A stretch of DNA of 57,545 bases from Gammaproteobacteria bacterium (GTDB lineage: Bacteria > Pseudomonadota > Gammaproteobacteria > SURF-13): NCBI GenBank assembly GCA_003599485.1, contig QZKM01000017.1:1-57545 (forward strand). Reading direction: 5' to 3'. Positions within the stretch are counted from its first letter, which is position 1; the number at the start of each line of letters is the position of its first letter. Shown one piece after another: positions 1 to 57,545 of this stretch. The position numbers were made by a program, and so were the translations under genes. The notes under the pieces were generated by a model that made no database searches, was not told where the DNA came from, and saw only the letters and a list, made by a program, of their open reading frames with translations.

Positions 1-1
1 T

Positions 2-247
2 GTCGATGGGACCAAAAGTGGCTACCCCAAGCGCCGCAATTTGCCCCAGCTTATCTTGCTGCTGTTTAACGCGGTGCTTTTTATTTGGTACTACAACCGT
101 GCCCAGCCCGCCGCCACACAGGACAAATCCGCCGCCACGGTTCCGCCGCTTAAACTGCTGCGTGAAGTGCAATCCACCACAACGCAGAGCCAGACAGCGC
201 CCGCCCCACAGCCGGAACCAGAAGCCACCCCCGCCGCAGAGCAATAA
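2..247 (+). CDS. Partial membrane-anchored protein, unknown function (3' end only)
   Basis: The frame is open from the first bases of the window and ends with TAA at 245-247, so only the C-terminal 81 residues are present. A basic stretch (YPKRRNLPQ) is followed by a single hydrophobic helix (LILLLFNAVLFIWYY) and a low-complexity tail rich in Pro, Ala, Gln and Glu. This looks like a C-terminal membrane anchor or bitopic segment with a disordered tail. I do not recognise the family. The overlapping frame starting at base 6 gives a Pro/Cys/Arg-rich product and is taken as a shadow. Confidence 0.5.
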   Translation, partial: VDGTKSGYPKRRNLPQLILLLFNAVLFIWYYNRAQPAATQDKSAATVPPLKLLREVQSTTTQSQTAPAPQPEPEATPAAEQ

Positions 248-290
248 ATTGCCTTGCCCGCTGCGATTACCTACAATGGCCTCGTTGAGC

Positions 291-362
291 CTTATTTAAG
301 GCTGGCGTAGCTCAGTAGGCTGAGCCGCGAAGCGGCGAAGGCCAGCACAAGGACGTGCTGGC
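291..362 (+). repeat. Partial duplicate of tRNA-Thr 5' end followed by two hairpins
   Basis: Bases 291-319 repeat 412-440 with one mismatch. They cover the CTTAYTTAAG leader plus the acceptor 5' strand and D-arm of tRNA-Thr (GCTGGCGTAGCTCAGTAGG). After base 319 the copy diverges into a 5-bp hairpin GCCGC-GAA-GCGGC (324-336) and an 8-bp hairpin GCCAGCAC-AAGGAC-GTGCTGGC (341-362). No anticodon or T arm follows, so this is not a functional tRNA. The second hairpin resembles the CAGGGATG-loop hairpins of the repeats at 13306-13465 and 14084-14142. Confidence 0.75.
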
Positions 363-421
363 GGGTGCTCGGATAAACGCCAAGATTTCGCTAAGGATGG
401 CGTCACTAAAACTTACTTAAG

Positions 422-497
422 GCTGGCGTAGCTCAGTAGGTAGAGCAGCTGATTTGTAATCAGCCGGTCGGGGGTTCGATTCCTCTCGCCAGCTCCA
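422..497 (+). tRNA. tRNA-Thr (anticodon TGT)
   Basis: The cloverleaf folds fully. The acceptor stem GCTGGCG (422-428) pairs with CGCCAGC (487-493), with discriminator T and an encoded CCA at 495-497. The D-arm begins GCTCAGTAGGTAGAGC. The anticodon stem GCTGA/TCAGC encloses the loop TTTGTAA, which reads anticodon TGT. The T-arm contains GGGTTCGATTCC. The length is 76 nt, standard for tRNA-Thr. It lies just upstream of an S4-domain gene and a restriction-modification pair. Confidence 0.97.
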
Positions 498-511
498 TAA
501 TCAAGGATCAC

Positions 512-745
512 ATGCCAAACGTTGAATTCAAACTGCGAGGCGAATTTGTCGAGCTAAACCAGTTGCTGAAGTTGACAGGCAATTGCGCCAGCGGCGGCGC
601 CGGAAAAATGCTGGTCGCTGCAGGCGGCGTGTCAGTAGATGGAAAAATAGAGCTACGCAAAACCTGTAAAATCCGCGCAGGCCAAGTGGTCAGCCTGGGG
701 GATGTGCACATCAGCGTGCTGGCGGCTGACCTCCCGGCGCGCTGA
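512..745 (+). CDS. Small S4-domain RNA-binding protein (YbcJ-like)
   Basis: The product is 77 residues, essentially one S4 RNA-binding fold. It shows the family pattern [12 protein letters not shown], then [17 protein letters not shown], then a basic strand and [13 protein letters not shown]. Free-standing S4 proteins of this size are known from the YbcJ family and are thought to bind structured RNA, possibly rRNA. The ATG at 512 is preceded by AAGGA at good spacing. The gene starts 14 bases after tRNA-Thr and ends 47 bases before the methyltransferase. The link to RNA binding is from the family; the target is unknown. Confidence 0.8.
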
Positions 746-792
746 AAACGGAAAAGCATACGCGGCTGGTTGAAGAAGATGACTGGAAGAAG

Positions 793-2262
793 ATGCTCGA
801 TCAATCAACCAAAGTGAAAAACGTCCACGAAGCCGGCAGTGCCGTGCAACTGGAACAGGAGATTCCGGTAGATTCGCCCGCGCTGCGAAAGATCGAGGCC
901 TTGAATAGCGAGGCAGAGCAGCGCTGGAAAAGTAGGCTGGTTCTCGAAACCACGCTCTCTCGCTCATTGGTGAGCTTCCAGGCTAACAAAGGCAGAGCCG
1001 TTTACCGGTGGTTCAAATACAAGGAAGCGTTTTCCGTCGGGTTGCTGGAATACCTCCTCACCCGGTATCGCATTACCAGCGGCGTCTTGCTGGATCCGTT
1101 TGCCGGAAGCGGCACGGCGCTCTTTGCTGCAGGCGCCTTCGGTCTTCGTGCCGAAGGCATCGAGTTGTTGCCCATCGGGCAGAAGGTAATCGAAACAAAG
1201 CAGCTTATTGATTGGGAATTCCTGCCGCAAGACGCAGAGCGCCTGGTTTTTTGGCTACGTGAGCAACCTTGGAGGAAACATGCCGCGGTAAAGTCTATCA
1301 ACGAGTTGCGGATCACCCGCGACGCCTATCCACAGGAAACTGTTTTGGCGATGGGCAGGTTTCTTGACGCATCCTGGCAGGAAAACCCGCGCGTCAAGGC
1401 AGTCTTGCTTTTCGCGCTTCTATGCATCCTTGAATCCATTAGCTTCACAAGGAAAGACGGGCAATATCTCCGTTGGGATTTCCGTTCCGGAAGACGGCAA
1501 GGAAAGAAAACATTCGACAAGGGCAAGATACTGCCTTTTGACAAGGCCATCGTCGAAAAACTGGAGCAGATAGTCGCCGACCTCCAGTCTAGTGAGATGC
1601 CAGAAGATCTGTTTGGAGCACCTCGAACACGTACCGATATTCTTCTACACTCCGGGTCGTGCCTCGATATTTTGCCGAAGCTGGAAACCAGTAGCTACGA
1701 CTGCCTGATTACTTCACCACCATATTGCAACCGCTACGACTACACGCGGACTTATGCCCTTGAGCTTGCTTTGCTCGGAGTGGATGAGCAGGGCTTGGTC
1801 AAGCTCAGGCAGGAAATGCTCAGTTGCACGGTTGAAAACAGGGCCAAGAACCTCTTGGAACTAAACCCTAACTGGGAACCGGCGCTTGCTTGCGCCGATA
1901 GGCATGAGCTGCTTCAAGCCATTCTTTCGTATCTCGAATCGCAGAAGGAGCTAGGCCTCCTGAATAACAGTGGCATCCCGCGCATGGTTCGAGGCTACTT
2001 CTACGAAATGGCCTGTGTCATCGCCGAGTCGGCCCGTGTGCTGAAACCCGGCGCCCCGCTCATTATGGTTAATGATAATGTGCGTTATGCAGGCGCAAGT
2101 ATTTCGGTGGATATCATCCTCACCGAGTTTGCGGAGCGTCTTGGTTTCGTCGCCGAGCAGATTCTTGTTCTGCCAAATGGCAAGGGCAACAGCAGTCAGC
2201 AGATGGGTGAGCATGGACGTGAGCAGTTGCGAAAATGCGTATATGTTTGGCGCAAGGCCTGA
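793..2262 (+). CDS. Type II DNA amino-methyltransferase (N4-cytosine or N6-adenine)
   Basis: The 489-residue protein has the two hallmark motifs of SAM-dependent DNA amino-methyltransferases: motif I DPFAGSGT at residues 101-108 (SAM binding) and motif IV TSPPY at 307-311 (catalytic). The S before PPY is common in N4-cytosine enzymes. The roughly 200 residues between motifs I and IV probably carry target recognition. The gene ends 4 bases before a downstream AvaI/BsoBI-like endonuclease, so it should be the protective partner and is predicted to modify the same site. ATG 793 is preceded by a purine-rich GGAAGAAG. Sampled composition of this pair is visibly less GC-rich than the flanking core genes, consistent with acquisition. 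Confidence 0.88.
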
Positions 2263-2266
2263 TTGA

Positions 2267-3220
2267 ATGCAGAAATCCTACCTGCGGCATCTCAAATCCA
2301 GCAAAGACCTTGAAACACCCTATGAGGCCATTCGGGCGGGTTTCGTGGCGTTGGCACTTGAGCGAAACCGGCGAGCTACACCATTCGTCGCCCAGGCAAG
2401 GGCACTGAAGGCCGCAGCGTCGAAGGCAAAAATAGCAACTGACCTGCTTAAGATTAAAGAGATAGGAGCGGCGCTACTGACAGCCGCTGGCGTCTCTGAT
2501 AAGGCAGCGAACCATTTGCAAGCGTCGGACAAGCGCGAGGCTGTAACCGGACTCATTAAGAACTTTCTGGAACCAGCCGGAGCCAGTTTCGTTGAGGAAC
2601 TCGTCTTCAGATTCCTGCTCACTCGCGGTGATACGCTCGGCGGCTCAATGCGGAACATCGGCGGATTCATGGCACAGAAGAAACTCACCCGTTCTATCAT
2701 CGCTCACCTAAACCTCGCCGGGAAATCTTGCCAGTGGCTTCACTCCAATACTAAAGTGTGGGAGGACTTGCCCGAAGATGATGCGGACGTGGAACTTCAC
2801 CTGCGCGGTCTGACATGGACGGTCAAAAAGCATCCGCGAACCCTCATTTACAACCGGGTCGTTCCCATTGTCCGGAATAACATTGACCTGTGCCTGTTCA
2901 ACCGGAGTCCAGCGGACCTGACGAGAGATGTGCTCAATAATCCAGCCGCATACATTGCGCTAGGCGAGCTAAAAGGCGGCATAGACCCCGCTGGCGCGGA
3001 TGAGCATTGGAAGACGGCTCGTACCGCACTGAACCGAATCAGCACAGCGTTTACCGAAAACAATCATAAGCCTCATACCTTCTTTATTGGCGCCGCTATT
3101 GAGGCAAAAATGGCCTCTGAGGTTTGGAAGCTTCTTCAAACTGGTTCTCTTGAAAACGCTGCAAATCTGACGGATGAAAACCAGATCGCCTCCATCACGC
3201 GATGGCTTTGCAGCTTATGA
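2267..3220 (+). CDS. Type II restriction endonuclease, AvaI/BsoBI-like
   Basis: The product is 317 residues, close to BsoBI. The catalytic region is recognisable: NNIDLCLFN with D207, then [19 protein letters not shown] giving E234-x-K236 and H247. The E-to-H spacing of 13 matches the E240, K242 and H253 I recall for BsoBI, and D207 fits D212 with one residue less in between. BsoBI and AvaI cleave C^YCGRG, so that specificity is the prediction. The gene follows the methyltransferase by 4 bases in the same direction and is probably co-translated with it. A terminator-like hairpin lies downstream. Specificity is inferred from family resemblance only. Confidence 0.83.
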
Positions 3221-3301
3221 GGGTGCAAGGTATGGGCAGATAAGCGATGAGATAAACTGCCAGAAGCAGGCAACGCCACCAGCAGAGGATTGAAAAGGCA
3301 C

Positions 3302-3367
3302 TTTCAAAGCCGCAGGAGCTTTGAAAATATTGTTGAAGCTGCTTAAAAAGCGCAAAAAATGCTTTTT
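3302..3367. terminator. Two inverted repeats between the endonuclease gene and metZ; candidate bidirectional terminator
   Basis: A perfect 9-bp inverted repeat, TTTCAAAGC (3302-3310) and GCTTTGAAA (3318-3326), is followed by AAAAAGC (3345-3351) and GCTTTTT (3361-3367). The second has A and T tracts on its two sides, so it could end transcription of both convergent genes (endonuclease on plus, metZ on minus). The stem is AT-rich and only 7 bp, so termination strength is uncertain. Confidence 0.45.
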
Positions 3368-3400
3368 TGCTCGATTTATTGGATGGATTGACGTATTTAT

Positions 3401-4597
3401 TTAGAGACGACATGCATCTAATCCACGCGCGAGGTCGTTCTTTAAGTCCTCAATATCTTCCAGCCCCACACCGATGCGGATCAGGCCGTCGGTGATGCCG
3501 GCTTCCAGGCGGGCTTCGGGGGTGAGGCGCCAGTGGGTGGTGGTGGCGGGGTGGGTGATGGTGCTCTTGGTGTCGCCGAAGGTGGCGGTGATGGAGATGA
3601 TGCGCGTGGCGTCTATCACCTTCCACGCGGCCTCGCGTCCACCCTTGACCTCGAACGCCAGCACGCCGCCGTAGCCGGACTGCTGGCGCGCGGCAAGCGC
3701 GTGTTGGGGGTGGGATGTGAGGCCGGGATAGTGGACGCGCGCGACCGCGGGCTGCTGTTCCAGCCAGGTGGCAAGCATCAGCGCATTCCTGCCGTGCGCC
3801 TCCATGCGCAAGCGCAGGGTTTCCAGGCCCTTCAGGTATATCCAGGCATTGAATGGGCTCATGCTGGGTCCGGCGGTGCGCAGGAAATTGTAGATGTCGC
3901 CGCCCACCAGTTTTTCGCTGCCGACCACCGCGCCGCCTACGGCACGCCCCTGACCGTCTATGTATTTGCTGGCCGAGTGGACGACGATGTCCGCGCCGAG
4001 CTTTAGGGGTTGCTGCAATGCGGGCGTGAGAAAGCAGTTGTCCACCACCAGCAGACAGCCGTGACGGTGCGCGATATCGGAGAGGGCCTTGATGTCGGCG
4101 ATTTCGCTCAACGGGTTGGACGGCGTTTCCAGAAACAGCAGGCGCGTGCTGGGCTGGATAGCCCGCTCCCATGCGTCCAAATCCGTGAGCGGCACGAACG
4201 TGGTCTGCACGCCGAAGCGCGCCAGGATGTTGCTGAGCAGAATCACCGTGGGGCCGAAGATGCTGCGCGAGGCAAGGATGTGATCGCCGCTCTTCAATAG
4301 CCCCATGCAGGTGGTGAGTATGGCGGCCATGCCGGAGGCGGTGGCGACGCAGCGTTCGCCGCCTTCGAGGCTCGCCAGGCGTTGTTCGAAGGTGCGCACC
4401 GTGGGATTGGTGAAGCGGGAATAGATGTTGCCGTGTTCCGCGCCGGAGAAGCGCGCGGCGGCCTGCGCGGCGCTTTGCGCCACGAAGCTGACCGTGGGGA
4501 AGATCGGTTCGTCCTGCTCGCCTTCCGCGGTGCGCGTCTGACCCGCGCGCACCGCGCGCGTGTCGAAGCCGTAGTCGTCAAAGCCGTTTTTAGACAT
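3401..4597 (-). CDS. metZ: O-succinylhomoserine sulfhydrylase
   Basis: A PLP enzyme of the Cys/Met metabolism family that makes homocysteine directly from O-succinylhomoserine and sulfide. The protein is 398 residues. The Schiff-base lysine is K211 in VHSASKYIDGQGR, and the cofactor-site patterns YSRFTNPT and ATASGMAAI are present. I use ATG 4597 (MSKNGFDDYG); an in-frame TTG 9 bases further upstream is less likely. It lies 80 bases downstream of purF, the usual purF-metZ neighbourhood that helps separate MetZ from cystathionine gamma-synthase. That substrate assignment rests on context and overall resemblance. Confidence 0.9.
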   Translation of the reverse strand: MSKNGFDDYGFDTRAVRAGQTRTAEGEQDEPIFPTVSFVAQSAAQAAARFSGAEHGNIYSRFTNPTVRTFEQRLASLEGGERCVATASGMAAILTTCMGLLKSGDHILASRSIFGPTVILLSNILARFGVQTTFVPLTDLDAWERAIQPSTRLLFLETPSNPLSEIADIKALSDIAHRHGCLLVVDNCFLTPALQQPLKLGADIVVHSASKYIDGQGRAVGGAVVGSEKLVGGDIYNFLRTAGPSMSPFNAWIYLKGLETLRLRMEAHGRNALMLATWLEQQPAVARVHYPGLTSHPQHALAARQQSGYGGVLAFEVKGGREAAWKVIDATRIISITATFGDTKSTITHPATTTHWRLTPEARLEAGITDGLIRIGVGLEDIEDLKNDLARGLDACRL

Positions 4598-4677
4598 GGT
4601 GTACAACCCGCCCGCTGATAAAGGGAGGAAATTCTATATTATTTTCGCCGGCTTAGGTACCATGCCGCTTGCGCCGC

Positions 4678-6186
<1,509 letters not shown>

Positions 6187-6216
6187 GACTTAAGCCTTAT
6201 TCAGCAGGGTTGGTTT

Positions 6217-6705
6217 TCAAAACTGCAATTTCTGCGCAACGTCTTCCGGCAGCAGTTCGCGCAGCCAGACGGCCAGGTTCTGGAAGTGGCCGATCAGCAT
6301 GGAGTCCTGCCACCAGTCGTCCTTGGTAAAAGGCGTTGCGCCGCCCAGCAATACCAGCAGGGCCACGATCAACGCGCCGCGCGCAAGGCCGAACACGCCG
6401 CCCAGGAGGTGATCGGCGCCGGTGATACCGGCCTTGCTGACCAGTTTTGCGATAAAGAAATTGGTCACGCCGGCCAGAATCAGGGTGATGAGAAACAGGG
6501 CGGTGAACGCCGCCGCCAGGCGCAAGGGGGGTGAGTTGATGCTTTCGACCAGCGCGTCGGCGAGATGCTGCGCGAAGCGCAGCGCCACCCAGATCGCAAC
6601 GACCCATGCCACCAGGGACAGCACCTCGCGCACCAAGCCGCGCACCAGGCCGATCAGCACGGAAAGGCCGATCACTCCGAGGATGGCATAGTCTACCCAT
6701 GTCAT
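6217..6705 (-). CDS. cvpA: CvpA family membrane protein
   Basis: 162 residues with four predicted membrane helices, beginning MTWVDYAILGVIGLSVLIGLVRG, which is the typical CvpA start. CvpA is an inner-membrane protein linked to colicin V production and envelope homeostasis; its molecular role is not settled. It sits directly upstream of purF and probably shares its transcript. An extended -10 element lies about 70 bases upstream of the start. Confidence 0.93.
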   Translation of the reverse strand: MTWVDYAILGVIGLSVLIGLVRGLVREVLSLVAWVVAIWVALRFAQHLADALVESINSPPLRLAAAFTALFLITLILAGVTNFFIAKLVSKAGITGADHLLGGVFGLARGALIVALLVLLGGATPFTKDDWWQDSMLIGHFQNLAVWLRELLPEDVAQKLQF

Positions 6706-6776
6706 ACGGCAGCGGGTTTGGGCGCCATGACCGGGCGCCGTGTGGCCGCAAGCGGTGGCTGATTCTTCAAGCGAAT

Positions 6777-6785
6777 ATTATAGCA
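6777..6785 (-). promoter_or_regulatory. Extended -10 promoter element upstream of cvpA-purF
   Basis: The minus strand reads TGCTATAAT, a perfect TATAAT preceded by TGn, in the 139-base gap between the SPOR gene and cvpA. No good -35 box is visible at 16-18 bases, which suits an extended -10 promoter. It would start a transcript with a leader of about 65 bases before cvpA. Confidence 0.55.
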
Positions 6786-6844
6786 AATAAACAACGCTAA
6801 CGGCGCGTTGCGGCAAGACGGGCGGGGATGATCCACGGACGGCT

Positions 6845-7402
6845 TCAAGGGTAGTGCAGCACCATGCCTTTCTGCTTCATGTCCTTTTCCAGCGCGTCAC
6901 GCGTCGCCTCGGCGCGCGCGCGCTCCAGTTCCGGCCCGACGTTCACCCGGTACAGGGGAGCCGCGCCGGACTTTGTCTTTTCCACAAACGCGGTGTAGCC
7001 CTTGGTGCGCAACTGATCACGCAGCGCCATGGCATTCTGTTCGCTGGAGAAGCTGCCGAGTTGTACCACCCAGGCGCCGGGTTTGCTTGCCGCACCCTGC
7101 GTTTTGCCGGGCGCAGCAGGAGCAGGTTCCGCTGCGGGGGGGGTTGGAGCGGCGGCGGGCGCAGTCTCCGGCGGCTGCGAGGGCGCGGAAGAAACGGACG
7201 GAAATGTTTCGGGCAGCACAGGCTGGATGATTTTATCCAGCGGGATGACCTTGGAACTGAACTCGTCCGGTTTGGGCGGGATGTTGGTTTCGGTGATCGT
7301 GGTCGGCGACTCGCCGTCGAGCAGCATGGGGACAAAAATCACCGCCAGAATCACCAGGATGATGGCGCCGGTCAAACGGTGTTTAAATGCGCTGTTTTCC
7401 AT
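6845..7402 (-). CDS. SPOR-domain membrane protein (DedD-like)
   Basis: 185 residues. A short cytoplasmic start (MENSAFKHRLTG) is followed by a membrane helix (AIILVILAVIFVPMLL), a Pro/Ala-rich periplasmic linker to about residue 105, and a C-terminal SPOR domain (PGAWVVQLGSFSSEQNAMAL to the end). SPOR domains bind glycan strands lacking stem peptides and target proteins to the division septum. Position between folC and cvpA is where DedD-type genes are found. Start is ATG 7402. Confidence 0.9.
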   Translation of the reverse strand: MENSAFKHRLTGAIILVILAVIFVPMLLDGESPTTITETNIPPKPDEFSSKVIPLDKIIQPVLPETFPSVSSAPSQPPETAPAAAPTPPAAEPAPAAPGKTQGAASKPGAWVVQLGSFSSEQNAMALRDQLRTKGYTAFVEKTKSGAAPLYRVNVGPELERARAEATRDALEKDMKQKGMVLHYP

Positions 7403-7432
7403 ACCTGCCCATGGCCAGCTTCGTTGCGGATA

Positions 7433-8695
7433 TTATAGGGCTTCGGGCAGCGTCTGCGCCACCGTATAAAACGAACCCAAAACAACTATCCGGTCGCCGG
7501 CGCGCGCATCGCGCAGCGCGGCATGATAGGCCTCGGCTGCGGTGGTATGGAGTGACAGGGGGACGGCGGGCGCCGCCGCGCGCACTGCCGAGCCGATCTG
7601 ATCTGCGCCCGCGCCGCGCTCCACCGCAAGGCCCGCGCCGTACCAGGCGGCGATCTCGTTGTGCAGCGCGGCCGCCACGCCGTGTATATCCTTGTCCTCC
7701 AGCATGGCGAATACCGCCAATGTGCGCCCCGGACAGGGCTCGTCGCGCAACGCCTGAGCCAGCACCGCCGCGCCATGCGGATTGTGCGCCACATCGAAGA
7801 TGCGCGTCACCGCCCCCGGCACGATCTGAAAACGTCCGGCGATGCAGGCCGCGCGCAGTCCCGCGGCTATCGCTTCTCTTTTCACCGGCAGTCGCGCCGG
7901 TAGGCGCTCAATGGCCATCAGCGCCGTGGCGGCGTTTTGCAGTTGAAAATCACCGCGCAGGGCGGGCAAGGGCAGGGCATCGTGTCGTGTGTGTGTGCTC
8001 CACCACGACCAGGAGTCCGCGCTACGCCGGTAGTGGAAGTCCCGTCCCAGGAAGAACAGCGGCGCACCGAGGGTGTGCGCGTAATCGCCGATACTGCGCG
8101 GCGGGGACGGGTCGCCGCACACGGCGGGGCGGCCGGGACGGAAAATCCCCGCCTTCTCGCGTCCGATGCTTTCCCGGTCAGGCCCCAGCCACTCCGTGTG
8201 ATCGAGGCCGATGCTGGTGATGACGGCAACATCCGCGCCGAGCATATTGACGGCGTCCAGCCGGCCGCCCATGCCCACCTCCAGCACCGCCGCGTCCAAT
8301 CCGGCGCGCGCGAAGATGTCAAACGCGGCCAGGGTGGCGAATTCGAAATAGCTCAGGGAGATCTCCGCGCGCGCTTCATCTATGCGCTGAAAGCTGGCGC
8401 ATAGTTCCGCGTCGCTGACTTCTTTGCCGTTTATACGGATGCGCTCGTTGTAACGTAATAAATGCGGCGAGGTATAGGCGCCGGTGCGATAGCCCGCCGC
8501 GCGCAAGACATGCTCAATGAAGCTGACCGTGGAGCCCTTGCCGTTGGTGCCCGCCACGGTGATGACGGCATGGCCGGGACGCTGGAGCCCCATACGCTTG
8601 AGTACGGCGCTTACGCGCGCCAGACCGGGGTCTATCTTTCTGGGGTGCAGCGTCTCCTGCCAGGCGAGCCAGTCATGAAGGCGGGTGTAGCGCAT
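7433..8695 (-). CDS. folC: Folylpolyglutamate synthase / dihydrofolate synthase
   Basis: An ATP-dependent ligase of the Mur family that adds glutamate to dihydropteroate and folates. The product is 420 residues from ATG 8695 (MRYTRLHDWLAWQETLHP); an in-frame TTG at 8713 falls in repeat DNA and is rejected. Visible motifs are the P-loop VAGTNGKGST, TSPHL, GLDHTEWLG and, C-terminally, FDVAHNPHG. It follows accD by about 50 bases, a gap filled by inverted heptanucleotide repeats. Confidence 0.95.
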   Translation of the reverse strand: MRYTRLHDWLAWQETLHPRKIDPGLARVSAVLKRMGLQRPGHAVITVAGTNGKGSTVSFIEHVLRAAGYRTGAYTSPHLLRYNERIRINGKEVSDAELCASFQRIDEARAEISLSYFEFATLAAFDIFARAGLDAAVLEVGMGGRLDAVNMLGADVAVITSIGLDHTEWLGPDRESIGREKAGIFRPGRPAVCGDPSPPRSIGDYAHTLGAPLFFLGRDFHYRRSADSWSWWSTHTRHDALPLPALRGDFQLQNAATALMAIERLPARLPVKREAIAAGLRAACIAGRFQIVPGAVTRIFDVAHNPHGAAVLAQALRDEPCPGRTLAVFAMLEDKDIHGVAAALHNEIAAWYGAGLAVERGAGADQIGSAVRAAAPAVPLSLHTTAAEAYHAALRDARAGDRIVVLGSFYTVAQTLPEAL

Positions 8696-8710
8696 CGGGA
8701 AAGGCAACAG

Positions 8711-8747
8711 CAAGTGACAAGTAGCAAGCGGAAAGGAAAAATACTTG

Positions 8748-8771
<24 letters not shown>
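8711..8771. repeat. Inverted heptanucleotide tandem repeats between accD and folC
   Basis: On the plus strand, CAAGTGA-CAAGTAG-CAAGCGG (8711-8731) is followed by a 12-base A/G-rich spacer and then CTTGCTA-CTTGCTG-CTTGCTA-CTTGATC (8744-8771). The two blocks are inverted, and CAAGTAGCAAG pairs perfectly with CTTGCTACTTG. The second block supplies the last codons of accD (QVASSK, then TAG). The first block lies between accD and the folC start. The same heptad occurs at 19393-19420. Confidence 0.85.
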
Positions 8772-9628
<857 letters not shown>

Positions 9629-9632
<4 letters not shown>

Positions 9633-10494
9633 TGAACAGTCGTGGCGGTGACGCCGTCCATGGCGTGGCGTATTTGACTCAGCAGCGTGCAAATTTCTGG
9701 AATGATTTTATCCGGTGCGTCCGCCAGTTGCTCGATCTTCTGCACCAGCGCGCTGCCGGCGATCACGGCGTCGGCCAGTTGCGCGATGCGCGCTGCGGCT
9801 TGCGCGTCCTTGATGCCGAAACCCACGCCCAGCGGTAATGGCGTGAGCGCACGGATATCCTTCAGTTTGCGCCCGACGTCGGCGACATCGAGCGTGGCCG
9901 CGCCGGTTACGCCCTTCAGCGATACATAATATAGATAGCCCTGGGCCAGCGCCCCGGCCTTGGCGATACGCTCCGCCGTGCTGGTGGGCGCAAGCAGGAA
10001 GATGGGCGCGATGCCGTGCGCGCGCAAGGCCGCCACAAGAGGCGCAGCCTCTTCGGGCGGCATGTCCACGGTAAGCACGCCGTCCACGCCGGCCTCCTGC
10101 GCGGCGCGCGCAAAGTGTTCATAGCCCATGACTTCAACCGGATTGAGATAGCCCATGAGCACCACCGGGGTGCGGGTATCCTGGGCGCGGAAGTCGCGCA
10201 CCATGCCGAGCACCTGGCGCAGGCTCACGTGAAATTTCAGCGCACGCTCGCTGGCGCGCTGAATCACCGGGCCGTCGGCCATCGGGTCGGAGAACGGCAC
10301 GCCGAGTTCGATGACATCCGCTCCGGCCTGCACCATGGCGTGCATCAGCGGCACGGTCAGTTCCGGGTTCGGATCGCCCGCGGTGATGAAGGGGATCAGC
10401 GCCTTGCGTCCCTGCGCGCGTAACCGCTCGAAGCATTGCGTGATGCGATTGATGTGAGCCGCGGGCGCGGTTACGGGTTTTTTCTGTGCGCTGC

Positions 10495-10498
<4 letters not shown>
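9629..10498 (-). CDS. trpA: Tryptophan synthase alpha subunit
   Basis: Cleaves indole-3-glycerol phosphate to indole, which is channelled to TrpB. 289 residues. The TIM barrel shows [18 protein letters not shown] with the catalytic Glu and Asp, and GVGFGIKDA for phosphate binding. The N-terminus is about 20 residues longer than usual ([15 protein letters not shown]) before the conserved [13 protein letters not shown] overlaps join it to trpB upstream and accD downstream, so translation is probably coupled. Confidence 0.96.
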
Positions 10499-11686
<1,188 letters not shown>

Positions 11687-11703
<17 letters not shown>

Positions 11704-12313
11704 GATTGACCTCGTTGATGAATTGCACCATCTTGTGATAATCCTTGATTCCTTTACCGGCTTCCACGCCGCCGCTCACGTCCACCGCGTAAGGCCTCAC
11801 CTGGCGTATCGCCTCAGCCACATTGTCCGGCGTGAGTCCGCCGGCGAGGATCAGCGCCTTGTCCAGGCCGCCGGGCACGCGCGACCAGTCAAATACCCGC
11901 CCGGTGCCGCCCGGCGCCGCTTCATCGTGCGTATCCAGAAGCAGCGCGGCGCTGTCGGCATAGTCGCGCGCACAGGCGCGGATATCCACCCCCGCGCGCA
12001 TGCTCACCGCCTTGATATACGGCCGTCCGAAAGCGCGGCATTGCTCAGGCGGCTCAAGGCCATGAAATTGCAGCGCATCCAGCCGCACCTGTTCGAGCAC
12101 CGCGCGGATTTCGTCCGGCGGCGCGTTTACGAACAGCCCGACCGCGGTGACAAACGCCGGCAGCGCGCGTACGATGTCGCGCGCCTGCGCGATGCTGACC
12201 GCACGCGGGCTCTGCGCGTAAAACACCAGGCCGATGGCGTCCGCCCCCAGAGAGGCGGCGTGCACGGCGTCCTGCACGCGGGTAATACCGCATAGTTTAA
12301 CCCGGACACGCAT
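11687..12313 (-). CDS. trpF: Phosphoribosylanthranilate isomerase
   Basis: Third step of tryptophan synthesis (PRA to CdRP). 208 residues from ATG 12313 ([12 protein letters not shown]); the in-frame TTG 15 bases upstream is rejected. The catalytic Cys is in KLCGITR, and the phosphate site appears as [10 protein letters not shown] and VDVSGGVE. It begins the trpF-trpB-trpA-accD-folC run. The truA stop lies 25 bases upstream. Confidence 0.95.
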
Positions 12314-12338
12314 GGCGGGACTATCCAAACATTACAGC

Positions 12339-13121
12339 TTACCAGACCGGAGCGGAGGCCGGAAGCGGCGGCAGGCCGAAATGCGCGGGATAATCCACCC
12401 CGGCCAGGGTTAAACCCTGGGGTGGGGCCGTTACGCCGCCGAGAGTGCGGTCGCGGCTTTCCAGCACCTCGCGCGCCCAGACGGGTTCGCGCGCGCCGCT
12501 GCCGATTTCCATCAGCACGCCCGCGATGTTGCGCACCATGTGGTGCAAAAAGGCGTTGGCGCTGATCTCCAGCACGACCAATTCGCCGTGACGCGCGATG
12601 TGCAGCCGGTACACCGTGCGCAGCGCATGTTTGGCCTGGCAGGTGACGGCGCGGTAGGCGGAAAAATCGTGTTCGCCGGCAAGATACTGTGCGCCCTGGT
12701 CCATGCGCGCCACGTCGAGCGGCCGGTAACACCAGCTCACGCGTGTATGTCCCACGGCAGGGCGCACGGCGCGGTTCAAGATCACGTAGCGATAATGCCG
12801 CGCAATCGCCGAGAAACGCGCGTGAAACTCGCCGCTCATCGGTTGCGCCCACAGCACGCTCACGTCGTGCGGCAGATACGTGTTTGCGCCGAACACCCAG
12901 GCGCGCGGCGTGCGCGCGGCGCCGGTGTCAAAATGCACCACCTGGCCCAAGGCATGCACGCCGGCATCGGTGCGGCCGGCGCAGATGACGCGCACCGGAT
13001 GGTCGGCCACCCGGCTGAGCGCCTGCTCCACGCAGGCTTGCACGCTGCGTGCGGCGTCCTGTATCTGCCAGCCGCAGAACGCCGCGCCGTCGTATTCCAG
13101 GCCCAGCGCGATTCTCGTCAT
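12339..13121 (-). CDS. truA: tRNA pseudouridine(38-40) synthase
   Basis: Modifies U38-40 in the anticodon arm of several tRNAs. 260 residues from ATG 13121 (MTRIALGLEYDGAAFCGWQ). The catalytic Asp is in CAGRTDAGVHALGQV. ATG overlaps the TGA of the upstream EcfT-like gene by 4 bases. Longer in-frame extensions upstream run into that gene and lack family similarity. Confidence 0.96.
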   Translation of the reverse strand: MTRIALGLEYDGAAFCGWQIQDAARSVQACVEQALSRVADHPVRVICAGRTDAGVHALGQVVHFDTGAARTPRAWVFGANTYLPHDVSVLWAQPMSGEFHARFSAIARHYRYVILNRAVRPAVGHTRVSWCYRPLDVARMDQGAQYLAGEHDFSAYRAVTCQAKHALRTVYRLHIARHGELVVLEISANAFLHHMVRNIAGVLMEIGSGAREPVWAREVLESRDRTLGGVTAPPQGLTLAGVDYPAHFGLPPLPASAPVW

Positions 13122-13939
13122 GGCGTTCCCAGCGCCCAGAATAACGCCGCCGCCAGCAGCAGATAACACCACTGGCGCAGCGGCGGAGCGCCGCAGGCGG
13201 GAATATCCAGCGTGACGCAGGGGGCATTCTCGGCGCGCTGCAGAACATTTTCCCATAGCAGGGAGGCGCGCTGCGCGATACGTGCAAGCCTTGTGCTGTG
13301 CTGAGTCGCTCCCGGCGTCCTGTGCCGGGCAGGATGCCCCAATGTCGCGGGCGGTCGCTCCCGGCCTCCTGCCTCCCGCGACACTAGCACATCCCTGTGC
13401 GTCGCCGGGATGCGCGGGAGCGACCCTCCCGCGACACTAGCACGCCCCTGTGCGTCGTCGGGCGCGGCCGCGTGCACCATCAGGTTTTGCACCTCGGCGA
13501 CGGCCTGCAGGGTGAGCATGACGCGCAGCGCCAGCCGTTCGCGCGCGAAGCCCAGCCGGGCGAGCGGGGCGCTGAACCAGAGCAGTGCGGCGAGTAGCGC
13601 CCCGCGCGCGGTGCTTTGCATGAGCAGGTGCGCGGCGAGCATCAGCAGGATGAGCAGCGCAGCGCGTAACAGGCCGTCTTCCAGGCCTTGCAGCGTGGGT
13701 ACGTTGAGCAGGCCGGGAAACACCGGAACGCCGGGTGTGAAGGCAAGGTGTATCAGTACCAGGGAGATCAGCAGCCAGCGCAGGCGTTTGAGCGCCGTGA
13801 GTCCTGTGCGCAAAGGGACTTCGGCCAGATGATAGAACAGGCCGAGCAGGACGGCGGCAGTGAATGCCTGTACCCATGCGGCGCGCGCGAGCAGAACGCA
13901 CAGCGCCAGAAAACCGGACAGGCGTATTACGGGATGCAC
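13118..13939 (-). CDS. EcfT/CbiQ-like membrane protein carrying palindromic-repeat insertions
   Basis: Several hydrophobic helices (LSGFLALCVLLARAAW, LLISLVLIHLAFTPG and others), then STARGALLAALLWFSAPLARLGF and RLALRVMLTLQAVAEVQNLM, resemble the transmembrane (T) component of energy-coupling-factor transporters. No ATPase or S component is nearby. The best start is GTG 13939; the open frame extends to 14014, but those codons are repeat DNA. Residues between about VHAAAPDD and the LARIAQRASLLWENV helix are encoded by two to three copies of a palindromic element (13306-13465), which adds about 50 polar residues without breaking the frame. A TATAAT (13954-13949) lies just before the start. Family call is moderate; transport substrate is unknown. 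Confidence 0.65.
   Translation of the reverse strand: MHPVIRLSGFLALCVLLARAAWVQAFTAAVLLGLFYHLAEVPLRTGLTALKRLRWLLISLVLIHLAFTPGVPVFPGLLNVPTLQGLEDGLLRAALLILLMLAAHLLMQSTARGALLAALLWFSAPLARLGFARERLALRVMLTLQAVAEVQNLMVHAAAPDDAQGRASVAGGSLPRIPATHRDVLVSREAGGRERPPATLGHPARHRTPGATQHSTRLARIAQRASLLWENVLQRAENAPCVTLDIPACGAPPLRQWCYLLLAAALFWALGTP
13306..13465. repeat. Palindromic element B, copies 1-3 (inside the EcfT-like gene)
   Basis: Copy 1 (from 13306) has the left arm TCGCTCCCGGCGTCCTG but lacks the core. Copy 2 (13355-13423) is complete: left end TCGCTCCCGG, core GACACTAGCAC-ATCCC-TGTGCGTC (hairpin GCACATCCCTGTGC at 13387-13400), right end GGGAGCGA, so its ends are inverted repeats. Copy 3 (about 13424-13465) has the core with GCACGCCCCTGTGC at 13440-13453. 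All lie in one open reading frame. Related copies are at 14084-14142 and 39385-39444. Confidence 0.85.
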
Positions 13940-13955
13940 ACAGAAACCATTATAA

Positions 13956-14036
13956 GGAAGCCCTGATTTATTCAGGGCTTCCGCGCGATGCATGGATGCA
14001 TCGCCATTTTTCAAATACTTGCGTATTTGAAAAATG
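13956..14036. repeat. Three-hairpin element A, copy 1
   Basis: 81 nt made of three perfect stem-loops in a row: GGAAGCCCTGA/TCAGGGCTTCC (13956-13982), GCGATGCA/TGCATCGC around loop TGGA (13985-14004), and CATTTTTCAAATAC/GTATTTGAAAAATG around TTGC (14005-14036). The same architecture with the same 81-nt length and 2-nt spacer is at 23759-23839. The outer sequence TAAGGAAGCCCTGA is echoed inverted at 14149-14161, so a larger composite of about 210 bp (13952-14161) may be the mobile unit. Confidence 0.85.
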
Positions 14037-14083
14037 AAGAAAAGAAAAAATCATATTTTTGCTTTTCGTGCTCTGAGAATTAA

Positions 14084-14142
14084 TCGCTCACGGCATCCTG
14101 CCTTCCGCGACACTAGCACATCCCTGTGCGTCGCAGGATGGA
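14084..14142. repeat. Palindromic element B, copy 4 (intergenic, downstream of fimV)
   Basis: TCGCTCACGGCATCCTGCC begins at 14084 and is followed by the core GACACTAGCACATCCCTGTG (hairpin GCACATCCCTGTGC at 14116-14129) and GTCGCAGGATGG. It matches copy 2 at 13355-13423 nearly base for base through the core, but the right terminal GGGAGCGA is replaced. It fills the gap between element A and the fimV stop. Confidence 0.85.
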
Positions 14143-14158
14143 ATTATTCAGAGCTTCC

Positions 14159-16516
14159 TTAAGCGATCTGCCGCATTAATTCCTGGGCTTCCTTCTTTTG
14201 CGCGGCGTTGCCTTCCTGCATCACCTCATCCAGGATGCTGCGCGCGCCTTCGGCATCACCCATATCAATATAGGCGCGCGCCAGATCAAGCTTGGTTGCG
14301 ACCTCGTCCGTGGTGGTGACGTCGGTATCGAATTCCAGTGCGGTATCGGGCTCTGTGCCCGCATCCGCCTGTGACGTAGTGGCGGGGCCCAAGCCGGAGT
14401 CCATGCTGGTGGCGGTGTCGGCGTGAACGGGCTCTCCACCGAGGTCAAGCTTCGCAAAATCAACTTCCATTTCATCGGCTTGTTCCGGTTTGGCGGATGC
14501 ATCCAACTGCAAGTCGGCCAGATTGTATTCCGCCACGCCTTGCACATCCAGTGCATCGGTGGATTGAGTGCCGGTGTCAAAGTCCAGAGTGAAATCCAGC
14601 GCATTATCGGCGGGTTGCGCGGTGGCCTGTACGGGCGGAGTGGAGAGTGTAGCGGCGGTTTCCGGCGCCGCGGGCAGGGCGACATCAATCTCCGACGCGG
14701 ACGCAATCTCGGTGCTGAAGGCCTCTCCGCCGCCAAACAGCGGGTCGCCGGGGGCAAGGTCTTTGCCCATCGCCGCCACTTTATCCCAGATGGTTGCGCC
14801 CGTGCCGCCCAGCGCCGTGTAGAGTTCTTCGGCGTGAATCAGGAAGGCGCTGCTGTTGCGCGTGAGATGATAAAGTTCCAGCAGCTTGAGCTTGATATCG
14901 TGGCGATCCGGCTGATCGGCGATGGCGCGCTTTAAAATATTTTCTGCTTGCGTGTATTGTTCGTAGGCAATGTACACGTCCGCTTCCGCGATGGGGTCTG
15001 CTGAAGCGGCAGCGGGTTCCTCACTGGACAAGGCGGTTTGCGCGGCCTCAGGTTGCGTGGCGCTTTCCATCAAAGACGTGGCGGCGGGATTGGTGATGGT
15101 AAACGTGCTGCTCTCGGCGGTGATGATGCTGCTGACCTCACGCCGCCGCCGGATGACCTGAATGAGCGCCAGCATCAGCAGCAATGCGCCCCCCGCCATG
15201 CCGAGCGTCATCGGATCGCGGGGCAGGTTATCGAGCAGGCCGCCGGGCGCCGGAGTTTCGGGTTGTATGGTTTCACCGGATTCTGCTGTAGCAGGTTCCT
15301 CACCGGTTGCTTCTGCAGCCATTTGGGCCGGAGATGTTTCCGCGGCGTCAGGTGCAGCCTCCGCGCCCACTTTGGACTGAAGCGCGGCCAGGTTTTCGTC
15401 CTTAAGTGTAATGATGCCCTGCATCATCTCTACCTGTTTTTCCAGGTCCGAGATGCGCGAACGCAATTCTTCATTTTCGAGCTTTGACGATTCCAGCGCT
15501 TCGGTGGTGACGGCCAGTTCTTGCTTGAGGTCGGAGTCCGCCGCTCCCGGAGAGCCGCTCGCACTGTCATTGCCTTGAGCCGCGCCGGCCGCTACCAGCT
15601 TTAAACGGTGATCGGCGCCTGCCGCTTCTCCGGCTTCCGAGTCCGCAGTTCCTTGCGCCGCGCTGGTTGCATCTGTTGCCGCAGTTGCGGCTCCAGCCGC
15701 TGCAGCACGCGCGGACTTGATGTCACTCCAGCGTGCATGTTGCTGCCTGACTTCATGCAGCGCCTCTTGCTGGCTGAGCGCGGCGATCTCGCTCGGGCCG
15801 GGGATGCGCAGCGTGTAACCGGCCTTGAGACCATTGATGTTTTTGTGCAGAAAGGCTTCGGGATTGGCCTTGAGCAGGGCGAGCATCATTTGCTCGGTCG
15901 TGATCGCGCCGTCCGGGCGAAGTTGATTCGCCAGCGTCCACAGGGTATCGGTGCGCTGCACCGGTCCATATTCCGTGCCGGTATAGGTACCCGTGACGCC
16001 GGCCGTTTGCGGTGAGAGACGCGTTTCGGCGGCGGGCGCAGGCTCGCTGACGGAGGTTGGCGGCTCAGCCTGAACAGGCCTGGACGCCACCGCCGGGGCT
16101 TTGATTACGGGCGGCGCGGCGCGCACGAAGGTCGGCGGGTCGAGCAGCACGGTGTACTGCTTGAGCAGACGGCCGTTGGGCCAGTTGACCTCAATCAGAT
16201 AATTGAGAAACGGCTCCTTGATCGGTTCCTGGCTGAACACGCGAATATAGGATTTGCCATCGGACTTTTGCAGTACGCGGAAATAAAGGCTGGTGAGCAG
16301 AAACGGCCGCTCCACCCCCGCCTGCGCGAACGCCTCGCTGGAGGCCAGCGATACGCTGATGTTGTCCTGCTCTTCGGGGCGCACGGCGAGCAGTTCAATT
16401 TCCGCCTCCAGCGGCTGATTGAGGCCGGAGCGCACGTGGATGTCCCCCAGCCCCAGCGCATGGGCGCTTAAGGACGTGACAAGCAAAATCAAACCGAGGG
16501 CCAATCTATGCAGCAT
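14159..16516 (-). CDS. fimV: FimV-family polar hub protein
   Basis: An inner-membrane, peptidoglycan-binding scaffold for type IV pili and polar organisation. 785 residues from ATG 16516, chosen over GTG 16522 because AAAGGGG sits at proper spacing. In order: signal peptide (MLHRLALGLILLVTSLSAHA), the conserved FimV N-terminal domain beginning LGLGDIHVRSGLNQPL, a LysM-type domain near residues 190-240, a coiled coil near 340-385 (LESSKLENEELRSRISDLEK), a membrane helix near 435-455, and an acidic tail ending in the FimV C-terminal helical motif (LDLARAYIDMGDAEGARSIL). The asd-fimV-truA context is classical. Confidence 0.93.
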   Translation of the reverse strand: MLHRLALGLILLVTSLSAHALGLGDIHVRSGLNQPLEAEIELLAVRPEEQDNISVSLASSEAFAQAGVERPFLLTSLYFRVLQKSDGKSYIRVFSQEPIKEPFLNYLIEVNWPNGRLLKQYTVLLDPPTFVRAAPPVIKAPAVASRPVQAEPPTSVSEPAPAAETRLSPQTAGVTGTYTGTEYGPVQRTDTLWTLANQLRPDGAITTEQMMLALLKANPEAFLHKNINGLKAGYTLRIPGPSEIAALSQQEALHEVRQQHARWSDIKSARAAAAGAATAATDATSAAQGTADSEAGEAAGADHRLKLVAAGAAQGNDSASGSPGAADSDLKQELAVTTEALESSKLENEELRSRISDLEKQVEMMQGIITLKDENLAALQSKVGAEAAPDAAETSPAQMAAEATGEEPATAESGETIQPETPAPGGLLDNLPRDPMTLGMAGGALLLMLALIQVIRRRREVSSIITAESSTFTITNPAATSLMESATQPEAAQTALSSEEPAAASADPIAEADVYIAYEQYTQAENILKRAIADQPDRHDIKLKLLELYHLTRNSSAFLIHAEELYTALGGTGATIWDKVAAMGKDLAPGDPLFGGGEAFSTEIASASEIDVALPAAPETAATLSTPPVQATAQPADNALDFTLDFDTGTQSTDALDVQGVAEYNLADLQLDASAKPEQADEMEVDFAKLDLGGEPVHADTATSMDSGLGPATTSQADAGTEPDTALEFDTDVTTTDEVATKLDLARAYIDMGDAEGARSILDEVMQEGNAAQKKEAQELMRQIA

Positions 16517-16615
16517 ATCCACCCCTTTCCGCTTCTGCTCAGCGGGTGCTCTTCAGGTCTTATAGCCCTTTCAGGACTGATAGTTAGCCTGCTAAGCTCC
16601 GAACTACCTTTAAGG

Positions 16616-17644
16616 TTAGCCCATTAAATAGTCTTTTACAAGAATTTCAGCAATCTGGATGCTGTTCAGGGCCGCTCCCTTGCGCACGTTGTCCGACACC
16701 ACCCACAGGTCCAGGCCGCGCGGGTGGGAGATGTCCTCGCGTATGCGTCCGACAAATACCGGGTCGTGCCCCGCGGATTCGGTGACCGCAGTGGGGTAGC
16801 CGCCCGGCTTGCGCTCGTCGTACACCACCACGCCGGGAGCGCGCTCCAGAAGATCATGCGCCTGTTTCGCGCTGATCTTTTTCCTGGTTTCGATGTGCAC
16901 CGCCTCGGAGTGGCCGTAAAACACCGGCACGCGCACCGCGGTGGGGTTCACCTGGATGCTCTCGTCTTCCATGATCTTGTGCGTCTCCCACACCATTTTC
17001 ATTTCTTCCTTGGTGTAGCCGTTGTCCTGAAACACGTCAATCTGCGGCAGCACGTTGAAGGCGATCTGCTTGGGATACACGTGCGGCGGAGACTCCTTGC
17101 CGCTGAGCAGCGCCGCGCTTTGCTCGGCCAGTTCCTCGATCGCCTCCTTGCCGGTGCCGGAGACCGACTGATAGGTGCACACGTTGATGCGTTCGATGCC
17201 TGCCTTATCGTGGATCGGCTTCAGCGCCACCAGCATCTGGATGGTGGAGCAATTCGGATTGGCGATAATGCCGCGCTTTTTATACTGCGCAATCGCATGC
17301 GGATTCACCTCCGGCACCACCAGTGGAATGTCCTTGTCATAGCGGAACTGCGAGGTGTTATCAATCACGATGCAGCCCGCGGCCGCCGCCTTGGGCGCGT
17401 AAATCGCCGACACCTCGGCGCCGGCCGAAAACAGCCCGATCTGCACCTGGGAGAAGTCGAAGGCGGCGAGGTCCTGCACCTTTAAATTTTTACCCTTGAA
17501 CTGCACCAGGCTGCCTGCCGAACGGCTGCTGGCGAGAGGATAGAGATTGCGCACCGGAAAATTGCGCTGCTCCAGTATCTCAATCATGGTCTCGCCCACC
17601 GCGCCGGTGGCGCCGACGACGGCGACGTCAAATAACTTGCTCAT
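16616..17644 (-). CDS. asd: Aspartate-semialdehyde dehydrogenase
   Basis: NADPH-dependent reduction of aspartyl phosphate, the branch point to Lys, Thr and Met. 342 residues. N-terminal nucleotide-binding VVGATGAVGETMIEIL, catalytic cysteine in ANPNCSTIQ. Start ATG 17644. It follows leuB by 25 bases and is followed by a 99-base gap before fimV, in which I see no clear terminator. Confidence 0.97.
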   Translation of the reverse strand: MSKLFDVAVVGATGAVGETMIEILEQRNFPVRNLYPLASSRSAGSLVQFKGKNLKVQDLAAFDFSQVQIGLFSAGAEVSAIYAPKAAAAGCIVIDNTSQFRYDKDIPLVVPEVNPHAIAQYKKRGIIANPNCSTIQMLVALKPIHDKAGIERINVCTYQSVSGTGKEAIEELAEQSAALLSGKESPPHVYPKQIAFNVLPQIDVFQDNGYTKEEMKMVWETHKIMEDESIQVNPTAVRVPVFYGHSEAVHIETRKKISAKQAHDLLERAPGVVVYDERKPGGYPTAVTESAGHDPVFVGRIREDISHPRGLDLWVVSDNVRKGAALNSIQIAEILVKDYLMG

Positions 17645-17669
17645 GCATCACTATCCTGAAAAACAAAAT

Positions 17670-18746
17670 TTAATGTAGCGCGGCAATCACCGCATCGCCC
17701 ATTTCCTTGGCGCCCGCCTTGCGCATGCCTTCGGTGTGGATATCGGCGGTGCGGTAGCCTTGATCCAGCACGCGGCTCACCGCCCGCTCCACGCGCGCGG
17801 CCAGTTCGGCCTGTTGCAAAGTGTAGCGCAACATCATCGCCACCGACAGCAGCGTGGCGAGGGGGTTGGCGACGTTCTTGCCCGCGATGTCAGGCGCCGA
17901 GCCGTGGATCGGTTCGTACATGCCCTTGCCGTTGGCGTCGAGCGAGGCCGAGGGCAGCATGCCGATGGAGCCTGTGAGCATGGAGGCCTCATCGGATAAA
18001 ATATCACCGAACATATTGCCCGTTACCATGACATCAAACTGTTTGGGCGCGCGCACCAACTGCATCGCCGCGTTGTCCACGTACATGTGGGTGAGCGTCA
18101 CATCCGGATAATCCTTGGAGACGCGCGTCATCACCTCGCGCCAGAGTTCGGTGCACTCCAGCACGTTGGCCTTGTCCACCGAGCAGAGCTTCTTGTTGCG
18201 CTTGCGCGCGATATCAAACGCCACGCGCCCGATGCGCTCGATCTCGGATTCGCTGTACACCATGGTATTGAACCCTTCGCGCTCGCTGTTCGGCAATGTG
18301 CGCACGCCGCGCGGCTGGCCGAAGTAAATATCGCCGGTCAGTTCGCGCACAATCATGATGTCGAGCCCGGCGACCACCTCCGGCTTGAGCGTCGAAGCGG
18401 AGGCGAGTTGCGGATACAACACGGCCGGACGCAGGTTGGCGAACAGGTTCAGCTCCTTGCGCAAACCGAGCAAACCCTTTTCAGGGCGCGCGGCAATGTC
18501 GAGCGCTTCCCACTGCGGCCCGCCTACCGCGCCGAGCAACACCGCATCGGCCTGCTTGGCCAGCGCCAGGGTCTTGTCGGGCAGCGGCGTACCCGTGGCG
18601 TCTATCGCCGCGCCGCCCACCAGCGCCTGCTCCATCTCGATGTCAAGGCCGAAGTCGCGGCGCAGACATTCCAGAAGCTTCACCGCCTCGGCGACGATTT
18701 CCACTCCGATGCCATCGCCGGGCAGGACTGCGATTTTTTTTGTCAT
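17670..18746 (-). CDS. leuB: 3-isopropylmalate dehydrogenase
   Basis: NAD-dependent oxidative decarboxylation in leucine synthesis. 358 residues. Start [18 protein letters not shown]; substrate motifs [15 protein letters not shown] and the late [17 protein letters not shown] are intact. The gene lies 3 bases after leuD. Confidence 0.97.
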
Positions 18747-18749
18747 GTC

Positions 18750-19388
18750 TCAGGTAAACAGCCAGGGAGCTTCCATCCGCCGCCGTGCTTCGTAGGCCTT
18801 GATGTCGTCCCTGTGTTGCAGGGTCAGGCCGATGTCGTCCAGGCCGTTTAACAAGCAGTGTTTGCGGAAGGCATCTACTTCAAACGGCAGGATTTCACCC
18901 GAGGGCGTTGTGATGCGTTGCGCGGCCAGGTCAACGATGAGCGCATAGCCCGGCGCGGCCTCGACCTCTTTAAACAGCCGATCCACGACGTTGCCGTCGA
19001 GCACGATGGGCAACAGACCGTTCTTGAAACAGTTGTTGTAAAAAATATCGGCAAAGCCCGGCGCAATCAGCGCGCGGAAACCGTAATCCTGCAACGCCCA
19101 TGGCGCATGCTCGCGCGATGAGCCGCAGCCGAAGTTGCCGCGTGCAAGCAAAATGCCCGCGCCCCTGTAGCGCGGCTGGTTGAGCACGAAATCCGGATTA
19201 AGCGGACGCAGGCTGTTGTCCATGCCCGGCTCGCCGTGATCGAGATAACGCCACTCGTCAAACAGGTTCGGTCCGAAGCCCGTGCGCTTGATGGATTTCA
19301 GGAACTGTTTGGGGATGATGGCGTCGGTGTCCACGTTGGCCCGATCCAGCGGCGCCACGAGTCCCTTTAGTGTAGTAAATTTTTCCAT
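18750..19388 (-). CDS. leuD: 3-isopropylmalate dehydratase small subunit
   Basis: Swivel-domain subunit of isopropylmalate isomerase, partner of LeuC. 212 residues starting [28 protein letters not shown] in family fashion, with the conserved loop [15 protein letters not shown]. The start lies 8 bases after the leuC stop, and the AAGGG used for initiation adjoins the heptanucleotide repeat at the leuC end. Confidence 0.97.
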
Positions 19389-19392
19389 AACC

Positions 19393-19420
19393 CTTGCTAC
19401 TTGCTACTTGTTACTTGTAA
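19393..19420. repeat. Heptanucleotide tandem repeat at the 3' end of leuC
   Basis: Four units on the plus strand: CTTGCTA-CTTGCTA-CTTGTTA-CTTGTAA. Read on the minus strand they encode the last leuC residues LQVTSSK and the TAG stop. The unit is the same as at 8711-8771, where it encodes the accD tail QVASSK. Confidence 0.85.
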
Positions 19421-20818
19421 TTTCGTCACATCCACAAAATGCCCGGCAACCGCCGCAGCGGCGGCCATGGCGGGGCTGACCAGATGCGTGCGCCCGCCCT
19501 GGCCCTGGCGGCCTTCAAAGTTGCGATTCGACGTGGAGGCGCAGCGCTCACCCGGCTCCAGCCGGTCCGCGTTCATGGCGAGACACATGGAGCAGCCCGG
19601 CGCGCGCCACTCGAAGCCCGCCTCGATAAAAATTTTGTCCAGGCTTTCCTTTTCCGCCTGCTGCTTTACCAAGCCGGAGCCCGGCACCACCATCGCAAGC
19701 TTGATGTTCCGCGCCACTTTTTTACCGCGCACAATCTGCGCCGCTGCGCGCAAATCCTCAATGCGCGCGTTGGTGCACGAGCCGATGAAGATTTTGTCGA
19801 GCGCGATGCCGGTGATGGCGGCGCCGGGCTTCAGGCCCATATAGCTCAACGCGCGCTCCATGCCGCCGCGTTTCACGGCGTCTGTTTCCTGCGCCGGATC
19901 GGGTACGCGGCCGTCTATGGTCGTCACCATCTCCGGCGAGGTGCCCCAGGTGACGTGCGGTCTGATCTCGGCGGCGTTGAGGCGCACCTCCTTGTCAAAT
20001 ACCGCATCATCGTCGCTCTTTAGCTCACGCCACGCGGCGACGGCCTGTTTCCACAGCGCGCCCTTCGGCGCATAGGGGCGATCTTTCAGATAGGCGAGGG
20101 TGGTGTCGTCCACCGCCATCATGCCGCAGCGCGCGCCGGCCTCGATGCTCATGTTGCACACCGTCATGCGGCCTTCCATGGACAGTGCGCGGATCGCGCT
20201 GCCCGCGTATTCAATGGCGTAGCCGGTGCCGCCCGCGGTGCCGATTCTGCCGATGATGGCGAGCACGATGTCCTTGGCGGTGATGCCCGGCGCGGGCGCA
20301 CCGTCAACGCGGATGCGCATGTTTTTCGCCTTCTTCTGCAACAGGCACTGCGTGGCGAGCACGTGCTCCACCTCGGAGGTGCCGATGCCCTGCGCAAGCG
20401 CGGCGAACGCGCCGTGGGTCGAGGTGTGCGAATCGCCGCACACCACCGTCATGCCGGGCAGCGTCGCGCCCTGTTCCGGGCCGATCACGTGCACGATGCC
20501 CTGGCGCACGTCGTTCATCTTGAATTCGGTGATGCCGTGTTCCGCGCAGTTCTCATCCAGCGTTTCGATCTGCAGGCGCGAGACCGGGTCGGTAACGCCG
20601 TGCTCCAGGCCTTTAGTCGGCACGTTGTGATCGGGCACGGCGAGGACGCTGGCCGCGCGCCACGGCTTGCGTCCGGCGAGGCGCAGACCCTCAAACGCCT
20701 GCGGCGAGGTCACCTCATGCACCAGATGCCGGTCTATATAGATCAGCGTCGTGCCGTCCGGCTCGGTGCGCACCACGTGCGCGTCCCAGAGCTTGTCGTA
20801 GAGGGTTTTGCCGGTCAT
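19397..20818 (-). CDS. leuC: 3-isopropylmalate dehydratase large subunit
   Basis: Aconitase-family [4Fe-4S] subunit that isomerises 2- to 3-isopropylmalate. 473 residues beginning [16 protein letters not shown]. Cluster cysteines are in [11 protein letters not shown] and GCSMCLAMN. The N-terminal half has [15 protein letters not shown]. The C-terminal QVTSSK is repeat-encoded. It is the first gene of the leuC-leuD-leuB-asd run; a 73-base gap separates it from the MFS gene. Confidence 0.97.
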
Positions 20819-20891
20819 AACGTGTTGCGCATTAATTCAACGGAAAACCCTATATTTTACGCCGATTATGCCTGGTGCGGAATAGCACTTG

Positions 20892-22025
20892 CTAAACATG
20901 CTCGCGCAGCAAGCGCCAGGCGATGAGGAACGCGCCCAGGCTGAGCAGGGCGGCGATGGAGAACGTGAGCGTGGGCCCGGCGGACTCCCACAGATAGCCG
21001 CTGTACAAACTCCCCGCCGCGCCGCCGCCGCCGAAGCTCAGGCTGCTGTAAATGGCCTGTCCGCGATGCTGGTGGCGCCCGGTGAAGAAGCGGTGCACCA
21101 CCTGCATACTGGCGGCATGAAAGGTGCCGAAGGTCGCGGCGTGCAGCGTTTGCGCGAGCACCAGCAGGGTCAGGCTGTCGGGGAACCGGCCGATCAGCAG
21201 CCAGCGCACGGTGGCGAGCGCGAAGCTGGCCATTAAAACCTTGCGCAGCGACACGTGCGCCATGAGCTTCTGCATCAGCAAAAAGACGCCGATCTCGCAT
21301 AGCACGGCGAACGCCCACAGCAAGCCAATCACCGTTTTGCTGTAGCCGTGGTCTACCAGATAAATGGAATAGAACGTGTAATACGGACCGTGGCTGGCTT
21401 GCATCAGAAAGCAGGCGAGCAAAAACAGCGCGATCTCCGGCTTCATGATCGTTTTCAAAAAAGGCGAGGGGTGTTCCGCCGGGCCGCGCACCTCCGATTC
21501 CGGCAGCACCAGGCTGAATACCCAGATGCCGCCCATGAAGATCAGCAAACTCGGCAGCACCCACCACGGCCCGTAGGCGTCTATCACCGGCCCCAGCGCG
21601 CTCACGCTCACGATAAAACCGATGGAGCCCCACAGGCGCACGCGCCCATACGCGCCGGCGCGCTCCCCGAGGTGGCGCATGGTGGTGACTTCCAGCAGCG
21701 GCAGCGAGGCGTTCCAGAAGAAGCTGAACACCAGCATCACGAGGCCGAGCCACCAGAAGCTGACGCCGAAGAACACGCCGGTGAAGGCGGCGATGGTGAG
21801 AAAGGTGGTCAGCCGCACCATGCGCATGCGGCTCTCGCGGTGATCGGCGATCCAGGCCCAGATGTTGGGCGCGACGATGCGCGAGATCATCAAGAGCGAC
21901 ATCAAATGCCCGATGTCCACCGCGCTGTAGCCGACGGACTTGAGATACAGCCCCCAATACGGCACCAGCGTTCCCAGCACGGCGAAATAAAACAGATAGA
22001 AACCCGACAGACGCCAATAGGGCAT
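20892..22025 (-). CDS. MFS transporter, HcaT-like (phenylpropionate-transporter type)
   Basis: 377 residues with about 12 hydrophobic segments. The start MPYWRLSGFYLFYFAVLGTL and the segment VPYWGLYLKSVGYSAVDIG match the MFS_1-like/HcaT group, as do RVRLWGSIGFIVS and the GGGGAAGSLYSGYLW loop near the end. Such proteins are usually named after 3-phenylpropionate transport, but the substrate here is unknown. It lies between aroC and leuC on the same strand. Confidence 0.8.
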   Translation of the reverse strand: MPYWRLSGFYLFYFAVLGTLVPYWGLYLKSVGYSAVDIGHLMSLLMISRIVAPNIWAWIADHRESRMRMVRLTTFLTIAAFTGVFFGVSFWWLGLVMLVFSFFWNASLPLLEVTTMRHLGERAGAYGRVRLWGSIGFIVSVSALGPVIDAYGPWWVLPSLLIFMGGIWVFSLVLPESEVRGPAEHPSPFLKTIMKPEIALFLLACFLMQASHGPYYTFYSIYLVDHGYSKTVIGLLWAFAVLCEIGVFLLMQKLMAHVSLRKVLMASFALATVRWLLIGRFPDSLTLLVLAQTLHAATFGTFHAASMQVVHRFFTGRHQHRGQAIYSSLSFGGGGAAGSLYSGYLWESAGPTLTFSIAALLSLGAFLIAWRLLREHV

Positions 22026-22076
22026 AGAGACAGTTACATGTGGCGAGCTGTAAACGGCCGGAATGGAAGCCGCAGA

Positions 22077-23168
22077 TTACCCTGGTATTGTGGGTGTAGT
22101 CCGCACCACGTCCATATTCTGCGCGCGGTGGCGCAACGCGTGATCCATCAGCACCAGCGCCAGCATGGCCTCGGCGATGAGCGTGGCGCGGATGCCGACG
22201 CAGGGGTCGTGGCGGCCGTGGGTGACCATCTCCATGGCCTCGCCTTTTAAGTTGATGCTGCGCGCGGGCAGGCGCAGGCTGGAGGTGGGCTTGAGCGCGA
22301 TGCTGACCAGAATATCCTGGCCCGATGAAATGCCGCCCAGCACGCCGCCCGCGTTGTTGCTGAGGAATCCTTCAGGCGTGATTTCGTCGCGGTGCCCGGC
22401 GCCTTTCTGCTCGATGGAACTGAAGCCCGCGCCGATCTCCACGCCTTTTACCGCGTTGATGCCCATCATGGCGTGCGCGATGTCGGCGTCCAGCTTGTCG
22501 AACACCGGCTCGCCCAGGCCCGCCGGCACGTTGCTGGCGACGATATTGATGCGCGCGCCGATGGAGTCGCCTTCCTTGCGCAGGCGGTCCATGAACTCCT
22601 CCATCTCCGCGACCTTGTTTTTATCCGGGCAGAAAAAGGGGTTGTTTCCGACCTCGTTCCAGTCGAAGCCTTGTATCGTGATCGGGCCGAGTTGCGCCAG
22701 ATAGCCGCGTATCGTCACGCCGTAACGTTCGCGCAGATATTTTTTGGCAATCGCGCCCGCCGCCACGCGCATCGCGGTCTCGCGCGCGGATGAACGCCCG
22801 CCGCCGCGGTAATCGCGGAAGCCGTACTTTTGCGTGTAAGTGTAATCGGCGTGGCCGGGGCGGAAAGTCTGGCCGATATTGGAGTAATCCTTGGGACGCT
22901 GATCGGTGTTATGGATAAGCAGCCCTATCGGCGTGCCGGTGGTTTTGCCCTCGAACACGCCGGAGAGAATTTGCACCTGATCTTCCTCGCGCCGCTGGCT
23001 TACGTGGCGCGACTGCCCCGGTTTGCGCCGGTCCAGGTCGGGCTGAATGTCGGCCTCTGACAGATCCATGCCGGGCGGGCAGCCGTCCACGATGCAGCCG
23101 AGCGCGGGCCCGTGGCTTTCGCCAAAGGTGGTGACCACGAATAGTTTACCGAAACTGTTGCCGGACAT
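22077..23168 (-). CDS. aroC: Chorismate synthase
   Basis: Last step of the shikimate pathway, FMN-dependent. 363 residues with the signatures [36 protein letters not shown] and the Arg-rich [18 protein letters not shown]. Start is ATG 23168. Its ribosome-binding site AGAGGAG is 5 bases upstream and lies inside the left arm of a 161-bp inverted-repeat element (23167-23327). Confidence 0.97.
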
Positions 23169-23327
23169 ATGGGCTCCTCTAAAAATTCGCTGAAGCCGCG
23201 CTGGCGGCGTTATAAACGCGCTCAGAATGCGGGGCCGTGGAGCGGCAGACTACGTGTAAACTGCGCTTCTTCGCGCGTTCATGCCTTGCCATCACTGGCT
23301 TGATCAAATTTTTAGAGGCGCCCATAT
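23167..23327. repeat. Inverted-repeat-bounded element C' (MITE-like) carrying the aroC ribosome-binding site
   Basis: Left end 23167-23187 reads ATATGGGCTCCTCTAAAAAT plus T. Right end 23307-23327 is its inverse with one mismatch in 21 bases. The 161-bp unit fills almost the whole gap between the orphan gene (stop at 23330) and aroC (ATG 23168). There is no coding potential in it. A related terminal sequence lies upstream of gnd at 53788-53803. Confidence 0.75.
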
Positions 23328-23329
23328 TC

Positions 23330-23740
23330 TTATATCCTGATTATTTCATAAGGCGGACGGTTGATGCTGGCGCCGACGTTAATCAAATGCTCGTAATCGC
23401 GTGACATCTGCTCAGAAAATGCGTGCAGCGACGCCACGCCGCTTGCGGCGTAATCATAGAGCGGGTGCGCGGGGTCGCTCATGGTCAAAATGATCCCAGC
23501 GTATTCCAGAAACTCTTCCTTGCTCCAGGCGGGATAATCCGGCGCCTCAGCGAGGCGCCCGGTGCGCTGCATGAACTGAAACCAGCGCTTGTGCTGCGCA
23601 CCACTGGCCTTGATGCCGATCTCCTTCAGCACGCCGAGCGCCATCAGGCCGTGGAACACCGCGTCGTCCACGTCGAAGCTGTTTTTCACCAGTTCGATGC
23701 GCGGCACGGCGGCGGATAAGGGCCTCTCCTGAGACGGCAT
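23330..23740 (-). CDS. Hypothetical protein, unrecognised family
   Basis: 136 residues, soluble, mostly alpha-helical in appearance, with no signal peptide. The start MPSQERPLSAAVPRIELVKN precedes a helix-rich body (DAVFHGLMALGVLKEIGI) and ends NRPPYEIIRI. I do not recognise the family. Codon use and composition match the neighbouring core genes, so I take it as real. It lies upstream of aroC on the same strand, separated by the inverted-repeat element, and is flanked on the other side by element A copy 2. Confidence 0.65.
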   Translation of the reverse strand: MPSQERPLSAAVPRIELVKNSFDVDDAVFHGLMALGVLKEIGIKASGAQHKRWFQFMQRTGRLAEAPDYPAWSKEEFLEYAGIILTMSDPAHPLYDYAASGVASLHAFSEQMSRDYEHLINVGASINRPPYEIIRI

Positions 23741-23758
23741 GACGCTATTATAAGCCTA

Positions 23759-23839
23759 GCAGGCTGTTGAGAAACAGCCTGCGTGCGGCGCAGGGATGCG
23801 CCGCCATTTTTCAAACACGCAGTAGGTGTTTGAAAAATG
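23759..23839. repeat. Three-hairpin element A, copy 2
   Basis: 81 nt: GCAGGCTGTT/AACAGCCTGC around GAGA (23759-23782), GCGGCGCA/TGCGCCGC around GGGA (23785-23804), and CATTTTTCAAACAC/GTGTTTGAAAAATG around a 7-base loop (23805-23839). Relative to copy 1, hairpin 2 has two compensatory pair changes (A-T to G-C, T-A to C-G) and hairpin 3 has one (T-A to C-G). Hairpin 1 is unrelated in sequence but is kept as a stem. Confidence 0.88.
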
Positions 23840-23931
23840 GCGCAAACTGGCGGGCGCAGCTCGAAAGGCCGCCGCGAGCGTGGAACCGATTCTGGTATAA
23901 TCAATCCTATTGGCAGATTGCGAGGTGAATT

Positions 23932-24249
23932 ATGGATGTCATGGAAAGAATCAAGCAGCAGGTGGAAAGCAACCCGATCGTCATCTTCATGAAGGGCACG
24001 CCGCAGATGCCGCAGTGCGGGTTTTCGTCGCGCGCCGCGCAGGCGCTCAAGGCGGCGGGCGCGGAATTCGCGCATGTGAACGTGCTCGAAGACCCGGAGA
24101 TTTTTCAAAACCTGCCGCGCTACGCCAACTGGCCCACCTTCCCCCAGGTTTACATCAAGGGCGAGTTGATCGGCGGCTGCGACATCACCCTGGAACTGTA
24201 TCAAAGCGGTGAATTGCAGAAAATGGTGGCGGCGGTAAAACAGGCGTGA
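23932..24249 (+). CDS. grxD: Monothiol glutaredoxin (CGFS type)
   Basis: Iron-sulfur cluster carrier that binds a [2Fe-2S] cluster with glutathione. 105 residues. The active-site motif CGFS begins at C29 (MKGTPQMPQCGFSSRA), and the glutathione-binding WPTFPQVYIKGELIGGCDI is intact. ATG 23932 is preceded by GAGGTG. It converges with pyrC, 7 bases apart. Confidence 0.96.
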   Translation: MDVMERIKQQVESNPIVIFMKGTPQMPQCGFSSRAAQALKAAGAEFAHVNVLEDPEIFQNLPRYANWPTFPQVYIKGELIGGCDITLELYQSGELQKMVAAVKQA

Positions 24250-24256
24250 CACCCGT

Positions 24257-25288
24257 TTAGTCGAGCGCCCAGCCCACCGGCCGCCCCGCGCGCAGCGGAA
24301 TCAGCGCGTCATCGCCAAAGGCGTATTCGCGCGGCACGTCCCACGCTTGTTTGACTAAGGTAATGCTGTCCGTGTTGCGCGGCAGGCGGTAAAAGTCCGC
24401 GCCGAAAAAGCTCGCAAACCCTTCCAGTTTGTCCAGCGCCCCGGCCTGTTCAAACGCCTCGGCGTACAATTCAATGCCCGCATGGGCGGTGTAGACCCCC
24501 GCGCAACCGCAGGCCGTCTCCTTGGCGCGCCTGCCGTGCGGCGCGCTGTCCGTGCCCAGGAAAAATTTCGGGTTGCCGCTCACCGCCGCGCCGAGCACCG
24601 CCGCACGGTGTTTTTCGCGCTTCAGCACCGGCAGACAATAATGATGCGGACGCACGCCGTCCTCAAATATCGCGTTGCGATTGAGCAGCAGATGGTGCGC
24701 GGTGATGGTCGCGGCGACGGCGCCGGGCGCCTCGCGCACGAATTCGACCGCCTCCTGCGTGGTGATGTGCTCGAACACGATGCGCAACTTCGGGAAGCGT
24801 TTTACCAAGTCACTCAAGTGGTGCTCAATAAATATCTTTTCCCGGTCAAATACGTCCACGCCGCCGTCCGTCACCTCGCCGTGCATCAGCAGCGGCATGT
24901 CGTGCTGTTCCATCGCGCCGAGTGCGGCATAGGTTTTTTTTAAATCGGTCACGCCTGATTCTGAATTTGTCGTCGCGCCCGCGGGGTAATATTTCACCGC
25001 CGCAATATGCCCCGACGCCTTGGCTTCGGCAATCTCCTGCGGAGTAGTATTGTCGGTGAGGTACAGCGTCATCAGCGGCGTGAACACGGCCCCCCTGGGC
25101 AGCGCCGCCAGGATGCGCGCGCGGTAGGCCAGCGCCTGCGCGGTGGTGGTCACCGGCGGCTTGAGATTCGGCATCACGATGGCGCGCGCGAAGCGCTGCG
25201 CGGTGTGCGGCAGCACCGCCGCCAGCGCCGCGCCGTCGCGCAGGTGCAGATGCCAGTCGTCAGGGCGGGTGAGGGTGAGCCGGTCCAT
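24257..25288 (-). CDS. pyrC: Dihydroorotase
   Basis: Zinc amidohydrolase of pyrimidine synthesis, class II (E. coli type). 343 residues. Metal-binding H13 and H15 are in DWHLHLRDG, and the carboxylated lysine is K99 in [11 protein letters not shown]. Further metal ligands lie in MHGEV and FEHITT, and [10 protein letters not shown] carries the catalytic Asp. Divergent from the inositol-phosphatase gene across a 53-base gap. Confidence 0.96.
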
Positions 25289-25341
25289 TGTGATCTGGGT
25301 TATAGTTAGCTATTTAAACGCCCGACGCATTGTAGAACATT

Positions 25342-26160
25342 ATGCCCGAACTGAAACAGCTGTGCGCGATTGTCGTCAAGGCCGCGCGAGAAGAATTACT
25401 GCCGCGCTTTCACAGCCGCCTGCCTGCGCAGGCAGGCGCTCACGGCGAAATCAAACACGATGGCAGCGTAGTGACAGAAGCCGACACCGCGCTTCAGCAG
25501 CGTCTTCAAACCGAGCTGAAATCGCATTGGCCGCAGTATGCGCTGCTGGGCGAGGAAATGCCGCTCGAACAACAGCAAGCCTTGCGCAAGAAGCATGGCG
25601 CGGGCTTGTGGTGCCTCGACCCTCTGGACGGCAGTACCAATTTTGCCGCGGGCATTCCTTTCTTCGCCGTCTCCCTGGCGTTGCTGCAAGACGGCGTGCC
25701 GGTGCTGGGAATAGTCTATGATCCCTTGCGCGACGAATGCTTCTCGGCGCAACAAGGGCAAGGTGCATGGCTCGATGACGCGCCGCTTACGGTTGCGCCT
25801 CGGCATATCTCCCTCAGCCGCAGCGTGGCGGTGGTGGATTTCAAGCGCCTGAGCGCCCCGCTTGCCGCCAGCCTTGCGCGAAAACCGCCCTACCTCTCAC
25901 AACGCAATTTCGGCAGCGTAGCTCTGGAGTGGTGCTGGCTGGCGGCGGGCCGGTTTGATGTCTATTTGCACGGCGGCCAGAAGCAGTGGGACTACGCGGC
26001 GGGAAGCCTGATCCTCACCGAGGCCGGCGGACATGCCGAAACCCTGCAAGGCGGCGAAGTTTTCAATCCGTCCGGACAACCTAGCTCCGTCGTCGCGGCC
26101 CTGGACGGGCCGCTCTTCAAGGAGTGGAAGTCGTGGTTGAGAGCGGTTCAGCAGGGGTGA
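25342..26160 (+). CDS. Inositol monophosphatase family protein (SuhB/CysQ-like)
   Basis: 272 residues with the Mg2+-phosphatase motifs GEE (70-72), DPLDGSTN (93-100) and WDYAAGSLILTEAGG. These belong to the family that includes inositol monophosphatase, SuhB and 3'-phosphoadenosine phosphatase CysQ; the exact substrate cannot be read from the sequence. Residues 26-33 (RLPAQAGA) are encoded by a 22-bp perfect palindrome, which looks inserted in the N-terminal region ahead of the conserved K-DGSVVTEAD. Confidence 0.88.
   Translation: MPELKQLCAIVVKAAREELLPRFHSRLPAQAGAHGEIKHDGSVVTEADTALQQRLQTELKSHWPQYALLGEEMPLEQQQALRKKHGAGLWCLDPLDGSTNFAAGIPFFAVSLALLQDGVPVLGIVYDPLRDECFSAQQGQGAWLDDAPLTVAPRHISLSRSVAVVDFKRLSAPLAASLARKPPYLSQRNFGSVALEWCWLAAGRFDVYLHGGQKQWDYAAGSLILTEAGGHAETLQGGEVFNPSGQPSSVVAALDGPLFKEWKSWLRAVQQG
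25417..25438. repeat. 22-bp perfect palindrome inside the inositol-phosphatase gene
   Basis: Half-site CGCCTGCCTGC (25417-25427) is followed immediately by its reverse complement GCAGGCAGGCG (25428-25438), with no loop. In frame it encodes RLPAQAG. GCCTGC/GCAGGC palindromes of this kind are found dispersed in some bacterial genomes. Confidence 0.85.
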
Positions 26161-26224
26161 ATGCAGCGTAATCTTGACTCCTTAAATCCTTTAAATCCTG
26201 GCTGGAGCACCTTGTTGGGCGCTA

Positions 26225-26704
26225 CTACCGAAGGCCAGCATCTTCGAGTTTTCTGAGCAACATAGATGTTAGAGAAAGATGGTCTAGGCATGTGTCGGGA
26301 TCGTCAACAACACCGGACTTATGGCCACGCGGATTCCTGATCCCAGCCATTGCACCAGCGAAGATGAACTTATATCCTTCCTGCTCACTTTGCTCGGAAA
26401 GTGTCATGCCAGGATTTAGCGGAAGTTTGGGAGGATTTCCGCCAAATACCTTCATCATGAGATTCTTGCCGAAGTCGGCGTCTGCTGAAATCCGCTGAAC
26501 CTCTTCGTCAAGATACTTAAGTGCCTCGAAAGTGGCCTGTGCGTAGTGCCCGTTGTCGAAAAGCCTCCGAACCTCAGCAGGAAGATCTGGATGAATATTT
26601 CGCTCATCAAAAGGGTGAACCGCACTGTTTAAACGCGATTCACCTTCGGTGAAGGCGTGGGCACTGCGGACAATGCCCTCAAAGCGCTCAATATCATGGG
26701 CCAT
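26225..26704 (-). CDS. Ymh/TIGR02391 family protein with HEPN RNase motif
   Basis: 159 residues resembling the Ymh (TIGR02391) family: HPDLPAEVRRLFDNGHYAQATFEALKY, DFGKNLMMKVFGG, and GIRNPRGHKSG. The last contains R123-x4-H128 with Asn after the Arg, the catalytic signature of HEPN-fold ribonucleases, many of which are toxins or abortive-infection effectors. The ATG overlaps the end of the upstream DUF5343 gene by 11 bases, so the two are a translationally linked pair. Sampled composition is about 48% GC in one 60-base line, against about 65% in a sampled core-gene line. RNase function is inferred. Confidence 0.75.
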   Translation of the reverse strand: MAHDIERFEGIVRSAHAFTEGESRLNSAVHPFDERNIHPDLPAEVRRLFDNGHYAQATFEALKYLDEEVQRISADADFGKNLMMKVFGGNPPKLPLNPGMTLSEQSEQEGYKFIFAGAMAGIRNPRGHKSGVVDDPDTCLDHLSLTSMLLRKLEDAGLR

Positions 26705-27379
26705 TGAGGAGATTCTTCCGGATGCTCTGGAATATCCGATCGTACGTTTCCTGATCTCCAGATGCAGGCAGATTTACTTCTATGCGAACAGTAAGCCCGA
26801 CGGGCGCGGCCATACCACCTTCGCCGCCACCCGTCTTCGCAGGCTGTCCTACTGCCGCTTGTGAGCCTCGGGCTGCTTTGCTTTGTTTTAGTTTACTGTC
26901 GGCCGCAGTTGTTTTGGGCTTTTTGGTGGTCCCACTTGCTTTGGGGGCCGGGACTTCTGCGTGACCAGCAAGTGCCGTTAGGGCTGAGAACGTGCCTGCT
27001 TGGCGAGTACCAACGACATCGGAGGAGTGATCCGTTGTCCGAAAGAACTGTGTTAAGGCGTTACGGTCTTGCGTCCATGCGGTATCGCCGTGCAACTCAA
27101 AGAGCTCCTCGTAAGCTTCCTTTACGATCTTCCCGAATTCGGAGGCAAATGCATCTTCCTGATGCTGAACAAAAGCTTTCGCTTTCGCATCAACCTTCTT
27201 TCCTTCTTCATCGATAATGCCGAGGAAGCGTAAGACGTTGATCACGTATGACTCGTTTTTGGGTGCTACCCCGAGCTTCCGCAATGTATCGGCTGTCAAC
27301 TCCTTTGGAAACGTCTTCCGGAGATGATTTACAGTTTTTACTAATGGACCGGCTGATGGAACGTATGGATATTCGCCAT
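26694..27379 (-). pseudogene. DUF5343 family protein, frameshifted just after the start codon
   Basis: The main frame encodes a DUF5343-type N-terminal domain: YPYVPSAGPLVKTVNHLRK, then TADTLRKLGVAPKNESYVIN and VLRFLGIIDEEGKK. It ends in a Lys/Ala/Gly-rich linker and a short C-terminal segment. That frame is open up to a stop at 27404-27402 but has no ATG, GTG or TTG before YPYVPS. An ATG at 27379-27377 with AAGGAG upstream reads ATG-GCG-AAT and then goes out of frame; one added base near 27371 would give MANYPYVPSAG. So the gene is either a 1-base-deletion pseudogene or a sequencing error. An internal TTG at 27299 could make a shortened 201-residue protein. Confidence 0.72.
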
Positions 27380-27490
27380 TTGTACTCTTCTCCTTCTGCT
27401 CTCAAGTCTGTTCGTCCAGCAACCGAATCACGCTGATTGGGTCAGAGCCCTTTTAGACGCAGAATTGCTTTCAAACTCCATAACACAGAT

Positions 27491-27506
27491 ATGGTCTTTC
27501 GACCAT
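27491..27506 (-). terminator. Short hairpin at the end of the M17 aminopeptidase gene
   Basis: ATGGTC-TTTC-GACCAT is a perfect 6-bp stem starting at the aminopeptidase stop codon. It has no T-run on the minus strand, so it may be only a 3'-end stabilising hairpin. The rest of the gap to 27379 holds the upstream region of the DUF5343 gene. Confidence 0.35.
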
Positions 27507-29014
27507 TATGACCAGCCCTGCGCGCGAGTCAATACGTTTTGCTCCAGTAATAAATTGAGCGTGTAGCGCACGCCGAAGCCGGTGATGTCGGTGGGGATGT
27601 GGGCGAGGCCGCCTTTGTGGTTGCCGCTTGCCAGGTCCACGTGCAGCCAGGGGATGGTTTTGTCCACGAAGCGGTTTAAGAAGCGCGCGGCTAAAATATG
27701 ATCGGCTTCGCCTTCCGTGCTGCACTGTTTGATGTCGGCGACTTTGCTTTCGAGCTGCTTGTCGTAGTCTTCGTCCATGGGGAACGGCCAGACGCGTTCG
27801 CCGCTCAGGCGTCCGGTTTCGATGATGATGGGTATCCAGTCCGGGCGGTTGGTGAATGCGCCGCTGTAAGACGTGCCCAGCGCGTACACGCACGCGCCGG
27901 TGAGGGTGGCGTAATCAATCAGGAGCGCGGGTTTTTGTTTGCATGCGAGGGCCAGGGTGTCGGAGAGGATCATGCGCCCTTCGGCGTCGGTGTGCACCAC
28001 TTCGATGCTGACGCCGTTGCTGGCGCGCACCACGTCGTTTTGTTTGTAGGCGTTGGGGCCGATGTGGTTTTGCACCAGGGCGAGCCAGCAGTCCACCGGA
28101 AAATCCACTTTCAGTTCGGTGAGGGCGAGCAATGTGCCGAGCGCGACGGCGCTGCCTTCCATGTCTTCGTGCATGCCGTACATGTGCTTGGCGGGTTTGA
28201 GGTTGGTGCCGCCGGTGTCGAAGCAGACGCCCTTGCCAACCAGGGCGAGGGGAGGGCGCTTGGCCTGCTTCGGCGTATAACGCAGATGCACGATGCCGGC
28301 GTCCGGCACGCTGCTGCCCTGCGCCACGGCGAGAAACGCGCCGGCCTTGAGGCGCTTGAGTTTTTTGATGTCCAGAAACTCCATGCGCCAGCCGTGCACT
28401 CTGGCGAGTGCGGCGATGCGTTGGCGATACAGCGTGGGTGTCAATTCATTCGGCGGCAGCGCGGTGAGGTGGCGCGCGAGATTGTTGCCCGCGGCCTCAG
28501 CCACGGTGCGGGCAAAATTTTCCTTTCCGGCAAGCCCGTGGATTTCAATCGAGTTCAGCCTGCCGGGTTTGTCTTTTTTGCTTTTGAACGCGGGCAGGCG
28601 ATAGCTCGCGGCCAGTAATGCGCTGACCAGCGCCTCCGCCACGCGCGCGGCCAGCGCGTTGCTCAGGCCCGCGAGGGCGACGGTGACGGTGTGCGGATTG
28701 CGCGCAAGCTGCGCTTGAGCGAGCTTGCGCGCGAGCGTGAGCAGATCGAAGCTGCTTACTGCTTCATCCACCGCGCCGAGCGCCACGTGGGTTCCGGCCT
28801 CGTTCGGCAGGTCGGTGATGAACGGCGTGCGTGAGCAGTCGTGCTCATCGAGCATCAGGAGGCGTTTTTTCAGCACCTCGCCATGGGGGATGGGGGGCCA
28901 CGGCTTTTTAATCTGCGGCTTAATCAGGGCCGAGGGTAGTATAATAATAAGATGGGGCGCCTGGGTCGAGGCGAGCGGCTTAGAGTATTGTTTTATCTTG
29001 ACTTTGTTGTCCAT
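27506..29014 (-). CDS. Leucyl aminopeptidase family (M17) metallopeptidase, divergent
   Basis: 502 residues. The two-metal site is complete: K261 and D266 (VGKGVCFDTGG), D284 (MHEDMEGSA), D343 and E345 (HTDAEGR), and the catalytic R347. The usual NTDAEGR is HTDAEGR here and KxDMxG is HEDMEG, so it belongs to a side branch rather than canonical PepA. The N-terminal 200 residues are the variable macro-like domain. Expected role: release of N-terminal residues from peptides in the cytoplasm. It diverges from the PDH E1 gene across 99 bases. Confidence 0.9.
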   Translation of the reverse strand: MDNKVKIKQYSKPLASTQAPHLIIILPSALIKPQIKKPWPPIPHGEVLKKRLLMLDEHDCSRTPFITDLPNEAGTHVALGAVDEAVSSFDLLTLARKLAQAQLARNPHTVTVALAGLSNALAARVAEALVSALLAASYRLPAFKSKKDKPGRLNSIEIHGLAGKENFARTVAEAAGNNLARHLTALPPNELTPTLYRQRIAALARVHGWRMEFLDIKKLKRLKAGAFLAVAQGSSVPDAGIVHLRYTPKQAKRPPLALVGKGVCFDTGGTNLKPAKHMYGMHEDMEGSAVALGTLLALTELKVDFPVDCWLALVQNHIGPNAYKQNDVVRASNGVSIEVVHTDAEGRMILSDTLALACKQKPALLIDYATLTGACVYALGTSYSGAFTNRPDWIPIIIETGRLSGERVWPFPMDEDYDKQLESKVADIKQCSTEGEADHILAARFLNRFVDKTIPWLHVDLASGNHKGGLAHIPTDITGFGVRYTLNLLLEQNVLTRAQGWS

Positions 29015-29052
29015 AGTGTTCTCAAATCAAAGGCTTGGAAGAGGCTTTTTCC

Positions 29053-29081
29053 TTGACCTCTCCCTGCAAAACACCGATCAT
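29053..29081 (+). promoter_or_regulatory. Candidate sigma-70 promoter for the PDH genes
   Basis: TTGACC (29053-29058) and GATCAT (29076-29081) are separated by 17 bases: a good -35 and a weak -10. Transcription would start near 29088, about 25 bases before the E1 ATG. It lies in the divergent gap with the M17 peptidase gene. Confidence 0.35.
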
Positions 29082-29113
29082 AGCGCGGTTATGCCTTTGG
29101 GGGTATCTATCGT

Positions 29114-31144
29114 ATGCGTATCACGAGCGTAAGAGACGAAGCCGCATTGCCGAGCAGCCTGAGCCTGGCCGATAAAAAGCGCCTGCTGCGCGAGATGCTG
29201 TTCGCGCGCCGCTTCGAGGAGCGCTGCTACGAGGCGTATGTCGAGCGCAAGATCGGCGGCTTTTTGCACCTTTATCCGGGGCAGGAGGCGTGCGCGCACG
29301 GAGTGCTGGAGGCGGCGCGTCCCGGACATGACTACGTGATTACCGGTTACCGCGATCACGTGCACGCGATCAAGTGCGGCAGCAACCCCAGGGCAGTGAT
29401 GGCGGAACTGTACGGCAAGGAGACCGGCGTGTGCAAAGGGCGCGGCGGCTCGATGCACATCTTCGACGTGGCGCACCGCTTCATGGGCGGTTACGCGCTG
29501 GTGGGCGGGCCGTTCCCGCTCGCGGCGGGCATGGCCAAGGCGATCAAGCTCAAGGGCGGCGACGAAATCGCCATCTGCTTTCTGGGCGACGCGGCGAACA
29601 ATCAGGGCACCTTCCACGAAACGCTCAACATGGCGAAGCTGTGGAATCTGCCGGTGCTGTTCGTGTGCGAAAACAATTTATACGGCATCGGCACGCGCAT
29701 CGAGCGCTCCACCTCGGTGGTGGATCAGTACAAGCGCGCGGCGGCGTACAACATCCCCGCGGCGCAGGCCGACGGGCAGGACATCGAAACCGTGTATGCG
29801 GCGGCGAAGATCGCGGTGGATCACGTGCGCGGCGGCAACGGGCCGTATTTCCTGGAATTGATGACCTACCGTTATCGCGGACACTCGATGTCCGACTCCA
29901 ACGCTTACCGCGTAAAGGACGAGGAGCGCGCATGGAGCAGGCGCGACCCGATCATCATGTTGCGCGACCGCCTGATTGCGGCCAAACAGTACAGCGAAAA
30001 AGATTATCAGGCGCTGGATGACGAGATCATCAAACATATTGAAGACGACATCATCAAGTTCGCCGAACAGTCTCCGGAGCCGAAAAAGGAAGAACTGGAA
30101 AAATACGTGCTGGCGGAAAACGACTCGTGGGTAAAGGGCAAGCCCGCACCCAGGGGCGGCGCGAAGGAAATGATGTACTGGGAGGCGATCCGCCGCGCGC
30201 ACGATGAAGAAATGACGCGCGACCCGCTGGTGATCGCCATGGGCGAGGACATCGGCGTGGTGGGCGGCACTTATAAGGCCACGCAGGGGCTGTACGACAA
30301 ATACGGCCCCGACCGGGTGATGGATACGCCGATCTCGGAAAACGGTTACACCGGTCTCGGCATCGGCGCATCGTTCGCCGGTGTGCGGCCGATTATTGAA
30401 ATCATGTCGGTCAATTTCGCCTGGCTTGCTCTCGACCAGATCGTCAACTCCGCCGCCAAGGTGCGTTACATGTCGGGCGGGCAGCTCTCCGCGCCGGTGG
30501 TGATCCGCTCGCCGGGCGGCACCGCGCATCAGTTGGGCGCGCAGCACTCGGCGCGCATGGAAAAGGTGTTCATGGGCATCGCCGGTTTGCGCGTGGTCAC
30601 GCCGTCCAGTCCCAGACAGGCGTACGGCCTGTTGAAATCCGCGCTGCGCTGCAATGACCCGGTGTTCATCAACGAACATGAACTCATGTACAACATGAAG
30701 GGTGAGGTGCCGGAGGGCGAATACTTCCACCCGCTGGAAGGCTCCGAAGTCGCACGCGCCGGACGTGATGTCACCTTGTTCGGCTATAACATCTCGGTGC
30801 ACTGGTGCCTGAAGGCGGCGGAGATATTGTCCAGACAACATGGCATCGAGGCCGAGGTGGTGGATTTGTACGCGCTCTCGCCGCTCGACCGCGCGGGCAT
30901 CAAGGCGTCCGTTTCCAAGACGCACAAGGCGGTGATTGTGGAAGAGGCGGAACCTGCGGTGGGCGTGGGCGCAGAGGTAATGGCGATTATCAACGAGGAA
31001 TGTTTTTTCGAACTGGACGCCGCGCCGGTGCGCGTGTCCGCCGCCAATGTGCCGATGCCTTACAATCATGCGCTGGAGAAGGCCGCGATTCCCGGCGCGC
31101 AGGACGTGGTGAACGCAGTGCTCAAGTTATCCGGTAAATCGTAA
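29114..31144 (+). CDS. Pyruvate dehydrogenase E1, alpha-beta fusion
   Basis: Thiamine-diphosphate 2-oxoacid dehydrogenase with both E1 subunits in one 676-residue chain. Residues 1 to about 335 are E1-alpha: FARRFEERCYEAYVERKIGGF, HLYPGQEA, the ThDP motif GDAANNQGTFHETLN near 158-172, VFVCENN-type CENNLYGIGT. After a short charged linker (PEPKKEELEK region), residues from about 350 are E1-beta: MGEDIGVVGGTYKAT, RVMDTPISENGYTGLGIGA, RSPGGTAHQLGAQHS and a transketolase-like C-terminal domain. The residue set and the E2-E3 partner downstream fit pyruvate best, but a branched-chain substrate is not excluded. Confidence 0.9.
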   Translation: MRITSVRDEAALPSSLSLADKKRLLREMLFARRFEERCYEAYVERKIGGFLHLYPGQEACAHGVLEAARPGHDYVITGYRDHVHAIKCGSNPRAVMAELYGKETGVCKGRGGSMHIFDVAHRFMGGYALVGGPFPLAAGMAKAIKLKGGDEIAICFLGDAANNQGTFHETLNMAKLWNLPVLFVCENNLYGIGTRIERSTSVVDQYKRAAAYNIPAAQADGQDIETVYAAAKIAVDHVRGGNGPYFLELMTYRYRGHSMSDSNAYRVKDEERAWSRRDPIIMLRDRLIAAKQYSEKDYQALDDEIIKHIEDDIIKFAEQSPEPKKEELEKYVLAENDSWVKGKPAPRGGAKEMMYWEAIRRAHDEEMTRDPLVIAMGEDIGVVGGTYKATQGLYDKYGPDRVMDTPISENGYTGLGIGASFAGVRPIIEIMSVNFAWLALDQIVNSAAKVRYMSGGQLSAPVVIRSPGGTAHQLGAQHSARMEKVFMGIAGLRVVTPSSPRQAYGLLKSALRCNDPVFINEHELMYNMKGEVPEGEYFHPLEGSEVARAGRDVTLFGYNISVHWCLKAAEILSRQHGIEAEVVDLYALSPLDRAGIKASVSKTHKAVIVEEAEPAVGVGAEVMAIINEECFFELDAAPVRVSAANVPMPYNHALEKAAIPGAQDVVNAVLKLSGKS

Positions 31145-31154
31145 AACAGCGCAT

Positions 31155-31218
31155 TCCCTCTCCCGAAGCGGCTAACGCCGCTTCCTCCCTCTCCCGGTGG
31201 GAGAAGGGTGGGGTGAGG
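31155..31218. repeat. Palindromic repeat between the E1 and E2-E3 genes
   Basis: The 100-base gap contains CCCTCTCCC twice, a perfect hairpin GAAGCGGC-TAAC-GCCGCTTC (31165-31184), and CTCCCTCTCCC facing GGGAGAAGGGTGGGG across GGT (about 31186-31214). This resembles common dispersed CCCTCTCCC palindromes. It may fold in the mRNA and adjust the ratio of the two PDH proteins, but I see no T-run for termination. Confidence 0.6.
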
Positions 31219-31244
31219 ATATTTATTCATCACGCATAATAAAC

Positions 31245-34200
31245 ATGTCCGAACCCTATCCCATCAAAATGCCGCAGCTCTCCGACACCATGACCGAAGG
31301 CGTGGTGGTGAGCTGGGAAAAAAAGATCGGCGATAAAATTTCGCGCGGCGACGTGGTGGCCACGGTGGAAACCGACAAGGCGATCATGGACGTGGAGGTG
31401 TTTCGCGACGGGTATCTGTCCGGCCCGCTTGCGGCGCTGAACAGCGTGGTGGCGGTGGGTGCGCCCATGGGTTATCTCGTGCCGGGCAAGGACGAGGTGC
31501 AAAGCGATACTGCGCCTGCCCCGGCCGCTTCCGTGGCGGCCGCCGCGCCGGCTCACGCACCGGCGCCAGCTACCACCGCGTCTCCGGTCACGAGTCCGCA
31601 GGGCGCCACACACGTCATCAAGATGCCGCAGCTTTCCGACACCATGACCGAGGGCGTGGTGGTGGCGTGGGTGAAAAAGCCCGGCGACAAGATCGAACGC
31701 GGCGACGTGGTGGCCCAAGTCGAGACCGACAAGGCGATCATGGACGTGGAGGTATTCCGCGCCGGATACTTGTCCGGACCCATCGCGCCGGTGGACGGCG
31801 TGGTGGCGGTCGGCGGCGCGCTGGCCTATCTGGTGGACAAGGCGCAGGACGTGGTGCGGGGAAGCCTCGCCGTGGTGGGCAGGGGCGCGGTGGACAATGT
31901 CACCAGCCCTTCCGAGCAGGAGCAGCGTCACCGCATCGCGGCCGCGCATCCCACGCCCGGACACAAGGCGCCGCTGATGGGCGGTGCGCCAAGCGCGCCG
32001 GTATCACGGCCCGAAAACAAACAGGCCACGCCGCAGGCGCGCAAACTCGCCGCCGAGCTGCACGTCAACCTGAATACATTAAAAGGCACCGGCCCCGATG
32101 GCGCGATTACCGCGCAGGACGTGCGCCGCGCGCAACCGCTGGAGCGGCCGAGCGAAGTAGGAGCGCTGCCGCCCGCGCACGTCATGCCGGAGATACAGGT
32201 GCCGGGCCACGGCCGCGCCATGACCGCGATGGAGCGCGCGGTGAGTCACTCCATGACCGCGGCGCTCACCATGCCCACGTTCCGCGTCACCGTGCACGCC
32301 AGACCGGAGAACCTGGGCAAGGCGGCGAAGCGCAAGGGCGTGTCGCTCACCGTGCTTATCGCCAAGGCTTGCGCGGAGGCGATCAAAAAACATCCCACGG
32401 TCAACTGGGCTTATCAACCGGCGGACAAACTGGTCGAGCGCGACGAAGTGGACATCGGCATCGCGGTCTCGGCCGACGCCGGCGGACTGGTAGTGCCGGT
32501 ACTGCGCCATTGCGAGTCGCGCAGCCTGGAAGACCTGAACACGGCGTGGAAGGATCTGGTCGAACGCGCGCGCGCGCGCCGCTTGAAACCGGAGGAGTAC
32601 GCCAACCCGACCTTCATGATTTCCAACATGGGCATGTTGGGGGTGAGTTATTTCGACGCCATCCCCACGCCCGGCACGGCGGCGATTCTCGCCATCGCCA
32701 CCGCGCAGGAGCAGGGCATGCCACTCACCGTCACCGCCGATCACCGTGTGGTGAACGGCGCGGAGGTGGCGCTGTTTCTCAACACCCTGAAAAACCATAT
32801 CGAACAACCGGAGAACTGGATGGGAACACTGGGGCCCGCCATACCCGAAGGCAAGTGGGATTACGACGTAGTGGTGATCGGCGGCGGGCCGGGCGGCGAA
32901 GACTGCGCGCGCGAACTCGCCGAGCACGGCATCAAGGTGGCGATGGTGAACGACGCGCCGCTGCCCGGTGGCGAATGTCTGTGGCGCGGCTGCATTCCAT
33001 CGAAGGCCTGGCGCGCGGCGGCCGATCGCCTGCGCGACCGCGCGCACGATGCGCACCTCGGCGTGGAAGGCGCCACAGGGGGCAAGCTGAATTTCGCCCT
33101 GCTGGAAAAGACACGGCGCACGGTGCTGGAGACGCGCGGCGAAATGGCGAGGAAAACCGACACCGGCGTCAAGATCAAGCTCATCCAGGGCTACGCCAGT
33201 TTTGAAACCGATCACCGTTTATTTATAGATACCTCCGCCAACAGCAGTGATCCACACGTGCGCGCCCCGCTGGGCAATGGTTCCAAGGGCGAGCACATCA
33301 CCTTCGGTTGCGCGGTCATTGCCGCCGGCGCCCCGCCGTTTGTGCCGCCGATTCCCGGCGCGCAGGAGGGCCTGAAAAACGGCGGCGTGCTGACCTCGGA
33401 CACGGTGTGGACGCTGAAGCAGGCGCCGAAAAAGCTCGCCATCATCGGCGGCGGCGCGATCGGCGTGGAGATGGCACAAATTTTTCAGGACTTCGGCAGT
33501 GAGGTCACGTTGCTTGAAGCCAAGCCGCGCCTGCTGGCTGAAGTCGAGCCGGAAATCGCCAAGAATCTCGCCGAAATTCTGAACAACGACCCGCGCCTCA
33601 CCGTGCACACCTCCGCCAAGGCGCAGGAGATCAAGGGCAAACCGGGCGCGATGAAGCTCAGCTTTTCCGATGCGGCCGGCAAGCCGCACACGCTGAGTTG
33701 CGACTACGTGCTCATGGCCACCGGCAAGCGCCCGGTGCTGGAGCCGCTCAAGCTGGACAGGGCCGGTGTCGTTACGGAAAAAGGCGTGATCAAAACCGAT
33801 GCGCGCGGTTGTACCAGCGTGCCGCACATTTTCGCGGTGGGCGACGTCATCGGCGGCTACATGCTCGCGCACACCTCAGGCGCGCAGGGGCGCGTGGCGG
33901 CGGCGAACATCATCGGTGAAGACGCCAGATACAACCAGGACAAGGATTGCGGCGTGATCTTCACCCGCCCGCAGGCCGCGTTCGTCGGCTTGTCGCTCGA
34001 TCAGGCCAAGGCCAAAAACATGGACGCCGTCGAGGTCAAAGTGCCTATGAGCATAGACGCCAAGGCCATGATTAGCGGCGAGACGCTGGGCCTGATTAAA
34101 CTGGTCGCCGACAAGAAAACGCGCCGCATCATCGGCGTGCACTTCCTCGCCGACCACGCCGACACGCTCATCGGCGAAGCGGTGATGATGGTGGCGGGCG

Positions 34201-34328
34201 ACATGACGCTGGAGCAGGTGGCGCACGCGATTCATCCGCACCCCACCCAGACCGAACTGTTCGGCGACATGGCGCGGCGTCTGTTGTCGCGCCTGCGGCG
34301 TACAGAAAAAGTAAGTAGGGTGGGTTAG
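31245..34328 (+). CDS. Pyruvate dehydrogenase E2-E3 fusion (dihydrolipoyl acyltransferase + dihydrolipoyl dehydrogenase)
   Basis: A single 1027-residue chain. In order: lipoyl domain 1 (residues 3-80, lipoyl Lys K45 in [10 protein letters not shown]), Ala/Pro hinge, lipoyl domain 2 (123-197, K163), peripheral-subunit-binding domain (about 261-296, [16 protein letters not shown]), acyltransferase core (about 320-525, catalytic H500 in TADHRVVNG), a short linker, then a full E3 flavoprotein from residue 538: FAD motif [11 protein letters not shown], redox pair C578/C583 in [16 protein letters not shown] motif [12 protein letters not shown], and the C-terminal H999/E1004 pair in HPHPTQTE. I start at ATG 31245; an upstream in-frame start at 31197 lies in repeat DNA. 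The two lipoyl domains are very alike. The last residues SRVG and the TAG stop come from the downstream palindrome. Confidence 0.93.
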
Positions 34329-34386
34329 GTGCGTAAGCACCGTAACCCACCAGTCGCTGGCGGGTAGCGCTACGCCAACCCACCCT
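34317..34386. repeat. GGGTGGGTT palindromic element at the end of the E2-E3 gene
   Basis: Ends AGGGTGGGTT (34317-34326) and AACCCACCCT (34377-34386) are perfect inverted repeats 70 bp apart. Inside are nested stems: GTGGGTTA with TAACCCAC, GGTGC-GTAA-GCACC, and GGCG..GCGC..CGCC. It supplies the last codons and stop of the E2-E3 gene and ends 15 bases before the argG ATG. Such GTGGGTTACG palindromes are known as dispersed repeats in many proteobacteria and cyanobacteria. Confidence 0.8.
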
Positions 34387-34401
34387 GTGTTTGGAGCTTT
34401 A

Positions 34402-35628
34402 ATGTCGAATATCAAGAATATCAAAAAAGTCGTACTCGCCTACTCCGGCGGCCTCGATACCTCCGTGATACTCAAGTGGCTGCAAGAAAATTACCGCTGC
34501 GAGGTGGTGACCTTCACCGCGGACATCGGCCAGGGCGAGGAGGTCGAACCTGCGCGCGCCAAGGCTAAGGCGGCGGGGGTGCAGGAAATCTATATTGACG
34601 ACTTACGCGAGGAGTTTGCGCGCGATTTCGTGTTTCCCATGTTCCGCGCCAACGCGATTTACGAAGGCGAATACCTGCTCGGCACTTCCATCGCGCGGCC
34701 CTTGATCGCCAAGCGCCAGATCGAGATCGCCAATGAGACCCATGCGGATGCGGTGTCGCACGGCGCGACCGGCAAGGGCAACGACCAGGTGCGTTTTGAG
34801 CTGGGTTACTATGCGCTCAAACCTGACGTACACGTGATTGCGCCGTGGCGCGAGTGGGATCTGACTTCGCGCGAGAAGCTGCTCAACTACGCGGAGAAAT
34901 ACGGTATTCCAGTGGAAATGAAGCGCGGCAAGAAGTCTCCGTATTCCATGGACGCGAATCTGTTGCACATCTCTTACGAAGGCGGCGTGCTGGAAGACCC
35001 GTGGGCGGAGCCGGAGGAAAGCATGTGGCGCTGGACGGTGGCGCCGGCGCAGGCGCCCGATAAAGCGACTTATCTTGAGCTTACTTACAGCAAAGGCGAC
35101 ATCAGCGCCATCAACGGCGAACAGATGTCCCCGGCCGGGGTGCTGGAGACGTTGAATCGCATCGGCGGCGCGAACGGCATCGGCCGGCTGGACATCGTCG
35201 AGAACCGTTACGTGGGCATGAAGTCGCGCGGTTGCTACGAGACGCCGGGCGGAACCATCATGCTCAAGGCGCATCGCGCCATCGAGTCCATCACCCTGGA
35301 CCGCGAGGTCGCGCACCTCAAGGACGAGATGATGCCGCGTTACGCGAGCCTGATCTACAACGGTTACTGGTGGAGCCCGGAGCGTAAGCTCATGCAGCAG
35401 ATGATAGACGCTTCTCAGGCGAGCGTGAACGGCGTGGTGCGGGTGAAGCTCTATAGGGGCAACGTGACCGTGGTGGGGCGCAAGTCCGCAACCGACAGCC
35501 TGTTTGACGCCAGCATCGCCACGTTTGAAGAGGATGCCGGTGCATACAATCAAGCGGATGCCGGCGGATTCATCAAATTGAACGCCTTGCGCATGCGCAT
35601 TGCGGAAAAGTCGAGGAAGAAAAAATGA
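34402..35628 (+). CDS. argG: Argininosuccinate synthase
   Basis: ATP-dependent ligation of citrulline and aspartate. 408 residues from ATG 34402 ([21 protein letters not shown]), which has GGAG 6 bases upstream; the in-frame GTG at 34387 overlaps the palindrome and is rejected. The PP-loop [23 protein letters not shown] and the C-terminal [12 protein letters not shown] are intact. Its TGA overlaps the ppnP ATG by 4 bases. Confidence 0.97.
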
Positions 35629-35933
35629 GTTTCAAGAACGTTGAAGTCAGGAAAAAGGCCAATATCTATCACGGCGGCAATGTGACCAGCCGCACTGTTA
35701 TCACCGCGGACGGGAAGCGCCTGACGCTCGGCGTGATGCTGCCGGGCAGTTACACTTTTACCACCGGCGAGCCGGAGGTGATCGAGTTGACACAGGGAAA
35801 GTGCCGGATAAAAATCGGCGATGCCGGAAAGTGGAACGATTACAGTGCAGGCCAAAGCTTCTCAGTGCCCGGCAAGACGCGGTTTGATGTCGAAGTGGCC
35901 GAGTTGGTGGACTACGCGTGTTATTTTGGTTAG
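35625..35933 (+). CDS. ppnP: Pyrimidine/purine nucleoside phosphorylase (YaiE/DUF1255 family)
   Basis: 102-residue single-domain cupin-like enzyme reported to phosphorolyse several nucleosides. The sequence [18 protein letters not shown], then [20 protein letters not shown] and the end VDYACYFG match the family over its full length. ATGA coupling with argG; the DUF4202 gene follows directly after the stop. Confidence 0.93.
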
Positions 35934-36548
35934 ATGCCCGGAACCATCACTGATAACCACCGCTTCCATCAAGCCATCGAACGGTTCGACGCCTTTAATC
36001 GCGCGGACCCGAACCGGGAAATCTCCGGCGGCAAAGAGTATCCCAAAGAATTGCTTTACGCCGAACGCATGACGCGGTGGCTGGCGCGGCTTGAGCCCGA
36101 CGCCCCGGAGACCCTGCGCCTCGCCGTGCGCTGCCAGCATATCGGGCGCTGGATGATTCCGCGCGCTGACTATCCTCTTGACCGGCCGGGTTACCACCGC
36201 TGGCGCACCGCCCTGGCCGAGTTGCATGCGCGCACCGCCCGCGACCTGCTGCAGCAGGCGGGCTATGACGAGGGGGTCATAACGCGCGTCGAGGCGCTGG
36301 TGAAAAAGAAAAATCTCAAGACCGACGCCGAAGCGCAATTGCTGGAGGACGTGGCGTGTCTGGTGTTTCTGGAGAATTACTTTTCAGGCTTCGCAAAGAA
36401 GCACGACGAAGAAAAGCTCGTCACGATCATCCAGAAGACCTGGAAGAAAATGTCGCCACGTGCGCAACAGGCGGCGCTGGGGCTGGACTTGCCGCCTGCC
36501 GCGCGTGAGTTGATTGAGCGTGCGCTCAAGCCGCAATCACCTTCGTAA
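35934..36548 (+). CDS. DUF4202 family protein
   Basis: 204 residues, starting immediately after the ppnP stop. Characteristic segments are FDAFNRADPNREISGGKEYPKELLYAERMT, RCQHIGRWMIPRADYP and DVACLVFLENYFSGFA. The conserved His and Asp pattern (QHIGRW, then DVACLVFLE) suggests an HD-like helical fold, but function is unknown. It converges with recJ, with 8 bases between the stops. Confidence 0.85.
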   Translation: MPGTITDNHRFHQAIERFDAFNRADPNREISGGKEYPKELLYAERMTRWLARLEPDAPETLRLAVRCQHIGRWMIPRADYPLDRPGYHRWRTALAELHARTARDLLQQAGYDEGVITRVEALVKKKNLKTDAEAQLLEDVACLVFLENYFSGFAKKHDEEKLVTIIQKTWKKMSPRAQQAALGLDLPPAARELIERALKPQSPS

Positions 36549-36556
36549 ATCGTGCA

Positions 36557-38281
36557 CTACACGGCGGGCTCAATGTGTTCAATCAGCAACTGGACGCTGC
36601 GCCGGTCGCGGTAATTATTTACATCCAGTTTATAGGCAACATGTATCCGCGTTGCGTTTTGAACCAAAGCCAGGGACTGCTCTTGAATGTTGAACGCGAT
36701 GGCGTCGTAGATTTCCGCCGCGCCAGGATGTTGCAGTGACAGCTTGAGATGTTTATCGTTAAGCAGACGCTGGCTCCTGATTTCAAATACTCCATCGAAC
36801 ACAGGCTCCGGGAATCCTTGCCCCCAAGGCCCGGCATTACGCAGCGTTTCAGCAAGCTCCAGGTTGATGTCCGCGGCCGGCAGCGCGCCGTCGCTGAGCA
36901 GCGTGCCTTGCATTTGCGTGGGGCTGAGATGGCGTTTGATTTCGTCGTCAAAGGCGGCGCGGAAGGCGTCTAAATCGGCGCGCTTCAAGGTAAGTCCGGC
37001 GGCCATGGCGTGGCCGCCGAATTTGCTGAGTAATCCAGGGTGGCGTGTTGCGACCGCATCCAGCGCGTCGCGGATATGCACGCCTTGCACCGAGCGCGCC
37101 GAGCCCTTGATTTCTGAATCGCTCGCGGGCGCGAAGGCGATCACCGGGCGGTGCAGGCGATCCTTGATGCGTGAGGCGAGAATGCCGATGACGCCCTGAT
37201 GCCAGCCTGGGTCGAACAGGCATAAGCCGCTGGACAGCGCGCCGTCCAGGCGCAGATTATCCAACGCGGCGAGCGCCTGGGTCTGCATTTCCGCTTCAAT
37301 GCCGCGCCGCTCGCGGTTGAGTTCATCGAGCCGCTGCGCCATGGCCAGTGCGGCGTCAGGCTCATCGCTCAGCAGGCACTCAATGCCGAGCGACATGTCC
37401 TCCAGCCTTCCTGCCGCGTTAAGCCGCGGCGCGACGGCGAAGCCAAGATCGGCGGCGTTTATCCGCGCCGGTATTCTGCCCGCAACCTGCAACAAGGCGA
37501 GCAGGCCCGCGCTGCAACGCCGTTCGCGGATACGCGCCAGCCCTTGCGCGACCAGAATGCGGTTGGTGTGGTCGAGTTGCGCCACGTCAGCCACGGTGCC
37601 GAGCGCAACCAGGTCGAGCAGTTGTGCAAGATTTGGCTCACCGATGCCGCGTTCGCCAAACCAGGCTGATTCACGCAATTGCGCGCGCAGGGCAAGCATG
37701 ATGTAGAAGATCACGCCCACGCCGGCGATATGTTTGCTGGGGAAAGTATCGTCCGGCTGATTGGGGTTTACAATGGCGTCGGCTGCCGGCAGCGCGGCGC
37801 CGGGCAGGTGATGGTCGGTGATGAGCACGCGCATGCCATGTGCGCGTGCGCACGCCACGCCTTCGATGCTGGAGATGCCGTTGTCCACGGTGATGATAAG
37901 TTGGGGTTGCTGTTGCGCGGCGACCGCGACGATCTCCGGCGTGAGGCCGTAGCCGTATTCAAAGCGGTTGGGTACCACATAGCGTACGTCGTATGCGCCG
38001 AGCAGGCGCAGGGCGCGCACCGCGAGCGCACAACTGGTCGCCCCGTCGGCGTCGAAATCGGCGACGATGAGGATGCGCTGCCGGTCGCGCAGCGCCTGAG
38101 TCAGCAGGGCCACGGCCAGATCCATGCCTTTCAACGCGGCGGGAGGGGACAGATGTTCGAGTTTGAGTTCCAGTTGGCGCGCGTCAGTAATGTGACGCGC
38201 GGCGTAGATGTGGCGCAGCACCGGATGCAAACTATCAGGAAGATTGTGCGCGGCGTTGAGGATGCGTTGGGTGATGTTCAT
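36557..38281 (-). CDS. recJ: Single-stranded-DNA-specific exonuclease RecJ
   Basis: 5'-3' ssDNA exonuclease of the RecF recombination and mismatch-repair pathways. 574 residues from ATG 38281 (MNITQRILNAAHNLPD), which overlaps the upstream TGA by 4 bases; the GTG 33 bases further up is rejected. DHH phosphoesterase motifs: ADFDADGA (D75-D79 region), TVDNGISS, DHHLPG (156-161); the DHHA1 part carries GGHAMAAG. Confidence 0.96.
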   Translation of the reverse strand: MNITQRILNAAHNLPDSLHPVLRHIYAARHITDARQLELKLEHLSPPAALKGMDLAVALLTQALRDRQRILIVADFDADGATSCALAVRALRLLGAYDVRYVVPNRFEYGYGLTPEIVAVAAQQQPQLIITVDNGISSIEGVACARAHGMRVLITDHHLPGAALPAADAIVNPNQPDDTFPSKHIAGVGVIFYIMLALRAQLRESAWFGERGIGEPNLAQLLDLVALGTVADVAQLDHTNRILVAQGLARIRERRCSAGLLALLQVAGRIPARINAADLGFAVAPRLNAAGRLEDMSLGIECLLSDEPDAALAMAQRLDELNRERRGIEAEMQTQALAALDNLRLDGALSSGLCLFDPGWHQGVIGILASRIKDRLHRPVIAFAPASDSEIKGSARSVQGVHIRDALDAVATRHPGLLSKFGGHAMAAGLTLKRADLDAFRAAFDDEIKRHLSPTQMQGTLLSDGALPAADINLELAETLRNAGPWGQGFPEPVFDGVFEIRSQRLLNDKHLKLSLQHPGAAEIYDAIAFNIQEQSLALVQNATRIHVAYKLDVNNYRDRRSVQLLIEHIEPAV

Positions 38282-39267
38282 GCGTATGTCGTGAGCTTGC
38301 GCGGGCGCTTCCACCAGCGCCCAAGCGCGGCGGGCGTGATTTCAAATAATTTTTCAGCGCCCGGCCAGAGGACAAGGCGCTCCATCTCACGCGCCTTCAG
38401 CAACGCAAACAGGGGAGCGAACCACTGGTCTTCAAGCGCGGCGAGGGCGTGCTCAGGCATGAGCGGTTCAAGCACGGCGAGATACTCGCCCGGCTCCGCC
38501 GCGGCGCTGAGCCAGGATTTCGCGTCTGACGGGGCGGGCGCATGCGCTGTGCCGCTCAGCAAAGCGAGACCCCGTGCCAGCGCTTCATCGGCATACACCT
38601 TTTTATAGCGCGCCGCGGGTTTCTTATCAAGCCATCCCTCGCCCCAGAACCACAGGCTGTTAATGGGCAGTGCGCCACGCTCGACACGCGCCTGATTCAC
38701 CGGGCTGGCGTACAGGCGCATCTGGACTTCATTGAATAAGCGGCGCCAGCGGCGCGCGGTTTCCGCGTCATCCGCATTGGGCAGGCTGGCATGGATGTGT
38801 TTGCCGGATACCTGGTCCAGCGCATGGGTTTTAATGCCGGGGTCATGGGTGAAACGCAGGTACCAGCGCTTGGAATGCGGCGCGCTGAGTTCTGCGCCAT
38901 GCTCCCGGAATAATTCCTGCAACTCCGATACCAATGCCGCCGACTCACCCGGCGCGACCGGCAGCGGGCGGTTATCAAACAGCAGCAAACTGTCGCCGTC
39001 CGCATGCAGATACACCGGGTCGGCGCGCAGCCACCAGCCCGGTTCAATGGAGTTCATGTCCGCCGCGCGAGTGACGGCGGCCACGGGATAATTACCGGCG
39101 TGGATGCCGAACAGCGCAAACAGCCACGCCATGTAGTCCGCAGAGCAGGGTGCGAGGCCGGCGCGCGCCAGCATTTTTTCCAGCGTCGCGGGAGCCTCCG
39201 CGCCTTGTCTGACGGCGTTCAGCAAACCCGGCATGGCCAGGCTCAGGGTGCGCCCCTCTGTGCTCAT
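38278..39267 (-). CDS. RpfE-like conserved protein
   Basis: 329 residues. It resembles the RpfE group (related to cofactor-independent phosphoglycerate mutase-like COG4255) that sits next to recJ in Xanthomonas and many betaproteobacteria. Conserved features are DYMAWLFALFGI, WWLRADPVYLHADGDSLLLFD and LPINSLWFWGEGWL. Its biochemical role is not established. Overlaps recJ by 4 bases and starts 1 base after the methyltransferase stop. Confidence 0.75.
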   Translation of the reverse strand: MSTEGRTLSLAMPGLLNAVRQGAEAPATLEKMLARAGLAPCSADYMAWLFALFGIHAGNYPVAAVTRAADMNSIEPGWWLRADPVYLHADGDSLLLFDNRPLPVAPGESAALVSELQELFREHGAELSAPHSKRWYLRFTHDPGIKTHALDQVSGKHIHASLPNADDAETARRWRRLFNEVQMRLYASPVNQARVERGALPINSLWFWGEGWLDKKPAARYKKVYADEALARGLALLSGTAHAPAPSDAKSWLSAAAEPGEYLAVLEPLMPEHALAALEDQWFAPLFALLKAREMERLVLWPGAEKLFEITPAALGRWWKRPRKLTTYA

Positions 39268-39268
39268 G

Positions 39269-39982
39269 CTACAACTTGAGTGCGAGGGTCAGCCCGTCGG
39301 CCAGAGGCAGCAGGCTCAAGGCGATGCGCGAATCGTGGTGTAACTTTTGATTGAGCTTGTGAATCGCCAGTGTCGCCTCGTCAGTCGCTCCCGGCATCCT
39401 GCCTCGCGCGACATTAGTACTTCCTTGTACGTCACAATGGAGCGCGTCAACTACTCGCCCATCACGTAGCATATTATCAAGCACGATCAGCCCGCCGGGA
39501 CGCAATAATTGCAGGCTGTGCTCATAATAGTCATCGTAGCCGGTCTTGTCGGCGTCTATGAATACAAAGTCAAACGTGGCGGCCTGGCCGTCGCGCAGCA
39601 GTTGGTTGAGAGTTTGCAGCGCCGGGGCAAGACGCAGTTCGATCTTGTCGGCCACCCCTGCCTCTTGCCAATAGCGCCGCGCGACTTTGGTCCATTCCTC
39701 GCTCACATCGCAGGCGATCAGCTTGCCGTCCGCAGGCAGGGCGAGCGCCACACACAGCGCGCTGTAACCGGTGAAGACGCCGATCTCCAGGGCCTTTTTG
39801 GCCCGCAGCAACTGCACCAATAGCGCCATGAACTGACCCTGTTCGGGCGCAATCTGCATGTTGGCCATGGGATGCCTGGCGGTCTCTGCACGCAGGTGCT
39901 TGAGCAGCGGCGGCTCGCGCAGCGAGACGGAGAGCAAATACTCGTACAAGCCTTCAGTCATGTTGATGGTTTTGTTGCTCAT
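39269..39982 (-). CDS. SAM-dependent O-methyltransferase (COMT-like) with repeat-encoded insertion
   Basis: 237 residues. Class I methyltransferase of the catechol/caffeoyl-CoA type: EIGVFTGYSALCVALALP (SAM site), FDFVFIDADKTGYDDYYE (metal/SAM), LIVLDNMLRDGRVVD. Between GRVVDA and DEATLAIHKLNQ, where relatives have only a short loop, there are about 20 extra residues (LHCDVQGSTNVARGRMPGAT). They are encoded by a 60-nt palindromic element at 39385-39444. The conserved end SLLPLADGLTLALKL is intact, so the protein is probably still active. Substrate unknown. Confidence 0.88.
   Translation of the reverse strand: MSNKTINMTEGLYEYLLSVSLREPPLLKHLRAETARHPMANMQIAPEQGQFMALLVQLLRAKKALEIGVFTGYSALCVALALPADGKLIACDVSEEWTKVARRYWQEAGVADKIELRLAPALQTLNQLLRDGQAATFDFVFIDADKTGYDDYYEHSLQLLRPGGLIVLDNMLRDGRVVDALHCDVQGSTNVARGRMPGATDEATLAIHKLNQKLHHDSRIALSLLPLADGLTLALKL
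39385..39444. repeat. Palindromic element B, copy 5 (in frame inside the O-methyltransferase gene)
   Basis: Plus strand: left end TCGCTCCCGGCATCCTGCC (39385 on), core GACATTAGTACTTCCTTGTA (hairpin GTACTTCCTTGTAC at 39417-39430), right end GGAGCG (39439-39444). Exactly 60 nt, so it adds 20 codons. Compared with copies 2 and 4, the core stem changes C to T on one side and G to A on the other, which keeps the base pair. Confidence 0.85.
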
Positions 39983-39983
39983 A

Positions 39984-40676
39984 TCACACCTGGCTCCCTT
40001 GCTTCTTCCATGTCACTTCATTGCGCAGATAGACGGGCAGCGCCTGTTCGGCCGGTACGGCGCCGTCTTCTTGACAGGCCACGCGCGCCAGGTGCGCTAT
40101 ATCCTGCGCATGAGGATAAACGTGCGCCCGGTAGTCTTGCAGGCGCGCACCCAAACGTGCCGTGAGTACCGCACCGTAGGCTTCCCAGCCTGAGCCTGCG
40201 CCGAACCAGATGCCCTGTTCCGGCACGGGTACTGTTCCCGGTGCGCTTACCCATTCGTCACCCAGTAAAGACATAAAACCGTTTTGATCGAGACAATAAG
40301 CCGCCCAATACACTTCGTTCATGCGCGCATCGGCAGCGGTCAGGACGCTGGTCACGCCGTGCACGCGGTGCATGCCTTGCGCCAGCGCGGCCAGCGACGA
40401 GATGGGTATGACCGGCAGTTCCGCGCCGAACGCGAGTCCTTGTACGACGCTGGCTGCGATCCGCACGCCGGTGAAGGAGCCCGGTCCGCGGCCAAAAGCG
40501 AGCGCATCGAGTTCGCCGAGCTTGAGTCCGGCCTGTTTGAGCAGGTTGTCCACCATGGGCAAAATGAGCGCGGTGTGCTGCTGAGGCGCGAGTTCAAAGC
40601 ACTGTTCAATGTGTGAATCAATCAGCAGCGCGGCGGAGCAGGCGTCGCTGGAGGTTTCAACGGCAAGGAGTTTCAT
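39984..40676 (-). CDS. tsaB: tRNA threonylcarbamoyladenosine biosynthesis protein TsaB
   Basis: Non-catalytic partner of TsaD in t6A37 synthesis. 230 residues starting MKLLAVETSSDACSAALL, with HTALILPMVDNLLKQAG and the signature FGRGPGSFTGVRIAASVVQGLAF. It lies 8 bases after rarA and 1 base before the methyltransferase gene. Nothing unusual is seen. Confidence 0.95.
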   Translation of the reverse strand: MKLLAVETSSDACSAALLIDSHIEQCFELAPQQHTALILPMVDNLLKQAGLKLGELDALAFGRGPGSFTGVRIAASVVQGLAFGAELPVIPISSLAALAQGMHRVHGVTSVLTAADARMNEVYWAAYCLDQNGFMSLLGDEWVSAPGTVPVPEQGIWFGAGSGWEAYGAVLTARLGARLQDYRAHVYPHAQDIAHLARVACQEDGAVPAEQALPVYLRNEVTWKKQGSQV

Positions 40677-40684
40677 GGTGAAGG

Positions 40685-42001
40685 TTAGTCCTTGGTTTTT
40701 TTATCGAGCTCGCGCAGATGCGCGAGCTTCTCGGCGATCTTGATTTCCAGGCCGCGCTCGACCGGATAATAATAGCGCCTTTCGCCCAGTTCTTGCGGGA
40801 AATAGCGCTCACCCGCGGCATAGCCTTCGGTTTCGTCGTGCGCGTAGCGGTAGTCTTTGCCGTAATCGAGTTCCTTCATCAGGCGGGTGGGCGCATTGCG
40901 CAGGTGCAGCGGCACTTCCAGCGAGCCGTGCGTCTTGGCGTCATTCATCGCGGCGCCAAATGCGGTGTAAACGGCATTGCTCTTGGGCGCGCAGGCCATG
41001 TACACCACGGCCTGCGCCAGCGCCAGTTCGCCCTCCGGTTGACCTAAGCGCTCCTGCACGTCCCAGGCGTTGCGCGCGATCTCCAGCGCGCGCGGGTCGG
41101 CGTTGCCGATATCCTCGCTCGCCATGCGCAGCACGCGCCGCGCGATGTATAACGGATCGCAGCCGCCGTCCAGCATGCGCGCCAGCCAATACAAGGCGGC
41201 GTCGGGCGAGGAGCCGCGCACCGATTTGTGCAGGGCGGAAATCTGGTCATAAAACGCCTCGCCGTATTTGTCGAAGCGGCGCGTGCCGCCGCTGCTCAGC
41301 ACTTCATTCAATAATTCTTCGGTGATGACGGCGCGCCCGTCCCTGGGCTCGGCAAGATCGGCGGCGATCTCCAGCAGGTTCAGCGCGCGCCGCGCGTCGC
41401 CGTCGGCTGCCAGCGCCAGGCGCTCGCGCAGCGTCTCAGCCATGTCCAGCCTCAGTTTGCCCAGGCCGTGCTCATCATCGGACAGCGCGCGGTCTATCAC
41501 CTGGTGGATTTCAGCGACTTGCAGCGCCTTCAACACATACACGCGCGCACGCGACAGCAGTGCGTTGTTCAACTCAAACGACGGATTTTCCGTGGTGGCG
41601 CCAATAAAGGTAAACGTGCCGTTTTCCACATAAGGCAAAAAGGCGTCCTGCTGTGATTTGTTGAAGCGATGCACCTCGTCCACGAACAGCACCGTGCCCT
41701 GGCCGAGCTTCTGCGCCTGCTCCGCCCTGGCAACCATGTCCCGAATGTCCTTCACCCCCGCCAGCACCGCCGAGATGCTCAAGAACTGGGCGTTGGATTT
41801 TTTTGCGATGAGGCGAGCCAGCGTGGTCTTGCCCGTCCCCGGCGGCCCCCAGAACACCATCGAGTGCAGGTGGCCGGATTCAATCGCCAGGCGCAGCGGT
41901 TTGCCCGGGCCGAGCAGGTGCGCCTGGCCGTAAAAATCCTCCAGCCGCTGCGGCCGCAGGCGGTCGGCGAGGGGGCGGGTATCAACGCTCACAAAGGCCA
42001 C
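40685..42001 (-). CDS. rarA: Replication-associated recombination protein A (AAA+ ATPase)
   Basis: Clamp-loader-like ATPase acting at stalled forks, also called MgsA. 438 residues. Walker A is GPPGTGKTT (52-60), Walker B is [10 protein letters not shown], sensor region [12 protein letters not shown], and the C-terminal tetramerisation region carries [20 protein letters not shown]. The start is GTG 42001, directly after the YbdD-like stop (TGA-GTG); a second in-frame GTG 9 bases later is also possible. Confidence 0.95.
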
Positions 42002-42184
42002 TCAACAACAGCGCCGCACGCCACTCCACTTGCGCTCTTGTTCTTGTTTGAAAAACTCGCGGCGGTTTAAAGGAATTTCATCGTGGTGTGTCTGCGCGTG
42101 ATGGGCAAGGTAACGCTCGTAGGCGTCATCGCCGCTCAAGTGGCGAATGGCATTTATTAATACAACAAGTTTTCGCTTGAACAT
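42002..42184 (-). CDS. YbdD/YjiX family small protein
   Basis: 60 residues. Matches the DUF466 family that accompanies CstA: GDDAYERYLAHHAQTHHDE, then REFFKQEQERKWSGVRRCC with the terminal Cys pair. In E. coli such proteins support pyruvate uptake by CstA/BtsT-type carriers. It starts 1 base after the cstA stop, so it is co-translated with cstA. Confidence 0.92.
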   Translation of the reverse strand: MFKRKLVVLINAIRHLSGDDAYERYLAHHAQTHHDEIPLNRREFFKQEQERKWSGVRRCC

Positions 42185-42185
42185 G

Positions 42186-44258
42186 TCAGTCCCTCACCCA
42201 GTCTTCGACCAGACGGCTCGGTATGTGTGGCGATTCGGTGACGGGCAGCACCGGTTTGTCGCTTAAATGACGTGCCGCGACGCGCAGCATGTCGAGCACC
42301 ACGACCCATAGCACCAGCACGAAGAACAGGGTCAGCCAGCCGTCGAGCCGCTGGTTGAAAATCAGTTGCGGCGCCACAGTGGCCGTGTCTGGCGGCAGCG
42401 CACCTGCGGCGAGTTTTACGGCAAGATCGTTGGCGGCGGCGAAAAAGCCGACGCGCACGTCCTCGCTCATGATCTTCTGCCACGCCGCGCTGGTGGTAAC
42501 GATGAGCAGCCAGGCGAGCGGCAAACCCGTAACCCAGGCGTATTTCAGTTTTCCCGATTTGATCAGGATGCCGGTGGCGACCGAGAGCGCGATGCCTGCG
42601 AGCATTTGATTGGACATGCCGAACAGCGGCCACAGGATATTCACGCCGCCGTTCGGGTCAATGACTCCAATATATAAGAAATAACCCCACGCGGCGACGA
42701 TGGCGGCGCTGGTAATGAGCACGGACGGATACCAGGAGGTGCGGCCCATCGGCCGCCACACGTTGCCGAGCAAATCCTGCAACATGAAGCGCCCGACGCG
42801 CGTGCCGGCGTCGAGCGTGGTGAGGATGAACACCGCTTCGAACATGATGGCGAAGTGATACCACATGGCGAGCATCCCCTGGCCGAAGGCGCTGCCGAAG
42901 ATGCTGGCCATGCCGACCGCGAGCGACGGCGCGCCGCCGGTGCGCGCGAACAGGGTCGCCTCGCCCATCTGCCGCGCGAGTTCGTTCATCTGTTCCACCG
43001 TGACCGGGAAGCCCCATGAGGAAATCGTGGCCACCGCTTCCGCCGCTTCTTTGCCGACGACGCCCGCCGGGCTGTTGATGGCGAAGTACACGCCAGGGTC
43101 GAGCACGGTGGCCGCGATCATGGCCATGATGGCGACGAAGGATTCCAGCATCATGCCGCCGTAGCCGATCATGCGGATGTCGCGTTCATTGGATAGGAGC
43201 TTCGGCGTGGTGCCGGAGGCGATGAGCGAATGAAAGCCGGAAATCGCGCCGCAGGCGACGGTGATGAATACGAACGGAAATACCGTGCCGCCGAAAATCG
43301 GGCCGCTGCCGTCTATGAACTGCGTGAGCGCGGGCATTTTCACTTCCGGCCGCAGAATCACGATGGCGATGGCGAGCAAAATCACCGTGCCCAATTTCAT
43401 GAACGTGGACAGATAATCGCGCGGCGCGAGCAACAGCCACACCGGCAGGATGGCGGCAAGGAAGCCGTAGCCGATGACAAACCAGGCGAGGCTCAGGCCG
43501 TCCAGGTCGAAATAACCGCTCAGCGCGGGGCTGTGGGCGATCCAGCCGCCGCCGGTCACGGAGAGCAGCAACAGCGCCACGCCGATGATTGAGCCTTCCA
43601 GCACGCGCCCCGGCCGGATGTTGCGGATATAGAGGCCGATAAAAATGGCGATAGGGATGGTGGCGAATACGGTTGAGGTCGCCCACGGGCTGTGCTTCAT
43701 GGCGTTCACCACTACCAGTCCCAGCACCGCGATGAGGATCACCATAATCATCAGCGTGCCGATGAGCGCCGCCGCGCCGCCGATGGGGCCGAGTTCATCG
43801 CGCGCCATCTGCCCCAGGCTTCTGCCGTTGCGGCGGGTGGAGAAAAACAGCGTGACCATGTCCTGCACGCAGCCGCCCAGCACCGCGCCGATCAGTATCC
43901 ATAGCGTGCCGGGGAGATAGCCGAATTGCGCGGCGAGGGTGGGGCCGATCAGAGGGCCGGGCCCGGCGATGGCGGCGAAGTGGTGGCCGAACACGATCCA
44001 GCGGTTGGTCGGCACGAAATCGCGCCCGTCGTTGATGCGTTCGGCGGGTGTGGCGCGCGTTTCGTCCAGCGTCAGCGCCCTGGCTGCGATCCAGGCGCTG
44101 TAGAAGCGATAGCCGATGGCGTACACGCACACCGCTGCGACGATGAACCAGATGGCGTTGATGGATTCACCGCGACTGAGCGCAATGCCGCCCATGGCAG
44201 CAGCGCCCAGCACGGCGATGCTGATCCAAAGAATCAAGGGCAATAATTTTTTAGGCAT
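42186..44258 (-). CDS. cstA: Carbon starvation protein A (pyruvate/peptide transporter family)
   Basis: 690 residues, about 16-18 membrane helices. Family patterns: RFVPTNRWIVFGHHFAAIAGPGPLIGPTLAAQFG near the N-terminus (DFVPTNRWIVFGHHFAAIAG here), GGCVQDMVTLFFSTRRNGRSL, GAISGFHSLIASGTTPK and LWPLFGMSNQMLAGIAL. CstA and its paralogue BtsT import pyruvate, and peptide uptake has also been reported. Pairing with the YbdD-like gene supports the call. Confidence 0.95.
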   Translation of the reverse strand: MPKKLLPLILWISIAVLGAAAMGGIALSRGESINAIWFIVAAVCVYAIGYRFYSAWIAARALTLDETRATPAERINDGRDFVPTNRWIVFGHHFAAIAGPGPLIGPTLAAQFGYLPGTLWILIGAVLGGCVQDMVTLFFSTRRNGRSLGQMARDELGPIGGAAALIGTLMIMVILIAVLGLVVVNAMKHSPWATSTVFATIPIAIFIGLYIRNIRPGRVLEGSIIGVALLLLSVTGGGWIAHSPALSGYFDLDGLSLAWFVIGYGFLAAILPVWLLLAPRDYLSTFMKLGTVILLAIAIVILRPEVKMPALTQFIDGSGPIFGGTVFPFVFITVACGAISGFHSLIASGTTPKLLSNERDIRMIGYGGMMLESFVAIMAMIAATVLDPGVYFAINSPAGVVGKEAAEAVATISSWGFPVTVEQMNELARQMGEATLFARTGGAPSLAVGMASIFGSAFGQGMLAMWYHFAIMFEAVFILTTLDAGTRVGRFMLQDLLGNVWRPMGRTSWYPSVLITSAAIVAAWGYFLYIGVIDPNGGVNILWPLFGMSNQMLAGIALSVATGILIKSGKLKYAWVTGLPLAWLLIVTTSAAWQKIMSEDVRVGFFAAANDLAVKLAAGALPPDTATVAPQLIFNQRLDGWLTLFFVLVLWVVVLDMLRVAARHLSDKPVLPVTESPHIPSRLVEDWVRD

Positions 44259-44330
44259 GGGTTTAGGGTTGCGCTTTTTTTGAGATAATCTAGCAAACCC
44301 GGTGCAAAGCGCAAGTGCGCGCGGCGCGTA

Positions 44331-46580
44331 TCAGGGATTGAACCAGTAGCGCCTGTGACTATTGCGGTAACCCGAGATATGTGTGCCGTTTGCCGTAAAT
44401 TGAATCTCAATCGCCCCTTGCGCGGGCGTGTCGAGCAGGTGGATACCACGCGCTTGATAGCGCTGCACGACGCTGGGGTGCGGATGACGGTAACGGCTGC
44501 GATAACCTGCGGGGATCAGCGTATAGCGTGGTTTTACCGCGTCAATAAAGTCTTCCGTGGAGGAGGTTTTGCTGCCGTGATGCGGCGCGACCAAAACATC
44601 GGCACGCAGGTTTGCGCCACTTTCCAGCAGCGCGCGCTCCGCCTTGGCTTCAATGTCGGCGGGTAACAATATACTGCCGTGGCGGCTGGTAATCTTGAGC
44701 ACGCAGTTTGCGTTATTGCCGATTGCACCGGTGCCGGCGGGATGCAAGATTTGAAATTCCACGTCATCCCATTGCCACACTTGGCCCGCCAGGCAATGTT
44801 GCCCACTTTGAAAACGTTCCGGCACGCTGCTCAACACGCGCTCCACCGGAAACGCGGCGAGCACCGATGCCGCACCGCCGATATGGTCGTTATCGCCGTG
44901 GCTGATGAGCAAGGTGTCAATGTGACTCACGCCGCGATAACGCAGATAGGGCGCCACCACGGCGCGTCCGGTGTCGAAACTCGCGCTGTAACGCATTCCC
45001 GTGTCGAAGACCAGGACATGCCGCGCAGTTTGCACAACCGCCGCCAGTGCCTGATCCACATCCAGCAGGGTAACCCACGCCTCCCCCGGCGCTGGCGCGG
45101 GTGGACGCACCAGGAACAGCGGCAGCAGCCACACTGCGCCCACCCAGCGCGCGGGGAAGCCGCGCGGCGCGAGCAGCCACGCCGCGCCGAGCGCCGCAAC
45201 GGCGACGGTCCAGGTCAGAGGCGTGTGTTGTATCCACTGGGTATGAGGCAGGCGCGATAAAAACTCCAGCGCGCTCCACAATTGCGCCATCACCCATCCG
45301 GCTATTTGAAACAATGCGCCAGCGAGCGCATCAGGAAAAATCAGCACGCACAACGCACCCATCAGCGTGAGCGGGATGACCAGGATCTCGATCACCGGAA
45401 TGGCAAGCATGTTGGCAAGCGGACCGGAGAGCGAGGTCTGCTGAAACATCACCAGCAATAGCGGCAGCAGTCCGATGGCGATCACCCACTGAATGCGGTT
45501 CCATTGCCGCCACTTGCTTTCGCGCACGCGTCCACGGAGCGTAAACAAGATGATGGCGACCGAGGCGAACGACAGCCAGAATCCCATTGCCATTACGGCA
45601 AGTGGATCGTAGATCAGCACTGCGAACAGCGCGGCGGCGAGCACATACGAAGGTCGCGTCGAGCGGCTGAACAGCAGGGTACCCAACACCACCACGAGCA
45701 TGATGAGCGCGCGCTGCGCGGGAATGGCGAAGCCCGCCAGCGCGGCGTAAAACAGGGCGGCGAGCAGGCCCGCAAGCGCGCCCGCCTTTTGCGAGGGCAG
45801 TCTCAGCACCGTGTAACCCGGCCAGGACCACAGCCAGCGCGCCAGAAAAAATGCAATTCCCGCGACCAGCCCGATGTTCATACCGGAGATGGCGATCAGG
45901 TGCGTGGTGCCGGTGCGGCGCAGCACTTCCCACTGTTCGTCGCTGATGGTGCTTTGGTCGCCGTTGGCAAACGCGACGATCATGCCCGCGACCGGTGCGC
46001 CGGCGAGCGCCGCGTGGATGCGTTCGCCGAGCTGCTGGCGCATGCGGCCAATGAGATACGAAGGCTCGGAGGCGATGCGCTGCGGCGTGTAATCCTTGCG
46101 CACGTAACCGGTGGCGCGGATGCGTTGCTGGAACAGATAGGCCTCGTAGTCGAAGCCGCCGGGATTCTGGAAACCGTGCGGGCGTTTCAAGCGCACCTGC
46201 ATGCGCCATGTGTCGCCGATGCGCGGTGCGAAAGCGAAGTCATGCACGTTGAGTCTGATCTTGCCGGGTATGACGACCGCGCGGCCTGAAAATTCAGCGC
46301 GGCTGACATCAAACTCGAAACTGACGCCGCGCTCCAGGTCTTTGGAGAGACCGGCAACAGTGCCCTCTATGAGCAGGTCCTGGCCTTCCAACTCCTTGGG
46401 CAGGCTGTGTTCGAGGATCAGGCCGGAGCGCAGCGTGATCCAGAACACGCCCGCCAGAAAGAACAGCGCAAGGCGCGTAACGGGATAGCGGTATGCCAGG
46501 CACAGTAATACAAACGGCAACACGCTCCACCACAGCGAGGGCAGGGCGGGCAGGGACTGCACCAGCAATACGCCGCACAA
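44331..46580 (-). CDS. comEC: ComEC/Rec2 DNA-uptake channel protein
   Basis: Inner-membrane channel for transforming DNA. 749 residues as drawn: N-terminal helices and soluble OB-like region, the Competence domain (HLIAISGMNIGLVAGIAFFLARWL, then RALIMLVVVLGTLLFSRSTRPS), and a C-terminal metallo-beta-lactamase-like domain (LISHGDNDHIGG, VLVAPHHGSKTSS). The true start is unclear: hydrophobic, family-like residues (RAHALAFLCGVLLVQ) begin upstream of TTG 46580, but no ATG, GTG or TTG precedes them in frame before the stop at 46671-46673. Confidence 0.9.
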   Translation of the reverse strand: MCGVLLVQSLPALPSLWWSVLPFVLLCLAYRYPVTRLALFFLAGVFWITLRSGLILEHSLPKELEGQDLLIEGTVAGLSKDLERGVSFEFDVSRAEFSGRAVVIPGKIRLNVHDFAFAPRIGDTWRMQVRLKRPHGFQNPGGFDYEAYLFQQRIRATGYVRKDYTPQRIASEPSYLIGRMRQQLGERIHAALAGAPVAGMIVAFANGDQSTISDEQWEVLRRTGTTHLIAISGMNIGLVAGIAFFLARWLWSWPGYTVLRLPSQKAGALAGLLAALFYAALAGFAIPAQRALIMLVVVLGTLLFSRSTRPSYVLAAALFAVLIYDPLAVMAMGFWLSFASVAIILFTLRGRVRESKWRQWNRIQWVIAIGLLPLLLVMFQQTSLSGPLANMLAIPVIEILVIPLTLMGALCVLIFPDALAGALFQIAGWVMAQLWSALEFLSRLPHTQWIQHTPLTWTVAVAALGAAWLLAPRGFPARWVGAVWLLPLFLVRPPAPAPGEAWVTLLDVDQALAAVVQTARHVLVFDTGMRYSASFDTGRAVVAPYLRYRGVSHIDTLLISHGDNDHIGGAASVLAAFPVERVLSSVPERFQSGQHCLAGQVWQWDDVEFQILHPAGTGAIGNNANCVLKITSRHGSILLPADIEAKAERALLESGANLRADVLVAPHHGSKTSSTEDFIDAVKPRYTLIPAGYRSRYRHPHPSVVQRYQARGIHLLDTPAQGAIEIQFTANGTHISGYRNSHRRYWFNP

Positions 46581-46672
46581 AAACGCCAGCGCATGCGCCC
46601 GGATGTCCGTGCCGGCGCGTGACAGTGCGGCTATTGCTGGCGGTTTATTAATATGTGTTTTAAACTGGTTTT

Positions 46673-48166
<1,494 letters not shown>

Positions 48167-48277
48167 TCATAAACGGGAGAGAGCGGATTTAAAAGCACAC
48201 AATTCCTGCAAAGCCCTTTCCAAGGATGGGGATTAAGACATAGAATCGCAAGACTACGATAATAACAGGGAGACGCC

Positions 48278-49684
48278 ATGCAGCTATTCCGCACCAAACC
48301 CAGTTCGCCGGACGATTACTGCAACAGCGGATTAAGACGCGAATTGAGCGCGTTTGACCTGACCCTGCTCGGCATCGGCGCCATCATCGGCACCGGTATC
48401 TTCGTGCTGACGGGCATCGCCGCCGCCACGCTCTCCGGCCCCGCCGTGGTGCTGTCCTTCGTGGTGTCGGGTCTGGCCTGCGCCTTCGCCGCGCTGGCCT
48501 ACGCGGAGCTGGCCGCCAGCCTCGGCGGCTGCGGCAGCGCCTATGGCTACAGCTATGCCGCACTCGGCGAACTGCTCGCCTGGATGGTCGGCTGGATATT
48601 GATCCTGGAATACGGCGTGGCCACCGCCGCCGTGGCCAACGGCTGGTCGGGTTATTTCAACAATGCTTTGACCGCCATCGGTCTGCCATTGCCCTACTCC
48701 CTGACTCATGCGCCCACCCAGGGCGGCCTCATCAATCTGCCGGCGGCGGGCATCGTGATTGCGCTGGCCATATTGCTCATTATCGGCGTCAGACAAAGCT
48801 CTCAGTTCAATGCGGCGCTGGTGTTCATCAAGCTGCTCACCATCGCCGTGTTCATCGGTGTGGCGGTATTCCACGTCAATCCGGATTTATGGAGCCCCTT
48901 TATGCCCTTCGGCTGGAGCGGCGTCGGGCCGGAAGGCAAACCCATCGGCGTGCTGGCGGGCGCGGCCATCGTGTTCTTCGCCTACATCGGTTTCGACGCC
49001 GTCTCCACCGCGGCGGAGGAAACCAAAAACCCGCAGCGCGACGTGCCCATCGGCATCCTGGCCTCATTGGCGATTTGCACCGTGATTTACATCGTGGTGT
49101 CGGGCCTGCTCACCGGCATCGTGTCTTACAAGGAGCTTAACGTCTCCTCGCCGGTGGCGCACGCCCTGCAACTGCTCGGCATCAACTGGGCCTCCGGCCT
49201 GGTGGCCACCGGCGTCATCGCCGGCCTCACCACCGTGATGCTGGTGCTGTATTACGGGCTCACGCGCATCTTTTTCGCCATGTCACGTGATGGGCTGCTG
49301 CCGCCGTTTTTCGGCGAAGTGCACGCGCAACGGCAAACGCCGGTGCGCGTGATTGTCCTGTGCGGCCTGCTCATCGCCGCCATCGCGGGTTTTGTGCCGC
49401 TCGGCGACCTGGCCGAGCTCACCAACATCGGCACCCTGGCCGCGTTTGTGTTCGTGTGCATCGGCGTAATCGTGCTGCGCGCGCGCCAGCCGGAATTGCG
49501 CCGCCCGTTCAAATGCGCCTGGCATCCGGTGATTCCGGTATTGGGCGTGCTTTCCTGCGGCCTGCTCATGGCCAACCTGCCGCTCATCACCTGGCAGCGC
49601 TTCGGCGTGTGGCTGCTGATCGGCCTCGCGGTATATTTCGCCTACTCCATGCACAACAGCCGTTTGGCCAGAGCGGCGCCATGA
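48278..49684 (+). CDS. APC-family amino acid permease (CAT/YfnA-like)
   Basis: 468 residues, about 12 helices. Start LRRELSAFDLTLLGIGAIIGTGIFVLTG is the APC substrate-site helix (GIGAIIGTGIF), followed by AYAELAASLGGCGSAYGYSYAALGEL and FFAYIGFDAVSTAAEETKNPQRDVP. These patterns are typical of cationic amino acid transporter-like (CAT) permeases; the exact substrate is unknown. ATG 48278 has AGGGAG upstream. It converges with pgi (3-base gap). Confidence 0.92.
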   Translation: MQLFRTKPSSPDDYCNSGLRRELSAFDLTLLGIGAIIGTGIFVLTGIAAATLSGPAVVLSFVVSGLACAFAALAYAELAASLGGCGSAYGYSYAALGELLAWMVGWILILEYGVATAAVANGWSGYFNNALTAIGLPLPYSLTHAPTQGGLINLPAAGIVIALAILLIIGVRQSSQFNAALVFIKLLTIAVFIGVAVFHVNPDLWSPFMPFGWSGVGPEGKPIGVLAGAAIVFFAYIGFDAVSTAAEETKNPQRDVPIGILASLAICTVIYIVVSGLLTGIVSYKELNVSSPVAHALQLLGINWASGLVATGVIAGLTTVMLVLYYGLTRIFFAMSRDGLLPPFFGEVHAQRQTPVRVIVLCGLLIAAIAGFVPLGDLAELTNIGTLAAFVFVCIGVIVLRARQPELRRPFKCAWHPVIPVLGVLSCGLLMANLPLITWQRFGVWLLIGLAVYFAYSMHNSRLARAAP

Positions 49685-49687
49685 GAT

Positions 49688-52840
<3,153 letters not shown>

Positions 52841-52844
<4 letters not shown>

Positions 52845-53776
52845 GATTGCTTGTCCTTTGTGCGCGAGGCGTGACCGCCGAAGGCGTTACGCATCAAGGA
52901 CAACAGGCGATGGCCGTAACCGTTGTCGCGGCTGGCAAAGCGCATCTGCAGGGCGAGCGTCATCACCGGAGCGGCCACGCCCTGGTCCACGGCTTCAATC
53001 GCCGTCCAGCGGCCTTCGCCGGTGTCTTCCACCTGGGCCGGGAATTTTTCCAGAAATTGATCGGTATTCAGCGCGCCCTTGCTGTTTAACGCCTCGGCGG
53101 TGAGATCGAGCAGCCAGCTGCGCACCACGGAACTGTGCCGCCACAGCTCGGTGATTTGCGCCAGATCGAGGTTGAATTCCTTTTTGCCGTGCAATAGGCT
53201 CAAGCCTTCCGCGAACGCCTGCATCATGCCGTACTCGATGCCGTTATGAATCATCTTGGTGAAATGTCCCGCGCCGACCGGCCCGACGTGCGCCCAGCCC
53301 CGATCCGGCGCGGGGGCGAGCACCTTGAGCACCGGCGCCAGCGCGCGCGCGGTCTCCTTGCTGCCGCCCACCATCAAACAGTAACCGTTCTGCAAACCCC
53401 ACACGCCGCCGGAGGTGCCGGCGTCCATGAAGCCGATGCCGTGTCCGGCGAGCAGCGCGCCGCGCCTTTCGCTGTCGTGATAATTGGAGTTGCCGCCGTC
53501 CACCACGATGTCATTCCTGGCCAGCAGCGGGATTAAATCATGTATCGCCTGTTCAGTGGGTGCGCCGCTCGGCAGCATGAGCCACACGATGCGCTGCGGC
53601 TTGAGCTTGCCGGCCGCATCGGCCAACGAGTCCGCCGCGATCAGGCCTTCTTCTTTGACGAGTTGCTGCACGATGCCGGGGGAGCGGTTATGACCCACCA
53701 CCTCGATGTCGCCGCGGCGCAAACGGCGCGCCATGTTGGCCCCCATCTTGCCCAGCCCTATCAGCGCTAATCTCAT
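52841..53776 (-). CDS. gnd: 6-phosphogluconate dehydrogenase, short (YqeC/GndA-like) type
   Basis: Oxidative decarboxylation of 6-phosphogluconate. 311 residues, the short form, not the roughly 470-residue E. coli Gnd. N-terminal Rossmann [19 protein letters not shown], substrate/catalytic [12 protein letters not shown], and [24 protein letters not shown] with the catalytic Lys and Glu. Short forms often prefer NAD. A relic of the TCTAAAA-type terminal repeat lies about 12 bases upstream of the start. Confidence 0.95.
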
Positions 53777-53787
53777 ATAGAATTACC

Positions 53788-53803
53788 TTTTAGAGGCACC
53801 CAT
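53788..53803. repeat. Terminal sequence related to the aroC-side element
   Basis: TTTTAGAGGCACCCAT matches TTTTTAGAGGCGCCCAT at the right end of the 23167-23327 element, apart from one substitution and one T. It lies in the divergent gap between gnd and glgA. No matching second arm is seen nearby, so it is a solo end or remnant. Confidence 0.55.
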
Positions 53804-53870
53804 TATTAGGCTTACGCAGCCGGGCCCCACTGCGTATCTTGGAACAAAAAAATACACAAGGAAAGCGTTT

Positions 53871-55325
53871 ATGCCCAAGGTGCTATTCGCGGTCAGCGAA
53901 GCCCATCCTCTGATAAAAACCGGCGGCCTGGCCGATTTTGCCGGCAGTCTCCCGGTCGCGCTGCAAGAACTGCGCCACGACGTGCGTCTGGTACTGCCGG
54001 CTTACCGCCCGGTGCTGGCTCAGGCGCGCGCCTGGCGTGAGGTGGCGCGGCTGGAACTGCCCGGACATCAGGCAGCGCGCATTCTGGAGGGCGCGCTGCC
54101 TGGCACGCGCGTAACGTGCTGGCTGGTGCATGCGCCGGAGTGGTTCGACCGTCCCGGCGGACCTTACGCCGATGCCGGCGGGCACGACTGGCCGGACAAC
54201 GCCGCGCGTTACGCGCTGTTTGCGCGCGCCGTGGCGCAACTCGCCCTGGACGAGGCCGGACTCAACTGGCGCGCCGGCGTAGTACATTGCAGCGACTGGC
54301 AAACCGGCCTGGTTCCCGCGCTCTTGTCGCGCGAGGCAGAGCGCCCGGCCACATTGTTTACCATTCACAATCTCGCCTACCAGGGCCTGTTTCCCGCCGC
54401 CCAGTTCCCGGCGCTTAACCTGCCAGCCGCGCTGTGGGGACACGATGGGCTGGAGTTTCACGGCCAGCTTTCCTTTATCAAGGGCGGCCTGATCTACGCC
54501 GATCGCATCAACACGGTGAGCCCCACCTATGCCGGAGAGATTACCACGCCTGCGCTGGGTTATGGCCTGGAAGGATTGCTCCGGCACCGCGCCGCCCATT
54601 TAAGCGGCATCCTCAATGGCGTGGATTACCGGGTGTGGGATCCGGCGCGTGATCCGCTTATCATCAGAAACTACAGTCCTGCCGGGCTGGCGCACAAGGC
54701 CGCCAACAAGGCATGGCTGCAGCAGCACTGCGCGCTGCCCGCGCAGGAACACATCCCGCTGATCGGCATGGTGGGGCGTCTGGTGGAGCAGAAGGGCATA
54801 GACCTGCTGCTCGCCGCGTTGCCGCAGTTGATGAAGCTGCCGCTGCAACTGGTGTTGCTCGGCAGCGGCGCGCGCCATTTCGAAGACGCGCTGCAAGACT
54901 GGGCGCGCCGTTACCCGGAACAATTGAGCGTGCGCATCGGCTACAACGAGGAGCTGGCGCATCGCATTGAGGCGGGCGCGGACATGTTTCTCATGCCCTC
55001 GCGCTTTGAGCCGTGCGGGTTGAACCAGCTTTACAGCCTGCGCTACGGCACGGTTCCCATCGTGCGCCGCACCGGCGGGCTGGCTGACACCGTGGTGGAC
55101 GCTGGCGCGGACAACCTCAAGCGTGATCGCGCCACCGGCATCGTGTTCAGTGAAGAGAGCGGCGCGGCGTTGCTTGACGCCGTGCGCCGCGCGCTGAATC
55201 TGTTCAGCGGGGGCGCAACGTGGCACGCGCTGATGCTGGCCGGTATGCGCCAGGATTACAGCTGGCAGGCCTCGGCGCGCCGCTACAGTGCGCTTTATCA
55301 GCAGGCCATGGCGGAGCGGCGATAG
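53871..55325 (+). CDS. glgA: Glycogen synthase (ADP-glucose)
   Basis: GT5 glycosyltransferase that elongates alpha-1,4-glucan. 484 residues. ADP-glucose site KTGGLADFAGSLPVAL near the N-terminus (commonly KTGGLADV), VVHCSDWQTGLVPALL, and the C-terminal PSRFEPCGLNQLYSLRYGTVPIVRRTGGLADTV. ATG 53871 follows AAGGAAAG. It is followed 81 bases later by ppc. Confidence 0.95.
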   Translation: MPKVLFAVSEAHPLIKTGGLADFAGSLPVALQELRHDVRLVLPAYRPVLAQARAWREVARLELPGHQAARILEGALPGTRVTCWLVHAPEWFDRPGGPYADAGGHDWPDNAARYALFARAVAQLALDEAGLNWRAGVVHCSDWQTGLVPALLSREAERPATLFTIHNLAYQGLFPAAQFPALNLPAALWGHDGLEFHGQLSFIKGGLIYADRINTVSPTYAGEITTPALGYGLEGLLRHRAAHLSGILNGVDYRVWDPARDPLIIRNYSPAGLAHKAANKAWLQQHCALPAQEHIPLIGMVGRLVEQKGIDLLLAALPQLMKLPLQLVLLGSGARHFEDALQDWARRYPEQLSVRIGYNEELAHRIEAGADMFLMPSRFEPCGLNQLYSLRYGTVPIVRRTGGLADTVVDAGADNLKRDRATGIVFSEESGAALLDAVRRALNLFSGGATWHALMLAGMRQDYSWQASARRYSALYQQAMAERR

Positions 55326-55406
55326 ACGCGAGGCTGTAACGGAGTATAATTTTCAACGGCGCGCTGTCAGCCCGACCCCCAATAACCAATCTCATAGACC
55401 TTATCC

Positions 55407-57545
55407 ATGCCCGGCAAATCCAGCGATAAAGAACTGCGCGCGCGCGTCAAGCTGCTTGGCCGGTTGCTGGGCGAGGTGCTGCACAGTCAGGCCGGCGGCA
55501 GGGTGTTGAAGGCGGTGGAGGTGCTGCGCAAGGGCTACATCGCGCTGCGCCGGAAGGACAGCGCGCAAAGGCGCCGCCGCCTGGCGCAGATCGTGGCCGG
55601 TTTCGATGCCCAGATGATTACCCACGTCACGCGCGCCTTCAGCACCTATTTCAGCCTGGTGAATATCGCCGAAGAGAGCTTCCAGCACCGCCAGCGGCGC
55701 GCGCGCGTGCGCCGGGGCGGGCCGCTGTGGGTGGGCTCGTTCGATCACACCTTGCGCCAGCTCCACGCCCAGGGCGTGACGGTGCAGCAACTCCAGGTGC
55801 TGCTCGACCGGCTCAAGTTCATACCGGTCATCACCGCGCACCCCACCGAGTCCAAGCGCCAGACCATCATGGAGGAGTTGCGCCGCATCTTCGTCACCAG
55901 CGAGCGCCTGGCCGACCCGCGTCTGGGCAAGACCGAGCGCGAGGAATACACCGAACTGCTGCGCACCCAGATTCAAATCCTGTGGAAGACCGACGAGATG
56001 CGCCCGCATCGCCCCACGGTGCGTGACGAGATCAAAAACGGCCTGCTGTATTTCCACGAATGTCTGTTCCAGGCGGTGCCGGTGGTGTACCGCTACATGG
56101 AGCGCGCGGTGGCGCGCACTTACGGCAAAGAGGCCGCGGCCTCGCTGCGCATCCCCGGCTTTCTGCAATTCGGCTCCTGGATCGGTGGCGACCGCGACGG
56201 CAATCCCAACGTCAAGCCAGAAACCACCGAACTGGCGCTGCGTCTGCAAACACGCGCGGTGCTGCTCGAATACTTGAGCCGCGTGACCGCCTTGAGCCGC
56301 CAGCTTACCCATTCCAGCCAGTTGTGCCAGCCGTCGAGCGCGTTCATCGAGAGCCTGCAGCAGGACGAACGCCACGCCGGTGACACCTTCCGCGAAAACC
56401 GCGAACGGTTTAGATACGAACCTTACCGGCGCAAGCTGTATGTGATGCGCTACCGTTTGGAGTGTAACTTGCGCAACGTCAAGAAACGCCTGGAGGGCGA
56501 GCAGCCGGGGAATAAGGGTGGCGCTTACCACTCCGAGGAGGAGTTGCTGCACGATCTTTACCTGATCCGCGACTCGCTCATCAGCCATGGCGACGCCAGC
56601 GCCGCCTCGGGCGCGTTGCAGGACTTCATCCGCCTGGTGGAAACCTTCGGCTTTTACATGATGCGCATGGACGTGCGGCAGGAGTCCGGACGCCACACCA
56701 GCGCGGTGGCGGAGTTGTTCAGCAAACAACCCGCGCCGTTTGATTATCTGGCCCTGAGCGAGGCGGAACGGCTCGGCATGTTGAGCGACAGCATCGCGCA
56801 CGGACGGCTGGCCGCCGTGGACGAGAGCGGCTTGAGCGAGGCCACGCGCGAGACGCTGGACGTGTTCCGCATGATGGCCGAGATGCGCGCCAAGACCAGC
56901 CCCAGGGCGTTCGGCAGTTACGTGATCTCCATGACGCGCGCCGCGAGCCACGTGCTGGAAGTCATGCTGCTTGCGCACCTCGCGGGCCTGGCCGGACGTC
57001 ATGGCGAGGACTGGTTCTGCCACATTCAGATCAGCCCCTTGTTTGAAACCATAGACGACTTGCAGCGCATCGAACCGGTGCTGGCCACGCTGCTGGATAA
57101 TCCCACCTACGGTGCGCTGCTCCAGGCCTCCGGCAATCAGCAGGAAGTCATGCTGGGTTATTCCGACTCGTGCAAGGACGGCGGCATCCTGGCCTCAGGC
57201 TGGATGCTGTACCAGGCGCAAAAGACCGTCACCGCGCTCACCGCCGCGCGCGGCGTCGAGTGCCGCTTGTTCCACGGCCGCGGCGGCACCATCGGGCGCG
57301 GCGGCGGTCCGACCCACGAATCCATCCTGGCCCAGCCGCAGGGCACGGTGCAGGGCCAGATCAAGTTCACCGAGCAAGGCGAGATGGTGTCCTACAAATA
57401 CAGCAACGTGGAAACGGCGGTGTATGAACTGTCGGTGGGCGTCACCGGCCTGCTCAAGGCCAGCCGCGGGCTGATACAAAAACCGCATGCCGACAAGCAA
57501 ACGTATCTCGCCATCATGCAGCACCTGGCCGAGATGAGATCGGAA
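55407..57545 (+). CDS. ppc: Phosphoenolpyruvate carboxylase (5' part, cut by the window end)
   Basis: Carboxylates PEP to oxaloacetate. From ATG 55407 (MPGKSSDKELRARVKLLG) the frame is open through the last base, 713 codons, so roughly the last quarter is missing. Catalytic patterns are visible: FIPVITAHPTESKRQT (active-site His), WIGGDRDGNPNVK, VMLGYSDSCKDGGILAS and FHGRGGTIGRGGGPTHESI. The family is usually 850-950 residues. Confidence 0.95.
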   Translation, partial: MPGKSSDKELRARVKLLGRLLGEVLHSQAGGRVLKAVEVLRKGYIALRRKDSAQRRRRLAQIVAGFDAQMITHVTRAFSTYFSLVNIAEESFQHRQRRARVRRGGPLWVGSFDHTLRQLHAQGVTVQQLQVLLDRLKFIPVITAHPTESKRQTIMEELRRIFVTSERLADPRLGKTEREEYTELLRTQIQILWKTDEMRPHRPTVRDEIKNGLLYFHECLFQAVPVVYRYMERAVARTYGKEAAASLRIPGFLQFGSWIGGDRDGNPNVKPETTELALRLQTRAVLLEYLSRVTALSRQLTHSSQLCQPSSAFIESLQQDERHAGDTFRENRERFRYEPYRRKLYVMRYRLECNLRNVKKRLEGEQPGNKGGAYHSEEELLHDLYLIRDSLISHGDASAASGALQDFIRLVETFGFYMMRMDVRQESGRHTSAVAELFSKQPAPFDYLALSEAERLGMLSDSIAHGRLAAVDESGLSEATRETLDVFRMMAEMRAKTSPRAFGSYVISMTRAASHVLEVMLLAHLAGLAGRHGEDWFCHIQISPLFETIDDLQRIEPVLATLLDNPTYGALLQASGNQQEVMLGYSDSCKDGGILASGWMLYQAQKTVTALTAARGVECRLFHGRGGTIGRGGGPTHESILAQPQGTVQGQIKFTEQGEMVSYKYSNVETAVYELSVGVTGLLKASRGLIQKPHADKQTYLAIMQHLAEMRSE

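Follow-up and report, generated by a model that had tools for sequence, protein, structure and literature searches.

Introduction

Several kinds of small repeats in bacterial genomes have been described that resemble the locus analyzed here in one respect or another. QMITE2 of Coxiella burnetii is described in PMC5896051 as an element of 150-190 bp with a stable fold, which is located mainly in 3' untranslated or intergenic regions and which contains a second repeat, a GTAG REP. REPs have been reported near the 3' ends of genes (PMC3733652), and a REP in a DNA ligase gene has been reported as well (PMC3733652, PMC10969869). For Rsm/CsrA, the sites CANGGANG and RUACARGGAUGU have been published (PMC6849547).

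A DNA stretch of 57,545 nucleotides from a gammaproteobacterium of the SURF-13 lineage (contig QZKM01000017.1, hereafter the window) was analyzed around a repeat unit downstream of fimV. Two components were distinguished in this unit and are termed element A and element B. It appears very probable that element A is a gene-less MITE which is mobilized in trans by IS5-family transposases with duplication of a 4-bp target, and that element B is an independent repeat nested in it.

Organization of the repeat unit downstream of fimV

The unit is located between fimV on the minus strand and an EcfT-like open frame, for which the Pfam search returned no family. A preliminary description of this DNA had proposed imperfect terminal inverted repeats around a unit of approximately 210 bp, and the terminal arms at 13953-13973 and 14141-14161 are indeed complementary at 18 of 21 positions. 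Arm pairs of this quality with a start distance of 150-229 nt occur twice in the window, compared with 0.05 on average when the sequence was shuffled by mononucleotides (20 shuffles), and the other equally good pair is found at 41713/41901. The fimV stop codon, which had been placed at the right end of the unit, was located within the right flank (14159-14161). The 203-bp body of element A contains no open frame of 60 aa and is too short for a transposase.

A search of the own genome (G000) with the unit yielded 55 matches, which include separate pieces of A (query 24-152 and 205-235) and B (query 155-204 and beyond). This agrees with the earlier view that two repeat families are present inside the unit. 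Further copies with such ends, which the preliminary description had proposed to look for, exist both in the own genome and in other genomes of the class. The printed own-genome copies of A are approximately 150 bp long and mostly devoid of B. The coordinates of all features are collected in Table 1.

Table 1. Features of the window and their coordinates.
Feature	Position	Strand	Remarks
Window (contig 7 of own genome G000)			assembly of 1.69 Mb in 50 contigs
B copy inside EcfT-like open frame	13354..13406	+	B model
Partial B copy inside EcfT-like open frame, beside the 13354..13406 copy	13425..13459	+	B model
Left 4-bp flank ATAA	13952..13955		3/4 identical to right flank
Element A, full-length MITE body, nested B included	13956..14158	+	203 bp; covariance model 139.4 bits
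Hairpin 1	13956..13982	+	5' arm is the left terminal inverted repeat
Hairpin 2	13985..14004	+	loop region CATGGATG, fits CANGGANG
Hairpin 3	14005..14036	+	14 perfect pairs
Hairpin 4	14039..14067	+
Hairpin 5	14070..14154	+	loop interrupted by B; 3' arm within right terminal inverted repeat
Element B, 51-nt repeat in hairpin 5 loop	14083..14133	+	model match 14083-14135, 78.3 bits; CANGGANG on minus strand
Right 4-bp flank TTAA	14159..14162		holds fimV stop codon (14159-14161, minus strand)
fimV	14159..16522	minus	PF25800 FimV_N, E 3.7e-42
Second A-type element in window	23759..23879	+	CAGGCTGTTGA end type, right half degenerate, 51.6 bits
B copy in O-methyltransferase gene (PF01596), in-frame	39384..39436	+	16 gap positions (two pieces) vs 5lhm

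Element A as a MITE

The classification of element A as a MITE is supported by its terminal inverted repeats, its flanking repeats, its dispersed copies and an occupancy that differs between relatives. A second subfamily was recognized that has the ends CTAGCAGGCTGTTGA and TCAACAACCTGTTAG and the same interior as the first one. The copy at L040:962-1116 is a chimera, which combines the left end of one subfamily with the right end of the other.

Flanking sequences were compared for 61 candidate copies. Nine of these were excluded for a missing end, which left 52 copies that are two-ended by the script thresholds, including a few rows that remain doubtful end pairings. Identical 4-bp flanks were detected in 34 of the 52 copies (permuted mean 7.1, maximum 17 in 20000), and the flanks of 44 copies match at three or more of the four bases. 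The flanks of 18 copies are not identical, and those of the window copy differ at one of four bases. The insertion of IS5 elements follows a YTAR target rule. Most identical flanking 4-mers of A are TTAA, TTAG or CTAA, and the left flanks of the 52 copies (TTAA in 13, TTAG in 10, CTAG in 6 and CTAA in 5) fit a 4-bp YTAR target. Identical 4-mers also flank 14 of 20 copies from 18 other genomes (permutation mean 2.6). Since YTAR-like targets contain TAA or TAG, an insertion at the end of a gene can duplicate the stop codon. Duplication of such a 4-bp target can leave the gene intact, and the fimV copy of A has the appearance of a stop-codon-duplicating insertion.

The preliminary description had also suggested searching relatives for an empty site at the fimV/EcfT-like junction. 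The junction is empty in all six readable outgroup genomes (G002, G003, G004, G005, G026 and G027), in which fimV is followed by the EcfT-like frame across short spacers and the A model has no match at the fimV loci. Two further genomes (G024 and G033) gave no readable fimV junction. At its fimV site, the same-genus genome G001 has the right end of A including hairpin 5. This end lacks B and gives way to other repetitive sequence. This remnant is a degenerate match to the A model (44.4 bits) at the same contig place as the MAG record JAMCTV010000115.1, and the B model has no match there. Element A probably arrived at the fimV junction after the genus had split from the other examined genera of its family.

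IS5-family elements as likely mobilizers

Element A contains no transposase gene. Its movement most likely depended on an IS5-family transposase acting on its ends in trans. A search for the transposase family PF05598 was negative for the own genome, so that the likely mobilizer has to be deduced from relatives. Three of 11 genomes were positive: G003 has two matches, G026 and G033 a single one each. An insertion sequence of G003, a genome of the same bacterial family as the own genome, is flanked by TATA on both sides and has the ends GGGACCTCTGAA and TTCAGAGGTCTC (L110). A match to the Rfam model sX9 (Xanthomonas sRNA) was noted beside it (L110:2027-2100, E 5e-07). A truncated element of the same genome (L113) begins with TTAG-GGAACCTCTGAATAA, and its truncated transposase matches NF033581 (IS5 family) with 146.8 bits at a cut-off of 140. 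Relatives of this piece were found in 28 of 274 class genomes (E 1e-20). Beyond the truncated 5' part of the transposase gene, this locus contains short repeats at approximately 1870-1992.

The ends of 18 insertion sequence loci were examined. Six of them (L116, L117, L122, L123, L124 and L127) have end pairs of 14-18 of 20 and flanks identical at 4/4 bases, and for 11 of the 18 none of the end pairs listed is flanked by the same four bases on both sides. The ends of A are similar and not identical to those of the six elements (11-15 of 18 positions). The element of G130 (L119) spans 873-2030 (1158 bp) and is flanked by CTAA on both sides. It directly adjoins a copy of A with CTAA between the two (L119:873-2187), and the right end first listed for this insertion sequence was rejected as it belongs to the adjoining A copy. 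The A model was applied to 32 insertion sequence loci and matched only this copy beside the L119 element. The comparison of ends and flanks supports IS5 well as the kind of element whose enzymes would have mobilized A. The MITE-like nature that had been proposed for the unit is thus borne out by its ends, the 4-bp flanking repeats, the copy number, the empty sites and the similar ends of IS5-family elements in relatives.

Element B is an independent repeat that enters genes

The consensus of element B has a length of 51 nt, equal to 17 codons. It is a repeat independent of A, which is nested in the hairpin 5 loop of A at the locus studied and present in-frame in protein genes elsewhere. One example is ligA, in which the own genome contains B between CTGGAA and CAGGTG and G001 has an empty site that reads CTGGAACAAGTG. 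The ligA genes of G003 and G004 also lack B at this insertion point, which could not be parsed by the script in G002, G005 and G026. The B model has no match in the ligA loci of G001, G002 and G004. Alignment to a solved LigA places 20 query residues against 4 at the insertion point, and no target duplication is visible at this insertion. A B-model match of 47.9 bits is present within the ligA stretch of G005 (L234:2159-2229), at another place than the insertion of the own genome.

Copies of B were detected in open frames with Pfam assignments to NAD ligase, an EF-Tu-type GTPase, which we take to be CysN-like, LpxB, an O-methyltransferase and CheR, and in further Pfam-recognized frames for a GDSL lipase, RecG (G005), GATase_2 and a SpoU methylase. 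The tenth B-bearing protein (L055) has no Pfam family at the threshold used. Both orientations of B with respect to the frame are represented, and because the longest open frame at the 26 B matches need not be the true gene, no in-frame rate is claimed. The EcfT-like frame next to the unit contains B copies of its own (Table 1). The corresponding frame of G001 is free of B copies by eye, and the B model has no match in this locus (L057).

Did elements A and B move together?

The preliminary description had suggested that the two repeat families moved together. Three A copies of the own genome (the window copy, L022 and L024) share the point at which B interrupts hairpin 5, and the B of L024 is decayed and gave no visible B-model match. 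As a shared point in three copies is unlikely to result from independent random insertions, it points to co-spread, to a preference for this loop or to an exchange of right halves. One explanation for the shared position is that B was captured in a master copy of A and that the pair has since transposed as one composite mobile unit. The L022 copy agrees with this explanation, since the whole composite (A, a third repeat and B, with TTAA on both sides) is absent at the same site in G001, where the A model has no match and neither the third repeat nor B is seen by eye. This empty site fits the arrival of A and B as a unit. The G001 locus contains a B copy elsewhere (L241:540-592). The third repeat, with GGCAGGATGCC-type hairpins, is present in L022 and L039, and its GGGCAGGATGCCC- and GCGCAGGGATGCGC-type hairpins are located inside or beside these A copies (L022, G000 C4; L039, G000 C8). 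Weak B-model matches at 13305-13354 of the window were listed together with it.

Other observations argue against a composite unit. The fimV site of G001 contains the right end of A without B, and by eye none of the printed A copies from other genomes carries B in hairpin 5. The two halves of the B-containing copies also differ in their relationships: the right halves of the window copy and L022 are 92.0% alike and the left halves only 77.2%. In its left half, the window copy is more similar to the B-less L021 (89.9%) than to L022 (77.2%) or L024 (84.4%), and the left half of L022 is 87.8% like the B-less L023. These half-copy similarities would fit better with exchange or repeated insertion than with simple descent. 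Thus, the shared position of B and the composite absent from G001 favor the earlier suggestion of joint movement, while the B-less A end of G001 and the left halves nearest to B-less copies speak against it, and a composite mobile unit is regarded as possible and rather doubtful. The order of these events is what we infer.

Distribution and five-hairpin fold of element A

The covariance model of A matched 71 of 369 sampled genomes of the class (E 1e-5), which belong to 45 families by hand count. Nine of the 71 positive genomes had contributed sequences to the model, at most eight candidates were scored per genome, and the search was run on real genomes only, without a shuffled-genome control. 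The stems are quite different among the 20 copies from 18 other genomes, and weaker matches, for example in G128, G317 and G214, have other ends and the same layout. Rfam contained nothing credible for A (sub-threshold only: mir-3167, E 0.54, and AS-pc02, E 0.38), one clean copy had no match in plasmid and phage collections (E 1e-5), and no description of A was found in the open-licence literature searched.

The fold was tested on an alignment of 42 copies (A1), of which 35 were used. L031 and L076 were dropped for a longer hairpin 4, and L032, L036, L095, L100 and L040 for another end type. The tested structure consists of five hairpins and was written from one copy. In total, 95.8% of 2054 cells pair in this structure compared with 36.7-51.2% in slid controls, a percentage that is favored over the slid versions because the structure was taken from one of the tested sequences. 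Two-sided changes were found in 25 of 59 pairs and amount to 126 cells (10-23 such cells in slid controls), and none of 500 shuffles reached the observed value on any of five measures. The two-sided pairs are distributed over hairpins 1 to 5 as 3, 5, 10, 6 and 1, hairpin 5 accounting for only one of the 25. When RNAalifold was applied to all 42 copies, it predicted a structure that resembles the tested one without being the same and that lacks hairpin 1. For the window copy, a folding energy of -83.2 kcal/mol (z -7.87) was calculated, and hairpin 5 encloses B in this fold. Element A keeps its five hairpins by compensatory change.

Quasi-palindrome template switching is a mechanism that keeps the arms of a hairpin as mutual copies. 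The pairing in A could therefore be maintained by mutation, with one arm copied to the other, instead of by selection, and the presence of two-sided changes in all five hairpins is compatible with such a process. However, template switching predicts loops that are free to vary, and the hairpin 2 loop is nearly fixed as CA-GGA-G with two variable N positions. The hairpin layout is also kept in matches from 45 families (hand count). Template switching is regarded as an improbable explanation of the conserved pairing. We infer that a function or constraint at the level of RNA or single-strand DNA accounts for the retention of the five hairpins.

The hairpin 2 loop and a candidate link to CsrA/RsmA

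Within the hairpin 2 region, the motif CANGGANG was detected in all but a few copies (36 of 42 near copies and 19 of 20 other copies), counted as presence of the motif within positions 25-60, whatever the stem. Of the 22 matches of B in the own genome, 18 carry it as well, on their minus strand. Both observations would suit a transcribed, structured RNA in which hairpin 2, and perhaps hairpin 5, is bound by CsrA/RsmA, the transposon either spreading binding sites or tuning or silencing itself, and the near-constancy of the motif on covarying stems points in the same direction. The comparison across genomes does not. The csrA gene (PF02599) was found in 313 of 369 genomes and is not associated with A: 62 of the 71 genomes with A have csrA, as have 251 of the 298 without A (counts from compared listings, both searches taken as the same 369 genomes). 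No decay of the loop was detected where csrA is lacking: the motif was exact in 13 of the 23 copies analyzed from genomes that lack a csrA match (23 of 29 matches) and in 14 of the 25 weak copies analyzed from genomes that have one (25 of 76 matches). As the absence of csrA from draft genomes may reflect incompleteness, the csrA test is weak in both directions. No bias toward the sense strand was observed among the co-directional sites (8 sense versus 6 antisense). Binding of a transcribed element A by CsrA/RsmA is considered unlikely on balance, and the functional reading of the nearly fixed hairpin 2 loop is a lead and not a result.

A wider version of this idea would place A in a class-wide superfamily of transposable elements that carry a five-hairpin RNA, including a hairpin of the CsrA/RsmA type, as their cargo, mounted on at least two end types and with its loop motif recurring in the unrelated element B. 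This version is quite speculative. If it were true, mobile repeats throughout the Gammaproteobacteria would seed or titrate sites for a global regulator that binds RNA.

Genomic placement and promoter prediction

The placement of A was analyzed for 49 copies with a simple, crude open-frame caller, which identified both neighbors for 39 copies and flagged four loci with a frame spanning the element. The 39 copies comprise 17 between convergent genes, 8 between divergent genes, 8 co-directional in the sense of A and 6 opposite to it. For several copies, the distance from A to the end of the neighboring gene is 0 or slightly below, which is expected if the target contains a stop codon. The 17 convergent sites would also suit a REP/BIME-like element or a terminator that no insertion sequence mobilizes, an explanation that is very improbable in view of the defined ends of A with their 4-bp flanking repeats and the empty sites.

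The unit had further been proposed to donate a promoter to the EcfT-like frame through a TATAAT word at the left junction. The word is present on the minus strand, but the promoter scan reported no site that uses it, and this proposal was rejected. The scan predicted two 9-of-12 promoter-like sites inside the element compared with 0.3 expected in shuffles, and one predicted promoter-like site within the element (14079-14050, minus strand) is directed toward the EcfT-like frame. Such scan matches do not indicate that the sites function.

Comparison with described elements

Element A is an ordinary kind of element, a MITE with a nested small repeat, that is unusually structured and widespread. 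At this locus a gene-invading repeat lies within a MITE, and near relatives provide an empty site for either of the two. If the fold is under selection, A would be a widespread structured element without a family in the searched copy of Rfam. It would then be a testable question what makes a transposon without genes retain five hairpins and a nearly fixed loop across approximately 45 families.

The ends of the GGAA-CTCTGA kind and the 4-bp flanking repeats are shared by A with IS5-family insertion sequences and their derived MITEs. Unlike A, the insertion sequences contain a transposase, and the five-hairpin interior was not found in them with the A model. By description, A is similar to QMITE2 in size, stable fold, placement and the presence of a second repeat inside. 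The direct repeats of QMITE2 as given in the same source are 7-11 nt long and variable in sequence and those of A have 4 bp, which places A outside QMITE2 as it is described there (PMC5896051).

CsrA/RsmA-binding hairpins of the CsrB/RsmY type, as described in the cited sources, resemble A in the presentation of CANGGANG on a short stem (PMC6849547, PMC4383904). A differs from them in having one clear putative site per element, which is located on a transposable repeat.

Element B appears comparable to Rickettsia palindromic elements and to intragenic REPs. According to the cited descriptions, Rickettsia palindromic elements and intragenic GTAG/CGTC REPs are, like B, small, hairpin-bearing and located in-frame in conserved genes (PMC3733652, PMC10969869). 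A GTAG or CGTC tag ahead of the B stem was not seen by eye in 17 aligned copies. B is likened to the Rickettsia palindromic elements by description and differs from them in its length of 51 nt, compared with the reported size of approximately 150 bp, and in its occurrence in a gammaproteobacterial family.
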